Position numbers and translations under genes: made by a program. Positions 1-64,000 of a stretch of 64,000 bases of DNA are shown here, piece after piece (within the stretch, counting starts at the first letter, position 1; each line of letters begins with the position of its first letter). This DNA is from Cystobasidiopsis lactophilus (taxonomy: Eukaryota; Basidiomycota; Agaricostilbomycetes; Agaricostilbales; Chionosphaeraceae), in NCBI GenBank assembly GCA_001599975.1, contig BCIO01000006.1, positions 1,235,587-1,299,586 on the forward strand. Direction: 5' to 3'. The notes beneath the pieces were generated by a model. It was given only the letters and a program-made list of their open reading frames with translations, was not told the DNA's origin and made no database searches.

Positions 1-939
1 TTTTTGCTGCACCACGAACAAGTTGTGCGCTGGCTGGAGAACTACCCGAACCAACCTTATAAAACGCTGGAGGTTCGGTCGACGGTGCACCCCCTCAAGA
101 CGGACTCTCCTCCGTTCGTCACTACTGCAGATTTGCTCGCCATGCTAGAGATGGTTGGCGGGTCGCTCAATCTGATCAACATTCAAGGCTATGGCTATGT
201 CTCTGAACTGGAGGAGATGGATCTGGCTGGACTGCTGCCGAATCTAACGGCATGGCACGGATTGGCAGGCCCCAGGGTTGGGCAGCTATTGCAGCTGCGT
301 CGTCTTGATACGGTCGGGGCCCACTTTGGGTCGTCTCCTGCAAGTCTGCAATTCCCGGCGCTCGTCGAGCTCGACATGTCGGGGTCCCACCATTACTCCG
401 ACTTCTTCTCTGCCTTCCTCAAGCAACTCCGAAACTTAAAGCGTCTTTGCCTACGCCACGAGGACAATCTGGTAGTAGCAGCACTCCTCGATGCGCTGGG
501 CCATTTGAGGGCTCTCGAACAGCTTGAGATCCACCACATGGTCAGTCCAACCTCCTCCCTTCGCTTGGAAGCGTTCTGAATGCGCATTCAGGCCCACCCG
601 TCTTTCCAAGAACGGGAAGATGTGGTCACGAAGATGTGGCAGGCGACCCCCAACTTGCGCACCTTTCGCAGTGACCTCACAGTGGACTCGGATTCTTTCG
701 ACGACTTGCCTCGAAGGATCTGGGATTTGGCGATCAACCCGGAACGGGTCTTGTCTAGAACTCAAATCCAGACGTGGCTGGGGTCGCGGAAGCAAACGCT
801 GGGGCGAGTCAGTCTCTTCGCATGGCTCTTGCGTTTGCAAGCGAAGGACCCAGCCGGATTTGCCTCTTTTGTGGCTTGGCTGTCATCGGAGCATGTCGAT
901 ATTTACTCTTGGCAGCCGGGGAGGTTCTACGCAGCATGA
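1..939 (+). CDS. F-box/leucine-rich-repeat-like protein, 5' partial
   Basis: The reading frame is open from the first base, with no ATG, so the 5' end lies outside the window. Exons are 1-540 and 592-939. The 51-nt intron (GTCAGT...TTCAG) joins two frames in phase and leaves 295 residues to the TAA-type end at 939. The protein has spaced leucine patterns such as LRRLDTVG, LVELDMSG, LRNLKRLCLR and LRALEQLEIHH, typical of the LRR half of fungal F-box proteins that recruit substrates to SCF ubiquitin ligases. The F-box itself would be upstream and is not seen, so the assignment rests on repeat spacing alone. It is convergent with the alpha-glucosidase, 79 bp away. Confidence 0.55.
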
Positions 940-1018
940 AGGGTGGTTCAGTTGAGAGGCAGCTCCTCGAGTTGGAGGCCTGTAGATTCAAGCTGATTGT
1001 AATTGTACGGATTTGCAT

Positions 1019-4000
1019 TTACGTAGCAGCGACGGTCAACCCATCGGCCAGCTTCAAGCCCGGCGACGTGAAGGTCAGCACCCTGCTGGTGCTGTTGTAG
1101 TCGCCCATTGATCCAACAGGTTCGTTCCCATTGACCTGGATCGCCTTTGAGCCATTAGAGTTGAGGAACTGGACGGCGTGGATGTCAAGGGTCTTCGCGT
1201 AGTCAGTCTTGCCGCTGACGGTCAGCTTGTTGCCCTTGAAGTTGAAGAACACGTTGGTGGTGGCAGATTGCTCCAGCGAGTCGCCACTGAAACAACTTGA
1301 GCATTGCCTACATGGGCAAAAGGAAGCTGATGCTCACTCGTCAAGATACAGCTGACCGAAAGCAGTTCCGTTGGAGTTGGGCGCCACAATGATGGTCCAC
1401 GGCTTTTTGCGCAGGTCGGTGGTCGTCATGGCCGACTCGTTGCGGAGGGCAATCACAGAGCCCCCTTTAATGTGAAGCGGAATTCGGTCCAAGGCAATGT
1501 TGTCCAGCGTCACATTCTGTGCCTGCCCTTGCACTACCGTCAAATCGTCAAAGTTATAGAAGACGTCGTTAGGGAGATAGATGGTGACTGAGGTGGAGTT
1601 GTTGTCGACATCTGTGACTGGAGAGACGAGCAGAGAAGGTCCGAAGAAGAATTGAAGATCGATGGTCGAAGCCGCGTCGTCGTGAGGGTAGACAAAAGAA
1701 AGAGGGAGGAGGGACGGCGTGCCGGTGTGCGACTGGTTGTACATGGCGGTGTAGATGTAATCGAGCATCCTGTACCGGATGCCGTAGGCGTACTTGGCGG
1801 CTGACGTCGAGATATCGTATCTGTAGAACTCTTGAGGAATGCTCTGCGCCAAACACATTAGCTCGGCCTAGACTGGCAGCACACCATAGAGACTTACTCC
1901 TAGGTTGTTGTGATTTCTACTGAAGGTGTAAAACGCGCCGAGAGTGCCCCAACGGGCCAAGAGCGAAGAGGTAGCGTTGTCTCCAAAACCCCCGATGTCG
2001 GCGCCGACCATTGGCACTTGATAGATGGCATTGAAGCTGAGGATGCCTTGAATAGAGTTTTGGTAATGGTACTGGTCGCTGAGGTTGTCTCCCAGCCATT
2101 TGCCCGTCCAGTTGCCGGCGCCAGCGAAGGTGCTTCTCGTGATCACAAGCGGGCGGCGGCCAGGGCGTCTGGCCAAAAGAGCGTGACGAGTGATGTTGCT
2201 CATCATGGTTCCGAAAAGATTATGCATATCATACTCCCTGCTTTGGTCCGCGTGGACCAAGCGGGTGTCGCCGGTCTTGTTCGACAGACTGCCAGCCACA
2301 TTTTGAATAGTGTAGCCAGGCGTAAGCAGATCTTGTTCTTGCTCGACAAACGCTCGCGCTTGGTGCTTCTGGTTGCCCCAGCTCAGCAAGCCGCGCTTCG
2401 ATGATCCGATGTTGGCGACGCCGAATGGGCTTTCGACGGGTGGCGGTGAAGTCGTCCGGTTTGGAGGGTCGCCTGGGTAGACTGGATATGAGATAAATGT
2501 ATATCGGTAGATAAGCTTGGACTCGCCCATCTCTAGAGCTTGGGCTTCCGGGTCATTGCACGGCCAATTGCAGAAGTTGGAAAACTGCGGTTTTCCGTCA
2601 GGCTTGCATATTTTCACACTCTGAGGACCTCACTTCGTTCATGTCGATCCAGAGTCCATCTCTGGTGCCAATTTAGATGGTACCTACACGGAGATAGAAA
2701 AAGAGGGCTCACACGTCCAGCCCAGACGACGGGTCAAAGAATTTGGCGATCTCGTTTGACCAGAAGGCTGGGGTGTTGGGCTTCATCCAGTCTGCAAACA
2801 CCGTTTCTCCTGGCCAGACAACTCCCTTGTAGATCGACCCGTTGGGAAATTTGAGCCACACGTCCTCTTCAAGACCTCTCGTATAGGCTGTCGAATTGGT
2901 GCCGTTCGGGCCAAGATGTGTCGATACCGCCGGATCGACCATCACGATGTATTGTTGATTCTGGGAGTGCAAATGGGAGACGATTTGGCGCATTTGTTGT
3001 AGCGGGAAGTAACCAGTCGAGTCGAGGGTGAATACCTGCCTCTTGTACATGTAATCGATATCTGTCCACATGGTCTCCAGTGGAATGCCCGATCTAGAGT
3101 AGTTGGTTACGACCTGCTCCCGAGCGTGAGACCATCAGTCCGGACGGCAAGCACGGGGGGCTCACCTGGGCGACTTCCAGGTAATCATTGTAGCCATATC
3201 TGCACTGATGGAGGCCCAAAGTCCAATAGGCGACCATTGCAGGCATCCCGACAACCTCTGCGTATTGGCGCGAAACGTCCACCGGGTTGGGGCCGGCCAA
3301 AAAGTAGAGGTCGAGAACGCCGCCCAAAATGTTATACTCGAGATATTTACCAGAGTCGCTGCTGTTGAGTTTGATGTCCATGCCGTTCGAGTTGAGAAGG
3401 AAGACGCCGTGAGTGCCGCTCGACCGCTTGTCAAAGTAGATCGGGTGCGAGCCATACAGCTACAATCAATGTCAGCACAAACGCCGAAGCATTAGGTGAC
3501 AAAGCAGAGACAGACGTTCGTTCCGTTGCCCACGCCGTAGGCGTCACGAGCCCACAGCGTTCTCGTGTAATTCTCGGTCGGCAACGCAAAGGAGTCGGTG
3601 TGCTCGCCTAGGCCATAAATGACGGGGGTGTCGGTGAGCTTGGTTCTAAGCCGAAGATACTGGTCTTCAAAAACAAAGGGTGCAGCAGACGAGTCAAACA
3701 GGGTTTCGCCAGTCTTGTTGCGGTGGATGGAAAAGGTGAAGGGCGACTTGGTGTAGTTGAAATAGATATTCTTCGAAGAGCCGCCTTGCGAGTTCCCAAT
3801 GCGCAAGAAGGCCTGCCCCGGAACTTCAAAGCGCTTCTTGTTGGCGTCCGTAATCTGGCGTCACGAGATGTAGCAATGTTTGCGCTCACAAATCCATCGC
3901 AACACCCACCTTCACATGAATCCGATTATCTGGGCAATCAGGTTTCAATGCTGTGCTCGAAGAAGAATGGAAAGATGTAAGCCACACCAGTTTCGTAAAG

Positions 4001-4240
4001 AACCAACAAGTCCAGCGCTGGGATGTCAGTTGAAAAGGCGTTGCAGGCAGCTCCGGCCAGCTTCAAAGTAGCCGTCAACTTGGTCCCTTGGTTGACCACG
4101 TTCGAAGCAGTGTAGCCAGAGCACGACGAGGCATCGAGGGTCCAATTCGAACTCGGCGCTTGCCTAGCCTCGAGGATCGGCGACGACCCCACGGGACAGC
4201 ACCAGTAAAACCAGCTTATGAGAAGCACAGGTAGCAGCAT
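1019..4240 (-). CDS. Secreted GH31 alpha-glucosidase
   Basis: Exons (minus strand, 5' to 3'): 4240-3988, 3929-3910, 3854-3516, 3459-3166, 3113-2713, 2661-2634, 2584-1898, 1843-1338, 1286-1019; 931 aa. Glycoside hydrolase family 31 releases terminal alpha-glucose by a retaining mechanism. The nucleophile motif LWIDMNE and the acid/base motif GKWLGDN are intact, as are GADIGGFG and [15 protein letters not shown]. The start gives a signal peptide ([15 protein letters not shown]), and many N-x-S/T sites follow, so the enzyme should be secreted and glycosylated, probably feeding on maltose, starch or similar sugars. Two tiny exons (20 and 28 nt) are needed to keep the conserved YETDNRIHVK and DGLWIDMNE segments. 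Confidence 0.93.
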
Positions 4241-4773
4241 GATGGTCGTTTGTCGAGAGCGAAGGAAGCCCGAAGGGAGCGCGAGCGTCCCCGCTCTGGA
4301 TCGCAAGTTCTGTGCCTTTGCATCATTGGCTGCACATGGCAGATTCTTGTCAGCGGGCGCTAGTAGCAGCCAACTTTTCTCCGACATGTCGATCAAGCAG
4401 GTTGGTCGTTAGGTAGAAAACTTGGGCATGGGCGACGGGAAATGGGCAGGACAGCAAGGAGCACAGCGTCAGAAATTTGGGGGCAGCCAGCAGTGGACAG
4501 TGCGGTGACGATCAGGACATGGCGCAATACAGCTCTGGGCAGGCTCATACAGCTACATTCCCAGAGCTCGAGCACATGGAGCTAAGTGCGGGACCACATC
4601 GATGTGAAAGGAAAAGATCTTGAATTGCCCAGGTTGCCGCCGTGGCGAGGTGGCGACTTGAACGGACATTTGTGGCATACTAGCCGAATCTCGGTACATT
4701 TTGACAAGGCAAAAGAAGGCGTCTAAAACGTAGTAGAGGTCGTTTGGTTTTACAATGCGATGCGTGATGCGAG
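4241..4773. other. Intergenic stretch, upstream of the alpha-glucosidase
   Basis: This stretch lies between the 5' end of the GH31 gene and the 3' end of the ubiquitin hydrolase, both on the minus strand. It should carry the glucosidase promoter and the hydrolase 3' UTR. Short open frames here have no recognisable protein, and I see no repeat. Confidence 0.5.
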
Positions 4774-7700
4774 CTATGAGACCCGGCGATAAAAGAGGAT
4801 GTACGCGCTCTTCGTGGCGCCGCGAACATCGGCATCGCTGACAGGCTGGATCTTGGAGTCCGAGATGTGATTCCAGGTATTGCGGGAGCGGACGGCGGCG
4901 GTGTAGTGGCCGCTGGACAAAGTGCCAAAGTGCTGTGAGATGCCGTAGAGGTCATAAGTCGACTTAAGTTGCGGTTGGGGCCCGCCGCCATATAGATGAT
5001 CTGCCGGATTCTCGCCGGGAAGGTAAGGAGAGAGGTCGAGGCCATAGATGGGGAAGCCGACCGGCGTGTCGATGCGGTCTGAGAAGGGGCCCTTGAAACT
5101 GAACCGCTTGAAGTGAATTAAGAGGATGGGTGGAAGTCGTGCCAGGGTAAGCTTCTTGGATGCGCGCCGCGGTTGCTTGCACGATGGACAGTGCCAAGCG
5201 TCTTGTCCTTCCATGATCTCTTCCGAGACGAAGTTGGCAAACACCGACTCGAGGCTGACCCGATTCTTGGTGGAAGGAATGGGCAGCGAAAGGTACATGA
5301 AAGCGTTGAAAGTCGTGGATGTCTGCTCGTCAAATTGTTCAACTTCAGGTTGTAGGATCATACCGGAGAGAGCCGACGAACCTTGTTGCAGGTCAAGCAC
5401 TGCAGTCTCGAACGATACTGCCCTTGGAACCAGCTGACGATCAAGGAGTTGTCTCTCGATAGATAGCGTTCCCACTCCAAGTTGGAAGCGGCAAGCGTCG
5501 GCAAAGCTTCCAGCTCGGCCTCACGCTCCGGTGTGAGCTCAATGTTTTTCGGTTTGCGCTGGACCAGGTTGAGGTCTTCGTGCAGGCCGTCGAGGAGGAA
5601 GGCGAGGAACTCTTGGGAATCGTGTTGGTCCGTGCCTTTGAACTGGGGCGCAAAGTGGCAGATTGCGTCCTGTGCGATTATGCGCATCAACAATGCCCGC
5701 CAAGAAGGAGTGCGTAGGCCAAAAACGCACCCTGAAGGAAACTGGTGAAACGAAGTTGTATTGCTCGGTCCATAGGACGCCAAAGAGCTGCGCCACCGTC
5801 TCGGCCAGAGCGCCCTTTGTGCCTAACGGGTTGACCACGTTGATCTGGCTTCGATAACTGCCGCCTGTTCCGTCCAGAGTTAGTTCAACTTCCAAGAGCA
5901 CAAACGTAAAGAGGAAAGGGGACAAACTTGTGAAAAATTTGGCAAAAGGGATGGTGGCACTCAAACACTGTAGAGTCGAGTTCATGTAACAAGCTGTCGA
6001 TCGACAGAGATATCAGGGTCAGGGGGAGAACAGATAGAGTCGAAGGAAGACGACGCACTGTTACCCAAATTCTTGAGGCCTGTCATTCCGACCACTCCGT
6101 CTCTCCAGTCCAGCGGAATCTTAGCCGCCAATGGGCCGGAAGCGACGACTGGCGAGTTAGGTGTCGAACCAGCGTAGCCATTAGAGCTCAGCCGCCGATT
6201 CTGGGGTGCCAAGACCGAAGGGCGATTTTGGGATTGGGACAACGAAAGCGAGTTGCCGTAGGTGGGCGCCAGCGGAGGCCGCTGGGACTCGTACACTGGC
6301 GGCGGGGCGGCTAAAGAGGGGTAGTCGACCATTCTGGAAGGGTAGCCATTGGGCAAGGGCAAGGGAGCTGGGTTTTGGCCGCCACCGGGAGGGGCATTGG
6401 AGTTTGTGGAGGAGGACAAAGACATAGCCATTGGAACTGATTTGGAGGAGGGCAGCCGCTGCATGGCCGTTTGTGGGAATTGAGGAAAGGATGTCGGATC
6501 AGCCGCCGAGGCGGAGGCCATTCGGTAGCCCTGGCCCCCGTAAGAAGGCGAGGGCAAGCTAGGTTGCTGTGGGTAGGAGTAGTTGGAGTTGTACTGAAAC
6601 GCTGAAGGTTGACTTGATGAGGCGTAGGTGTTGCCAATCTGTGAACACACCAACCCTCTAGATCCGCCCCACGAAGTGAAGGTAGGCTTCGACTCACCAC
6701 ATCGCCCACCGACCTCGCAATTTGTGGCCCGGGCGGCGGCTTATAAAAGTCCTCGCTGCCGGACAACGTCATCTTGCGATTCTGCTTCTTCGCCTCGCCC
6801 GTGGACGCCACCGAGCCCCTCCTGTCCCCATTGCCTCCCCGCTCTTCGATGCCTTCCAGGGCGCGCTTAGCATCTTGAACGGCCTTGGGAGTGCCCGGCA
6901 CGTCCATCACGGACCCGACCAGGCCTTTGGCGCCGATCTCCTTCCTCCAAGCCTCCAATCCGCCTTCCAGCAAGACGGGCGGGCGCTTGAGCGGCTTCAT
7001 GAAGCCTTCCATGTAGATGGCCTGGTTCAAAGTCCAGAGCGCGGCGGATTGCCCGGGCTCGGCGTTGCGCAAAGAGGTGATGCGCGATTCCGGCGGCAAG
7101 GCTCGGGTTAGGTTGTCGTACATGACGACGAGGTCGAACTGGTGGCGGTTCCGGAACTGAAACTGGTCGTCAGCCGAGTTGTCGAACAGGCTGGCTTCGA
7201 GCTTGTCCGGGGAGATGCGCTCGCGCAAGGCGAAAGGGGAGATGCAAAGGGAGTAGACGGTGGGTTTCCCAAGGGTGGAGATGGAGAGCTGCGAGTGCTC
7301 TTCTGGGAAGCGTACGTCGATTAGGAGGATGCTAGGGGGTAGGGCTTGGGTGATATAGGACCACAAGGTGGAGGGCAAGATGGTGACTGCTTGAGGGAAG
7401 TTGAACGTGGGCGTGGAGGGCGGTTTGGGCGTGGTGTTGACTACAGGTGATAGCGGCGGCCGAGTCATTGGCGAGGGCACTTTAGGCGGACCACCAAATG
7501 CGGGGGCAGCTGGAGGTCTCCCCAGCCCTAGACCAGGATCATGCGTGGGAGCAGAGGGCAAGGACGGGAACTGATGCTCCAGCTCGTCCAGTGATGGGAA
7601 ATGGCCTTCAAACGAGGCGTCGGCAGAGTGCGTCGGGGTGATGGGCGGCGCGGAGCCCGGTCTGGCCACGTCCACTGAGGCCAATGTCAGTGGCGCATCT

Positions 7701-8389
7701 TCGAGCACGGTCGGAGGCCGGCCATTGGGCACGGTGGGCAGGGGCCGCCTGCTGGTGGGAGAGGGCCCAGAGGTGGAGGTGTCCATGCCGGCCGAGTTGA
7801 GGGCGGCGAGGCGGTCCGCAATGGAACTGCGCTTGGTGGTGCCATTGCTCGCGCTCCCGTTCATGCTGGGGCTGGTCGGCGGCGAGCTGAGCGTGGGACT
7901 GCTCGTCACACTGTGCATTCACAACCATAGATTTAGCCTTGTCAGCGGGGAGCCTGGCTAAAGGGGCCGAGGAGCAAGAAACGCACGGCGAGGCAGCCAA
8001 GGCGGTTTCGAGGGCGGCCAGGCGCTGCTTGACGTTGATGTAGTTCGCCTTGAGCTCCTGGATGCCCATGTACTCCTTCCCGCGCTCCTTGGTCGCCGCT
8101 TTGGACTCGGGATGCTGCAGCACTACATTCGTGATCCTGCGTTCGTTGCGCCCCAAGCATCAGCCCAATCCCATCCGCTGCCCGCCCGGACCGGCCAGGG
8201 CTGTCAAGCTCACCCAGCGTATTTGAGCCAGCCCACATAGGCCGAGGGTGCGTCGCCCAGAGCATCAGCGGCGCTGGCGGAGGCGAACACTTTGCGGCTC
8301 GATTCGAGGTACGACTTGAGCGAGTAGGTAAAGTCCGGGTTGACCTTGGCCTGCTCCTTGAGCACAGCTAAGCTGATCGACCCTGCCAT
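4774..8389 (-). CDS. Ubiquitin carboxyl-terminal hydrolase with rhodanese domain (Doa4/Ubp4-like)
   Basis: Exons (minus): 8389-8214, 8136-7987, 7910-6698, 6638-6059, 5993-5928, 5864-5731, 5669-5382, 5322-4774; 1051 aa. The N-terminal 110 residues are helical and resemble the USP8/Doa4 N-terminal module. A Ser/Pro-rich linker follows, then a rhodanese fold (ILLIDVRFPEEHSQ). Its usual catalytic Cys position reads VVMYDNLTR, so that domain is probably non-catalytic, as in Doa4. The USP domain has the Cys box GNTCYMNSTLQCL, the zinc CxxC pairs LTCNK and CPSC, and the His box SSGHYTAAVRSR. Family knowledge points to recovery of ubiquitin from cargo at the late endosome and proteasome. Start choice: the MAGSISLAVLKEQAK exon joins in phase. 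Confidence 0.92.
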
Positions 8390-8644
8390 GCATCGCCCGC
8401 GCGCTGGTGCTGCCGTTGTTGTTGGATTCGGGGCAAGAGCGCGGGCGGAAGCTCTGAGGTGGCGGATTTCATGCGCAGTAAGAATTATGGGTATTTGTCA
8501 ACATTACAGTTCCAAGCCGTCTATAAAAGTAAAGTCTGAATCCCAGGTCTGATCAACGTGAAGAAAGCAAAGCGCCGAAGGCCAAGTCGGGTAGTCTGGT
8601 GTATCACTGGGCTTGCGCTCAGAAGCCTCTAAGTGCGTACATCG

Positions 8645-11600
8645 TCAAACGGCAGACAGCCCAAAGGTGTTGGGCGACTTGGGGGTCGCCGCTTTCGGGC
8701 TGGTCGCAGGCGTGGCGGGCGGGGNGGNAGGGACGAGCACTTCCGACTTGGTCTGGTTGACGAGCGGCGAGGACTGGGCCGGCTTGGCACCTCGCTCTTC
8801 GGCAGCCTTACCAAGGTAGGCGTAGATGAAGCGGACGGCCTGTTTGAAAACGAAAGCGTTTCAACAGGAAGATAAGGGAGATAGGAGGTCGAGAAGGGCT
8901 CACGGACTCGACGCCATTCTCGGCTCGGATCAGCTTGCCAACGACTGTGATACATGCTGTTCACTGGAAAGTTAATTCGCCAGGAAGGTAGATGTACGCA
9001 CTCTCAGCCTTCTCTTTGATGATCCTGTTCAATCTCACCGTTGAGCAAGGCAGCTTTTAGCATCAAGAGGGAAGGGCACAACGCACCGATCTTTGGTAGC
9101 TTTGGTCCAAGCTTCGGCCATGTCGCTGCCCGTCAGGCTGTTGACTCGAAGACCAGCCCCAAGCTTTTGCACTCGGTTCGCCCAAAACTGTACTCGCCGA
9201 CTCGTACTTATTAGCATTTCTGAGTGGCATTTGCTTAAGGAGAACCCGCAACGCACGTATTGGTCGCCAAAGAAGGGGTGGACTGTGCGAGACGAGATGA
9301 ATGATCGCCCAAAAACAAGAGGAAGGCCACGCACTCAAAGTCGGCACGCCATACTTCAACGAGGCTGCAGTAGTGCCCGCACCGCCTGTGTACACATGGC
9401 AATAGACAAATCAGAAACTCGTCTGCTGGAAAGGAGGGGAAGGAAAGAGGCGGACCATGATGCATCGCCGCATCCACCTTGTCGAACAGCCAATCGTGCG
9501 GGATGCTCGCGATCTCGTAAATCTCCTCCGGGAGGTTGATAGTCTCCGCCCGCTCCTTGGCTCTCCTGGCGGACCAGCCTTTGCACAAGATCATGCGAAC
9601 GTCCGCCAGCTTGCAGGATTCCACGACGGCCGTCGTCAAAGCTGCCGGGTCAGGAATAACGATTGAGCCGAAGCCGCAGTACACCAAAGGCTTGCCGTCG
9701 TCTTTGGCGCGCTGGATGAAGGCCAAGAGAGCCTCAGGCGGGGTCCAGTCGGGTTCAGAAGACTTCATGAACCAATAGCCCGAAATGAAGACCGAGTTGG
9801 GGTAGTCTAAGGGTCTCGGGACGACGCTCTGGGAAAAGTTGTAAATGAACGGGATCTGGCGGAGGTGGAGGTGCTCTTGGTCGGTCGCTGGCAGTCCCAG
9901 CGTTTTCTTGCGCCAGGCATTGATCTGGCCAGACGAAGCGCGCCACATGATTTGGTCGAACAAGACATAGGTGGAGTAGTTGTAGAAAGGGCCGAGCTCG
10001 TCCGGGCCGTTGATGAAGCTGTGTGGGAAGTCCCCAGTCCGGGTCCACGGCATGGTGAAGGCTCGGAAGTAGGAGATGCGAAGCGCTTCCGCGACGTGCA
10101 CGCCCGCAAATGTACCTGTACATCGACATCGACAGGGAGAGTCAGTAAACCACAACAAATGGACAGGACTAAACGCACTCGGGGATTCGATGAGCACGTC
10201 AGCTTGGCTCGACTTGACCGCTTCGTAGGCTTCCACCAGCAACTCGTCGAACCATTTTCGAAAGCGGGTAAGCGTATCGGATGCAAATATTTTGTGTTCA
10301 ATCTGTGAGTTCAACAAGAGGTGGGATTCAGCAAATGGTGGCCGAATCGCAAACGAAGGGCGCTCACCGAAACCTCCATCAAGATGCCGGGGTCGCCACC
10401 CACACTCTTGTGCTCTATGCCATAGCTCGTGACCCATTTTTTGTATTCTGGGTGAGTGGCGATGACGCAGGTATGACCGGCAGACATTAGTTCTTGGCAC
10501 AAGGCAAGGTAGCTGCAAATGCCAAAATCTATTAGTAGTCACTCATGATGTTGGGACGAAGAAGACACGCACGGCTGGACATCGCCTCTGGAACCGATGG
10601 TTAAGCAGCAGAACTTCATCTTCTTGACGCTGTACCGATGGTAGCCGCGGTGGCCAGCCAGCCGGGGCAAGCGGTTGAGGACTTCCGGATCGACAGTAGT
10701 AGTTGCCGCTTGCTGGACTATTGATAGATGTAAGGAGTCCATCCGAGATTCGGCGCTGTCCATGGTGGCTGGCTGCTCCGTGAGAGGTGAGGCGGAGGGC
10801 GGAGTTTCGGAAATGGGAGTTTCAGAAATGGGGCTGAAGCCGTCGAAGCTAGTCTCGGGAGAGTCTTGCTGTGATGGCTCTGGGTTGGTGGTGAATCTCT
10901 TGATGGCCTGGATCGCCCAGTCCCGGCGCTCCTTGGTAAGAAAATCGAAGATGAGGTCCTCCCTCCCGACAATGACCACGTGCATGCCAAAGATGCCGGG
11001 CACAACGCTCTTCGAGACGACCGCATCCTTGACGATGGCAGTTGGCACATTGACTTGCACGTTACTGCCTAATTTCGTCTTCCTTAAGAAGTAGACGCCT
11101 GATGCACCTGCCGCGAAGTGGCCAATGCTGGGGATCTTCTTGACCAAGTAAGCCGGAATGATGGTGCGAATGGCACCTTCGGGGCCAAATCCAAACACGA
11201 AACGAAACCGATCGACCTCCGCCACTGTAGGGGCGTATTTGGTTTCGAGGTCCGAGCCGTTGGTCGTGGTGGAGGAGACAGATTCCGCACGGTGGCGATG
11301 GAAGCTGCCTTGCGGTTTGGACCACAATTCTAGGATGGGTTCTGGAGATCGGGGCACTTCGGTGGCGACCTTGCCCCGGATGGCCAGAACAGCCTTTTTG
11401 ATGACTTCGATCGGCCAGCTTTTAGCGACCAAAAATCCCATGTCGACGCGAAACGGTTCTTCGTCTTTGGTGCGGATGTACATCGTCAAGACCTATTGCG
11501 CCACAAGCCTTAGCTCAGGCCAAGGCGACGGGAGCACGTAGACTGACATTTGAGAAGTTCTGCCAAGCCAGCGAGTCTATCTTGATTATACGGTCCAAAG

Positions 11601-12790
11601 GAATTGACAGTCTAAAGCGCTCTCGGTGCTCGTTGTCTGAGATGCTTGTAAGTTTTGCACCGCTTCGATAAAGAAACTGCGACTCACATCTGAAGAAAGC
11701 GGCACCCAATCTGCACCTCGCTGTGAGCCCCTCCGTCCAGTCAGAAAGCAGTGCGCTCACTCATTCCGCCACAAAGAAGCTGTCGCTTCGTCGTCAAACT
11801 CTAGTTCGCCCAAAGCCTGCGTTTGCCTCGCATGCGATCTCCGTATGAACTCGAAAGACACGAATCTGGGTTTGTCCTTGTATTGAAGTGGATGGGTGTA
11901 GATCTCAAGCAAATTAGAAACTGAATATAAGAAGTGAGCTGCTGAGCGTCAGCTGGAAAGCGAACGCCTCACAATGCAGGCTGCCGACCGGGTTCAGGAG
12001 GTGCTTGCTGTCAGGGTAGCCGACCATGCTGTCCTCCTTGAGGACGACGTGGACCTTGGAATCTCGAACGCGGCCAGGTCCACGGATATGGAACTGGACG
12101 GTCGTGCTGAGATGCGTGTCTTCAGTCTCGTCTTGTGCTTCACCGGGTTTGGGCAGAATGGCGTAGAAAGCGATTCGAGCATTTGTCCTTTGGCCGGTTG
12201 CTTTAGAAGAGAAGGACGTGGGGGACAAGAAGTGGCCTACACAAAGACAGTCCCTCTGACAACGACGGTGCGTACTACCGAGCCGGTGGTGTGCGCTAGC
12301 AGTTTCTCTTCTTCGCCAAGATAGTCCATCTTGCCAAACTCCTCTTCGAGCACAGAGATCATGCTTTTATCATTGGCTTCTTTCTCCTCCGCGGTCATCG
12401 TATGGTCGACTGGCGGAGGAAGCGTCGACAGACTGGACGCAAGAGAGTCGCTGGGAGAGGGTGCGGAGTCAGGAGTGGCCGACTCTGAGTCGCTGGGATG
12501 ATGCGCATGTGAAAAGACTCCTTGATCTTCTTCGTCATGCTGCAAGGCAGGTTCTGGCGCCTCAGCGAGCTTCTTCGCTTCCTTGATAAAGGCGCTGTCG
12601 TCTTGTCCATCTTGAGCTTCGCCAGGATCCGATTTGTCCTATTTCCACACGTTCAGAACACATAAGTATTGATAGAACGAGCAATGTGTACTCCTCTGGC
12701 GGCCCTGCGAAACACGCTCAACAGCGAGCCAACTGAAGGCGCAAAGCCGGCGGACCCCGAGCCTGAGAAGTCATTCGCGGCAGGCTGCAT
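8645..12790 (-). CDS. ATG26: Sterol 3-beta-glucosyltransferase (Atg26 type)
   Basis: Sixteen exons (minus): 12790-12692, 12638-12241, 12187-11973, 11920-11761, 11720-11688, 11644-11548, 11492-10573, 10512-10368, 10302-10179, 10115-9456, 9385-9335, 9282-9257, 9187-9087, 9024-9002, 8944-8904, 8839-8645; 1095 aa. The N-terminal half shows GRAM- and PH-like segments (VTNARIAFYAILPKP, LEIYTHPLQYKDKPRFVSFE). The C-terminal half is a glycosyltransferase-28/UGT module with TIGSRGDVQPYLALC, ESPSTFAGVHVAEALR, MPWTRTGDFPHSF and HHGGAGTTAASLKYGVPT. It transfers glucose from UDP-glucose to ergosterol at membranes and, in some yeasts, is needed for pexophagy. The 40-nt and 43-nt introns near 11.7 kb are the least secure joins. 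Two unresolved bases (8725, 8728) fall in the last exon. Confidence 0.93.
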
Positions 12791-13041
12791 CGTTGGGATA
12801 GCTATTCAGCTCAAAGCTCAGGTAGTACAATTACAGACTCTAGGAAGGCAGAGGGCAAGCAGTTGGCGGCACCCAAAAGAAGGGTTATCGCTCGATGCAT
12901 TCCCGGAGATCGTGGCAAACTTCGGGTTTAAGACGGACACTCTGCTTTCGCCTCGTGCGGAGTGGTTTACAGTATTTCAAGGTGCCAGTAACAAGATATA
13001 GGGCAGATTTGCAAAGAAAGTGGCAGAACGCAGGAGAGCTT

Positions 13042-14255
13042 TCATTCCGAAGCAGGAGTAACAAGGTCTTGCTTGAGCACCTGCCTGTAACGCACAGAAG
13101 AGTCACCCCCTTCCTTGAGCGCAGCCACGGCCTTCCCAGCGTCCTTCATGGCATACGGCACAACCCACGTCCGCACATTCTTCTCGACAGCGAGCTTGAG
13201 CATGGCCATGCATTCCTTCTTGTTTCCGATGTGCGAGACGCCAAACAGACTGCCGTTCGCTGCAAAGTCTTGCGCCATGACCGGCGGAAGGGTGTCGTTG
13301 GGTAAGCCGACGGAGATGACGACGCCGTGCACAGCCAAGGCGCTGAGCAAGTCCTTGAGCGGCACGGCTTGTGCGAAGTCGGTAGTGTTGATGATGATGT
13401 CCATATCCTTCAGGTCATCTTTGAGGCCCTTCTCGCTGCCTTCGGACGAGATGTAGCGGGTGGCGCCTAGCTTGAGGGCTTCTTCCTTCTTCGAAGGCGA
13501 GTGGGAGATGGCGACCACCTCTTCAGCACCCAGAGCCCTGGCCCATTGGATCGCATAATGTCCCAGTCCTCCGATGCCGCAGACAGCCACCTTCTTTCCT
13601 GGACCACACCCAAAGCGGACCAAAGGGGAGTAGGTCGTAAGCCCGCCGCAAAACATTGAAGCCGCATTCTCTAGCGGGATCTCGTCCGGCACTGGAAACA
13701 CAAACTGGCTGTGGGCGCGGATGCCGGTGCTGTAGCCGCCATGAGCCACATCGCCGTTGTCGTACTTCGCATTGTAGGTGTCGACACTTTTGGCGCAATA
13801 GTTCTCGTTGCCGGCCTTGCAGCGGTCGCACTCCAGGCACTGTTCGTATAGGGCAGTGTGAGCATACGCGGCCAAGCGGGAAGATTGGCTGTGGGTGTTG
13901 CTTACAGCTCCGACTTGAGCACCAACGCCAGCACGGTCGCCGACTTTGAACTCCGTCACTTTCGGGCCGACAGCGGTGACTGCCCTTGAGAGTCAGATTT
14001 GCTCAACGACGGCGGGCCTTAGGCAAACTCACCGATGCCAGCGACTTCATGTCCAGTGATGAGCGGAGTAACGTTCAGGTCGCCCCAACCACCAGAGATT
14101 GTGTGGACATCACTGCCGCACACGCCACAGTAGTGGATGGAGATTTCGACGTCGTAGTCCTCCATGCGCTTCGGCTCGAAGTCAATGACCTCGAACGACT
14201 TCCACTTTTTCGTGTCGGAAATGGCATAGCCCTTGAATTCGAGTGCGCCAGACAT
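13042..14255 (-). CDS. Zinc-dependent alcohol dehydrogenase (Adh6/cinnamyl-alcohol-dehydrogenase group)
   Basis: Exons (minus): 14255-14033, 13979-13906, 13839-13042; 364 aa. This is a medium-chain dehydrogenase. The catalytic zinc ligands are in HYCGVCGSDVH and GHEVAG, and the structural zinc loop is CLECDRCKAGNENYC. The Rossmann motif reads GIGGLGHYAIQWA, and SHSPSKKEEA after the second strand fits NADP preference, as in Adh6/Adh7. The likely role is cytosolic reduction of aliphatic and aromatic aldehydes. The 66-nt second intron keeps the frame open, so it could be missed. Removing it restores an unbroken GVGAQVGACLECDRC segment, which matches the family. Confidence 0.92.
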
Positions 14256-14889
14256 GATTTAGGATGAAGCCGATGCAGTGGGATGGATGAAGAGCAGGAA
14301 GAAAGGCAGGCAATGAGCAAGATTTTGCTCGATAGCTTGCACGTCATTGCTGGCCTCAGAAAGCCGGGACGGTTCGATGTCAAATGAAGTCAGAGCTCCA
14401 CAAGCAGATGTCATTCGCTGTATGAAACGAGAGCCACATCTCATCGGATGGGATTTGCAAGCACCCAATCATTACAGCGTGGGAAGCAGGTCGCGGGCGG
14501 CGAAAGGGGGAGAGAAAGAATTCGGCGAGTGGCGAGAGGTTTGGGAGTCTCATGTGGTGGTTTTCGCCAGCTCAGATTATCCACACTGCTGTTCAGATAC
14601 GATTATGGAAAAGAAACGCGTCCCAAGAGCGAGGGTGATCCTTCCATCTTCATCGGCTTCATGCAAAGATCGAGGTTTGACCGGGACGTCCGAAATCGAG
14701 CTGCACAAGTCGTCTCTTTTACTGCTGTTGTGAAGCCTTGCGAGACCCGTACACACTGAAGAGGCTGCTCGAGCTGGACTGAAGCCAATTCCGTCAAAAT
14801 TGACCCCGCTTTCGAATGCAAGGAGGTGACGTCTGCCGAGCTTGCTCTTTTGCCTCAGTTTCATCCTTGCCCACATACAACGACAAGAA
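14256..14889. other. Divergent promoter region
   Basis: This 634-bp stretch separates the divergent alcohol dehydrogenase and NmrA-type genes, so it probably holds both promoters. I see no further gene, no repeat and no convincing operator. Confidence 0.45.
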
Positions 14890-15899
14890 ATGGTTTTGGT
14901 GGCGATTGCAGGAGGCAGCTCGCCAGGGTTGGGCCGATCCATCTGCCATGCTGTGATCCACTCCAAAAGGCACACCGCCATCATCCTGACTCGCTCTGCC
15001 AGTCCACCGGAATGGGCTTCAGACTTGAAGATTGAAGGGCGGCAGGTGGACTATGAGGACGCTGCTTCTCTCGAAAAGGCTCTGGAGGGCGTTCACACCT
15101 TGATTTCGGTGTTGAGCGGCACTTCTCTGGGGCAGCCTCAGATTGCTCTTTTGGAAGCTGCAGAGAAGGCTGGAGTCAAGTGCGTGTATCTGTCTCTTGG
15201 TGCTTATCCATTCCGAAATCTGAGGATTTCCCTCGATGTGGTGCGACCAGGCGCTTCGCTCCTTCTGAATTTGCTCTCGGACCCAAAGCGAACTCCGACA
15301 TTGCCCTTCTGCAAGTGAAAAACACTGTGTGGGAGCGCTGTCGCAAGAGCAAGCTCGAAGCCACACGGTTCTTGACCGGCGCGTTTTTGAACTATCTCGG
15401 CCACGGCGCTGAGCTAGAGGATGAAGCTCTCGCGGGGAAGGAGAGAGGTGACGAGCACGACTTTCCTGTTCATGTGTGGGACCAGACCGCTCGGGTTCCG
15501 CTGTCGACCCATTTCAAGGCACCTCGGGTCACGCTTTCGGAGCTGGGCGACATTGGTCGATATGTCGTTGCTTCCTTGGACCTCGAGCAGTGGCCTGAAC
15601 AGCTGAGAATGGGTCAGACGCTCAGGTACGACGAGGTGGTGGCAATGGCGGAGAAGGTGCTGGGCAAAGACTTCAAAGTGGAGTGGGTGCAAAGGGAGGA
15701 ATACGAGCAGGAGCTCAAGAAGGCACAGCAAGAAGGGGACATCATGAAGGTGTTTTGGACAGAGCTGCACTTGTGCTCGGGGTTGGACGAGGAAGGCGCG
15801 TGCTGGTGGGAGAGCAATTTGCCACAGCTGTGTCCGGAGGTCGAGGCGTTCACGGTCGACGGCTACCTGCGCAAGTTTTGGGCCTGGCCTGCATCCTGA
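14890..15899 (+). CDS. NmrA-like / isoflavone-reductase-type NAD(P)-binding protein
   Basis: Exons 14890-15179 and 15251-15899, 312 aa. The N terminus is a Rossmann strand and glycine loop (VLVAIAGGSSPGLGRS). The intron joins AGVK to RFAPSEFALGPK, the hallmark segment of NmrA-like and isoflavone-reductase-like proteins, so the 71-nt intron is well supported. These proteins bind NAD(P) and act either as reductases on small aromatic compounds or as redox-sensing regulators; the sequence does not decide which. The C-terminal half (ELGDIGRYVVASLD, LRYDEVVAMAEKVLG) fits the substrate domain. It is divergent from the zinc alcohol dehydrogenase, and a shared redox role is only a guess. Confidence 0.85.
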
Positions 15900-16219
15900 T
15901 AACACACTCCGTTTGAATCAAAGCGTTCCAAGTCACAAGTTAAAACCTCACCCAAAAGCGCACGCGCAGGTAAGAAGGGCTGTCGCGGGGCCAAGTGTTG
16001 GCTTGCGCTCTGTCAACGAGCCCCCAGCAAGGGCCTGGAGCACGACCACCTGCTCTCAGTGCTGCTGCCACGACCCACGAGCGAACGAACGGGAGCGACA
16101 AGAGGCAGCGAGCGCTCGCCTGTTTTGTTGTGTCCAAGGCTAGACGGCTTCTCGGCTTGCCTGCTCTGCGCCGCCTTGACGCTCGCTAGTCATCGGCGCG
16201 ATCGTGATTGAGGCTCAGC
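15900..16219. other. Intergenic stretch
   Basis: This lies between the NmrA-like gene and the chromatin reader gene, both plus strand. It presumably holds a 3' UTR and a promoter. Nothing else was recognised. Confidence 0.4.
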
Positions 16220-19200
16220 ATGGCGCACGGAATGGGTTCATTGCTGGGCAGGGCCTTGCCGGTGCGTCGTTCTCGGTGGCAATCATTCTGTCTGGTGCTC
16301 CCGGCTTACGCACAGAACAGAAGCGGGAGGACTTGCCCAAGATCAAGATCAAGACTGTGCCCGTTACGCCGCTCTACGACGTGCTGGCCGAGTCCGTGTA
16401 CGAGCAGTTTGGCTACGTGGGCGACACGCCGTGGCAGACGCCAGCTGGCTACATCCGCCTCATCCGTGCGTTGCTCGGGTCATCCCTTGCTCTCCTCGAG
16501 CTTTGTTTGATCCGTATGTACAGCACCGACTGACCAAGAGCGGGCCAACCAAGTCGAATACGATATGGACGAGCAGGGTGCGTTGAAGTCTCCCCCCATG
16601 TTGCTTTTTAACGCTCAGAATATGAGCCGCCGCGCAGACAACGAATGGCTCATCATGATTAACGCGGAACGGCGCAAGGACGGGGCCGACCCGGTGTCCG
16701 CAGAGGCTTTTGAGATCATCATGGACACGCTGGAGAAGGAGTGGTTCCAATTGGTCCGTGGCGCTCGTTCCTCAATCAGCTCGAGCTAATGCTGATTTTC
16801 GACGGTGCCGTACTGGATAGACCTGCAAGATCCCCAAGCCGGTCCAAAACTTTTCCGTCGAGGACTCGCTCTGCGCCATTTGCGACGACGGCGAATGCGA
16901 GAACTCGAACGCCATCGTGTTCTGCGACGGCTGCAACCTCGCCGTTCATCAAGGTGAGGGAAAATCTCCACCAATGTGCTATTTACGGCTCATGGTTGCG
17001 CATCAATGTCCTCACAGACTGCTATGGCGTCCCTTACATCCCTGAAGGCCAATGGCTCTGCCGGAAGTGCACCGTCTCGCCCGAACAACCTGTCGTGCGT
17101 CTCGTTGTTGCCTCATTCTTCAATGAATGCATCTGAAGGGACGAGTCACAGAGCTGCTTGCTGTGCCCAGTCGAAGCCGGCGCTTTCAAGCAAACCACCA
17201 ACGGCGGGTGGGCCCACCTGCTGTGCGCCATCTTTGTGCCCGAAGTCGGGGTCTCCAACACGGTCTACATGGAGCCGGTGGACGGCATCGAGATCATTCC
17301 CAAATCCCGATGGAAGCTGGTAGGTGGTGCTCCCTGGAACTTCCTTTTCGACCTCTTGATCATTTCTTTGTTCTGGACCGCTCACAGCACTGCTACCTAT
17401 GCAAGCAAAAAGGCGGCGCGCCGATCCAGTGCGCCAAAAAGTCGTGCTTCGCGGCCTTTCACGTCACTTGCGCTCGAGAGTACGGCCTGACGCTCCAGCT
17501 TCGCCGCCCTTCCGACGAAATGGCAGAGCACAAGGCTTACTGCCACAAGCATCCACCTGTGAGGCTGCTTCGCTCATTATCAGCATTGCTTGAGGTGCTG
17601 ATCTGACGTTTGTCGCAATCCTGCACAGGCCGAGGAAGAAGATCCTAACACCCCGGGCCACATCCGGCACCAGCGCCAAGTGACTAACCCGAACGTGCCC
17701 TTCCCCAAGCGCATCCGCCCGCGCTCAAAGAACGCGCTGGCCTACGGCAAGTCGTTCGTCTCGACCGGCCCGCCCATCATCCCCCAGGCCATCTATCTCG
17801 AGGTGCTCAAGAAGATCTCGGTGCTGAAGATCCGCAAGAAGGAGCAGTTTGTCTCCCAGGTCTGCCGCTACTGGTCCTTGAAGAGGGAATCTCGCCGGGG
17901 CGCCGGCTTCTTGAAAAGGCTGCACTTGGAGGTAGGGATAGGATCTCCTTTGTCGATAGCAGAGCTTGCTGAGTGTCTTGGACCGGACTCGATGCAGCCC
18001 TGGACTGCGGCCATCTCTGCCCGGCAGCATTCTGATCTGGAGAAGGCGCTCAAACTCCGGGTGCGTCTCGATGGTCTTTAGCATCTTGCCAGCTGCTCAG
18101 ACATTGTCCTCCACGCACAGTTGGTGAAAGCTCTGGGTGCCGACATCGACCGCGTCCGAACGCTGTCCAGCATGGTGGTTGACCGCGAAGAGGCCAAGCT
18201 GAAGCGGGTCCAGCATCTCAGAGACACGCTGGACACCGCGCTCCGGCCCTACGCCAAGGAGATGAAGAAGGCGCTGGAGATTATCATGGCGTGGGTGGCT
18301 TGCCTTCTTAGGTAGGATCCTAACTTAGACCTACGGTCTCACAGCACCGACAAGCAAAACCTCTTCACCCGCCTGGTCAACAAGGAAATAGTGCCGGACT
18401 ACTACGATATCATCAAACAGCCTATGGCCTGGGACGTGATCCAACAGAAGATCGAGACTGCAGAGTACGAGAGTGTCGACGATTTCAAGGTCAGTCGCTT
18501 TCCTTTTCTTCCTTTTGTGCTTGGGCTTATTTTCTTGCACAATGACAGAACGATGTCAAGCTCGTATTTACAAATGCGATGACGTATAACGACATGGAGA
18601 ACCCATACCACCGAGCGGCCAAGATTCTCCTCAAGAAGGCGGAAAGCACATTGAGCGAGATGAACATCCCTGCCGAGACCGAGCAAGAGGAGTTGATCGC
18701 CAGCTTGATGGAGCTCATGACGGACGACGTGGTCGAAGGCTTGTTTGCCATCGACTCCAACCTCCCCGTCCAAAGCCGCGAGCCGTCCCTGGAGCCAACG
18801 CCCGAACCCGAACCCGAACCTGTCGCACCCCCTCCACTTCAAATCACTCTACCCGCTGCCGGGCCCAGTGATTCAATCAAGAACCCGAAGAAGCTCAACA
18901 AGAAGGAGCGAGATCGGCTGCGCAGGCAGGCCAAGAAGGAGGAGGCGGCTGCCCGCCAAGAAGAGGATCGCGCGACGCCCATCCTTGGGCCTGCTGTCAT
19001 TCTGCCCGACTCGCCGGACGCTTTGGCTCCGGCTCGACCCCTTCCCTCTATCATGCGAGACCTCGACCAAAGCGCAATTATCTTTTCCGGCAGCCGAGCC
19101 AGCAGGAACAGCATTGGCAACACGACCACTAAACCTAAGCCCAATCTGGCCATCCGCTTGCCTCCAAGGACTCGAACCGATAGGCCAAGAAGTGATAGGC

Positions 19201-20719
19201 CGAAAAGCGAATCACGCTCGACGAAGAAAGCCTCGCGACCCAAGAGTTCCAAGCAAGCGCGGCCGCCGGGCGGCGGTTTGAAGAAGGCCGACCCAGACGA
19301 AGACGAGTTGAGCGACTTGACAAGTTTGTCGGACTTGGGTTCAGAAGGCGAGGCGGAAGATTTAAGCGGCGGCGTGGCGCCCTTGATTCCTGGTGGCGGG
19401 CCGTTCGCACCCAGTGCTTCTCCTTCCGCTCAACCTGTAGCGGGGCCATCCACTGTAAGTCCTCATTCCCTCCTTGTTGGCCGTGTCTCTTACTGAATCG
19501 CGCTATTGCTGGCGCAGCTCCGGCCGCCTTCGCCTGCTTTGTCCGAACTGACCGACATCGACGAGCCTCCTAGCGCCGTTCTTCCTCCTTCTCCTGTCGG
19601 AACCTCTTCGCCCGCATCTCCCAAGAGAGACCGCTCACCGGCCAACAAAGCGGCTTCCGCAACACCTGGGCCCAGCTTCGTTCCGACCGCGCGCACCCGG
19701 TCCATCCTTCAGAAAGAAATCGAGGTTCTGGGAGAGGACGCGGCGCCAGTCTTCGACTCCATCCCCACCGTCTACCCTAACAAGAGCCGAGGGAAGCGCC
19801 CTCGCACCGATGGCGACGATTCCACGCCGGCCAAGAAGCCGCGCACCGAGTCCGCCAGCAGCCGGGGCAAGCGAAAGCGGGACACGCTCCCTGGCATCAA
19901 GTCGATCGGCAAGAAGCGAGCAAAGTCGTCGAAGCCAGCCACGCCCAGCAAGCCAGCTGTTTCAGCACCCACTGCCGAAGAAGCTCTGGTGGAGCCTGAA
20001 GCCGAGCCGCAGCAAGAGCTGCCAGCTTCGGACCCAGAGACCGCCAAGCTCGAAATAGCCTTGGAGGAGGCGAGCGACGCCGAGTCCGAGTTCATCCACC
20101 CCATCCGGATCCCAGAAGGCTTTGAAGAGCGCATGGCAGAGTGGGCCACCCGATCCCGGGGCAGCCTTGAAAAAGAGCCTGCCTACAGAGAAAACAAGGC
20201 CAAGCTATCCTTGTGCGAGAACCCGGCCCTGGAAGACGGCGAGCTGGTTTGGACGAGCTGGAGCGGCGAATACTGGCCAGCCGAAGGTGAGCCAGAGCCT
20301 TTTGTCCCTTTCTGCGAACTCTTCACCCTTTGCTCAATTCTCGTGCTCAGTTGACATCACGGATTCGCCTGCCGATAAGAAGCTCAAGGATTCAATCCGT
20401 CGCAACTTGAGGGCAGACGAAATCATCGTCCGCTTCTTCGACACGCACCGATCGCTGTGAGGCTCATCCTTCGCTTTCTTGCCGCACACGCAAGGTTTCT
20501 CACGGCCAGCTTCTTAGCGGCGGGGTCTCGACGAAAACCATGTACCAGCTTGGCGAAGACTTGGACTTCGACGTGATCCAAATCCTCCGGAACAAGAAGA
20601 CCAACCGCCTGGTCGAGCGGGTGAAGGAGGGCTACATCCTCGCCCGCAGCCTGCAAGAGCTGCCGGAAGAGCGCGAGGCCGCCCTGGCCGCCTCTGCCTC
20701 TGCTAATGTCGAGTCGTGA
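16220..20719 (+). CDS. EPL1-PHD-bromodomain chromatin reader (BRPF/Nto1-like)
   Basis: Sixteen exons: 16220-16261, 16321-16465, 16524-16577, 16638-16753, 16821-16953, 17018-17094, 17152-17319, 17388-17558, 17629-17931, 17998-18060, 18121-18290, 18345-18489, 18549-19454, 19518-20286, 20351-20456, 20518-20719; 1189 aa. Order of domains: an EPL1-like segment ([17 protein letters not shown]), a PHD finger ([20 protein letters not shown]), a zinc knuckle plus extended PHD ([22 protein letters not shown]), a bromodomain ([20 protein letters not shown]), a long basic Ser/Pro-rich linker, and a PWWP-like end ([27 protein letters not shown]). BRPF proteins scaffold MYST acetyltransferases and guide histone H3/H4 acetylation in the nucleus. 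The terminal PWWP assignment is the weakest part. Confidence 0.92.
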
Positions 20720-20741
20720 CGAGCTTGGAACTGTTACAATT

Positions 20742-21183
20742 TCATTTGACCTTCAACGCGGCCTTGACGTTCTGGCACGGGTCCTTGCTCCCCGGCTCGC
20801 TCCTTGTACAGATGAAAGAGCCGCCCAGATCACACCGAATGTCTTGCGCCGAGGGACAGGGCTGCTCGTCCGTCGAACCAATGAGGCCTTCGCGTTTCGG
20901 CGACAGAAAATGCTTCTGGCAAGGACTCACGCAATCCCTCGGGTGCTTGACGCACTCGTACGAGTCGAAGCAGACAAAGTTCTGGCAGTCGGACTGCTGC
21001 TCTTGCTGGCGGAGGACCTCTGAGGTTTGCTTGAGCGAATCAGCGTGCGCGCGTTTGCGAATTCGAAGAGGCTGGGCGCAGACCTATCGGCGTGAGCCTG
21101 GGGGCTTCCTGCTCTTGGTGAAAGAAGAACTGGGCAGTGACTGCCAAAGGCCACCAAGCCAAGCAAAACCACAGCAGCCTCAT
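20742..21183 (-). CDS. LCL2: Long chronological lifespan protein 2 (LCL2) homologue
   Basis: Exons (minus): 21183-21084, 21019-20931, 20861-20742; 102 aa, close to the usual 110-130. The start gives a short signal peptide (MRLLWFCLAWWPLAVTA) followed by QFFFHQEQ. The cysteine pattern C-Q-N-F-V-C-x(6)-CVKHPRDCPCP...ICT matches the fungal LCL2 family, small secretory-pathway proteins linked to lifespan and probably ER-associated degradation. The second intron (69 nt) is in frame. Without splicing, the hallmark CPCP would be split, so I prefer the spliced form. It is divergent from the mitochondrial carrier, with 145 bp between starts, including a short CA run near 21310-21322. Confidence 0.85.
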
Positions 21184-21328
21184 TCGGTCCGGCACGCTTC
21201 AAGAGTTTACGCCCGTCGTCTGATGGCAAGCTTGCTCTTCGTCGACGGCTGCTCGCACGCGACTCGCTCAAAGTGGTGTTTTGGATGGCGCTACAGCAGT
21301 AACACTCAGCACACACACACACTCACCA

Positions 21329-23312
21329 ATGTCCACATCAGAAGCAGCGGCAGACAAGCCAGGGGAGACGCCGGCGAAAAAGGCGCCTTTGCTGCCAGAG
21401 ACTGTCCTCCATTTCATGTGCGTCTTCGCCCTGCCTGCCATCCAGTGCACACAGGTGCTGATGGGCGTGCGGGAGCAGTGCCGGAGGCGTGGCGGGCGCG
21501 GCATCTAGGACGATGTGAGTTTGCTGGTCCGGCACCAGGTCTGGCGTTTGTTTGTTGCTGATCGCCTGCCCGGCCAGCGTGTCGCCCTTGGAGAGACTCA
21601 AGATCCTGCTGTTTGTGCTTTGAGTTATATCTTGGTCCACTCAGGACTGAAGCAAAACGGGCAAAACACAGACAATGTCAAGGCTCAAACGTCCAGTATC
21701 GAGGGGTGTGGCACGGCCTGACGAAGATGTGGCGCGACGAAGGGTTCGCGGGCTACATGAGGGGCAAGTACGTTGCTCTACTGGACTTTGCAGCTCGGTG
21801 CACTGGCTAAAGGGGCTCGAACAGCGGCGTGAACGTCCTCCGGTAAGCCAAGTCTATCATGGCCCTATCCGCCTTCGTGCTCACAGAGCGCCTCAGGATC
21901 GCACCTTACATGGCCGTTCAGTTCACAGCGTGCGTTTTGGATGGCTGGGGACTAAGGGCAAGCAGCTGATTTGGAAGCCGGCGCCACCAAAACAGGTACG
22001 AGCAATTCAAGCGGCTCGCGACCGAGAACGGCACCACCGAGCTCAACACTCCTAAACGGCTTCTCTGCGGCGCACTAGCCGGCATAGCATCAGTTGGTGG
22101 GTCTCCCAGCCCTTCACCGGCGCCGCAAAGCTGAAATTTGCTGACACCGCCTTCTTCTCCCCTTCAGTCAGTACATACCCCTTAGACCTAATCCGCTCCA
22201 GGCTCTCCATCATCACCTCCACCATTGGAAACGCCTCGCAAGCGGCACTAGACCCTAGACAGAGAATCGGCGTGTGGGGGATGACCATGAAGGTGCGTTT
22301 CGCTTTGTGCCCCGATTTCCGAATTGCTTAAAGAACCATGCTCATTTCGTTTTGGTGTCTAGGTGCGCTAGTGAATTCCTTAAGCTGGGGGCAAGCAGCT
22401 CAAGGCCCTTTCGCTGCGCCCAGGTGTATCGAGAGGAAGGCGGCATCAAAGCCTTGTACAGAGGCATGGTCCCAACGGCCGTCGTGCGTTGATGCCTCTA
22501 CATGATCCGTTTCCTGCTTCTGATAGGCTCACGCTCGGCGTGCACAGGGCGTGGCGCCTTATGTCGGCCTCAACTTTGCCATTTACGAGCGCCTGCGGCA
22601 GTACATGCTGCCCAAGGAGGGCCAGCCAAGTGTCTTTATGAAATTGGCCTGCGTAAGTAGATTTCGCCCGCCTTTAGAATGGACAGTCTCTAAGTTGTCC
22701 GTTTCTTCTTACAGGGTGGCACTGCGTGAGTTTCGCAATTCTACACGTCTTGCTGCTTGGAAGACTCATCGCTTCTTCCATCCACTCTCAGCGGTGCCAT
22801 CAGTCAGACTGTGAGTTTGGCCCTCCTTCTCATCAGCCGAATGCCTTGTCTGATGGAGGTGGTTGGCGGCTCGCAGTTAACTTATGTGAGCCGACTTTGC
22901 CCCCTTTTGCGTCTCCCATCAAGGCGGACGCAGGACACTCATATTCTTGTCGTCGCTCTACAGCCCTTAGACGTCTTGCGCCGCCGGATGCAAGTCACCG
23001 GCATGAGCAACATGGAGGTGCGTGGGATGAGGAGGACAAGCCCGATCGAGCGGAGTCTGACTTCTCCTCCTCTTTGACCATTCACAGTACAAATACAACT
23101 CTGCGATGGAGGCAGTCGGCGTCATTCTCCGCACCGAAGGCGTCAAGGGCCTGTATAAGGGCATCTGGCCCAACCTGCTCAAAGTCGCTCCGGTCGGTCC
23201 TTTGCCTCCGCGTTGCCAACTTGACGGCCCTGACCTTTGTTTGGATGAACAGGCAATTGGTACATCCTTCGCTACCTACGAGGCTGCCAAGAACTTCTTG
23301 GGCGCATCCTAG
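21329..23312 (+). CDS. Mitochondrial carrier (SLC25; yeast YPR011C-like)
   Basis: Sixteen exons: 21329-21417, 21479-21514, 21578-21610, 21672-21767, 21825-21842, 21897-21929, 21996-22096, 22168-22292, 22424-22483, 22548-22652, 22715-22725, 22792-22810, 22877-22885, 22964-23017, 23088-23192, 23253-23312; 317 aa. All three carrier repeats are present, with signature motifs SPLERLK, YPLDLIRSRL and YPLDVLRRRM, each followed by a YRG/YKG-type half-signature. The closest group I recognise is yeast YPR011C, reported to move adenosine 5'-phosphosulfate across the inner mitochondrial membrane; SLC25A42/Leu5-like CoA carriers are an alternative. The gene is split to an extreme degree, with exons of 9, 11, 18 and 19 nt, each needed to keep conserved motifs in frame. 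Confidence 0.9.
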
Positions 23313-23861
23313 ACCTTGTCTCCCATCCCGTAGATTCCTCCTCCTCCTCCGCCGCATTTCCACTCCCACTCTCCGGGTCTTTGCATTCTCTCCCAAAACC
23401 TGCTTATACCCACTCGTACCTGTGCAATTGCAGCCTAGAGCTTGACTCAGGCTTCCGGTCTTTATCGCCCCCGCGGCAAAGTCCGCCACCGCGTTGCCGT
23501 CGTTTTTTCGTCCTGGACGTCGATTTGGGGCTTACTTTCAGCGAGAGCTGCCGGTTGATGTCGCTCTCAAGCGCATGCTGTGCCCCCTTATTTGGGATTT
23601 GAAGTCGTTGGGCCTTCAGGCTGAAGACCCCGGCCCGCCGTCCCGGTGGCCGATGATGCAGATGCAGCTCTGTCGAGGCTTGATCTGATGCCAACAATAT
23701 TGGGCTGCTTCGGAACCTCCGTGCTGTATTTTCATCTCCGGACGTTCCTTCAAGACCCGCTGGCGGGTTATTGCCACTCCCTGTTCGGCCAAGCTGCGTC
23801 TCGTCTTCTGTGGTCTTGATACACTACTGCAGCCCGGCTATTACTCCTCACTTGCTCTCCA
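23313..23861. other. Intergenic stretch
   Basis: This separates the carrier gene from orphan gene A, both plus strand. The 23320-23400 part is CT-rich (tcctcctcctcctccgcc). I found no gene or repeat element in it. Confidence 0.4.
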
Positions 23862-25817
23862 ATGCTTGTGCCTTCTTGGAGTCGCATGTCCGGTATTGCT
23901 CGGTATGGGGATTCTGTGAGCTTCCGTCCGCTAGTCTTCTTGGCTCATCTTTCTCCCCTACTACCACTTTTCATCACTCTTGAGGCCCCATTTCAATGCA
24001 GAAAGAAACGCCAGACTCTGTCGTCAAGAAGGATTGGCTCTATTGGCGTGGTTTTCCCGTCACCTCAGTCGTATACGTAGCCATCGTTTCGCACCTGGAG
24101 TCCAGCGGCTTGTCTGTCGAAGTGGATGCACCCAATAGGTTCTGCGAACCAAAAGATATGCCAGCCAGGCAGATTGCCCGTGAAGATTGGCCGAAGATCT
24201 TGGAGTATCATGGCAAGCACTTCAACGAACGAACCTGCCTTGGCGCGAAGGCTTTGGAAGACTTCAACAGTGAGTAGTGAGGCTTTTTACCGACCTCGTA
24301 CCCTCTGAGTAGTTTTGGCAGCTGTTCGCCAGTTTTGGGCCAAAAAGCCGAGTCTCTTCGCAAGTTTGTGCGAGACGATTTATTCTCAGCGAGTATTTCA
24401 AGTGAGCAAAGCCACGACAAGCAGAACCAATTTTTGATGTATGCCGTCAGGAGAAAGTCTACGATTCGTTCTGGGCGAAATGCATCGCATTGGCAATCGC
24501 CTGCCATGGGCAGGCTGACCACGGCCGGTTTTCGGCCGCAGCGAGGGCCTTGCTTGGTTTATCAGTCGTGCCTCAAGATGATGCTTCCGACGTTAGCTTT
24601 CGCCAATGGCTTCGCATGAAGCACTCTCAGTTCGCGAGGCACGATGTAAAACTTGTTGAAAACCCATCGGAATTTCTCAAGCGCGTAGAGTCCCTAGCGT
24701 GGGACAAAATTGATGGGGTCTACAAGTATGACTGTGAGCTCTTGCCTCTACTGGCATGGCCTTTTTTCTGACTGTAATATCTTCAGCTTTGAAAGTAATT
24801 TTCGAGGATCGCATCTTCCGGGAAGTCGATGGATATCTTGACAGTATGGGGTACCGGCAAAACGCAGAAGACAGGGTGAGCTATATTTTCTAACGTCCTT
24901 TCTTTTGACCTCTGGACAAACAAAGCGGAGTAGGAGTTGTACCTCGACCAGACACAAGCTCGCGCTTTCATCGCGCGTCACTCTACTCCGAACCTCTCGC
25001 CAGAGAAGGAGGCTGCACTCGCCAATCAGCTTTTGCACCAGCTCAAAGCTCGCCTGGTGGAATCGCAGCGCAAATGGCCATCTCAATCTACTCCCCTCCT
25101 CCGCGACGAAGCCGCCAGACAGGCTCAGTTTTTTCAGTTTTTATTTTATGTTGGAGACGCACATCATTCATGGCATGGATATGTTTTGGTCTCAGCTGTA
25201 CTCGCATCAGACGCAAGATTCGTCTCGAGGATGTGAGTTGTCATTCGCACGCAAATTCAAGATCCTGAGGCCTCCATGGACAGACCAAAACCTCTTGGTA
25301 GAATACAGCTCTAAAAATGACCGTATCAAGGGAGTCCCGATAGGCATCCACTCTCTGCACGCTCCCGCGCTGCACCTGATGTGGCCAGCGGACGACCCGT
25401 CTCCCTCTCGTATGAAAAGGCTCGAGCATCTTGCGCATACGGACGATCCTGCGTGGATCGGAAAGCTAGTTGGTCTCTATTCTGAGTTCTACGGTAAGCC
25501 CAGAGAACATTTCTATCAAGCGGTTCAAAATTCAATCCGACCTCCAAGGTGAAACTTATTTGCACTGGTTTGTTTTGGCCGTCCTCACTCACGGAGAGGC
25601 CGGCACCTCGTATCTTGCGAAGCTGGAGAAGGAATTGGACTGTGGCGCGGCGGCATTACAGAAACCCCCTGTCGCTTTGGGACTACGATATTTTACCGGC
25701 TTTCCCTTTTACCAGTCCACTGTCAACGAAGTCGGCGAGCGCACTTCTAATCCGCGGCTTATGAACTCCTTGAAAGCTTCGATCAAGTGGGTCGAGGAGA
25801 AGCTGCGCGGAAGTTAG
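23862..25817 (+). CDS. Orphan protein A (paralogue of gene B at 42144-44218)
   Basis: I do not recognise this protein. Proposed exons: 23862-23915, 24002-24269, 24322-24401, 24451-24733, 24787-24875, 24934-25149, 25196-25493, 25549-25817; 518 aa. The first exon is a guess; a start at 23996 inside exon 2 is also possible. The join at 25149/25196 is uncertain, because an alternative 37-nt intron (25233-25269) also keeps phase. There is no signal peptide or clear membrane helix. It aligns along its length with gene B: DWLYWRGFPV/ATYYKKFDFP, EDFNTVRQ/GDFDLLRK, RQAQFFQFLF/RRQEFFAWLY, LMWPADD/FMWWPDA, YLHWFVLAVL/YLYFAVLDLF. Intron positions near the shared EFYG/DIYG sites also agree, which supports real homology. 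Confidence 0.6.
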
Positions 25818-26215
25818 GCTTCCTGCTTGAACAAGGCCAGTGCCTGAAGGGGCCTTGCCACTGGATGACCTTGGCCACTTGTAAAGTTCCTATGGCTGCT
25901 ACCAATTTTATCAGTGCAATTCGTACCCCACTAGATCTGTCTGAACATTACCTTGATCTGCAATATGGTGGCGAAAGTCCGCCGCGCGCTTCGCTCCTAC
26001 GGCACCTGACCGGAAACGGTGCATCGACGGTGCCATCCTCCTCGATGCGGACTTCGTTCTTAAAAAGCAAAGCAGTCCGTCTGCCGCAAGTGATACATTG
26101 AAGCGTCCTATGCACACAGTGAGAGGCTAAAGCCTACAAGTCTGGTCTTCGCCGAAGTAGCCAATGCGACCCTTGTCCCGTATGACCCTCTTTCACTTGC
26201 TGTCAAGACTTCACT
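25818..26215. other. Convergent 3' region
   Basis: This lies between the 3' ends of gene A (plus) and the Bqt4-like gene (minus). It should hold both 3' UTRs. No other feature was seen. Confidence 0.4.
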
Positions 26216-27555
26216 TCAAGGGGCCATCTTGATAGCCCACGAGGCGGCGAAAGACGTTAGGAAGGCGAAAAGCACGATCTTGGCCCAGTCGGTCAAGGGT
26301 GGCACGATGGAGTTGGGCGGCGGCGGGGCGACAATCGGAGGAGCCGCAGCGCGGGACCTCCTGAGGTCGTCGATTTGGGATTGGAGGCCACTCTGCACGA
26401 AGACGAATTTGCTCTGGAGGTCCAGAAACTCTTCTCGGATGGAGTGCAAGTCGACGTGGCCTTGCATCGAGCTTTGGGAGCGGTCGGAGATGACGCGCTG
26501 CATTTCGACCGAAGCCGGCGACTTGGGGACCTCTATAGGAGTGGGCGATTCGAAGAGGCGCAAAGCCAGGCGGCACACAGAGTCAGCGAGGTACAGGTTG
26601 TGCATGGCCGAGGTAGATATATCCGAGCGGTGCAGCTTGCTGCCTGCAATCGTGACTTCTTGGGTGGAGCCGAGTGCAGTGCTGGCGAGGGCGACCAGGG
26701 CAGCCCACTGCAGGGACACGGCGTTCTTGCTAGCATCGTCGAGCTCTTCGTCCTCGTCCGAATCCTGGTGTTCCTGCCACGAAAGCACCGACCAGCGACA
26801 CAAGCTTGAAATGGCAAGTTCCCGTTTGGGCATGGACGAAGGCACGATGAGGGGGTCGCCAGCTACGGTCAGAGTTTCCTCCTGTTTGAGCGTAATTAAA
26901 CGCGCAAAGGGGGTCGACAGCATTCGGTTAAAGCTATAGTCGGCTTGAGAAAGGAAAATCGAGGGTATTCGCCAACTGCCAACGCAACTCGTCAAGGTCA
27001 ACATCTCCAACGCATCGACAAACTTCAAACCCTTACTTGTGAATCCAGGAAGAAGCTGCGCTGTCCCACACAGACCAGCTGAGGCGGGTGCTTTCATCTA
27101 GGAGGCCAGAGAGCTTGTCATAGCAGCCCAGGTCAGTCGCCACTTTGCGGGCGTGCTCCAACGATAGCCAGATGTCTTCGCCTGGTGAACAAAGTCGCGG
27201 TCAGAATCTCACCAATGGTGGAAAGCGTCGAGAGTTCGCACAAGGTGCTAAACGGGAGAGGTCGAGACTGTAAGTGGTTGTGCCAATCTTCGCAAGGCCT
27301 TCACAAAAGGTCAAGCCATTGGCCAGGAAGAGTCGGCCACCTGAGACGAAGGCCTCTTTCAGCTCGGGGCTGTTCGTGCATCGGTAAGTTCACGTTGTAT
27401 GATGCAAAGAGGGAAGATACGCACTCCAGCAGGCGATAGATGCGGTAGTCATCGAGCTGGACGTAGAGAAAGGGTGACAGGACGTTATTTTTGTGCCGCA
27501 GCGACACCACGCCAAAGTGCAGGGGCAAAGGGTCGCTCTCACTGGTCACACTCAT
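26216..27555 (-). CDS. Bqt4-like protein: APSES/KilA-N-type domain with C-terminal membrane anchor
   Basis: Exons (minus): 27555-27425, 27369-27242, 27181-27037, 26975-26216; 387 aa. The N-terminal third reads like a KilA-N/APSES fold: LYVQLDDYRIYRLLD, a glycine turn, then WLSLEHARKVATDLGCYDKLSGLLDES, which resembles the W(V/I)P...A..LA..Y......LL segment of APSES and Bqt4 proteins. The C terminus has a coiled-coil-like stretch (REEFLDLQSKFVFVQSGLQ), a Pro-rich spacer and one membrane helix (IVLFAFLTSFAASWAIKMAP) at the very end. Bqt4 anchors telomeres and Rap1/Bqt1-2 to the inner nuclear membrane in fission yeast. I infer a similar topology here; the function is not shown by the sequence. 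Confidence 0.6.
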
Positions 27556-27703
27556 GAGCGCACCAGCGACAGAGCAGCTCCGAGCTCGAGCGGGCCACTT
27601 TGGAGCGCGCTGTCGTCGTTGACGGAAGACCACCAATTTGCTCTTTTGCCCCCTCTTGCGCGTGACATGCTGACCAGGGCTGGTCTTAGACTAAAACCAT
27701 AGC

Positions 27704-28698
27704 ATGAGTCTACGTGATGACCGGACGTTTTACTCCAAAGAGGTGCGGGGGCGGCTCAACGAGGGTTGCAAAGCTCAAAGTGTTGCCAGACCTTCATCGA
27801 GACGGACACGGGCAACAAGGTGGGCTTTCGTCTCTTGAGAGCACAGATCTAGCTCACGAGAAAGCTTGACAGGTCTCAAGGTTCGCCAATTTACCCTGAA
27901 GCCGATGAGAGATGGACTGAAAAGCTCAAACAGAAAGTCGACGATCTGCGGCTCCCAAAACATCATGTTGGTGTTCTCCTCGTACTCACTGTAGGTCCAG
28001 CTGATCACGTTTTGCCAGATTGGGCGGCAAAACGATCATTCAGCCAACAGCCATCATCCGGGGCGACTTGAGACGAACAGCCACCGGCCACGCTGTCGCC
28101 CTGGGCATCGGCAAGTACTGCCACATTGGGGAAGGCGTCGTGCTCCGTCCTCCATACAAAACCTACAAAGGGTGCGTTCTGTCCGACCTGCGCCCTTCGA
28201 GCTCCGTAAAGCCTTCCGGAACCTCAGGACTTTCAGCTTCTACCCCGTTAAGATTGGCGACTATGTGACGGTTGGCGCTGGGACTATAGTAGAGGCTGCT
28301 TCCATCGGGAGTATGGTCGAGATCGGGAAGGACTGCGTGATCGTGAGCAACATCCCTCTCAAACTTCCCCCCAGACTCAACCAGTGATCAGGGCCGGTTT
28401 GCGGTAATTCGTGATTGCGTTCGCATTGAAGATGGCTCTGTGGTGGCACCAGGCACTATGATACCCTCCATGTCGATATACGCTGGTTCACCAGGTCAGG
28501 CTCCGCTCCTTGTTCCACACCGTTTCATTGCGGCTCATGTCTCCACCCTCAGCCAAGTTTGTGGGCGAGCTACCCGAGTCGGCTCCAGAGATGATGGAAG
28601 CCCAGTGGCGAGTTCCCTCGCTGCTAATACTCTCAAAGCACGGGCCTGAGCCTGTCTGCAACAGTAAAAAGACATTCAGCGACTTTCAGCAAGGCTGA
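27704..28698 (+). CDS. DCTN5: Dynactin subunit p25 (DCTN5)
   Basis: Exons: 27704-27742, 27790-27819, 27873-27880, 27934-27966, 28019-28171, 28228-28342, 28392-28494, 28553-28698; 208 aa. Splicing gives FYSKETFIETDTGNKVSRKS, then TICGSQNIILGGKTIIQP and IRGDLRRT, the standard p25 start, followed by left-handed beta-helix hexapeptide repeats (IGKYCHIGEG, IGDYVTVGAG, IGSMVEIGKDCVI). p25 sits on the pointed end of the dynactin shoulder complex, with p27, Arp11 and p62, and links dynein to early endosomes in filamentous fungi. Exon 3 is only 8 nt (GTCTCAAG) but is required to read KVSRKS. It is divergent from the Bqt4-like gene, with 148 bp between starts. Confidence 0.92.
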
Positions 28699-28870
28699 TG
28701 GATGTCGGGAGACAAGGGACTGGACGCGTGAAATGATACACGTCGTGACGCTCAGCAATGAGGCGACAAAGAACCAACCCAGAAGAGGCCATGTAGTGTT
28801 ACAGTGTTCCGTGCGCATTTAATTAAGTCTGCGTGCATGCGTGCGAGAGAGAAAGACCAAATGCGATCCT

Positions 28871-31721
28871 TTAAGCCTGTTGCTGTTGCAGCTGCTGGCC
28901 CCTTTTGATTGCTGACACCCACCGAGGCGCAAGCTCGCTCGCCTCCTCGAACCGATATGACCTGGTACTCTGTTCGCAGAAGGTTGTAGCATCTCAGTTC
29001 CGCGGACACGAGAAAGGGAACAAAGAGAACGAACCGTGAACACCCGAAACCCCTTTGACCCTTCTTCTTTGACATCCACTAAAACTTCTTCCTTCCCACC
29101 ACCGCCGGTCCCTGAGCCATTAGGAGCCGCGGGCGAAGCGAGGAGGATGGTGTGCTTGACTTTGACTTTGGTCTTGTATTCCCTAGCCACCAACAGCCTA
29201 GGGAAGTCGGTGAGCAAGAGGTGGCGCTTCTTGGACAAGAGGCCGGATCGGTCGTTGACGATGCTCGAGAAGACCAATAGCTCGTTAGGAAGTAGGCAAG
29301 ACAACCTGTGTTCGACAGTCGTGAACTTGTCAGCAATTGGACAGGGTGATCAAAGTGAGAGTCCGGACGCACCACTTTGTGACCTGAGGATCGGTTGGCG
29401 GCCCCGCTTCCGGAGGCTGAAACAGCTGCTGGGGTGTGGGCACTTTCTCCACTGAAGAGCTAGCGTTCGAATCGACGCTGTCCACTCCGGCGTGGTGGTG
29501 GAACCTAGGCCCAGGCGGGGGCGGCTTCCACCCGTCGTCCTCCTCCCGCTCCTCCTCATCGTTGGGCGACGGCAAACTGCCCATTAGATCTTGCGAAGAG
29601 AAGTAGTCGGGCACGTAGGAGTCCATGTTGGACGGCGCGGGCGGCGGGGCGGGGTTGAGGCCGGTGGTGAGGATGGGCGGGTCAATGAGCCAAATGGTGT
29701 TGAAGTCCACGTCGGTGAAGAAAGGGTGGCTCTTGATCTCCTCAATGCCAGTCGGACCAGCTCCGAGCCTTAGATGTGGGTCCCGGATCTGTTCGTTCCA
29801 ACACATGCTAAGCATCCATTCTTTGGGATGAGGTGGAAAGGCAGAGACGAACCAGCAAGCGCTCCACCAAGTCCCGCGCGGTATCTGGAAAGCCAGCCGG
29901 GAAGGTGTACTCGAGGTTGATGATCTTTTGAAAGGTGAGGTATTCGTTGGGCGCCTTGAACGGTGGGCGGCCGGCCAGGAACTGGTAGATGATGCAGCCC
30001 AAAGCCCAATAGTCGGATCTGCTCAGATCACCCAACAAAATTATGAAATGGGGCATTGCATAGGCAGAGAGGTGGGAAGACGCACGACTTGTAGGCGGTT
30101 TTAGAAGTGAGCAGCTCGGGCGAGACGTATTCCGCCGTGCCGACGAACGAGTTGGCGCGGTCCTCCTCGACCACAAGCTTAGTGGGCGACGGGATGCCAT
30201 TAGAAGAAGGCACGGAAGACGGCCCGGCAACTGCCTGGGTGGCGACTCCACCAGAAGAGGGCGAAGGCTGAGTTGAAGACGGCGGCTCGTCTCGCTCTGG
30301 CGTGTTAGGGGTGGACCGAGCAGGAGTCACCGGCGCTGCTGGTAGGAGCGACTCTTTCTTGATCAGGATCTTGGCCGTCCCAAAGTCGGTCACTTTGATG
30401 CGCATGTGGTGGTCCAGCAGGATGCTGCAAGAACACCAGACTCTTTCATTAGCTTGAACTAATAAGGGTGTGGGCGGCACTTGCTTTTCAGGTTTTAAAT
30501 CGCTGTGCGATGAAACAACAGTAGCTATAAGCACCTAGAAAGCATATGGACGGTTTGCTTCGCTCACCGATGGATGACTCCCCGCTTGTGGATGTGCTCA
30601 ACGGCGGAAACGAGCTGGGCGGCGTAGAAGCGGGCGCAAGTGAGGTCGAACGAGCCGTAGGACTTGATGAAAGCCAAGATCTCGCCATTTTTCGCCAACT
30701 CCAAAACAAAGTCTGCTCGGTCGACAAAAAGCTTCATCATCAGCCACGGCAAATTGATGGAGGGGAATGGGCAGTCAGACGAACATAAAGACCGCTCGTC
30801 GTGGAAGGTCCAGTAGAGCTTGATGATGCCCGGGTGGCGCTCCTTGTTGAGGATGTCGAGCGTGTCCTTTTCAATGTTGACGTACTTTTGCTTCTTTTCC
30901 TGTTCGCCGCGCCGACAACCATCAGCCGCGATGTATTATTGATATATTGCAGGCAACAGACGAACCTTGACGATGTGTCTTTTGTCGAGCACTTTTAAGG
31001 CGTACTCGCGGTGCGGCGGGTGCTTGTCTTTGACGGCGTACACGGTCGAGTAGGAGCCTTCGCCCAAGATGTCGCCGAACTCGAGGTCGTTGATGGAGCG
31101 GCGGACGACGACGCCGATGGAGGCGGACGAGGCGGAGCGGGAGATGATGCCCGGCCTGGTTGGCTTGAGCAGCGAGGAGCCGGCGAGCGCGCTGGGCGTT
31201 GGCGGCAGCGAGTTGGTGACGGCGAAGGAGTGCAGGGAGCCAGTGGCGCTGGGCAAGGGGATGTGGAAGGGCGCGGGGGTCGGGGGCGAGGTGGAGATGG
31301 AGGTGGGCATCGCTCCGGCCAAGCTGGGCGGCAGGATGTCCCCGGGAGCCGTGTAAGGCCTGCCATTGGCCACTGCGATCAACGGCGGGTGGCCAGCGTT
31401 GGCGGCGGGGAAGGAGGTCGAGGCGGTCAAGGAGCGAGGCAGCATGTACGGCGCGACGGTCGAGCCATTCAGGTAGCTCTGCGCCCTCGACGTCGGCGGC
31501 GACTTGAGCGGCGTCTTGATCAAAGGCGCGGCGATGACGCTGTCGGTGGATCGGATGGAGGATTGGCGGGAGAAGGAGGACGTCGAGCTCGACGTGCTCT
31601 CGTTCGCCGCTGCCAATGGCGACGGCGCATTGTTATTGGCGTGGCCGTGGAAGGAGGACGCTCTCGAGTTCAAAGGCGACACCTCGTCCAATGGGTCTTC
31701 GCCCTCTTTGCCGTCTGACAT
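28871..31721 (-). CDS. PKH1: PDK1-type protein kinase (Pkh1/Ksg1)
   Basis: Exons (minus): 31721-30966, 30899-30785, 30712-30568, 30502-30485, 30424-30086, 30018-29853, 29788-29373, 29305-29035, 28969-28871; 774 aa. About 210 Ser/Pro-rich residues precede the AGC kinase domain: ILGEGSYSTVY, EYALKVLDKRH, VLELAKNGE, HRDLKPEN, VTDFGTAKIL, and the activation loop ANSFVGTAEYVSPELL. A low-complexity insert of some 70 residues splits the kinase between DFG and the activation loop. A C-terminal PH domain (NELLVFSSIVNDRSGLLSKKR, RSYRFEEASELAPRWVSAI) closes it. The kinase phosphorylates the activation loops of AGC kinases in sphingolipid and wall-integrity signalling. The 18-nt exon ends at a GC donor (GCAAGT), read as a true GC-AG intron. 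Confidence 0.95.
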
Positions 31722-32116
31722 GTCATGTTCTGCTCCTCAACATGCTGGACGCGGACCAAGCAGTGTCGATCCCCTCCCAAAGCTTGCTGTGCTCCTGTGC
31801 TTGCTATCCGCGCTCTCGACCTTCGCTAGTCTACTCTTGGTGGCATCGAACCCATAAAACCCGTGCTAATAAGAGCGCGCGTGGCCCATGTCTCCGCTGG
31901 CGGCGCCAAAAAAAGTCATGCAAAACAAACATTGTGGACTTTGGAAGTATTATTGCACCTCGATGCGGTGGATCAAGAGGGAAGAAACATGATGTGTACA
32001 AATGGAAGAGTATGGGGTGGAAGACAATGGGGTTGAATCATACATGGTGGTGAAGCATGGAGGCGTCAAGCCGAAAGCCGTGTGCAGTGGGTGTCGTCAA
32101 AGTGAGAGGAGCCGGT
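31722..32116. other. Intergenic stretch upstream of the PDK1-type kinase
   Basis: This lies between the kinase start and the 3' end of the HAM1-like gene, both minus strand. The part next to the kinase should be its promoter. No further gene or repeat was seen. Confidence 0.4.
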
Positions 32117-35100
32117 TCAGACAGTGTGCATGCCTTTGCCTGTGAAGCGGAGGTTTAGCATGGAACTCATGATAAGAGGAAGAGCAAGATCTGCTCACCT
32201 TGTTGCTCGCCAACAAAGTCAAAGACCTGTTTGCAGACGTGTGCACCATTAAGCTCTTGTACAGTAGCTTTAGAGAAGAGTCAGAAACAAACCTTGGACT
32301 TCCACTCGTGGTCTTCGGCGTGGATGACGGCCTCGCGCTCGCCTTGCTGGCGGACCATCGAGTTCTTCGACTCCCACGCCAAGATCTTCTCATCCCTCGA
32401 GCCCACAATCTTGAATGTGCCGGCTGTGCCAAAAAAACCTGTTAGCTACGGAAGAGGACAGCCGAAAGAGACCAGGCAAAAACGCACTCTTAGCATCGGC
32501 CTCCTTGGCGACCTCTTCGGTCTTGGCCTTCTTGGTGCGGAAGACATCCTTGAGGACGTCGGCTGTGCGAAGCAAGAACAAAAAGTCAGGCAATGTGGGA
32601 TGTCAACAAGGGGTGGCTCATTCTCACTTCGCGAGATGTCGTCGCGGTCCTTGGCGTCGTCCAGCCTCTCCGAGATGTCGGACAGTTGCTGGTCGAGCTG
32701 CTCCAAGAGCTGGCGGATGGCAGCCTCGACGGCCTTGGCCAAAGCCTTCTTGATGAGGCCAGTGGCGAGCGGGCGAAGGAAGGAGTAGATGACCTGGTGC
32801 TTCGAGTCGCGGATCTTGAAGGACAGGTTGGAGATGTTGACGGTCACGTCGCGCACGGTGAAGACGTGGTCCTTGCGACCAGTCGACTCGAGGTGGATCT
32901 TGCCGGAGATGCCCTCGCCAGAGACGGTGACATCGGCCAGGCCAGAGTCGGACATCTTCGGGAAGCCCTTCTTCTTTTTGAAGTAGAAGGCGACGTCGGT
33001 CAAGTGCGTCTGGAGCTGCTTGAAGTCGATCCAGAACGAGTGCTTCGAGGCGTTGGCGACGCCCGAGTAGGGCGACAGCTTGAAGTAGTTCTTGGCCTCC
33101 ATCTCGACGATGTTGGGCAGCAGGTTCTGAGCGTCGAGCAGCAGGTTCTCGATGACCAGGTCGATCTGGTTGTCGGTGTACTCGATGCGGGGGACCGGGA
33201 CATAGCCAAAGCTGTTCAACAGCTCCGGCAAGATGACCCCGCGCACGTCTTGCCACAAAGCAGGCTTGTACTTGAGGTTGCCGTCGCTGTCCAGAGCCAG
33301 GTCGCGCAGGAGTTCCTTCCAGTCGCGGCCAAACTGGACGTTGAGCGGGTCGTCGGCGTAGGCCTGGAAGAAGTCTTGGACAGCGTTGGTGAAAGCCTCG
33401 CGGTGGGGGCGGTATCGCTCGCTGAAGAAACCCTTGCCGTTCTCCTTGAGGCGGCGGGCTTCACGGTCAGACTCTTCCTGCATGACATAGCCGGGCTCGA
33501 GCAAGACGTCCTGCAGCAGATGTTAGATAGGTTCGCCTTGGGCTGAAACAAGGGCAAGAACGCACCCTGACGTAGGTGTCGAGCTCAGAGAACCAAGAGC
33601 GTAGCTCAGGGTCGTTTTGGGCGTCGGTGTAGATCTGGTCGACAGAGTCGAAGATGGGCTGCATCGAGGTGTTGTTGGCGAAGCGCTCGAGCAGGGTGCG
33701 CAAGTTCTTGTAAGCGGCGTTGTAGTGCGGGTCGCTGGAGATGGAAGTGTTGGCATGCTCTTGGCCTTGGCCGGCAACGTTCTTGGCGTGGGAGTGGTAG
33801 GTTTCCAAGAGGCCGAGGAAGAACTCGATAGCGTCCTGGTAGTCGCCGTGACGTTGTTGCTCGACAATGACCTGTGAAGGCGTGAGGTCATGCAAGCGGG
33901 TGAACAGAGATGCAAGCGCACCTTCTTCAAGCGGTAGATGAATCGGTCGCGGCGCTCTTCGGGCACCTTCTCCTTGAGGTAGTTCTACGGGCCAAAGGTG
34001 TCAGTTCGTGAGACGATACCGGAAGAAAGAAAGAGACCACATACAACAGACTTGCCACGGAGCTCCTTGGCCTTGTCCTTGTGCTCGTCAGGAATGCGGG
34101 CCTTCAAGTCTTGAATGCCACCTTGGATCTTGTTCTTGGCGAGCTCGCCCTTCTCTTGGGCGATCTTGTTGCTCTCGTTGGCGGCAGCGTTCTGCTGAGC
34201 ATCGCTGAGACCGGTTTGGGTCGTCGGGTCGCCGGGTTGAGATTGAACGGCAGAGTCGACGCGGTTGGCCGCCTCGGAAGCGTGGCCCTGAGCCTCGCGG
34301 GCAGCTTCGTCCTTCTGGCGCTGAGCTTCGGCCTTGACCTCTTTGGCTTTATCAACCTTAGCCTGGACGCCAGTGTCGGGCACGGCTTCGTTGGGGCCGC
34401 GGACCTCGCCATCGGGGCCAACCCACTGGTTGGACGGGGCGGGCTCGTCGATCTGGTTGAGCTGGGACTCGTTGGGTCGGGCCTTCTCGGCAATCTTGAC
34501 GGCACCGTCGGCAGCAATGTCGCGCGCGAGCAGGCCGAAGTCTTTGAGGAGCTTTCGCACTTCGCTGTTGGTGAAGAGCAGCTTGCCGAGCACCTTGAGG
34601 TTCTGGGCGGCTTCCTGGCCGTCTTGAGCGGCATCGTCCTTGCCAACGGGAGCGTCGACGACGTTCTTGGGGTTGATCTTGGACTGCGGGCGATGACGTC
34701 CATCAGAACCCCTGTTTACATATGAACATTGTGGCAAGAAACTCACGCTGTCCGCCTTGCGGGTGGCTGTAAATGTGGGAAAGCAGATGCTTAGAAACCG
34801 AAGTGCGTTTTCGATCCAGCAGCAACGCTCACAGTAAAGGAAGTTTTGGAAGAGCTCGTCAGAATTCTTCTCGACGACCATCTTGCGCGCAGTCTCGATG
34901 ATGGCGCGGAAGTCGTCGATGAGCTCGCGGCCCTCAGGAGAGAGCTTCTTCTCGTCGACGGGCGAGTGCTCCATGCCGTAGGTCAAAGTTTTGTCCTGTT
35001 GCCAGCGAAATCAACAACGCGTCTTTGGTACGCTCGCTTTTGACAAGCACTCACGATTTGCTTGTTCGAGGGATATTTGCCTATATAAATGTGAGAGTGA

Positions 35101-35390
35101 GCAAATCTCCTCCACTGGACAGCATTTTGCAGACTCGCCTTCGCCCATGGCCTGCGACAAGAGCCGTCAGTTGGGATTCAAATTGGAGTCAGAGTGGCTT
35201 GCTCTCACTTTGAAGATGCCGTACATGCGCATTTTGCGGTCAATGTCAGCCTGTGAAGCAAGCAGCGTCAAACTCTGCAAGACGTGTAAGGGAGGCAGGG
35301 GATGCTGACCTGCTTGGCGACAGGGTCGGTGGGAGATGCGACCGCATTGGCCGGAGGGTGCTCAGAGACGTGTTTCACGGTACTTGTCAT
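32117..35390 (-). CDS. HAM1-like protein
   Basis: Fourteen exons (minus): 35390-35310, 35250-35209, 35151-35139, 35080-35055, 34995-34833, 34766-34747, 34683-34045, 33984-33922, 33871-33566, 33510-32628, 32562-32488, 32423-32293, 32226-32199, 32139-32117; 830 aa. It matches the fungal HAM1-like family. The N-terminal part is helical (KTLTYGMEHSPV, LSPEGRELIDDFR, KLLFTNSEVRKLLKDFG), then comes an Ala/Gln/Lys-rich linker, a second helical block (KEKVPEERRDRFIYRLKKV) and a beta-rich C-terminal domain (PRIEYTDNQIDLVIENLL, SFWIDFKQLQTHLTDVAF). That domain resembles tubular lipid-binding folds, so a lipid or membrane role is plausible. Intron 35081-35138 begins with GC (GCGAGT). The 13-nt third exon reads AMGE. 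Confidence 0.88.
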
Positions 35391-35783
35391 CTTGGCTTGT
35401 ACTGGTCAAGGTGCAACCTTGAAGAGTTGGCGAGAAAAGCGATGAGCGGTGACGTGGGGAAGAGGCAAGCAAGTGACGACAGTGTCGAAGAGGGGGTCGA
35501 AAAGGGGGGTTAGATCATCTTCAGATCTGAAGATTGCCACCTGGCCCGGTTCGAATTAAGATGTTCAGGCGCACCAGAGGGGCAGATGTTTGCTCTATAG
35601 GTCCTTGGAAGAGATCCAGTGGAGCCGCCAGCTTTGGAAACGCCACCTTTTTGCTTGGGCCCCAAATATTCTCCCATGACGTCCCTGCCAAAAACGCAGT
35701 CCTGGCCCATTCGTTGGTCCATATCACGCCGTATCCTTCCAAAAACGTCACGGGAAGGATCGAGCGAGCCGGCCGATGTTGAT
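35391..35783. other. Intergenic stretch
   Basis: This lies between the HAM1-like start and the 3' end of MED1, both minus strand. A promoter and a 3' UTR are expected. Nothing else was recognised. Confidence 0.4.
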
Positions 35784-37650
35784 CTACAGGCGTTTGCATA
35801 GCCAGCGGACAAAAATGGGCAGGCTGCCGCAAGTTTCCAGGCATTGGTGGGAGGGCAGGATGTCTTTGATCTGCTTGTCCAGGAGGACAGTCGTGCGTTC
35901 TTCCTCGACGTGGACAGAGCAGAAAGAGTGTCGGTAAGCAAACACCAGTCGCAAGCCGTCATCAACAAACTCGACATCAACGTGCGTCGCCTCGGGAGCT
36001 GTTCCAGTTCAGCGTGAACCTGAGAGATCTGCAATAAAGTTGAACCAACCTAATCGGAGCTGCTCCTCTATTTCTTGCACGCTGCGAGGCGCAGAGGCCA
36101 CACTGAAAGGGTCGTCCACAAGTGATCTGGGTTGGCTGCGTCTGGACGGCTCGAACGCGGATTGGAAAAGCTTGTTCAGGCGGACTTGAGCCGCAAGAAT
36201 CTGCAAGTCTTTTGGTCAGGCTATGCACCGAGACGAACGTGGAAGAGCACGCGCTTTGAGAATTGATTGGACTGGGTCCAGCGCTGGCAGAACCAGCGTT
36301 CGCAGCTCGAAGCCGGCCTGGTGGCGCGGGTTGCTGAGCGCGAATTGCACTGGCGGGCTGTCCGGAAACGCCTGGCATAGAATATTTGATTTGAGAATTT
36401 GACAAAGTGCCGTATGAGAGTTCGTACATGGCGGAAGGTGTCATCGCTGGTCACCGCAGATTGCCCGCCGATCTGAATGGAGGTCTCGAACTGAGAAACG
36501 TTCAACTCCATAGGGGCTGCCCTTACCAGAAGCTGTTCCATGCATATCATTCCAGAAATCTCAATACTGTCGGCTGTTTGGGCAGCAGGCGGCGAGACGC
36601 TGATGCTATTCGAAATGGAATGCGCCACTTTGGCCGTCACTGCTATCGGAGGATCGAGCTTTAACTGATACATGGTAACGCCGCTGCAATTCAATGGTGG
36701 AGATGAGTCGGCGGGAAGCGCGTGGTCGGGGTAGAGCACTCACTTGACCAACAGAGGCCTCACAACCGCCCGCTGACACTGGTTGGCATGCTGACGCAAA
36801 AAGTCGCCAAGTGGTAGCGGGCCTTCTGCTGACTTGAAGTCGAGCATCAGGTCAGCAGGAACATGCAGCAAAGCGTTGAGCCCGGGTGTGATGGGCTTCG
36901 GCAGGTAGAAGGGCACGGCGCTGCTGTTGGACCGGACAAGCTGGTCAGGCACGATCAATAAGACAGGGCTGAGCCCTACTTGGATGTGAATTGCGTGAGA
37001 GAAAGTTCGCGAGAGACCGGAAAGAGGTCGACGTTAGGCGCAACAGAAAGCGTGTCCAGCCGAGCGAATTCTTGAAGCGCCGCTTCGAACAGCTGCAAGT
37101 CCTCCGCATTGACGTGCTCCAGCAGCATATCGTTCCATTTGGGCTCCGTTCTGCTCTCCGCGCCCCACGCCACGTTCGTTTTGGTCACCTTCTGCTCGTC
37201 CAGCGCCAGCTCGCAATCCACCACCAGCGTTTTTCCGGCCAGGGAAAGCAGCTGCTCGTCCTGGTACACCTCGAGGCCGCATCGTTTCCCAATGAAATCG
37301 ATGTTTTGGACTAGCGTGGCCTTGGGCAAGCGGTAGAGATTGGCCGGCCTCGCGGACAGAAGATAGTCTTGGGCAGTCTCGGACATATTTTGCGTGCTGA
37401 GGTGTGTCAAATGGACGTTGCAGTAGTCCTTAAAAGTGGAAAACAGCTTGCCCAGGTTGGAAGCAGGCGCAGTCGAGGCGAATTGGGCGTCGAGCAGCAG
37501 CACAGACTGCTGGATTTGTTGGACCTGCTCGGCAGATGGCGCATTGGCCGGACTCTCGCGCAGCTTGTGAGCTACCGACGAGTCCTTTAAGCGAGAGACG
37601 TCGTTTTTAAGCGCCGCCACAAAGGCGATCAGCGACGGGTCGGCGTTCAT
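35784..37650 (-). CDS. MED1: Mediator complex subunit 1
   Basis: Exons (minus): 37650-37018, 36940-36744, 36683-36428, 36371-36239, 36184-36050, 35998-35784; 522 aa. The N terminus (LSTQNMSETAQDYLLSARPA, LYRLPKATLVQNIDFIGKRC, LVVDCELALD) matches the fungal Med1 domain, a Mediator middle-module subunit that bridges activators and RNA polymerase II. Later segments such as YLPKPITPGLNALLHVPADL and FPDSPPVQFALSNPRHQAGF fit the Med1 core. Several introns had alternative acceptors; I chose those that keep phase and length (51-77 nt). The first intron (36941-37017) is the least certain, because its donor GTCTCT is weak. Confidence 0.82.
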
Positions 37651-37910
37651 TGTGCGTTCAGCCTTGGTTGTTCTGGCTCAACTTCTCAAGCTCAACGCTG
37701 GCCTCCGATGAGATCGCCTCCACGAATGTATAAGTGAGATTACGGTAAAAAGTACGTATAGTAGTGCAAGTCTTCTACCGCACTGCAGGAACTTGGCCAG
37801 CCACTGGCCAGTCAAGGCCGCCAAGGCGGTCTGCCAGTAAGCAACTCTCTTCTTCCGCCACGATGATTGTATAGCACCACGAAGTTGCGTCGAGGAAAGT
37901 ACGGAGGCTG

Positions 37911-39181
37911 TCACTGGAGATTTGTGGGAGTGATTTCGACCAAATGATCAACGTATTTGCGGGACCAGGATTCGTTCAAATTTAGTGTTGCGCTCGTTAA
38001 GAAGTGATTGTTTGCGAACACAAATGCAGCCGACGAGAGAAACGTTGCGTCGTCGTGTGACAGTTCTTGATCGTTAATAAGGGTAGCGACCAAAGCTTGC
38101 TCCCGAGCCTTGAATCGGTCGGCTGCAACCTGTTGAGACCAGCACTGCTGTCAGCAGGTAGATAGACAAGAACAAGAAGAACACTAGCCTTATCAAGTCC
38201 TAACTTCACTATCTGCGTCGCCGCAAAGCTCAAGCTCAGCGATGCTTCGAAAAGATGTGCCAGACCATATCGATACAAGTCGCTTGTTGGGTCCAGTCCT
38301 TTGGACTTCAAGTGGCGCCCGATAGGTGACTCGAAGAGAGGTTCAAGCCGGTGCGACAACTTTGCTCGAGCTTGGCCCGTTTTGAGGAGCATAGCAGCAT
38401 AGAACAGGAAAAAATCTCGAACGAGGCCGCAAAGAGTCACAGTGTCAAGAAAGAGATGCCTCGAAGATGATCTTCCAAATAACGCCTTGTGGTCTTCCAG
38501 AAAAAAAGTGCAAATGAAATGGTGCAGACTGGTAGCGCTCGAATGGAGACGTGGGTGCTCTGTGGATCTCCAGAAGCCGTCAGATTCGGAGAGCAAATAC
38601 TCTGCAGTGGCGACGAGAATGAGTGCGGACCCAAGGGCACCAGTATCTCGAGGCTCTGGTAGAACCTCGAGAAAGAACGAATAGAGGCCTTGATTGAACC
38701 ACAATGAGGGTGAAGTCGTATCGAATTCAAGCAGGGTTTTTGCGCTGCGAAATCGTAAAAGACTTTCGTCGCTTCCAGTATCGGCAACAAAGAAGCCCAC
38801 GGCGTGTCGGAGTATCAGCCTGACCAGAAAAGCCTGTGACACCGCTGATTTGCGGCGAAGACTGTTCTGGAGTTGAACGGCGCCCTTCCTGGTATCCTCA
38901 CGACTACTGGCCTCAATGAAGAACTCGAGGGGGGCCTCGATCCAGCTTTGATTGATGCTGCTTCTGGGAGAGAGCAGAGCGGCTATCAGATGCCAGGCGT
39001 TCGCGACTTGCTCCGATCGCTTTGCTTCGCAGTCTGCTCTCTCTGCTTCTTCTTTCGCTTGCTTCGCTACGGCGTGCGCTCGGTCTGCTGCTGCTTTTCT
39101 CTTGCTTGCTGCGGCTTCCGCCAGATTCGCTGATTCTTGCGCTTGCTTTAGCAAAGTTTTTGGTACTTGATGAGAGGCCAT
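37911..39181 (-). CDS. Orphan coiled-coil protein
   Basis: Exons (minus): 39181-38183 and 38129-37911; 405 aa. I do not recognise it. Residues 10-60 are an Ala/Glu/Lys-rich heptad-like stretch (SANLAEAAASKRKAAADRAH), a likely coiled coil. The rest is a helical domain with repeated aromatic and leucine patterns (LFLDTVTLCGLVRDFFLFYA, WFNQGLYSFFLEVLPEP). There is no signal peptide. The hydrophobic LCGLVRDFFLFYAAMLL segment could be buried or a membrane helix. The single intron uses a GTTCTT donor. It lies between MED1 and the AA14-like gene on the same strand. It does not share the motifs of paralogues A and B. Confidence 0.65.
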
Positions 39182-39754
39182 AGGTTGATGCTAATCGCCG
39201 TCGTATGAAAGCAAGAGAGGAGAGCAGACTGGCGTTACAGGACGCCCGAGGAAGGTCAGCCGACCGCATGCCAGAGGGAACGAGCAGCGGCTTGTGGCTC
39301 TTCGTTGACTCTGCTGTTATGAGCTGTCGTCCCAGTCAAGCCATAGAGAGACCAAGCGGCAAGCAAGAGCCTGTCCCGGGAGGAATCTCAAAAATGGGGC
39401 AAAGGCACGGAGCCCACTGGCAACGGAAGAAGCAGGGCTCAGAAAGCGTACATCTAGAATCAATAGATCAATGGAGGGCGTTCAGCAAACAGTCAACTTA
39501 GGATTTAAATGACGGGGCGGGACCAAGGCGCTTCTCCGGCCGCTGGCAGGTCCGGAGCCGCTGCCAACCCTAGTGGTGATAACAATGTAGCCAGCAAGCC
39601 TCTCGTAGAAATGCCAATGCAATGCGAATGAGCCTATCAAAGGCTGGGAACAAACAGGAAGAGGACCCGCTCTCGGTGGGAGAGAAGTTAGAAAAAAATT
39701 GCCAAATCGTAGCGAAGTCGTAAAAGCGACGAATCCCAGATTCGCCACCACCGT
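39182..39754. other. Intergenic stretch
   Basis: This lies between the orphan coiled-coil gene start and the 3' end of the AA14-like gene, both minus strand. No feature was recognised. Confidence 0.4.
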
Positions 39755-41280
39755 TCAGGCCTTGTGCGAGGAGTGGTGCTTTCGGTGCTTGCGGTGTTTG
39801 CGATGCTTTCGGTGCTTGGAGTGCTTGGGCGACTTGGTCGTTTTGCGGCTGCCGGATGTGGCGTCCTTGGTTGGCGCGACGCTGCTGGTGGCATGCGTAG
39901 CTGGTGATACCTTTGACGAGGTGGGTGTTTTGTCGGCGACAGCAGCCTTGTTCACGGTCGAAGAGGACTTGGAGCCGGCGCCAGATGGGTCCGCCAACTC
40001 GCCGGTGAAGATGTCGTCCTGCGCGCCGTTCTTGTCAAACGACCAAAGAGAGTGGTAGCCCTGAGATCATCACGCCATGTGAGTAAGAGTCCCTCGAATC
40101 AAGCTTGGCGAAAACGTGGTGGCAAAACTCACAGCTCGCCAATAGTTTCTGCGGTGGTCCACACGGTCAGCTTGGACTCGAGCTCGATCAAGGCCAAGTC
40201 CCACTCACCCAACCCAGGGCTGCTTTCGGTTGTCCTGGACGCCGTCGGTGACATAGACGAAGAGCGGCGTCTTTGGGCCTTTGACGCTCTTGCTCCCGGC
40301 AACCGGAGCTCCAGCTGAAAAACGATGTTCGAGGGGTAAGAAAGATCCAAAGCTAAAACCAACAAGGAAAAGAACGTACGTGCGCCAATGAACTTGGGCG
40401 TCTGGGGCTCGCCGACCTTTTGGGCCAAGGGCGAGACGTTGGTGAACTTGCAGTCGAAGGCCGAATTGTACTGTGTGCGTAGAATGAGCACTGCGCATGC
40501 CTTATGGACAATTTTGAGCGCAAAGAGGACTTGCGAAGTTCGCTGTGCCGTTTGACGCGGTCCAGTACCAGACGCAGATGCACTTGTCCCCTTTGCAGGC
40601 TGGCATCTGGGAGCCCCCTCGCGCGCATCAGACCGAACCAAAATCAAGGGCAGCAAAAGGGAGCAAAACGAACGAGCGCTGGGATCTCGTACGAGGTCAT
40701 CTTCTGCTTGATGCACTGCTGCTGGGTCGAGAAGACGACGAGGTTGTCCTGGGTGACGTCCTTGATGTTGTCAACGTCGGCGTAGGCGAGGGCGCAGCCA
40801 GAAAGCAGCGATTCGTCAATGTCGCTGGCCGCTGGGTCGCCGCTGTGGTAGGCGCCAACGTTGCCTGGGCAGGCGTCGAGGTGCGAGCCGGGCTTGGTGG
40901 TGCTAGACGACGAGGGCGAGAGGGAGGTCCAAGCTGAGCCGTCGAAATCAACTTCGGGTCTAAGGATGAAAGAAGCTCTGGGGGGAACGCACCGATGTGG
41001 CAAGCGTGCTCGATGGTGACGTGACCTCCAGCCGGGAGCTCCATGACCTCTCCGCCGGTGGGCAAGTTGGAAAAGCCCCTGAACCACCATTTGGAGAAGG
41101 GCAAGTCGAGCAGCGGGTCGACCCAGGCTATTCGAAACTGTCATGGGTGCCGATCGAGCCTCCACGAGGGCAAGCTGACGAACCTGGGTTGTCGGTCGCC
41201 TTGGACCAACCGTACATCGACTTGTGCCAGATGTTCATGTGGGCAGACACGGACCCGGCCAGAAGGAAGAAGAGCACCAT
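39755..41280 (-). CDS. AA14-like lytic polysaccharide monooxygenase, secreted
   Basis: Exons (minus): 41280-41184, 41127-40993, 40951-40674, 40606-40535, 40470-40380, 40314-40209, 40148-40133, 40060-39755; 366 aa. A signal peptide (MVLFFLLAGSVSA) should be cut to expose an N-terminal His (HMNIWHKSMYG), as needed for the copper histidine brace. Further AA14-like features are FSKWWFRGF, ELPAGGHVTIEHACH, CPGNVGAYHSGD (candidate second His), SGCALAYAD, VVFSTQQQCIK, MPACKGDKCICVWYW and FDKNGAQDDIF. Known AA14 enzymes are copper oxidases reported to act on xylan coating cellulose. The C-terminal 80 residues are Ser/Thr-rich and end in a Lys/His/Arg repeat not usual for the family. Intron 40471-40534 starts with GC. 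Confidence 0.8.
39758..39830 (-). repeat. Short tandem repeat encoding K-H-R units at the AA14-like C terminus
   Basis: Four near-identical 9-nt units encode successive Lys-His-Arg triplets just before the stop, flanked by KHSK and KHHSSHKA. The run is strongly basic and could bind metal, polyanions or wall polymers; that is inference. Slippage at such a repeat could vary its length between strains. Confidence 0.75.
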
Positions 41281-42143
41281 CAAGGGGCTCTGGTGGATCC
41301 TCTTTCAGGACCCTGTGATGGCTCAAAGCTGATCGGCGGTACCCACATGCATCGTGAAAATGTGTTGTACTAAACGAATGGCGCGTGCTTGCGAAAGAGG
41401 GAAGCCTGGCGAGCGGGAAAGCGGCAGCTATCAAAGCGGTCCGTTCTCGAGGCGCTGAAAAACGACGTGCGGCAGAGGCAAAGGAGAGAGAGAACCGTCC
41501 AGGGTTCGTGCGAGAGACTCGGGCGTAAGAAGAAGCAGTACAGAGTACAGAGGGGCGCGCGCGGCGCAAAAGAGCGGACAGGAAGCTGGTGGACACGAGA
41601 AGAGCGTTGGAAGCGAAGGGCAGAGGCTTTGCGGTTTCATGTGGACGAGCGGATCGACCAACGGCTTTTCCGTGGGTATCCTGCACAAGGTTGGGCTTTA
41701 CTGTGGCTCGATTGTGGTGTCACAGTCTGAGGCGGCGTCTCGGGATCAAACGAGAGCCAATGAGAAACGAACGCGCCCAAAGCTCGAATGCTCCTCGGCA
41801 GTGTCAAGCGCGCTCTTTGGCATTGGGAGCTGATTTCAAGTCGTATGAAGAGCGCAAAGGAGGAGTAAGTGGACGCGATGGTCGCTGGATTGCCCCTAAG
41901 TAAGGAGAAAGGGGCTTCTTGCTTCGGTGGCAAATGCCGATTCTCGGGCCGGCTTGAAAGCTGGACAGGCGTGCTGGTCTCTTATCTCGCGAGAAGGTAA
42001 TGGAGCTCAACTTGGGGCCCGGGAAAATGAAGATTCGCTAGACAACTCTAAAGAGAGAAGGAAGGAAATTGCACTGAAGATACAAGAGAGGAAGTGAAAA
42101 GGCTGTACAGGCAGCAAAGGGGTAAGAAGAGCAAGCCAGCTTG
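41281..42143. other. Intergenic stretch, AA14-like promoter side
   Basis: This 863-bp stretch lies upstream of the AA14-like gene and downstream of gene B. A perfect 10-bp palindrome, TCTCGCGAGA, sits at 41985-41994, nearer the gene B end. Open frames here have no recognisable product. Confidence 0.45.
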
Positions 42144-44218
42144 CTACTTCCTGCGCTTGGGGTCGGATGGACCAGGAATAGGAGAACCAGCACGAGGCGA
42201 GGGAGAGCCTGTGGCGGCTGCCCTCTTAAGTCCTGCATCAGCTGGAGCTTTGCCCTTGCCCTTCTCTTCTCGTGCACGCAAGGCTTCCAAGTCTGATTTG
42301 ACCGTTCTGACCGCTTTGATGAACTCGCGGTGTATCTGATGTGTCCGCTTCCCACCGTGAGCTGCACCGGACCATGTGCCAAGGAGCAAGACCCTACCTC
42401 TTCAGGTCCAAAGCCGCTGAAATATTCGAGACTTTGGAGTATTCTGACATGAGTCAGAGGGTGATGCTGGTCCTGGCGTGCTTCCAAATCGGCAACGAGT
42501 CGCTGGCCATCCTTGCCCAAAGCGAAAAGATCCAGAACGGCAAAGTACAAATACGATCCGCCTAGCGTACGTGTAAGTCAAGGATCTGATAGAGCAAAGG
42601 GGACATTCTTACCGTAGATATCGGCGTAGTGGTCGCATGCTTTTTGTATCCAATCTCGAAGCAATTTCGGTTCCCCGTCCGCAGCTCTTTGAAAATCGTC
42701 CTTCCAGGTGGATACTGCATCTGGCCACCACATAAACTCGAGGGTGGGTAGGAATTTCCCAAATACTTCTCTTGGGGGATGAATTGGAACAGGATTGGCC
42801 AAGAAGTAGTTCTTCACCTGTTCTCTGACTGCATTGAGTGTCAACGACAGCTCATTTGGAGCATATGATAGCTTCAACCCACACACGAGCGGCAATGCAT
42901 TTTCTTTGTGACTGAAGACGTCCTTGTGCAGTGCCAATGGGTTCGCATATGCGGCATCCTGTGCATGGGCGCTGTGAATACGTTCCGGATTCTTGACGTG
43001 GTTATTGAGGTTGTACAGCCAGGCAAAGAACTCTTGTCGTCGGACAGCTTCAGACGCCAGTGCTGGGTCGTTTGATGATGTGTACTGGGGCCATCGAGAC
43101 CGGAAGGCATGCGCGGCGTTGTACTTTTCTGTTCTGAGCACAGTTGCAGTGAGCGCCAGGCGTTCTACGTCTGGATCGACGAATAGCTTGGACCGGGAGA
43201 TTTCAAACTGCAACTGAAATGCAGGGTTCATTACTGAGTCTCTCTGTGCCAAGTCCGCCTACCTTGTCTGCTGCTGTTGGGTGAAAGCCGATCGTTCTCA
43301 GGTGCTTTTCAAGGTTCTCGAACACCCTTTGGCCTAGAAGGTGCTGAAGGCCTGTTGCCACCGATCAGGACGGAGCGTCTAAGAAGGAGAGGCGTACTGG
43401 AGTACGAGTGCCTGGTTGCGATGATGTACAACATCTCCACGAGACGCAAAACACCACCAGGTGGAGTTGAAAGGAACCCCATCAAGTTGTGAACTCGAAC
43501 AAGCTCGTCAAGCGATTCCTGTTTTGACAGGATCCAACGCAAAAAGCTGAACTCTTCGAAGACGTTCTCTCCGGGTGTGTCTTTGGGGATGCCTAGATAG
43601 TTTTTGATTGTGGTCGCGACCAGTCCGGGTACCTGCGATGCTTTGCTGTGCATGAAGCCTATGCCGAAGGCAGTGGCCGAGGGCCATAGCGCGTCATGAT
43701 CAACGTAGTCCTGTCTTGTCGTCAGCGCGTGACGCTGCGACGCTTGCCAGGATAGTTCACCCAAAAGTCAAATGGCACTCCTCTCTCTTCGATGCGCATG
43801 CTGCCAAGAGCGCTGCAAATCGTGAAGTATTCGGAACCCCTCTTGGCGTTACGAAGACTCTTGCGAAGCACTGAGAGCACTCATGATATCAGACTCGACC
43901 CAAGACCAAATCTCACATACAGTCAAAATCCCCCAAGATGCCTGCACCGACTGAACTGCCTTCTGGCACGCCTTCCACTGTTAAACGAAAGTTGGTATGC
44001 GCGGTGCAAGCTCGGAAGGAAGCCACTGCCACGCAGTCGGTCTTGGACATAGACACCATGCGATGGGGGTCTTTACTGAAGAAGGCCTGTGACGTGCCGA
44101 ATTGGATAGTGCGCTTGGGCTTTAGCTTCTCAAGTTTCTCCATAACGGCAACCTTGACAGCCGCATAGCAGATTGAAGGAAAGTCAAACTTCTTGTAGTA
44201 AGTTGCACCCTTTTCCAT
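42144..44218 (-). CDS. Orphan protein B (paralogue of gene A)
   Basis: Exons (minus): 44218-43921, 43870-43761, 43710-43398, 43351-43263, 43213-42613, 42561-42398, 42335-42144; 588 aa. I do not recognise the family. The start is the first ATG in frame (MEKGATYYKKFDFP); an upstream exon cannot be excluded, since the frame stays open to the left. Segment by segment it follows gene A: the GDFDLLRKSLR junction, a VPFDFWDYVDHDALW region, RRQEFFAWLYNLNN, LEFMWWPDA, and YLYFAVLDLFALG after a phase-1 intron at the shared DIYG. B adds a basic Ser/Pro-rich tail ending DPKRRK, which may be a nuclear signal. There is no signal peptide. Confidence 0.65.
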
Positions 44219-44784
44219 CACAGAGCTCTGGGTTTGAAGAGTTGAGCTAGAGAGGGCAGCCTGTTCGGTGGCGAATGGGGAGCAAGAGAGAAGAGCCTGT
44301 TTCAGGGCCCCTGCACCGCCACCTTTGGCAACAGAGTGTCGACTGCTGGTATACTGTGAAGGAAGGCAGCAGCTTGCCCGAGGGATCACTCCTGTGTTCA
44401 GACAGAACTTGACTGCTGGATCGCTGGAGGCCAAGGACGCGATATGGCGGCAGACCAAATCGAGCCAAAGAGCGCACCGCCTCGCTCCCAATCGTCATGG
44501 AGAAGAGAACAGGGCAGTCTAAGATGTCGCATCCAAGCCAGCGATATGGTGTTCCAGCGCTAGCGAAACTACTGTCCGACAGTCCATGAATGCAGAGATC
44601 AAGGAGACTAACGCAAACTCAGGTAAAAGGGCATGCGCGGGCATCTTGAGCGACTTGTAGGCTTGCAGGGCCGAGATGATGGCTGGCCTGGGAAGAGAGG
44701 GAAGACAGCCGGAGCAGGCTACGGACGCCCGCGGAGCCAAATTGGAGCGACAGCGAGGTGGACAAGGCTTGGGGCGCGCCAGCG
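44219..44784. other. Divergent promoter region
   Basis: This separates gene B (minus) and the Yip1-family gene (plus). The first part keeps gene B's frame open to about 44490, so an extra 5' exon of B may hide here. Nothing else was seen. Confidence 0.4.
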
Positions 44785-45938
44785 ATGTCAGGGCAGCAAT
44801 ACTCGGCCGTGTTCGACGCGGATGCGCCAGAAGAGATCGAAGCGGATGGCGGGCTGGCCTTCAAAGGTGCGCTGCCCGAGCTCCAAGGCAACCTGGGATG
44901 AACGAAGCGAGCGAGCGCGCAGATTTCGGGACTGGCACCGGCGCGGCGGGCCAGCAGCAGTTGTTTGCGCCAGACGAGAACCTGAAGCGGCAGATTGGCA
45001 GCAGCAGCTTTATGTCCTTGGACTTCTACTCCAAATGGTTCGACGTGGACACCAAGCTCGTCCGTTTCGATCTTTTGCTGCTTGCCCTGGCCGCCGCGCT
45101 CACTGCCTCAAGCTACAGGTCCTGGAGAGGTCTTGGCGCACCCTGTACCCGAGGGAGGACTACGTGGACGTGGTGTTGAACGGCCAGCCGGATCTGTACG
45201 GCCCCTTCTGGCTGCCCACGACCTTGATCTTCGCGCTCTTCCTGTCTTCCTCCCTGTCCTCCTCCATCTCCGCCTACATCTCGGGCCAGCCGTACTCGTA
45301 TGACTTCACCCGGCTGTCCGTCGCCGTCACCACTGTGTGAGCTGATCTCCCGCCTCCATGCTGGAACGAGAAGCGCTTGCTGACGCTCGCACACGCGCAG
45401 CTACATCTACGCTTTCGCAGTGCCAATCGCACTATGGGCCGTCATGCGCTACTGGGCTGGCGTCGAGGGCCGCTCCGTCGTCGACATCATCTCGATATAC
45501 GGCTACGGCCTGGTCGTCTGGATCCCAGTCGCTGTTCGTTGCTTCATGTCTGAGCTCTGTGCTTTTGAGCTGCTGCTGATTGTGGTGGCACACAGCTTCT
45601 TTGCATCCCGCCGGTCGAATTGGCCCGCTTCGTTTTCGCCGCTGCTGCCTTCGGCCTGTCTGGCTACTTCCTCCTCAAAAAGTGCGTTCGGAATACCTAG
45701 TCATGAGTCCAGAACATGAATCTCATATTCCTTCCTTCTTTTGCACAGCATCTACCCTTTGCTCGCAGCCGCGCCAGCCAAAGCCGCCCGCATCCTCGTC
45801 ATCGCCGTGGTGATCCTCCACCTCGCCTTGGTCATCGCCCTCTGGTTTTCTTTCTTGGGCGTGGCGGGTGGCATCCACAAGATGAAGCCCGTTGTACCTG
45901 GGGATGAGGCGCCACCAACGCCGACGCCGGAGAGCTAG
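44785..45938 (+). CDS. Yip1-family Golgi membrane protein (YIPF1/2-like)
   Basis: Exons: 44785-44866, 44923-45059, 45119-45336, 45401-45533, 45596-45681, 45749-45938; 281 aa. After a 60-residue acidic and Gln-rich cytosolic N terminus (MSGQQYSAVFDADAPEEIEA) comes FYSKWFDVDTKLVLERSWRT, then DLYGPFWLPTTLIFALFLSS, the Yip1 hallmark. Five membrane helices follow, including IYAFAVPIALWAVMRYWAG, IISIYGYGLVVWIPVALLCI and ILVIAVVILHLALVIALWFS. Yip1-family proteins sit in Golgi and ER-exit membranes and bind Rab GTPases to support vesicle traffic. The DLYGPFW and GYG..V motifs place it with YIPF1/YIPF2 rather than Yip1 or Yif1. Confidence 0.9.
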
Positions 45939-46201
45939 AGAACATGCACGAAGGAGGAAACGGAGTTTGGGTGGCGACCCAAAGAGGGTTCGCTTTCTTT
46001 GCACATACGCTTAACGAAATGACACTGCCCGTGCGGACGAAACGGGCCTCCATCGCGATTACCGGTCCGTGTTCGGGTGGGCTGCGGGTGGCAAAAGCGA
46101 AAAGCACTTGAGTTTGCTGCAACAAACTTGGTGCGGTGCTGCTTCACTTGCAGTTTGGAGCCATGGAGTTCGTGGTCTGGTCATCATTGCAACACGCAAA
46201 T

Positions 46202-47683
46202 CTAGGACTGTCCCACTTTCTTGACGTTTCGCAAAATGTCCAATTGAGAGGTGTCATTGCGATGCCAGAATTCAACGAGGATGCTGGCCAATTTGTTCGG
46301 TGTGTCCTGTTACCCCGCAACATGAGAGGCGTCGAAGCTGCTCGTTAAATACGGGAACGCACCTCGTTGAGGCAATGCATGGCCTCCGGGATGACATTGA
46401 GCTGATACTTGCCTTGCATCTGGCCGATGGTCAACTCGGTGTCGAGCCGGTCCGTTCCAGCCAGAACGAGGAGCTTCGAAGCCTTGACGGCGAGGAACTT
46501 TTTCGAGAGGTTGTTGAACCAGCCTGGGAATGCTCGTCAACGGCGAGATGAAATGCAGGGAGCAAGGCGAAGCAGACCTTCCCAGTGCATTTGAGTTTGC
46601 GACATGTCGGTTTTCCAGACCAGCTTGAAGGGGGAGCCTGGAGGCGAAGGGATGAAGAGCGGTGGCGCCGAAACACGGAGGGATTGAGGGTTGTTCACTG
46701 TGCGCGATTTGAGGCTGCAGACGGCACCACTAGTCATAAAAGGCTATACAAAGCCAACCAAGTCAAGAAGACTCACAACCACCCCATTGCGGATTGGACG
46801 TCTTGAAAGCCGGCGGGCAGATTGTTTAAGAATACGTGCATATTTGCTAGCGCATCCCTTGCAGTCCCTGCATCGAGACTTAGAAGAGTAAAAGCCACAC
46901 GAACGGCTGACCCGCCTTCGACGATGTCAAGCACGGCCACACCAAGGACAGGCCCCACTTCAGCCGCCACTTTTGGCGCGGCTTCGACGACCACTGGCCC
47001 ACCCTGGTGGAAAGTTCACTTTATCGAGAGCTTCGCGGCGGATAAAGAATATGAACGCACCATTGAATGCCCAACCAAGACGAGTTTGGGTGCGACTGCT
47101 CGGGTTGGTAACAGCTCCTTCAGCACGGAGACCAGATCCGTAGCCATTCGATCCAAGGTGAGCTCGTATGGATCCGACCCTTCGGTTTTGCCTGGCAATT
47201 CGGAGTGCAAATTTGTTAGAATGGCGCACAGGAGGTCAGCACAAAGAGCTCACCATGCCCCCTTGCATCCAGAGCAATCATGCCTGCTTCCCCGCCACTC
47301 AGCCTCTTGATTTCCTTAGCGCAACAAGCAAAGCTTAAGCCCGAGTAGCCCAAGCCATGATGAAAGACAAAGACAAGACCCGGTCCAGCTTCGTCGTCCT
47401 TAGGCCGGGGTGCCGAGTAGTAGACGCGGAAGTTGGAGTCTGAGCCCGGTGGTTGGATTTGGAGAGCTTCGTCAAAGTAGTCTGCGCCACTCAAAGGGGA
47501 CAGGTCGCCGTATTGCTTGGCAACCGAGGAGCTCGAAGCCTGTGGATGGTGATGCGCTCCATGCAAATCGCCGAGGCCATCTTCAAGCTCCTCAAGCTCT
47601 TCATCGTCTCTTGGCAGTCTTGGTGGCTCGAGAGGCAGCTTTCCGAGCTTGGCCTTCAAGAAATTGCGTTCTAGATCGCTCAT
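46202..47683 (-). CDS. PPE1: Protein phosphatase methylesterase 1
   Basis: Exons (minus): 47683-47254, 47191-47061, 47003-46777, 46714-46578, 46523-46363, 46306-46202; 396 aa. This alpha/beta hydrolase has the oxyanion strand [25 protein letters not shown], the nucleophile elbow LVGHSMGGPVVVE, the DIVEGGS acidic-residue region, [48 protein letters not shown] and a C-terminal [12 protein letters not shown] with the expected His. It removes the C-terminal methyl ester from the PP2A catalytic subunit and so regulates holoenzyme assembly. An in-frame donor choice at 46776 (GTGAGT after GWF) was preferred over two weaker GT sites. Acidic residues near the N terminus are usual. Confidence 0.95.
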
Positions 47684-47848
47684 GTCGATGGTTGCAGCGC
47701 GACAAAAGTGGCGAATGCCATTTTGTTCGGCTTTGAAGGTATTCCACCCTTTATGGCGAATACAGAAGGGACATTGCGTTCACAAGAGGACGTTTGCATA
47801 CAGAATTTAATAGAACAAAGCCTTAGCATAGTGCAAGTGACAAAAACA

Positions 47849-49783
47849 TCAAGCCGCAGATTGCCGCCTTTCCTCCAAGCTGACCTTGAGCGAACTGCTG
47901 GCAGGCCTCCCATTGAACGTGTCAAACATCTGCATATCAGCTGGCGTGGTGCCTTCCACTCTGACGTGAAAGTTGAGGAACAAGTTCGCGGTGGCGAGGA
48001 GTAACTCCATGTTGGCCAAGTTGATGCCAATGCAGTTCCTAGGCCCAGACGGTCCGAAAGGAGTGTAGGCCATCTTCATCGTAGGGGTCACGTCCTGGAG
48101 CCAACGGTAGGGCATCCAGCTCTCGGCGTCTTTGAAGTTGCCCTCGTCGCGATGGTGAATCCAGTTTGTCATTCCCACATTGGTCTGCACTCTAACTGAA
48201 TCAGCTACATCTAGAGAGACAAAGGTCTTTCGACGTACGCCAGCCGGAAAGACTTGGCCGCAGATGATTTTGTCCTTGAGCAGTTTTCGAGGGCGCGTGC
48301 CGGGTATCGTTGGCCACAGTCGAAGGGTCTCGGTAATGCAAGCGTTCAAAAAAGGCTGCATATTTTCAATGCAAAGCAAATCAAGGGCGGCCAAAGAGGA
48401 AGCTTACCAACTTGTTGGCGACCGCATAATCGACCTCTCCGTCAGGCCCAAAAGCTGCGTCGAGCTCGTCATGAAGTCGATTCTGAGTCTCATCGCTTCT
48501 TCCCAGTTCATAGATCAAGTAGGCGAGGGTATTAGCCGAAGTGCCAGAGCCTCCGAACCTAGAACAGCTGTCAGCGCGTCTTTGGTAAACCAGCCACCAA
48601 GCGCTCACATCATAGCCATGGCTTCGTCCACAATCTCAAGGTCGAGAAGATTGCGGCCCAGATACTCATCGCTGCTTGTCGACAGCTTGCCCATGAACGA
48701 CTGATCGACGCCGCGGGCCCTCTCATCCTCGAGCACTCGTTTGGCGTACTACGCTCTCATTCAGAGCGATGTGCATAGGCTTACTTCGAGCTACTCACCT
48801 CGATGAAGGCAGCATGCTTCTTGTAAGAGACGCCGACCTGGCCCGGCAGGTATTTGCCCAACATACGACCAGACGGAGTGGGTCCCAGCACCGGCAGCAG
48901 AGACGTGTACATGAAAGCAACGTTGGAGGAGACAATAGAGTCCAGGACCTCGTGCATGCGGCCCGAGGCCAAGATGCCGGGCTCCTCATCGAAGCCGAAT
49001 TGGAAGACGACCTCAAAAGCTAGAGCGTGCAGCAGCTCGAAGATGTCGAAGACGCCATTTGGACTGGCTTCGCTGTGCTTTCTAAGAGCAGCCAGGAAGA
49101 GGACGATGCGCGTCTCTAGCTTGGGCTTGAACTGCAGCAGGCTTTGCTGGGAGTAGATCTTGCTCTCCATCTTTCGCCTAGCCGCATGCTGCTTGGGGTT
49201 CTCGAACGAGAACACGTTGGAGTGACCAGTCAGATTGCCAACGGCGTAGATGCGCGTCTTCCTGCTCGCCAACTTCAGCCCCGGCCCCTCAACGAGTGCG
49301 AAGGGTCGAAGAACGCACTCGGTGTCCTTCTCGGAGTAAATCTCAGGAGAAGCTCTTGCATCTGAAATGTGGATCTCGTTGGGCGAGATGCGAATATAAG
49401 GACCTTTTCAGTGCCAGATCAGCCCTGCCGCGCGAGCTCGGCGAAATTCATGGCACTGACCATACTTCTTGTGGGCTTCCAACAGGGCATGGCAAGGACC
49501 CAGTCCAGTGAGTCCTGCTGCAGAGTGGTAGAAGAGCCAAAGCGGGGTCGCCCGAGCCAGCCAGGGTCCAGGGAAGTGCGCGAGCGGATGCCAGAAGAGG
49601 TTGTACAGAAGCTGGACGCCCTTCAAGTTCAGCGGAGGCCCTGGTTTCACGAGAGGGCGGCTTTACTCTTAGAATGAGGGCTAAGCTGGCGAGGATGCCG
49701 AGGGAGGCAAGCAGGCTCGGCGGCCGCAGCTGGGCAAGCGCGTGAAATGGGGTGGCGACATCGATCTCCAGCAAAGGACTCAT
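47849..49783 (-). CDS. Cytochrome P450 monooxygenase
   Basis: Exons (minus): 49783-49667, 49620-49461, 49403-49319, 49261-48799, 48748-48609, 48558-48408, 48355-48239, 48184-47849; 522 aa. An N-terminal membrane anchor (PPSLLASLGILASLALILR) is followed by the HPLAHFPGPWLA hinge. The K-helix ExxR is ETLRLWP, the PERF-like segment is WMPYRWL, and the heme-binding loop is FGPSGPRNCIG. The I-helix reads FGGSGTSANTL, with Gly where many P450s carry Asp or Glu, a variant also seen in other fungal P450s. It would be an ER enzyme using NADPH-P450 reductase. The substrate is unknown. The neighbours do not suggest a biosynthetic cluster. Confidence 0.93.
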
Positions 49784-50457
49784 TTGGTACCGTCTTATCA
49801 AGATGGGCGCTTAGATTGCTGAAGAGATAGATGCAAGACAGCGCTTGTTAGCGTCGGAGGCCGCCTAGTTTCTGTGTGTGGAGCAATTCGCCGCCGCCGA
49901 GCGCAGGCGGATCCTTTGACCTTTTAGTGGCGAGACTCGCATGACGAAACAAAGTGACATTGAGCCAAAAAGCCAGGGGAAGCCGTATTGCAAGGGAAGT
50001 TCCGGTCAAACTCCCATCCCTCTATTCAGGGGAGAAAGGGGGCGAGGATCACCTCTTGCTGTTCAAGGTGGTTTGCTGTGCTTTTGATTTGGGTGTTTGG
50101 GTGTTGTACAAAGCCGTTGAAGACGTGTGCTTCCCTATTGAACCCGTTGAAGAAGGTGGCCCAAAGGGGTGCGACGCGAAGGCGGCAGAATCCGGAGAGG
50201 GCCGGGCCAGTTGAGGCCGCGGCGGCCTTGAGGGGCGAACGATGACGAGAAGAAAGGTATGCGGTCGGAGTCCAGAAGCGTGTATAAGATGAGGTGGGTA
50301 TAGACATTTTCGAAAGACGGCGCTCGACAAAAGAGTATAAGGGCGACAGAGGAGGGAGGTCGTAAGTCCAAAAGGGGGAAACTTCGTGCGCTGAGAGAGG
50401 GTTCGTGAAGAGGTCCAGACCGGTCGTGAGAATGCGAGGGAGGAAGGAGGTAGGGAC
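49784..50457. other. Intergenic stretch upstream of the P450
   Basis: This lies between the P450 start and the 3' end of the low-complexity gene, both minus strand. It contains the P450 promoter by position. No gene, repeat or site was recognised. Confidence 0.4.
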
Positions 50458-51375
50458 CTAGATGGTCACCGACCTGGCGGGCGAGGCGGAACGCTTGGGC
50501 GAGAGGCCGCGAATGGCCTTTGCCACCGCCGACACGGCGCTTTTGGTTCGCTGGAAAGTCGGGCGGGCGCCGCGGCGGAGGACGGAGCCGGTAGAGGAGC
50601 CCACGCGCGAGCGGACGTATTCGTCGTGGCGGCAGGTGGCCTTGTCTTTGGTTGTCCCGGCCGACGCAAGCTGGGCGAAAACGGGGGACGAACACGGGCA
50701 GGCGGGGGCGATGCCGTCGTCAATGACCAAGGGGGAGAGGACGGGGCCGGTGCGCTGCAAGGGCGGCAGGATAGCCCAGAGGTGATGGGGCGGCTGGTCC
50801 TCCTCGTCCTCCTCTGGCAGCTCGGGCAGCTGCTCGCTCGCCGAGCTGCCAACCGCATCGAGGCCCTGGCTGATCCAAAACTCTTCGCTATAGATCTCGT
50901 TGATGTTGTAAGGGAGGGAGATGCTTGGAGTCAGCCGAGCGTGAGTTTAAACTGGTGCGCAACGGCCGGACCTAAGACCTGAATGAGGCTTACAGCGAGT
51001 CAAATGAAGGTCTTCGATCGAGTGAGTCGTACTCGGCGGCGGCGGCTGGGGGCGGTAGAAGGACAGGACGGAGGAGGAGATGCTGCAGATAGACTCGACC
51101 GAGGCGTTGGCAGGGTGATAGTAGAAGCAGTCCTCGCCGTTGCACGGGCGCTGGCTCTCGCGGCCATACATCTCGTCGTCGAGGCTGTCGAACAGCGGCT
51201 TGCTGGAGCCGATGTAAGGGCTGGAAGCAGCAGTGGAGGACGGCTGACTGTCGCTCGAGTCGCTCATCTGAGAAGGCTCGTCAGCCGCTCGTTCGCTGTC
51301 ATTCCGAGGCCTCGCTTGGACGCCTACCTCGCTCGACTGGGAGTGGATGGTCCTGAATCGCCTGAGGTGGACCAT
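50458..51375 (-). CDS. Orphan low-complexity protein
   Basis: Exons (minus): 51375-51328, 51267-50972, 50923-50458; 269 aa, start uncertain. The first intron is in frame. A Ser/Gln/Pro-rich N terminus (SDSSDSQPSSTAASSP) is followed by GEDCFYYHPANAS and a likely structured core (ISLPYNINEIYSEEFWISQG, PHHLWAILPPLQRTGPVLSP). The last 60 residues are basic and Ser-rich (KAIRGLSPKRSASPARSVTI), with SP sites that could be kinase targets. I do not recognise a family. It is divergent from the WD40 gene. Confidence 0.6.
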
Positions 51376-52207
51376 GATGGTGGTTGCACGCGGAGAAAAA
51401 GCTGCCAACAAACGGCGTCGGTTCGAAAGAAGAAGTTCACCGCTCCTTGTTGGCACCGAAACGTTTGAACAGATTGTGGGTTTCACTCCTGTTCGGCCTG
51501 GAGCGACAGGAGCGCCTTTGGAAGCTTGCTGCTCTTGTCTTGAGCTCGGAAAGCTGGTCGCCCTGGGCCAAGGAGGCCGATGCAAGCCGGCGAAGGTGGC
51601 AAAAGTTGACGACAAGCGCCCTTCAAAACTCGGAGATGAAGGCCAGTCGCCAGATCCGAGGGTCCTCGAGATGATTGAAGGCGACACGCGAATTTACAGA
51701 TAGATCTGGAGTTTAGCACGGGCGTGCTTGGTGGCCTGTGCGTTTGTGCGCCAATCGCGGGGGAGACAGCAAGCTGGCGGATCGATTGTCAATGGTCGTG
51801 CACCTTGACCAAGAAGCAGCAGCAACCCAAACATTGGTGAGCATGCTTGATCGCGAGGGAGGCAGTTCTCTCCGAACTGCGTCCTTTTTGGGGATGGCCA
51901 CTCGTTGCCTGGGCGACGCGTGTATTTTTGTGGTTGTGGAGGCTCTGCGGTCATGGACCGTCCTTTTGGGGTCTTGGGCATTGTATCAAAGAGTGTGGAG
52001 AGCAGCACTCAGTGCAGAGCCTTTGCGCACAGCAAGGAGCATGCACGTCGGCGCAGGCGGCTTCATTTAAAGGCGGAGGGTCTGCTCCACCCATCCTGTG
52101 AAAATTGTGGAGGTCGAGAAAGCCTGCCCGGTATCACAAAACGCAGGGCCTATCACAACTCGAATTGGCGCGCCCACTCTTTCAAAGCTCTCTGGAGCGA
52201 CCAACCA
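51376..52207. other. Divergent promoter region
   Basis: This 832-bp stretch lies between the orphan low-complexity gene (minus) and the WD40 gene (plus). Short open frames do not resemble known proteins. It may hold further 5' exons of the orphan gene. No repeats were seen. Confidence 0.4.
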
Positions 52208-53517
52208 ATGGCAAGCGTTTCCTACACTTTCAACTTTCCCATTTTCAGCCTAGGGTTCGCCAAGCTGCCCACGCAGACCGCCAGTCCGGGCCAGTTCCCA
52301 AAGCTGGCGGTCGGCTCGTTAATCGAAACGGGCGGCGAGAACTACCTGAGCGTGCTAGGCCTCGCGCCGCCTTCTCGCGGCTCGCAGGACGGGGGATTAC
52401 TGCCTCAAGAGCTGTCCCTGCTGGCCACCGCGCCACACCAGTACCCATGCACCAAAGTCGGTTTCATGCCCGCCCATCAAACCAGCTCTCTATCCCGCGA
52501 TATCATTGCCACGACATCCGACTCGCTAAAGCTGTTTGACCTATACGAAACAACAGACCGACAGAGGGGTGCAGCCGACCCAGGGTGGAGGCTCAACCTC
52601 AGATCCTCGCTGGCAAACGTAAGGCCGTTTCCCATTCCTGCGCATGAAAGTCTCAGCTGAATTCAATTTTGGCCTTGCAGCAATCTAAATCCGACTTTTC
52701 AGCACCACTAACCTCCTTCTCTTGGTCCACCATCGAGCCTTCGCTGATCCTCACCGCCTCCACGAACACGACTGTTACTCTCTGGGACATTTCTCAATCC
52801 TCCGCTGTCACCCAGCTTATAGCGCACGACAAAGAGGTGTACGACGTGGCTTGGCAACCAGGGCCTACAGGGCGCGACATCTTTGCGTCGTGCGGCGCCG
52901 ATGGCAGCGTGCGGATGTTCGACATTCGCTCCCTCGAGCACTCGACCATCCTCTACGAAGCTGCGCCGCCGTCACCCACGACGTCCACTGTTTCCAATGG
53001 CGTGGGGAAAACGGCGCAGCCGACGCCGCTGCTGAGGTTGGCTTTCGACCCCTCCCAGCCTTCAGCGTTGGCGGTCATCCACGACGCCTCCTCGTCCATC
53101 CTGCTCATCGACGTGCGGCAACCCGGCATCCCCGTCGCCGAGTTCAAAGCACACAAAGCAGCGGTCAATGGGATAGCGTGGTCGAACGAGTCGCCAGACT
53201 CCAGCTCGGCCCTGGTGTCGGTGTCGGACGACGGCCTGGCGCTGGTGTGGGACGGCGCGTCGGCGTTCAACACCTCTGTGCCCTCCAACTCTTCCACCCC
53301 GTCCAACAACATGCCGGCTTCCAGCGGTGGGCAACCGGGGGAGAAGGGCTATGGGCACAACAAGTTGCTCAACGTGCCGCCGACCAAGACGGTGCGGGAG
53401 CCCATGCTGGCTTATGAGGCTGGCTCAGAGGTCAACTCGGCCGCGTGGGGAGGGACCAGCCAGTCGGAATGGATTGCGCTAGGGGCAGGGCGGACAGTGA
53501 GAGCTTTACGAGTGTAA
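52208..53517 (+). CDS. WD40 repeat protein (DCAF7/WDR68/AN11 family)
   Basis: Exons 52208-52618 and 52681-53517; 415 aa. The start YTFNFPIFSLGFAK corresponds to the WDR68/AN11 N terminus. Later come TKVGFMPAHQ, the APLTSFSWSTIEPSLILTAS segment, TVTLWDI, AHDKEVYDVAWQP, FASCGADGSVRMFDIR, AVNGIAWS and VSVSDDGLALVWD. These build a seven-bladed propeller. Family members scaffold DYRK-type kinases and Cul4-Ddb1 ubiquitin ligases, mostly in the nucleus. A roughly 50-residue Ser/Pro/Asn-rich insert (FNTSVPSNSSTPSNNMPASS) lies inside the second-last blade, which is longer than in animal homologues. Confidence 0.9.
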
Positions 53518-53722
53518 TTTTCACGCAAGCATGTTCTGGTGGAGCTACGAAGGCAAGCGACAAGCGAAGTGTACAATGCAAAGGGGGGTAACGTAGGCTC
53601 ATCTAGAGCCCAATTTTGCCGAGGAGAATGTGTGGTGAAGAATGTGAGAAGCCGACAACAAAAGATTGTACAGGTACGAAACAACGGAAGCGCTGGTACT
53701 AAAACAGCTGCAGAGGGACCAG

Positions 53723-54548
53723 TCAGGTGCGGACTTCGATGTCCATGTCCATGCCGCCGTTTGCACCATTTTGGAAAGGGTTGACCGCTTGAAATGGATT
53801 GGGCAGCGAGTTGGCCGACGGCGAGATCTGCGGCGAGCCGGTCGCATGGGTCTGCTGCTGAAAGTTGTTGGACAGCTTGCGGTTGTAAGAAGGCAGGCGG
53901 GCAAATGTTCGCTGGTTTTGTTCGTCTCTGTGGTCCCAATGCCTCTGGCTCAGACTTGACAGATCATGCAGAGGAGCGGCAAACGCACGGTTGGCGGGTC
54001 ATGACTCCCGAGATGCGACTGTAGTATGCAAATGCCGGGTCTTGTGTGCCGTCTGGGCTGGTCGTTGGGCTCTGGGTGTAGTTGCCGGAGCTGGACAGCT
54101 CCGACCGCTGGGTGGACACAGACAAGGACTGCGATCACCGCTCCCTCAATATCGCCCGAGGATCTGAGCAGCACAACCAGCGCACCTTAATGCGCTTGGT
54201 ACCAAGGCCAGGCACGGGCAGGGGCAAGCCTGTCGGTGAAGGCGAGGTGAAGGCCGCCTCTTCTCCCAGATCATCGTTGTAGCCATCGCGGCTGCGCTTG
54301 ACGCTCAAATTGGACCCAAAGACGACGTCTCCGTATCCTCTGATAGCAGATTTGCTTGCTTGAGCGGGGCAAGGCCAGTCGGAAAAGGCCAAACAACAAG
54401 CTCACTCTTCGAGCTCGTCCTCGTACGCATCCGCGTAGTTCGTCGAGTCGTGCAGCAGAGCGTCTTGGGATAGGCGAGGCGAGTAGCCATGGCTGTCGGG
54501 TGCTGGCAGGCCCCACGGGCTGGTGGATGGACCAGCATCGACGTCCAT
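53723..54548 (-). CDS. Orphan Ser/Pro/Asn-rich protein
   Basis: Exons (minus): 54548-54406, 54339-54186, 54128-53989, 53927-53723; 213 aa. The start MDVDAGPSTSPWGLPAPDSH is the first ATG after a possible acceptor, so an upstream exon may exist. The protein is almost wholly low complexity: an acidic patch (YADAYEDELEE), VVFGSNLSVKRSRDG, a Ser/Thr-rich centre and an Asn/Gln/Pro-rich end (NPFQAVNPFQNGANGG) closing with MDMDIEVRT. No domain was recognised. Phase and length closure of four exons supports a real gene. It is convergent with the WD40 gene. Confidence 0.55.
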
Positions 54549-55201
54549 GATTCTGACAGCTCGAAATCGTCGTCGATTTCCAAGCTTGAGATTGCCCCAA
54601 GATGCTGGCTCCCAATTGCCCGCTCTGGCTCGGAATCATGCCCTGGTGCCCACAGCAGGGACGCAGCGGCCGTGGAAGGGCCGCCCAACACCGACACAAG
54701 CGCGGAATGAACTGCCACCCCAAATTTCATGCGGCAATAGAACTTGCCCTTTGGCCCTCTTTGACTGCTATTTGGCTCGCGCTTGTGCCTCTGCTTTGAT
54801 CGAAGAACTGAAGCGAGCAAAGAATTTGCGTGATTGGTCCAGTGTCGCTTCCTGGGCAGCTTGCGGAGCGGTCCAAATGGCCTGCTAGGAGCCAATCTCC
54901 GCTTTAGGCCCTTTCCATGATGATCTTGGTCGAGCAGGTTAGAAAGCCCTGGATATGACCGTGCCCGGGGCTAGTGAAGCTTATTAGGAGACGAGCGAGT
55001 CATTGCCGTTGCCAAACCTACAAACCCCGCATCTTCGCCAATGCTCACTTGGGTGTGTCTCACTGCTATCGTCATGCAGTTTGAGGTGCCGTGCAGAGTG
55101 CCGTTTGCGATCGTCGCATGCCAAACAGCCGCCGATTGTCGCATGCTCAAGAACTGCCGGTCATAAAGTCATCTTGCACCACCAACCACCAATTTGATAG
55201 C
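54549..55201. other. Intergenic stretch before the tandem array
   Basis: This separates the orphan gene (minus) from P1 (plus). An open frame continues left of the orphan gene start to about 54890 and may contain another 5' exon of it. Nothing else was recognised. Confidence 0.4.
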
Positions 55202-56194
55202 ATGAAGATGCATCGCTACTGCACGCGTGACAGGTATGATTACTACTCAGACCGCCTGAAGTTCTCGCCACACTGGGAAGAAGTAGGATTCCCTTCGTTA
55301 CCGCCGCCATATTGGCCTTAAACCTAGTACGCAGATATCAGTTCAAGGCAACGACATCAAAAGATCACCACAGACCAATGACTCGTCCAAATACGCTAGT
55401 GTCTACTTCAAAGCCGCCAACACGCCGTACTGCCTTTTCACAATGTGGCCGCCGTCGAGCGCCCTGGCCCCAATGAACGTCTCGTTGTGGAACAGCACTG
55501 CCAAGGGCCCAGCAAAGTTGATCAGCACGCTGTCTGTGGACCCAGCCTTTGACGCCAAGACGTTCTCTGCGTCGAGAAATGCTAGGGATTTTGAAGATTC
55601 GGAACACGGTCTACACTGTGGTGTCATCCCAGTCAACGGCTCGTATCACCTCAGCCTCAATCAGACTGGCCCGGGCCATTTGGAACTGAAGGGAGTTCAG
55701 TAAGAACGAAATTTCATTCAAATCAATGGCTACAGCATCCGACCGGCCGCTGGGCAAGCAAGCAGATTCGTCCATTGCGACGGGCCCCTAGACTTCATCG
55801 TCATGATGTCCATCTTGGGCTCGCTTCTTGGCCTTCTTTTGCTTGTCGGCGTCATTGATTGCATTCGGACCGCGGCCCGGGAAAGCCGCCGTCATCGACC
55901 AAGACCGGTTCAAGCACCGAGGCGTCCAAGACCGGTCCAAGCACCGAAGCGTCCGGGGACATTTCAGAAGGCTAAGGCCTCCGCTCGTACGTTGACGTGC
56001 CCTTGGCATTGCCCGCAAAATGGCAACTGACCCTTGATTCAGAGCGACTGTACTCGATTGAGACTTCGGAGCCACCGTCTGCAGTCCTTAAAGGTTGGTC
56101 TCATCGTTTCTCGCATTTCAAATGTATTCAGCCTGACTGTATCAATCACACGAGCAGACAGTGGATTGGTGGTCGGGGACAGGTGGCGGATTGA
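55202..56194 (+). CDS. Tandem-array membrane protein P1
   Basis: Exons 55202-55282, 55374-55699, 55766-55986, 56043-56194; 259 aa. First of six tandem paralogues of unknown function. The start (MKMHRYC) precedes LKFSPHWEE, then an ectodomain opening TNDSSKYASVYFK with four N-x-S/T sites and Cys in PYCLFTMWPPSS and LHCGVIPVNG, ending LSLNQTGPGHLELKGVQ. One membrane helix follows (MMSILGSLLGLLLLVGVIDC), then a basic tail with a duplicated RPRPVQAP unit, and RLYSIETSEPPSAVLKG. Topology is probably outside N terminus, cytosolic C terminus. No strong signal peptide is visible. The 3' end is uncertain; I read through to the in-frame stop at 56194. Confidence 0.65.
55899..55952 (+). repeat. Two-copy 27-bp tandem repeat in P1
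   Basis: Units 55899-55925 and 55926-55952 differ at two of 27 positions and encode two copies of a nine-residue Pro/Arg unit in the juxtamembrane cytosolic tail of P1. The other array members lack it, so the duplication is recent and private to this copy. Confidence 0.85.
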
Positions 56195-56893
56195 TCAATT
56201 GCAGGCTAAAGTCTGAATGAGTTGGATGGCCCCAACAGGTGGTTCTAGCGACTGTAAGGCATTCAAGCCATTGACCTACTTGATGAGTCTGACTTATTGC
56301 CCCCAGGAGCTTCGCTCGGTCAAGATTCGACAAATTATCTCCTTTCCTCTCCGTTGTCGCTTCCTCGAGCAAGGTCTTGCACTACCCGGGTCTTCTGTGA
56401 ACGTTTTTGGAAGTCGGCCTTATCAATTTTCACTGTAAAATGTGCTTTTTCCGACTGACGGCCCGACGTCCGTGCTTGAGCCCCTTTGCTTCTTGCTTCC
56501 TGCTGGCCGCGGGCCGCGGGCCTTTCGGCTAGTCATGGCACCCTGCGATGGTTTGAAGACGATCAGAGTGCGTCCGGTCGAATTGTGCTGCCGATCTAAA
56601 TCCCTCAAGCAGCGAGGCCATTTCTGCAGGCTACGCGACATGAGTCAGACCGCCAAACTTTGCTACGGGCGGGTTGCCGGGGCGCTCAATATGTCTCGGC
56701 TTGCTGCTCTCGTCACAGTGCCCCAGCGGTGTGGAGATGTGGGCTCGCACTGCTAACATTGCCCCAGGCCCCCAGCTTGTTCGCAGTCAACGATTTCCCA
56801 TCTCGCTCAACGCCTCTGCTTAGAAATGCCTTGCCATCTCGAAGCCGTGCCTTGGAAGTTCTGGGAAGGCCATTTGTTCCACTTCTCGCCGGG
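56195..56893. other. Array spacer between P1 and P2
   Basis: This holds no recognised gene. A GC-rich doubled GGCCGCG run sits at 56505-56522. An extra 5' exon of P2, matching the first exon of the other copies, could lie here but I could not find one with good splice sites. Confidence 0.4.
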
Positions 56894-57683
56894 ATGGCAA
56901 ACTGTGAGGACGCAATCTTTAAGCACCACATTGTCGGTGCTCAACTAGTGGCGCTCAAGATTACTCCCAAAAACCGCTGGGTTAAAGCCTCACCATACAC
57001 CGATGACCCAAGCCAGTACTCGAGCGCTGTCATCAGAACTCGGACACCGACATATTGCCTTTACACCGTCTGGCCGCCTTCCAGCCAGTTGGCGACTATG
57101 AGCGTTTCCCTATGGAATGTTACCGCAGAAGGGCCACCTCTCCTGGTGAACACGTCCACAGTGGATCCTGCCTTCGACTCCACCTCTTACACTGCTGCGG
57201 CGCCCGCCAACGACTTGGACCCGCCGTTTCGAGCCTTTCAGTGCGGAGTGGTCCCTGCCGACAAAGGCTCTTATCAGCTGAGTTTGAACCAAACTGGACC
57301 AGGACATCTAGAGGTCCGGGGCGTTCAGTACGAGTACGGATTTGTTTGGGTCGAGCCGTGACTCACAAAGCCTGCCGCAGATTTGTACACTGCGCGGCCT
57401 CGTCGGCTTCGACCGCAAAGTTCGTGGCCGTTACCTTCGGCATTCTGGCATTCGGCTTTGCTTTATCACTGCTGGTGAACGCCTGCTGCCTCAGCCCGAC
57501 CATCAGACGACGAATAGCCAAGAATCAAAGCGCATTCAATAACGCGAAAGAGTCAGCCAGTGAGTCGGTTCCTTGGTAGGGCCGTCACGCAGTCGGCTGA
57601 CGACTGCTGTAGGACGACTTTACGCCACAGAGCTTTCGAGACCTGAGGCTGCGTTATTGAGAGGTACGCTCTCTCTTCGCTAA
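56894..57683 (+). CDS. Tandem-array membrane protein P2
   Basis: Exons 56894-57327, 57381-57559, 57613-57683; 227 aa. Closest to P1: PTYCLYTVWPPSSQLATMSV, VDPAFDSTSY, FQCGVVPADKGSYQLSLNQT and GPGHLEVRGVQ, then FVHC and a membrane helix (FVAVTFGILAFGFALSLLVN), then a tail with RRLYATELSRPEAALLR. P2 differs in having no intron at the start of the ectodomain; the start at 56894 is the nearest in-frame ATG and is uncertain. The ectodomain has several N-x-S/T sites (NVTAEG, NTSTVD, NQTGPG). The role is unknown, most likely a plasma-membrane or secretory-pathway surface protein. Confidence 0.6.
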
Positions 57684-58412
57684 TGTAGATCTGCAGTCGA
57701 CCTCTTGGTGCCGCAGCGTCTAGAGCGGCTTATGTTGACAACGGGACCATCGGTGGCCAGTGGCGTCTTGAACAGCTGGGCGCCAAGGTGTAGCAACTCT
57801 TCTTTGGCTTCTAGAATTCTGTATCGTAATTTCAATGTAAAATAAAGACCACCGCATGTCGTTGGCCATCGCCACTCTCTTCCAGCCTGCGCGGCAGGAT
57901 GATTTGTCTTCGTTCCGGCCTCTCCCCCTGCTTGTTTGCTCTCTGGATTCATCAGGACCACCATTTGAGCAACTTGCTTATAAGTCTTGTGCAAGGGGAC
58001 GTCCCCGCTGTCGAGTCGTCGCCGCGTCTTTAAACCTCTGCGTCGGCAAAATCCCTTGGGCAGCTTGTTCATCTGGCGCCCTGGATGCTTTGGACACCCA
58101 TCAGATGACATTGTAGTGACATGTTGTGTCGGGCATCTAGAAGATCACCCACCAGATCAATCTTTCATGAATCAATTCGGCATTCGTTCCCCTGAAAATC
58201 GCTCGCTTGGGACGGAGGATCGTTTGCGCGATCTTCGGCAACTTTGATCTGAATAGACACCGTCACAACATGCAGCGCCAACGGTCTTCTCCGTCCTGGG
58301 TGCATTGCCCCGTGAACCACGACCCGCGCCGAACTTTAAATTGGTCTATCCTTGCGCAGTGATTGTTCTGTTGTATGTTCTGTGGATTCGGCCTTGTTCA
58401 AAGGCATCAGCA
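57684..58412. other. Array spacer between P2 and P3
   Basis: No gene with recognisable splice structure or similarity to the array members was found. It presumably contains the P2 3' UTR and P3 promoter. Confidence 0.4.
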
Positions 58413-59416
58413 ATGTGCCTTCCTGTTCTCTATCATGCCATGTCATCGATCTTTGTCTTTTCGGCCGGCGGATGGCAACATGTAAGCTGTCCATCAGCCT
58501 TTGTCAAATCAGTCCTCTACAAGCGGTTGACAACCTCATCCCAAGGCCAATGACAGTGGCTGGAGCGTCGCATCCATCGCTGCCAACGCCTCTGTGAACA
58601 TTTCGATTCCGACAAGCCTGAATGCCACGACAGCGTGCTTGTACCGCAGCATTTGGAACTCTGTTGACTCGAATGAACTAGCACCCACGACTTTCTCTGT
58701 TTTGAGCAACGGAAGATCTCTTCCAAACGTCTCGATGCTCACCAGCGCCAACTACACGTCAGTAAATTTCACGGATCAACAAGCGGCTGATTTCTTCAGC
58801 TTGTATGACTTCCGCGCGGTCGTCTGTTCGCCATTACCCTATCTGGTCTCTCCTCAGGAAGCAAACTATTCGATGAGCTTGGTACTAGCAAGCGCTGGTC
58901 GGTTTGAAATGTTGGGTGCTGCGTCAGTCTTGTTCTTCTTTGCTGTTCTCAATGAGGAGAGTAAATGAGCTTATTGGACCTCACTTTTGTTGGCAGGTTC
59001 TTTTCGTTTTGTCCACCGGAGCCATCACACCCCGACCATGATAGTTTGGTTTTCTTGACATTGTTAGGCCTTAGTCCCTTGCTCGGACTGTTCGTACTGG
59101 CGCTGCTTGCTCTTTACACGTGCAAGCGACAGAGGGCGAGATCTGGGAGGGGGTCCAAGGTCAAGCGATGCATTGGGTTGGCTTTGGGTAGGTTGCTCAA
59201 CCCCAAGTATTTTGGAATTCTGCTGAAGAGAGCGGCGTGCTCTACAGGACGATCATCCCCTGCGGTCATTCAGGTTCCATCACCTGTGATGTCGGGTGAG
59301 TCACGGCGCACTGTGATGTTCAGCCTGCGCTCAGGCGAATGCCAGCTTCTTTGAACTCGAGTGTGGTCGATGTTCCGCTCCCCCCTCGCAGTTTATCGTA
59401 CGATGCAAGAGTTTGA
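58413..59416 (+). CDS. Tandem-array membrane protein P3
   Basis: Exons 58413-58481, 58546-58922, 58997-59295, 59346-59416; 271 aa. The start MCLPVLYHAMSSIFVFSAGG is shared with P4-P6. A phase-0 intron follows GGWQH, then ANDSGWSVASIAANASVNIS opens the ectodomain. A second Cys lies in RAVVCSPLP, and the domain ends AGRFEMLGAA. After a phase-2 intron comes FFSFCPPEPS and one helix (LVFLTLLGLSPLLGLFVLAL), then a basic cytosolic tail (YTCKRQRARSGRGSKVKR). The last exon encodes LNSSVVDVPLPPRSLSYDAR, a degenerate version of the PRDPASD-x-RM end of P4 and P5. The tail before it is longer than in the others and may hide one more intron. Confidence 0.72.
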
Positions 59417-59885
59417 GCTCAAGTACAGGGTAGTATTGAGGCTTGAAACATTGCAACTTTGTAAACCGCCACCAGGCTTTGAACTGCGCAGATCAATTTG
59501 CCAGCGAGTCTCACCCACCTTTCTTCCCTGGCTCCTTTGGACTTACTCTGCCAGGCTCTTCAACTTCATGACAAACCATCTAGACCGCGTTGCTTGCGTG
59601 AACTACAGTATTCTTCTGGACGGCGTCGCGGAAATTAGGCAGGATCAGCGGTCTCCTCGTAGCCTGGCAGCCGGCAGCCGTTTCGATCGCCTCTCCATTG
59701 TCTCGCAATGTTTGAATGTTGAATGACGGCACACAGCGTGTCTCGCCGTGGCTAGGTTAACGGTCGTGGTGCCTTCCCCGTCCAACCTTGATTGCTTCTG
59801 ATCACTCTAAGACCGTACTTTCGCACTTGTCTCCTCCCAGCTCTCTTATCCGCTGTCACTGAACAAAGGACGGTCATAAGAGGCC
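59417..59885. other. Array spacer between P3 and P4
   Basis: No gene or repeat was recognised. Short frames here do not match the array proteins. Confidence 0.4.
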
Positions 59886-60856
59886 ATGGGGTGCTGGCCA
59901 ACCTTGTTTCATGCCCTTACAAGCGCCATATTCACCTACGCGCCAGGCGGATGGCAAAATGTCACTATCATCTTTTTTCTGATTCTCTTGTTCTCTGTCT
60001 GAGGCAGAGAGAGCAGAGCAACGACAGTTCCTGGAGCGTGGCGTCAATCTCACCCACTGCGGTTGTCACTATCCGTGTCCCAACTTTTGCCACGACGGTT
60101 TGTGCCTATGCAAAAGGCATCGAGCGCCTCGAGAAAGATGAAATGGCACCAATGCAGCTTTCTATCTACAATCACTCCATCTTGATTCCGAACTCGTCCG
60201 TGACGCTAGACCCGGGCTTCAACTCAGCACATGCCAAGGACGACCACGCTACCCAGTTCTTCGACAAGCAGTATCTAGTCAAACCCCTCTTCTGCCAATC
60301 TTTCAGCTTTCCCAACGGGCTCAACGGGACCGCATACACACTTCAGCTCAGCCAGGCAGGTGCCGGCCGCTATGAGTTGCTTGGCATTGCGTCCGTCTCT
60401 CTTGAGGCGCCAAAACCACAACACTGCTGACGACACAGGGGCTCAGGAGCTTCACCTGTAAACCTGACATCTTCAATGCCGCCCATTTTCGCCGGGGTGT
60501 TGCCATCATTATCAGCAGTCTCTTTGGCGCCGCCATTTTGTTCGTTCTGTTGGTCTCTTGGTGCGAGCGTCAACAAAGGCTGCGCCGAACTGGGGAACTG
60601 GGCTACTTTCGGCGCTCAATAGCATCCATGAGTAGGTCCTCAGCCTGTTGTCCCTTTTGGCTTCATTTTCAATGGGCCAGCAGAACGGATGTGGCGCCCG
60701 CCACCCCAGCAGCCGCAGACCGTTTTGCCTATGTCGAGTGCGTCTCTCTTGCTTCTTTCCATGGCAGACTTTGTCTTGACGCAAGGCGGGACAGGTTCAG
60801 CTTCTACCATTTCTGCCTACCTGCCGCGCGACCCAGCGTCGGACAGACGGATGTGA
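59886..60856 (+). CDS. Tandem-array membrane protein P4
   Basis: Exons 59886-59960, 60017-60390, 60447-60631, 60684-60737, 60786-60856; 252 aa. N terminus MGCWPTLFHALTSAIFTYAP-GGWQN, then SNDSSWSVASISPTAVVTIR, TTVCAYAKGIERL, LSIYNHSILIPNSSVTLDPG, LVKPLFCQSF and GAGRYELLGIA. The transmembrane exon reads SFTCKPD, then GVAIIISSLFGAAILFVLLV and a basic stop-transfer (CERQQRLRR). The cytosolic end is KRMWRPPPQQPQTVLPMS plus LPRDPASDRRM. Five N-glycosylation sites are visible. Intron phases (0, 2, 1, 1) equal those of P5. Function is unknown; two conserved ectodomain cysteines could form one disulfide. Confidence 0.78.
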
Positions 60857-61549
60857 TTGGAGGTTCCCACTTGTAGAAATTGATTAGCTTGCCAATGTCC
60901 AGAATCTCGAAGTTATCGAGGACCTGCATTGCGTCGCCGATGAGTGGCGGGCCGGCACTCTCCGCGAAGCCTCTCTTGTTCGAGCACGAAGACTTCCTCT
61001 ATTGCTCACGCCGGACTTCGCTTGCCTTTTTGAGAAGTAGAAGTGGCCACGGGAAGACTGCTTAGCACAGTCAGCTGCCCAGACCCGAGCAAAGATTCAG
61101 GCAAGCCTCAAAGTCAAAGTCTCTTGGACTGTCGGAAGTCGCTCGCTCGCCGGCTGCGTTTCGACGAGACCAGCGATGCTCATGCCCTCTAGTCACCGAA
61201 AGAAGACCAGTCGTGGCTGCTCTTTGTGGCTGTAGCTGGCAGAATGATGCACACATGGCGGCATCACTTGTGCGCCCTCCCGACCCAATTGGTCTCGTGC
61301 TCGCTTGTCGCCTGCTCTCTGCGCTTAAGGTCACGTCTGTCGCTTCTTTCTGATCCCAAGTGTCATGTGTATCGATCGCTGTGGTCTGACATGATGCCAC
61401 ATTTCCCGTGAAAAAGCGCCACCTCGCGCCGCCGACTTTCCTAACGGCTGCCCTATACAAACCGTCTTCCTCTCTTGCTCCCGACCAGCGATCTTCTCTC
61501 TTCGAGGCTCTTCAACCCAAGCCCTAATCGTCTTTGCACAACCACAGCA
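60857..61549. other. Array spacer between P4 and P5
   Basis: No gene was recognised. The right end is CT-rich just before the P5 start, as is common in fungal promoters. Confidence 0.4.
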
Positions 61550-62503
61550 ATGGTCTGCTTGCCCACCCTTTACCACGCCCTCTCTCCTCTCTTTGCTCTC
61601 TCTCCGGGCGGCTGGCAGAATGTAGGTCGCCCAACGGCTTCTTCCTCGATTATCGTTTGGATTCTGAAAGGAGGAACAGACGAACGACAGCGCCTGGAGT
61701 GTTGCTTCTACCTCACCCAACGCCTCCGCTAACATCACGGTGCCTCCCCACACGTGGACGGTCTGTGGCTACTCGAAGGCAGTCGACCGCCCGGCGAAGA
61801 ACCAGCTAGCTCCAGTCCAGCTTTCTGTCTTCAACAGCTCCGGCTTGCTGTCCAACCGGACCACCCACTTGAAGCCCGGCTTCGACTCGGACAATGTCAA
61901 GGAGGAGCACGCCCACGGCTTTTTCCACGAGCAGAACTTGGGGAAGGCCATCTTTTGCCAGACGTTCCCGACCAACGAAAGCGCCTACACCCTCGAGCTG
62001 AAGCAAATGGGCCCCGGCCGTTTCGAGCTGGCTGGCATTGCGTACGGTTTTTGTCACTTCTTCCCTAATCTTTCACTTATGTTCTAATATTATCAGCTGC
62101 TTCTCCTGCAAGCCATACTACGGGCTTTCAGTGGGGGCTGTGATCGCCATTGCCACCGTGCCCTCGATTGCGGTCGGTGCCCTGTCCCTTTGGTGGTTTT
62201 CCTACAACCAACACAAAAAGGAGCGGCGTGCAAGAGGTGAAGCTGGCCATTTGGAACGAGCGGTCTCGAGTACGAGTAAGTGTCCAAGCGCATTGTCTTC
62301 TCCTCAGCTCCCACTGAACTAGGCATCGCAGAACGGCTCTACGCCAAGCCGCCCCGAATGCCGCCCACCATCTTGCCCATATCTAGTGAGTCTCACTGTC
62401 ACCTCCAAGCCCGACTTGTTTGACTTGCGGATCCTCAGCCTCGGCATCGAGCGATCCTGAGTTTCCCTTCCCTCGCGATCCGGCGTCGGATACGAGGATG
62501 TGA
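61550..62503 (+). CDS. Tandem-array membrane protein P5
   Basis: Exons 61550-61621, 61680-62041, 62097-62275, 62332-62385, 62439-62503; 243 aa. This copy shows the family most clearly: MVCLPTLYHALSPLFALSPG-GWQN, TNDSAWSVASTSPNASANIT, TVCGYSKAVD, LAPVQLSVFNSSGLLSNRTT, LKPGFDSDN, AIFCQTFPTNESAYTLELKQ and MGPGRFELAGIA. The membrane exon has CFSCKPYYGLSVGAVIAIAT and a helix through VGALSLWWF. The cytosolic part is basic (KKERRARGE), then KRLYAKPPRMPPTILPIS and FPFPRDPASDTRM at the end. The ILP-S and PRDPASD motifs recur in the other copies and may be docking or sorting sites; that is inference. Confidence 0.8.
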
Positions 62504-63144
62504 TTTGGACATTGTATTCCTAACCTTGTTTTTTTGGATTCGTGTGCTGCAATTGTCGACCGCCACTGTCGTTTTCGGAGTGGCGAGCTCTTGAGAGGCC
62601 CGCTTGCTCAAGACTTTCCGTGCCGACCAACTGAGATCTGCACAAACATGGCTTGCATCTCATCGTATTTGATTGTTTCTGAGAAGCAATGTGGCGATTC
62701 TGGCTGTTGAAAACACCTTGCGGCCTGAAAAGTGCTCTCGAATTCGATGCAGGCCAGGAACCGGCGCCTTTCCGTGGCTCAGCTTCCGCACCCAATGCGT
62801 CTCACAGCGTCTTCTACAATGGATTTATAACCATAAGCCGTGAATGGCATGACTGGATGGACCTTCGACCCTGCGACGTTCCTCTGGAGCGGGACCTGGC
62901 CCTTCAGACTGATCTGCTTCTCTCTGCTTCATGTTGCTCTAGCGATTCCGCATGGACATCAGTTTCTTATCGACGGCTGTTCTTTGTGCCGTGTTTCCCG
63001 TGAAAGCGGTGGAGTCATCCTTTCTTGCGGCGTTCGCTAACGGCCGCGGTTTAAAAGCCACTGTTCTTCTCTTGTCTCTGCTCAACGATTTACTCGCCAC
63101 ACTCGTCCTCGTTTCATCACCAAGACTGTCATCTATCGGCCACG
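62504..63144. other. Array spacer between P5 and P6
   Basis: No array copy or other gene was recognised here. A TTTAAAA run at about 63049 could serve as a TATA-like element for P6. Confidence 0.4.
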
Positions 63145-63986
63145 ATGCTCTGTGGCCCAGTTCTCTTTCATGCCCTCTCCAGCGTCTTCATCTACTCGCT
63201 TGGCGGCTGGCGAAATGTGAGCCGTTTGATCCTGGGTTCGTTCCCGCACTAAACATGAAGCAGACGAATGACAGCGTTTGGAGTGTGGCCTCTGTTCTGC
63301 CCAATGCCTCGGTGACCATCCAGCTTCCGCCAAACGTCTCAACTGTTTGCGCCTATGCCAACGGCTTGAACCCAATCGAGCCGGAACACCTAGCGCCTGT
63401 GCAGCTCACGGTTTTCAACGACACGATGCTGCTGCCCAACGAGACGCAGCTGCTCAACCCCAACTTCATTTCGGCTAACGCCAACAACTACAACGCATCG
63501 CTCTTCTTCTATCGGCAGCACACCCTCCGCGTCATCTTCTGTGAGAATCTGCCTCTGAATACCAGCAACGTTTCCATTCAGCTGTCCCAACTCGGATCTG
63601 GCCAATTCGACCTGTCTGGCATTGCGTGCGTCTTGTTGCCTTCCCTTTCATCCCTTCGCTTACCTTGCCATTCTCAGTGTCTTCTCTTGCCCTGTACCGG
63701 TCTCCGCGAACAGCAAGCCTTCTAAGCCTGGCAAAGAGTGGCTCGCCGCCGTCATCTTCGGCGCAGTGATTGGCGCTGTCGTGCTCTGGGTGATCGTCGC
63801 CCGCTTCCGCGAGTGCTACAAGGCGGAGCGTGCAAAGGGGAACATTGGCTGCTTTGGCCGCACATGCGCTTCGATCTGTACGCCTTTCCCCTTTTCCACC
63901 CATTCGGTTCATTTAAGCTCACAGAGATCTCGCAGGCTACCTTTGCTCTAGGAAGCCCAAGGAGGAAACCATCTTGCCCTTATCAA
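63145..63986 (+). CDS. Tandem-array membrane protein P6, 3' partial
   Basis: Exons seen: 63145-63216, 63264-63625, 63678-63877, 63935-63986; the last exon lies beyond the window. N terminus MLCGPVLFHALSSVFIYSLG-GWRN, then TNDSVWSVASVLPNASVTIQ, STVCAYANGLNPIEPEHLAP, VQLTVFNDTMLLPNETQLLN, VIFCENLPLNTSNVSIQLSQ and GSGQFDLSGIA. After the phase-2 intron comes AVFSCPVP, a spacer (SKPSKPGKEW) and a helix (LAAVIFGAVIGAVVLWVIVA), then CYKAERAKGNIGCFGR and a short exon ending KEETILPLS with a GTGAGT donor. Intron phases match P5. At least seven N-glycosylation sites make it the most heavily marked copy. Confidence 0.76.
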
Positions 63987-64000
63987 GTGAGTCCGTTCGA

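Follow-up and report, generated by a model that had tools for sequence, protein, structure and literature searches.

A small family of candidate single-pass membrane glycoproteins encoded in a tandem array of six genes and at one distant site

The window (the whole stretch of 64,000 bases analysed, G000:C6:1235587-1299586, from an assembly of 22.1 Mb in 8 contigs) ends in a tandem array of genes that belong to a real, readable and unnamed family of membrane glycoproteins from a poorly sampled fungal lineage. A shared gene plan, a sequon-rich ectodomain, three common cysteines, one membrane helix with a basic stretch behind it, and a terminal valine or methionine are established or strongly supported at the level of sequence. 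We regard it as an even call that the proteins form a small and old family, restricted to one lineage, of single-pass, N-out glycoproteins that serve as membrane-tethered binders.

An earlier note on this DNA had described six plus-strand genes built on one plan, and six intact genes were indeed found, from position 55202 to 108 bases past the window (Table 1). Gene models were rebuilt by hand from GT-AG splice sites; each has 5 exons, no internal stop, 245-251 codons for amino acids, and introns of 47-91 bases. The intron phases 0,2,1,1, also a claim of the note, are kept in all six and were read in the seventh copy (g7) as well. The choice of acceptor in g1, g3 and g4 was guided by conserved frames and phases, so that the agreement of phases in the tail is partly built in and the tails of the models are less certain than the ectodomains. 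Exon 1 encodes a short N terminus, exon 2 the ectodomain (108-125 aa in the six array genes), exon 3 the membrane helix, preceded by the last of the shared Cys and followed by basic residues, and exons 4-5 the remaining tail.

Table 1. Positions of the family genes and of the two modelled ectodomains (window coordinates, except g7).
Feature	Position	Strand	Exons	Remarks
g1	55202..56216	+	55202-55282, 55374-55699, 55766-55986, 56043-56093, 56158-56216	245 aa
g2	56826..57793	+	56826-56903, 56960-57327, 57381-57559, 57613-57663, 57717-57793	250 aa
g3	58413..59416	+	58413-58481, 58546-58922, 58997-59187, 59248-59295, 59346-59416	251 aa
g4	59886..60856	+	59886-59960, 60017-60390, 60447-60631, 60681-60737, 60795-60856	250 aa
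Exon 2 of g4 (ectodomain)	60017..60388	+		predicted all-beta, one helix; pLDDT 75.1, pTM 0.69
g5	61550..62503	+	61550-61621, 61680-62041, 62097-62275, 62323-62385, 62439-62503	246 aa
Exon 2 of g5 (ectodomain)	61680..62039	+		predicted all-beta, one helix; pLDDT 73.9, pTM 0.68
g6	63145..64108 (window ends 64000)	+	63145-63216, 63264-63625, 63678-63877, 63936-63986, then exon 5 at 44-108 bases beyond the window end (in L002, the DNA to the right)	249 aa
g7	C6:219698-220655			seventh copy; same contig, 1.07 Mb from array

A tblastn search of 104 kb, the queries being g5 and, as ectodomains, g2, g3, g4 and g6, returned only the six array genes at E<=1e-3 (g2 matched g1 at E 2.6e-40). Copies to the right of the window were counted as the earlier note had proposed: neither this tblastn nor an HMM of all six found a further one in the 40 kb beyond the array, and a longer array on that side was therefore rejected. 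The statement that the array runs off the right edge thus holds for the last 108 bases of g6 and for nothing more, as the array ends with that gene. A protein search of the genome brought up g7 (E 6.1e-5 with g6, 0.004 with g5), which matches the ectodomain HMM at E 1.8e-9, shares 23% identity with the g4 ectodomain, and reads as five exons with several choices possible for the last acceptors. Whole-genome protein searches with all seven members as queries gave seven copies, a lower bound; matches on contigs C1, C2, C4 and C5 (E 0.03-0.6) were taken as chance and rejected as further distant copies.

About 470 kb separate the array from the nearer end of the contig, and the genes around the array include GH31, zinc-type alcohol dehydrogenase, HAM1-like, Med1-like and P450 genes. 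Just right of g6, from L002 position 578, a gene starting MSVAGYCILAVGLAFLSFLLILLCTHYKR appears by eye to encode a membrane helix and a proline-rich tail without an ectodomain, and does not match the family HMM; the gene at L002:1621-3094 looks STN1-like by eye, and its two open stretches have no Pfam match at E<=1e-5. Upstream of g4, g5 and g6, TAACGG(C/T) occurs at window positions 59758, 61442 and 63038, 107-128 bases before the ATG, and again about 81 bases upstream of g7; the three array sites are half of the six TAACGGY in the window (both strands), and the motif was picked post hoc and is hence weak. The upstream DNA of g5 and g6 also has TTTCCCGTGAAA in common. Linkage of the array to the STE3 mating receptor, the mating locus covered by the search, was rejected, as the STE3-type pheromone receptor matches lie on other contigs, at C4:1994434-1995499 and C1:2329659-2330000.

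The many N-x-S/T sites claimed for the ectodomain were confirmed: the seven ectodomains hold 36 sequons against 10.9±2.9 expected, a number reached by 0 of 5000 shuffles. From g1 to g7 the ectodomains carry 5, 3, 8, 4, 6, 8 and 2 sequons, and the tails 0, 2, 1, 0, 0, 0 and 0. Two conserved cysteines had been described; both are present in the ectodomain of all seven proteins, 62-64 residues apart, but a third shared Cys sits just before the helix. The motif said to close the ectodomain is looser than claimed (FDLSGIA in g6, FEMLGAA in g3). Fold predictions, which the earlier note had suggested, were made from exon-2 residues with exon-1 residues left out, and the ectodomains of g4 and g5 both came out all-beta (pLDDT 74-75).

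Each protein has one membrane helix (Kyte-Doolittle score 2.0-2.9 over 19 residues) with a core that begins 11-23 residues beyond the exon-2 domain, with 3-5 K/R within the 15 residues after the helix and a tail of 64-80 residues beyond the helix core. The bias of sequons to the ectodomain and the basic residues right after the helix favour an ectodomain that faces the ER lumen or the cell exterior; the single-pass plan of the earlier note, with the ectodomain on the N side and a basic stop-transfer, agrees with the sequon counts, hydropathy and K/R counts. The proteins end in AKV, ARV, RRM, TRM, GRV or NMV (V in 5/7, M in 2/7). An ILP-S motif and a PRDPASD end had been put forward as common to the array; the PRDPAxDxR(M/V) end and the (I/V)LP(I/M/L)S motif were found in g4-g6 but not in g1-g3, where g3 ends RSLSYDARV and g1 and g2 end WR(I/L)(D/E)QL(Q/G)AKV. 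PMC3779271 reports that terminal V is over-represented among human and mouse type I membrane proteins, and that it is no guarantee of fast ER exit.

Signal peptides were judged by hydrophobicity alone, and by this measure the N termini appear to hold weak ones at best. The best 9-residue value was 1.53-1.76 for g3-g6, 1.13 for g7, 0.48 for g2 and -1.06 for g1, the model of which has an N terminus without a hydrophobic stretch; two p24 proteins of this genome gave 2.94 and 3.32. Upstream of g1, at window 55041-55085, an ATG is followed by the hydrophobic stretch MLTWVCLTAIVMQFE, and the ATG at 55041 may begin an alternative first exon of g1 with a signal peptide. The odd N termini would mean either that true first exons were missed or that the membrane helix doubles as a reverse signal-anchor.

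Pfam gave no significant match for the seven ectodomains, the six full array proteins and g7, or earlier for g5 and raw frames of g2, g3 and g4. Weak matches, of one member each and below the cut-offs where these are shown, were led by MAGUK_N_PEST at 0.0092 (ectodomains), the other names being Transferase, LapA_dom, Flg_new, DUF7942, MitoNEET_N and Sensor. Against PDB sequences g5 had five matches at E<=10, the best at 0.039; four were to astrovirus capsid proteins and covered residues 15-54. The ectodomain profile had none. Against 5.8 billion public proteins, g5 drew 1195 candidates, none at E<=10, and an alignment of the six proteins was scored against 7998 candidates, none of which matched. 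The earlier view that no known domain is evident stands. As control query a WD40 (DCAF7-like) neighbour (window:52648-53511) was run on the same protein set and gave 2026 matches, the best 120 of which were examined. Among the matches listed, the nearest named relatives were fungi (Sporobolomyces, Microbotryomycetes, Atractiella and rust fungi, 43-49% identity), from which we infer that the DNA of the window is fungal; also among those listed, Mucoromycota stood at nearly the same level, and three entries without organism name reached 59-61% over 88-97% of the query. Because the control brought up fungi but no close named relative, the orphan status of the family is weak evidence, and a fast-evolving family could be missed. 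Nothing on the family or on its gene and protein plan was found in the literature, as judged at the level of search results.

The earlier note had proposed a diversifying set of proteins for recognition or adhesion (in self/non-self distinction, mating or host contact), in which varied ectodomains would read different partners and a common tail would report. The tandem paralogs with glycosylated ectodomains fit this proposal, as do the PRDPAxD end in 3/6 and the pairs g4-g5 and g5-g6, where exons 4-5 are more alike than the ectodomains. These two pairs and g3-g7 are exceptions: ectodomain identity exceeds that of exons 4-5 in 13/15 array pairs (18/21 including g7), and since both array exceptions carry the PRDPAxD end, a shared tail within the array appears only in that subgroup. 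With helix and tail taken together the ectodomain is better conserved in 14/15 array pairs and 19/21 including g7 (exceptions g1-g3 and g3-g7, both near 17-20%), contrary to the diverging ectodomains and constant tail of the note. The closest pairs have 47-52% ectodomain identity. Comparison of pN and pS, of the kind proposed by the note for ectodomain and tail, spoke against racing ectodomains, with pN<pS in 42/42 comparisons and pS 0.61-0.85, at little power, as dS is near saturation and the comparison lies within one genome. These values speak for old copies under constraint, and pN/pS among the seven copies of one genome gave no sign of diversifying selection or recent diversification. Apart from one weak match between g4 and g5 (63% over 391 bases), self-comparison of the array DNA gave two others, of 26-33 bases; with DNA likeness nearly gone and pS this high, recent duplication was rejected. 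In a tree only g1+g2 had firm support, and the g3 and g7 branches were long. The recognition set thus retains a tandem glycosylated family but loses its main support, the tail not being constant and pN lying below pS; with the absence of recent copies, only seven copies found and STE3 receptors on other contigs, we hold it to be rather improbable.

Another reading would make these proteins early-secretory cargo adaptors like p24/TMED proteins (EMP24_GP25L, PF01105), with a GOLD-like luminal domain that picks cargo and a tail that holds ER-exit information. The family resembles p24 in its one helix, probable N-out orientation, predicted luminal beta-sandwich of ~100 residues and two Cys at similar spacing, and p24/TMED was the best structural neighbour of the first predicted ectodomain model. 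In p24 proteins, however, a coiled coil of about 50 residues links the domain to the helix, and the gap in this family leaves no room for so long a one; p24 proteins also have a short tail with FF/KK-type signals, whereas the present tails are long, with the ends given above, and sequons are many. PF01105 did not match the six full proteins or g7 at E<=1, but found ordinary p24 genes at four other places of this genome; hhalign, on shallow profiles of seven (family) and four sequences, gave a probability of 0.36 percent and a score of 13.3, within noise (best of 40 column shuffles, 14.5). Membership in p24 was rejected on the Pfam and hhalign results and the true p24 genes elsewhere, and a p24-like adaptor is unlikely. 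Sensors of stress at the cell wall or surface, of the Wsc/Mid2 type, are likewise fungal single-pass surface proteins with a glycosylated ectodomain and a basic juxtamembrane stretch; they have a long flexible rod as ectodomain, in contrast to the compact beta domain predicted here, none of the seven proteins matched a WSC or Mid2 domain in Pfam at E<=1, and we give this reading a very low probability. That the genes are decaying remnants of a once larger family could be argued from three copies whose present models show no clear signal peptide and from the long g3 and g7 branches, but reading frames and splice sites are readable intact in 7/7 and pN<pS holds in every comparison, which makes decay extremely unlikely.

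We return to a family of membrane-tethered binders, which would have grown by tandem duplication. The ectodomain is predicted to be a compact beta-sandwich of jelly-roll/GOLD type, in which the two Cys probably pair in a disulfide bond within the domain, and the third Cys, next to the membrane, may join two chains. Galactose-binding-like jelly-roll domains (CBM35, CBM51 and relatives) gave no sequence match, the predicted fold is not decisive, and no ligand site was identified. Membrane proteins of basidiomycetes in which a jelly-roll ectodomain at the N terminus precedes helix and tail presumably have the same order of parts, and the YSP-like start of g7 may resemble theirs. The terminal V (5/7) may aid ER exit, and the proteins probably act at the cell surface or in the secretory pathway; since N-terminal signal peptides are weak, the membrane helix may serve as reverse signal-anchor in some copies. 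Judging from fold class and topology, the most likely putative function is to bind a partner at the membrane, either a glycan or a protein, with copies perhaps specialised by ligand or growth condition. A bolder form, decidedly a long shot, is an undescribed fungal family whose heavily glycosylated lectin-like beta-sandwich would, in place of a classical signal peptide, use a reverse signal-anchor to cross the ER membrane, its tandem copies dividing among them the labour of binding wall glycans or partner cells at the surface.

As it stands, the family offers no evidence of a variable recognition system. Families of orphan membrane proteins are a blind spot of fungal genomics, and these seven genes, all readable and with the same exon plan, lend themselves to finding out what such a family does. 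Should the ectodomain bind glycans, it would represent a new type of fungal lectin tethered to the membrane.
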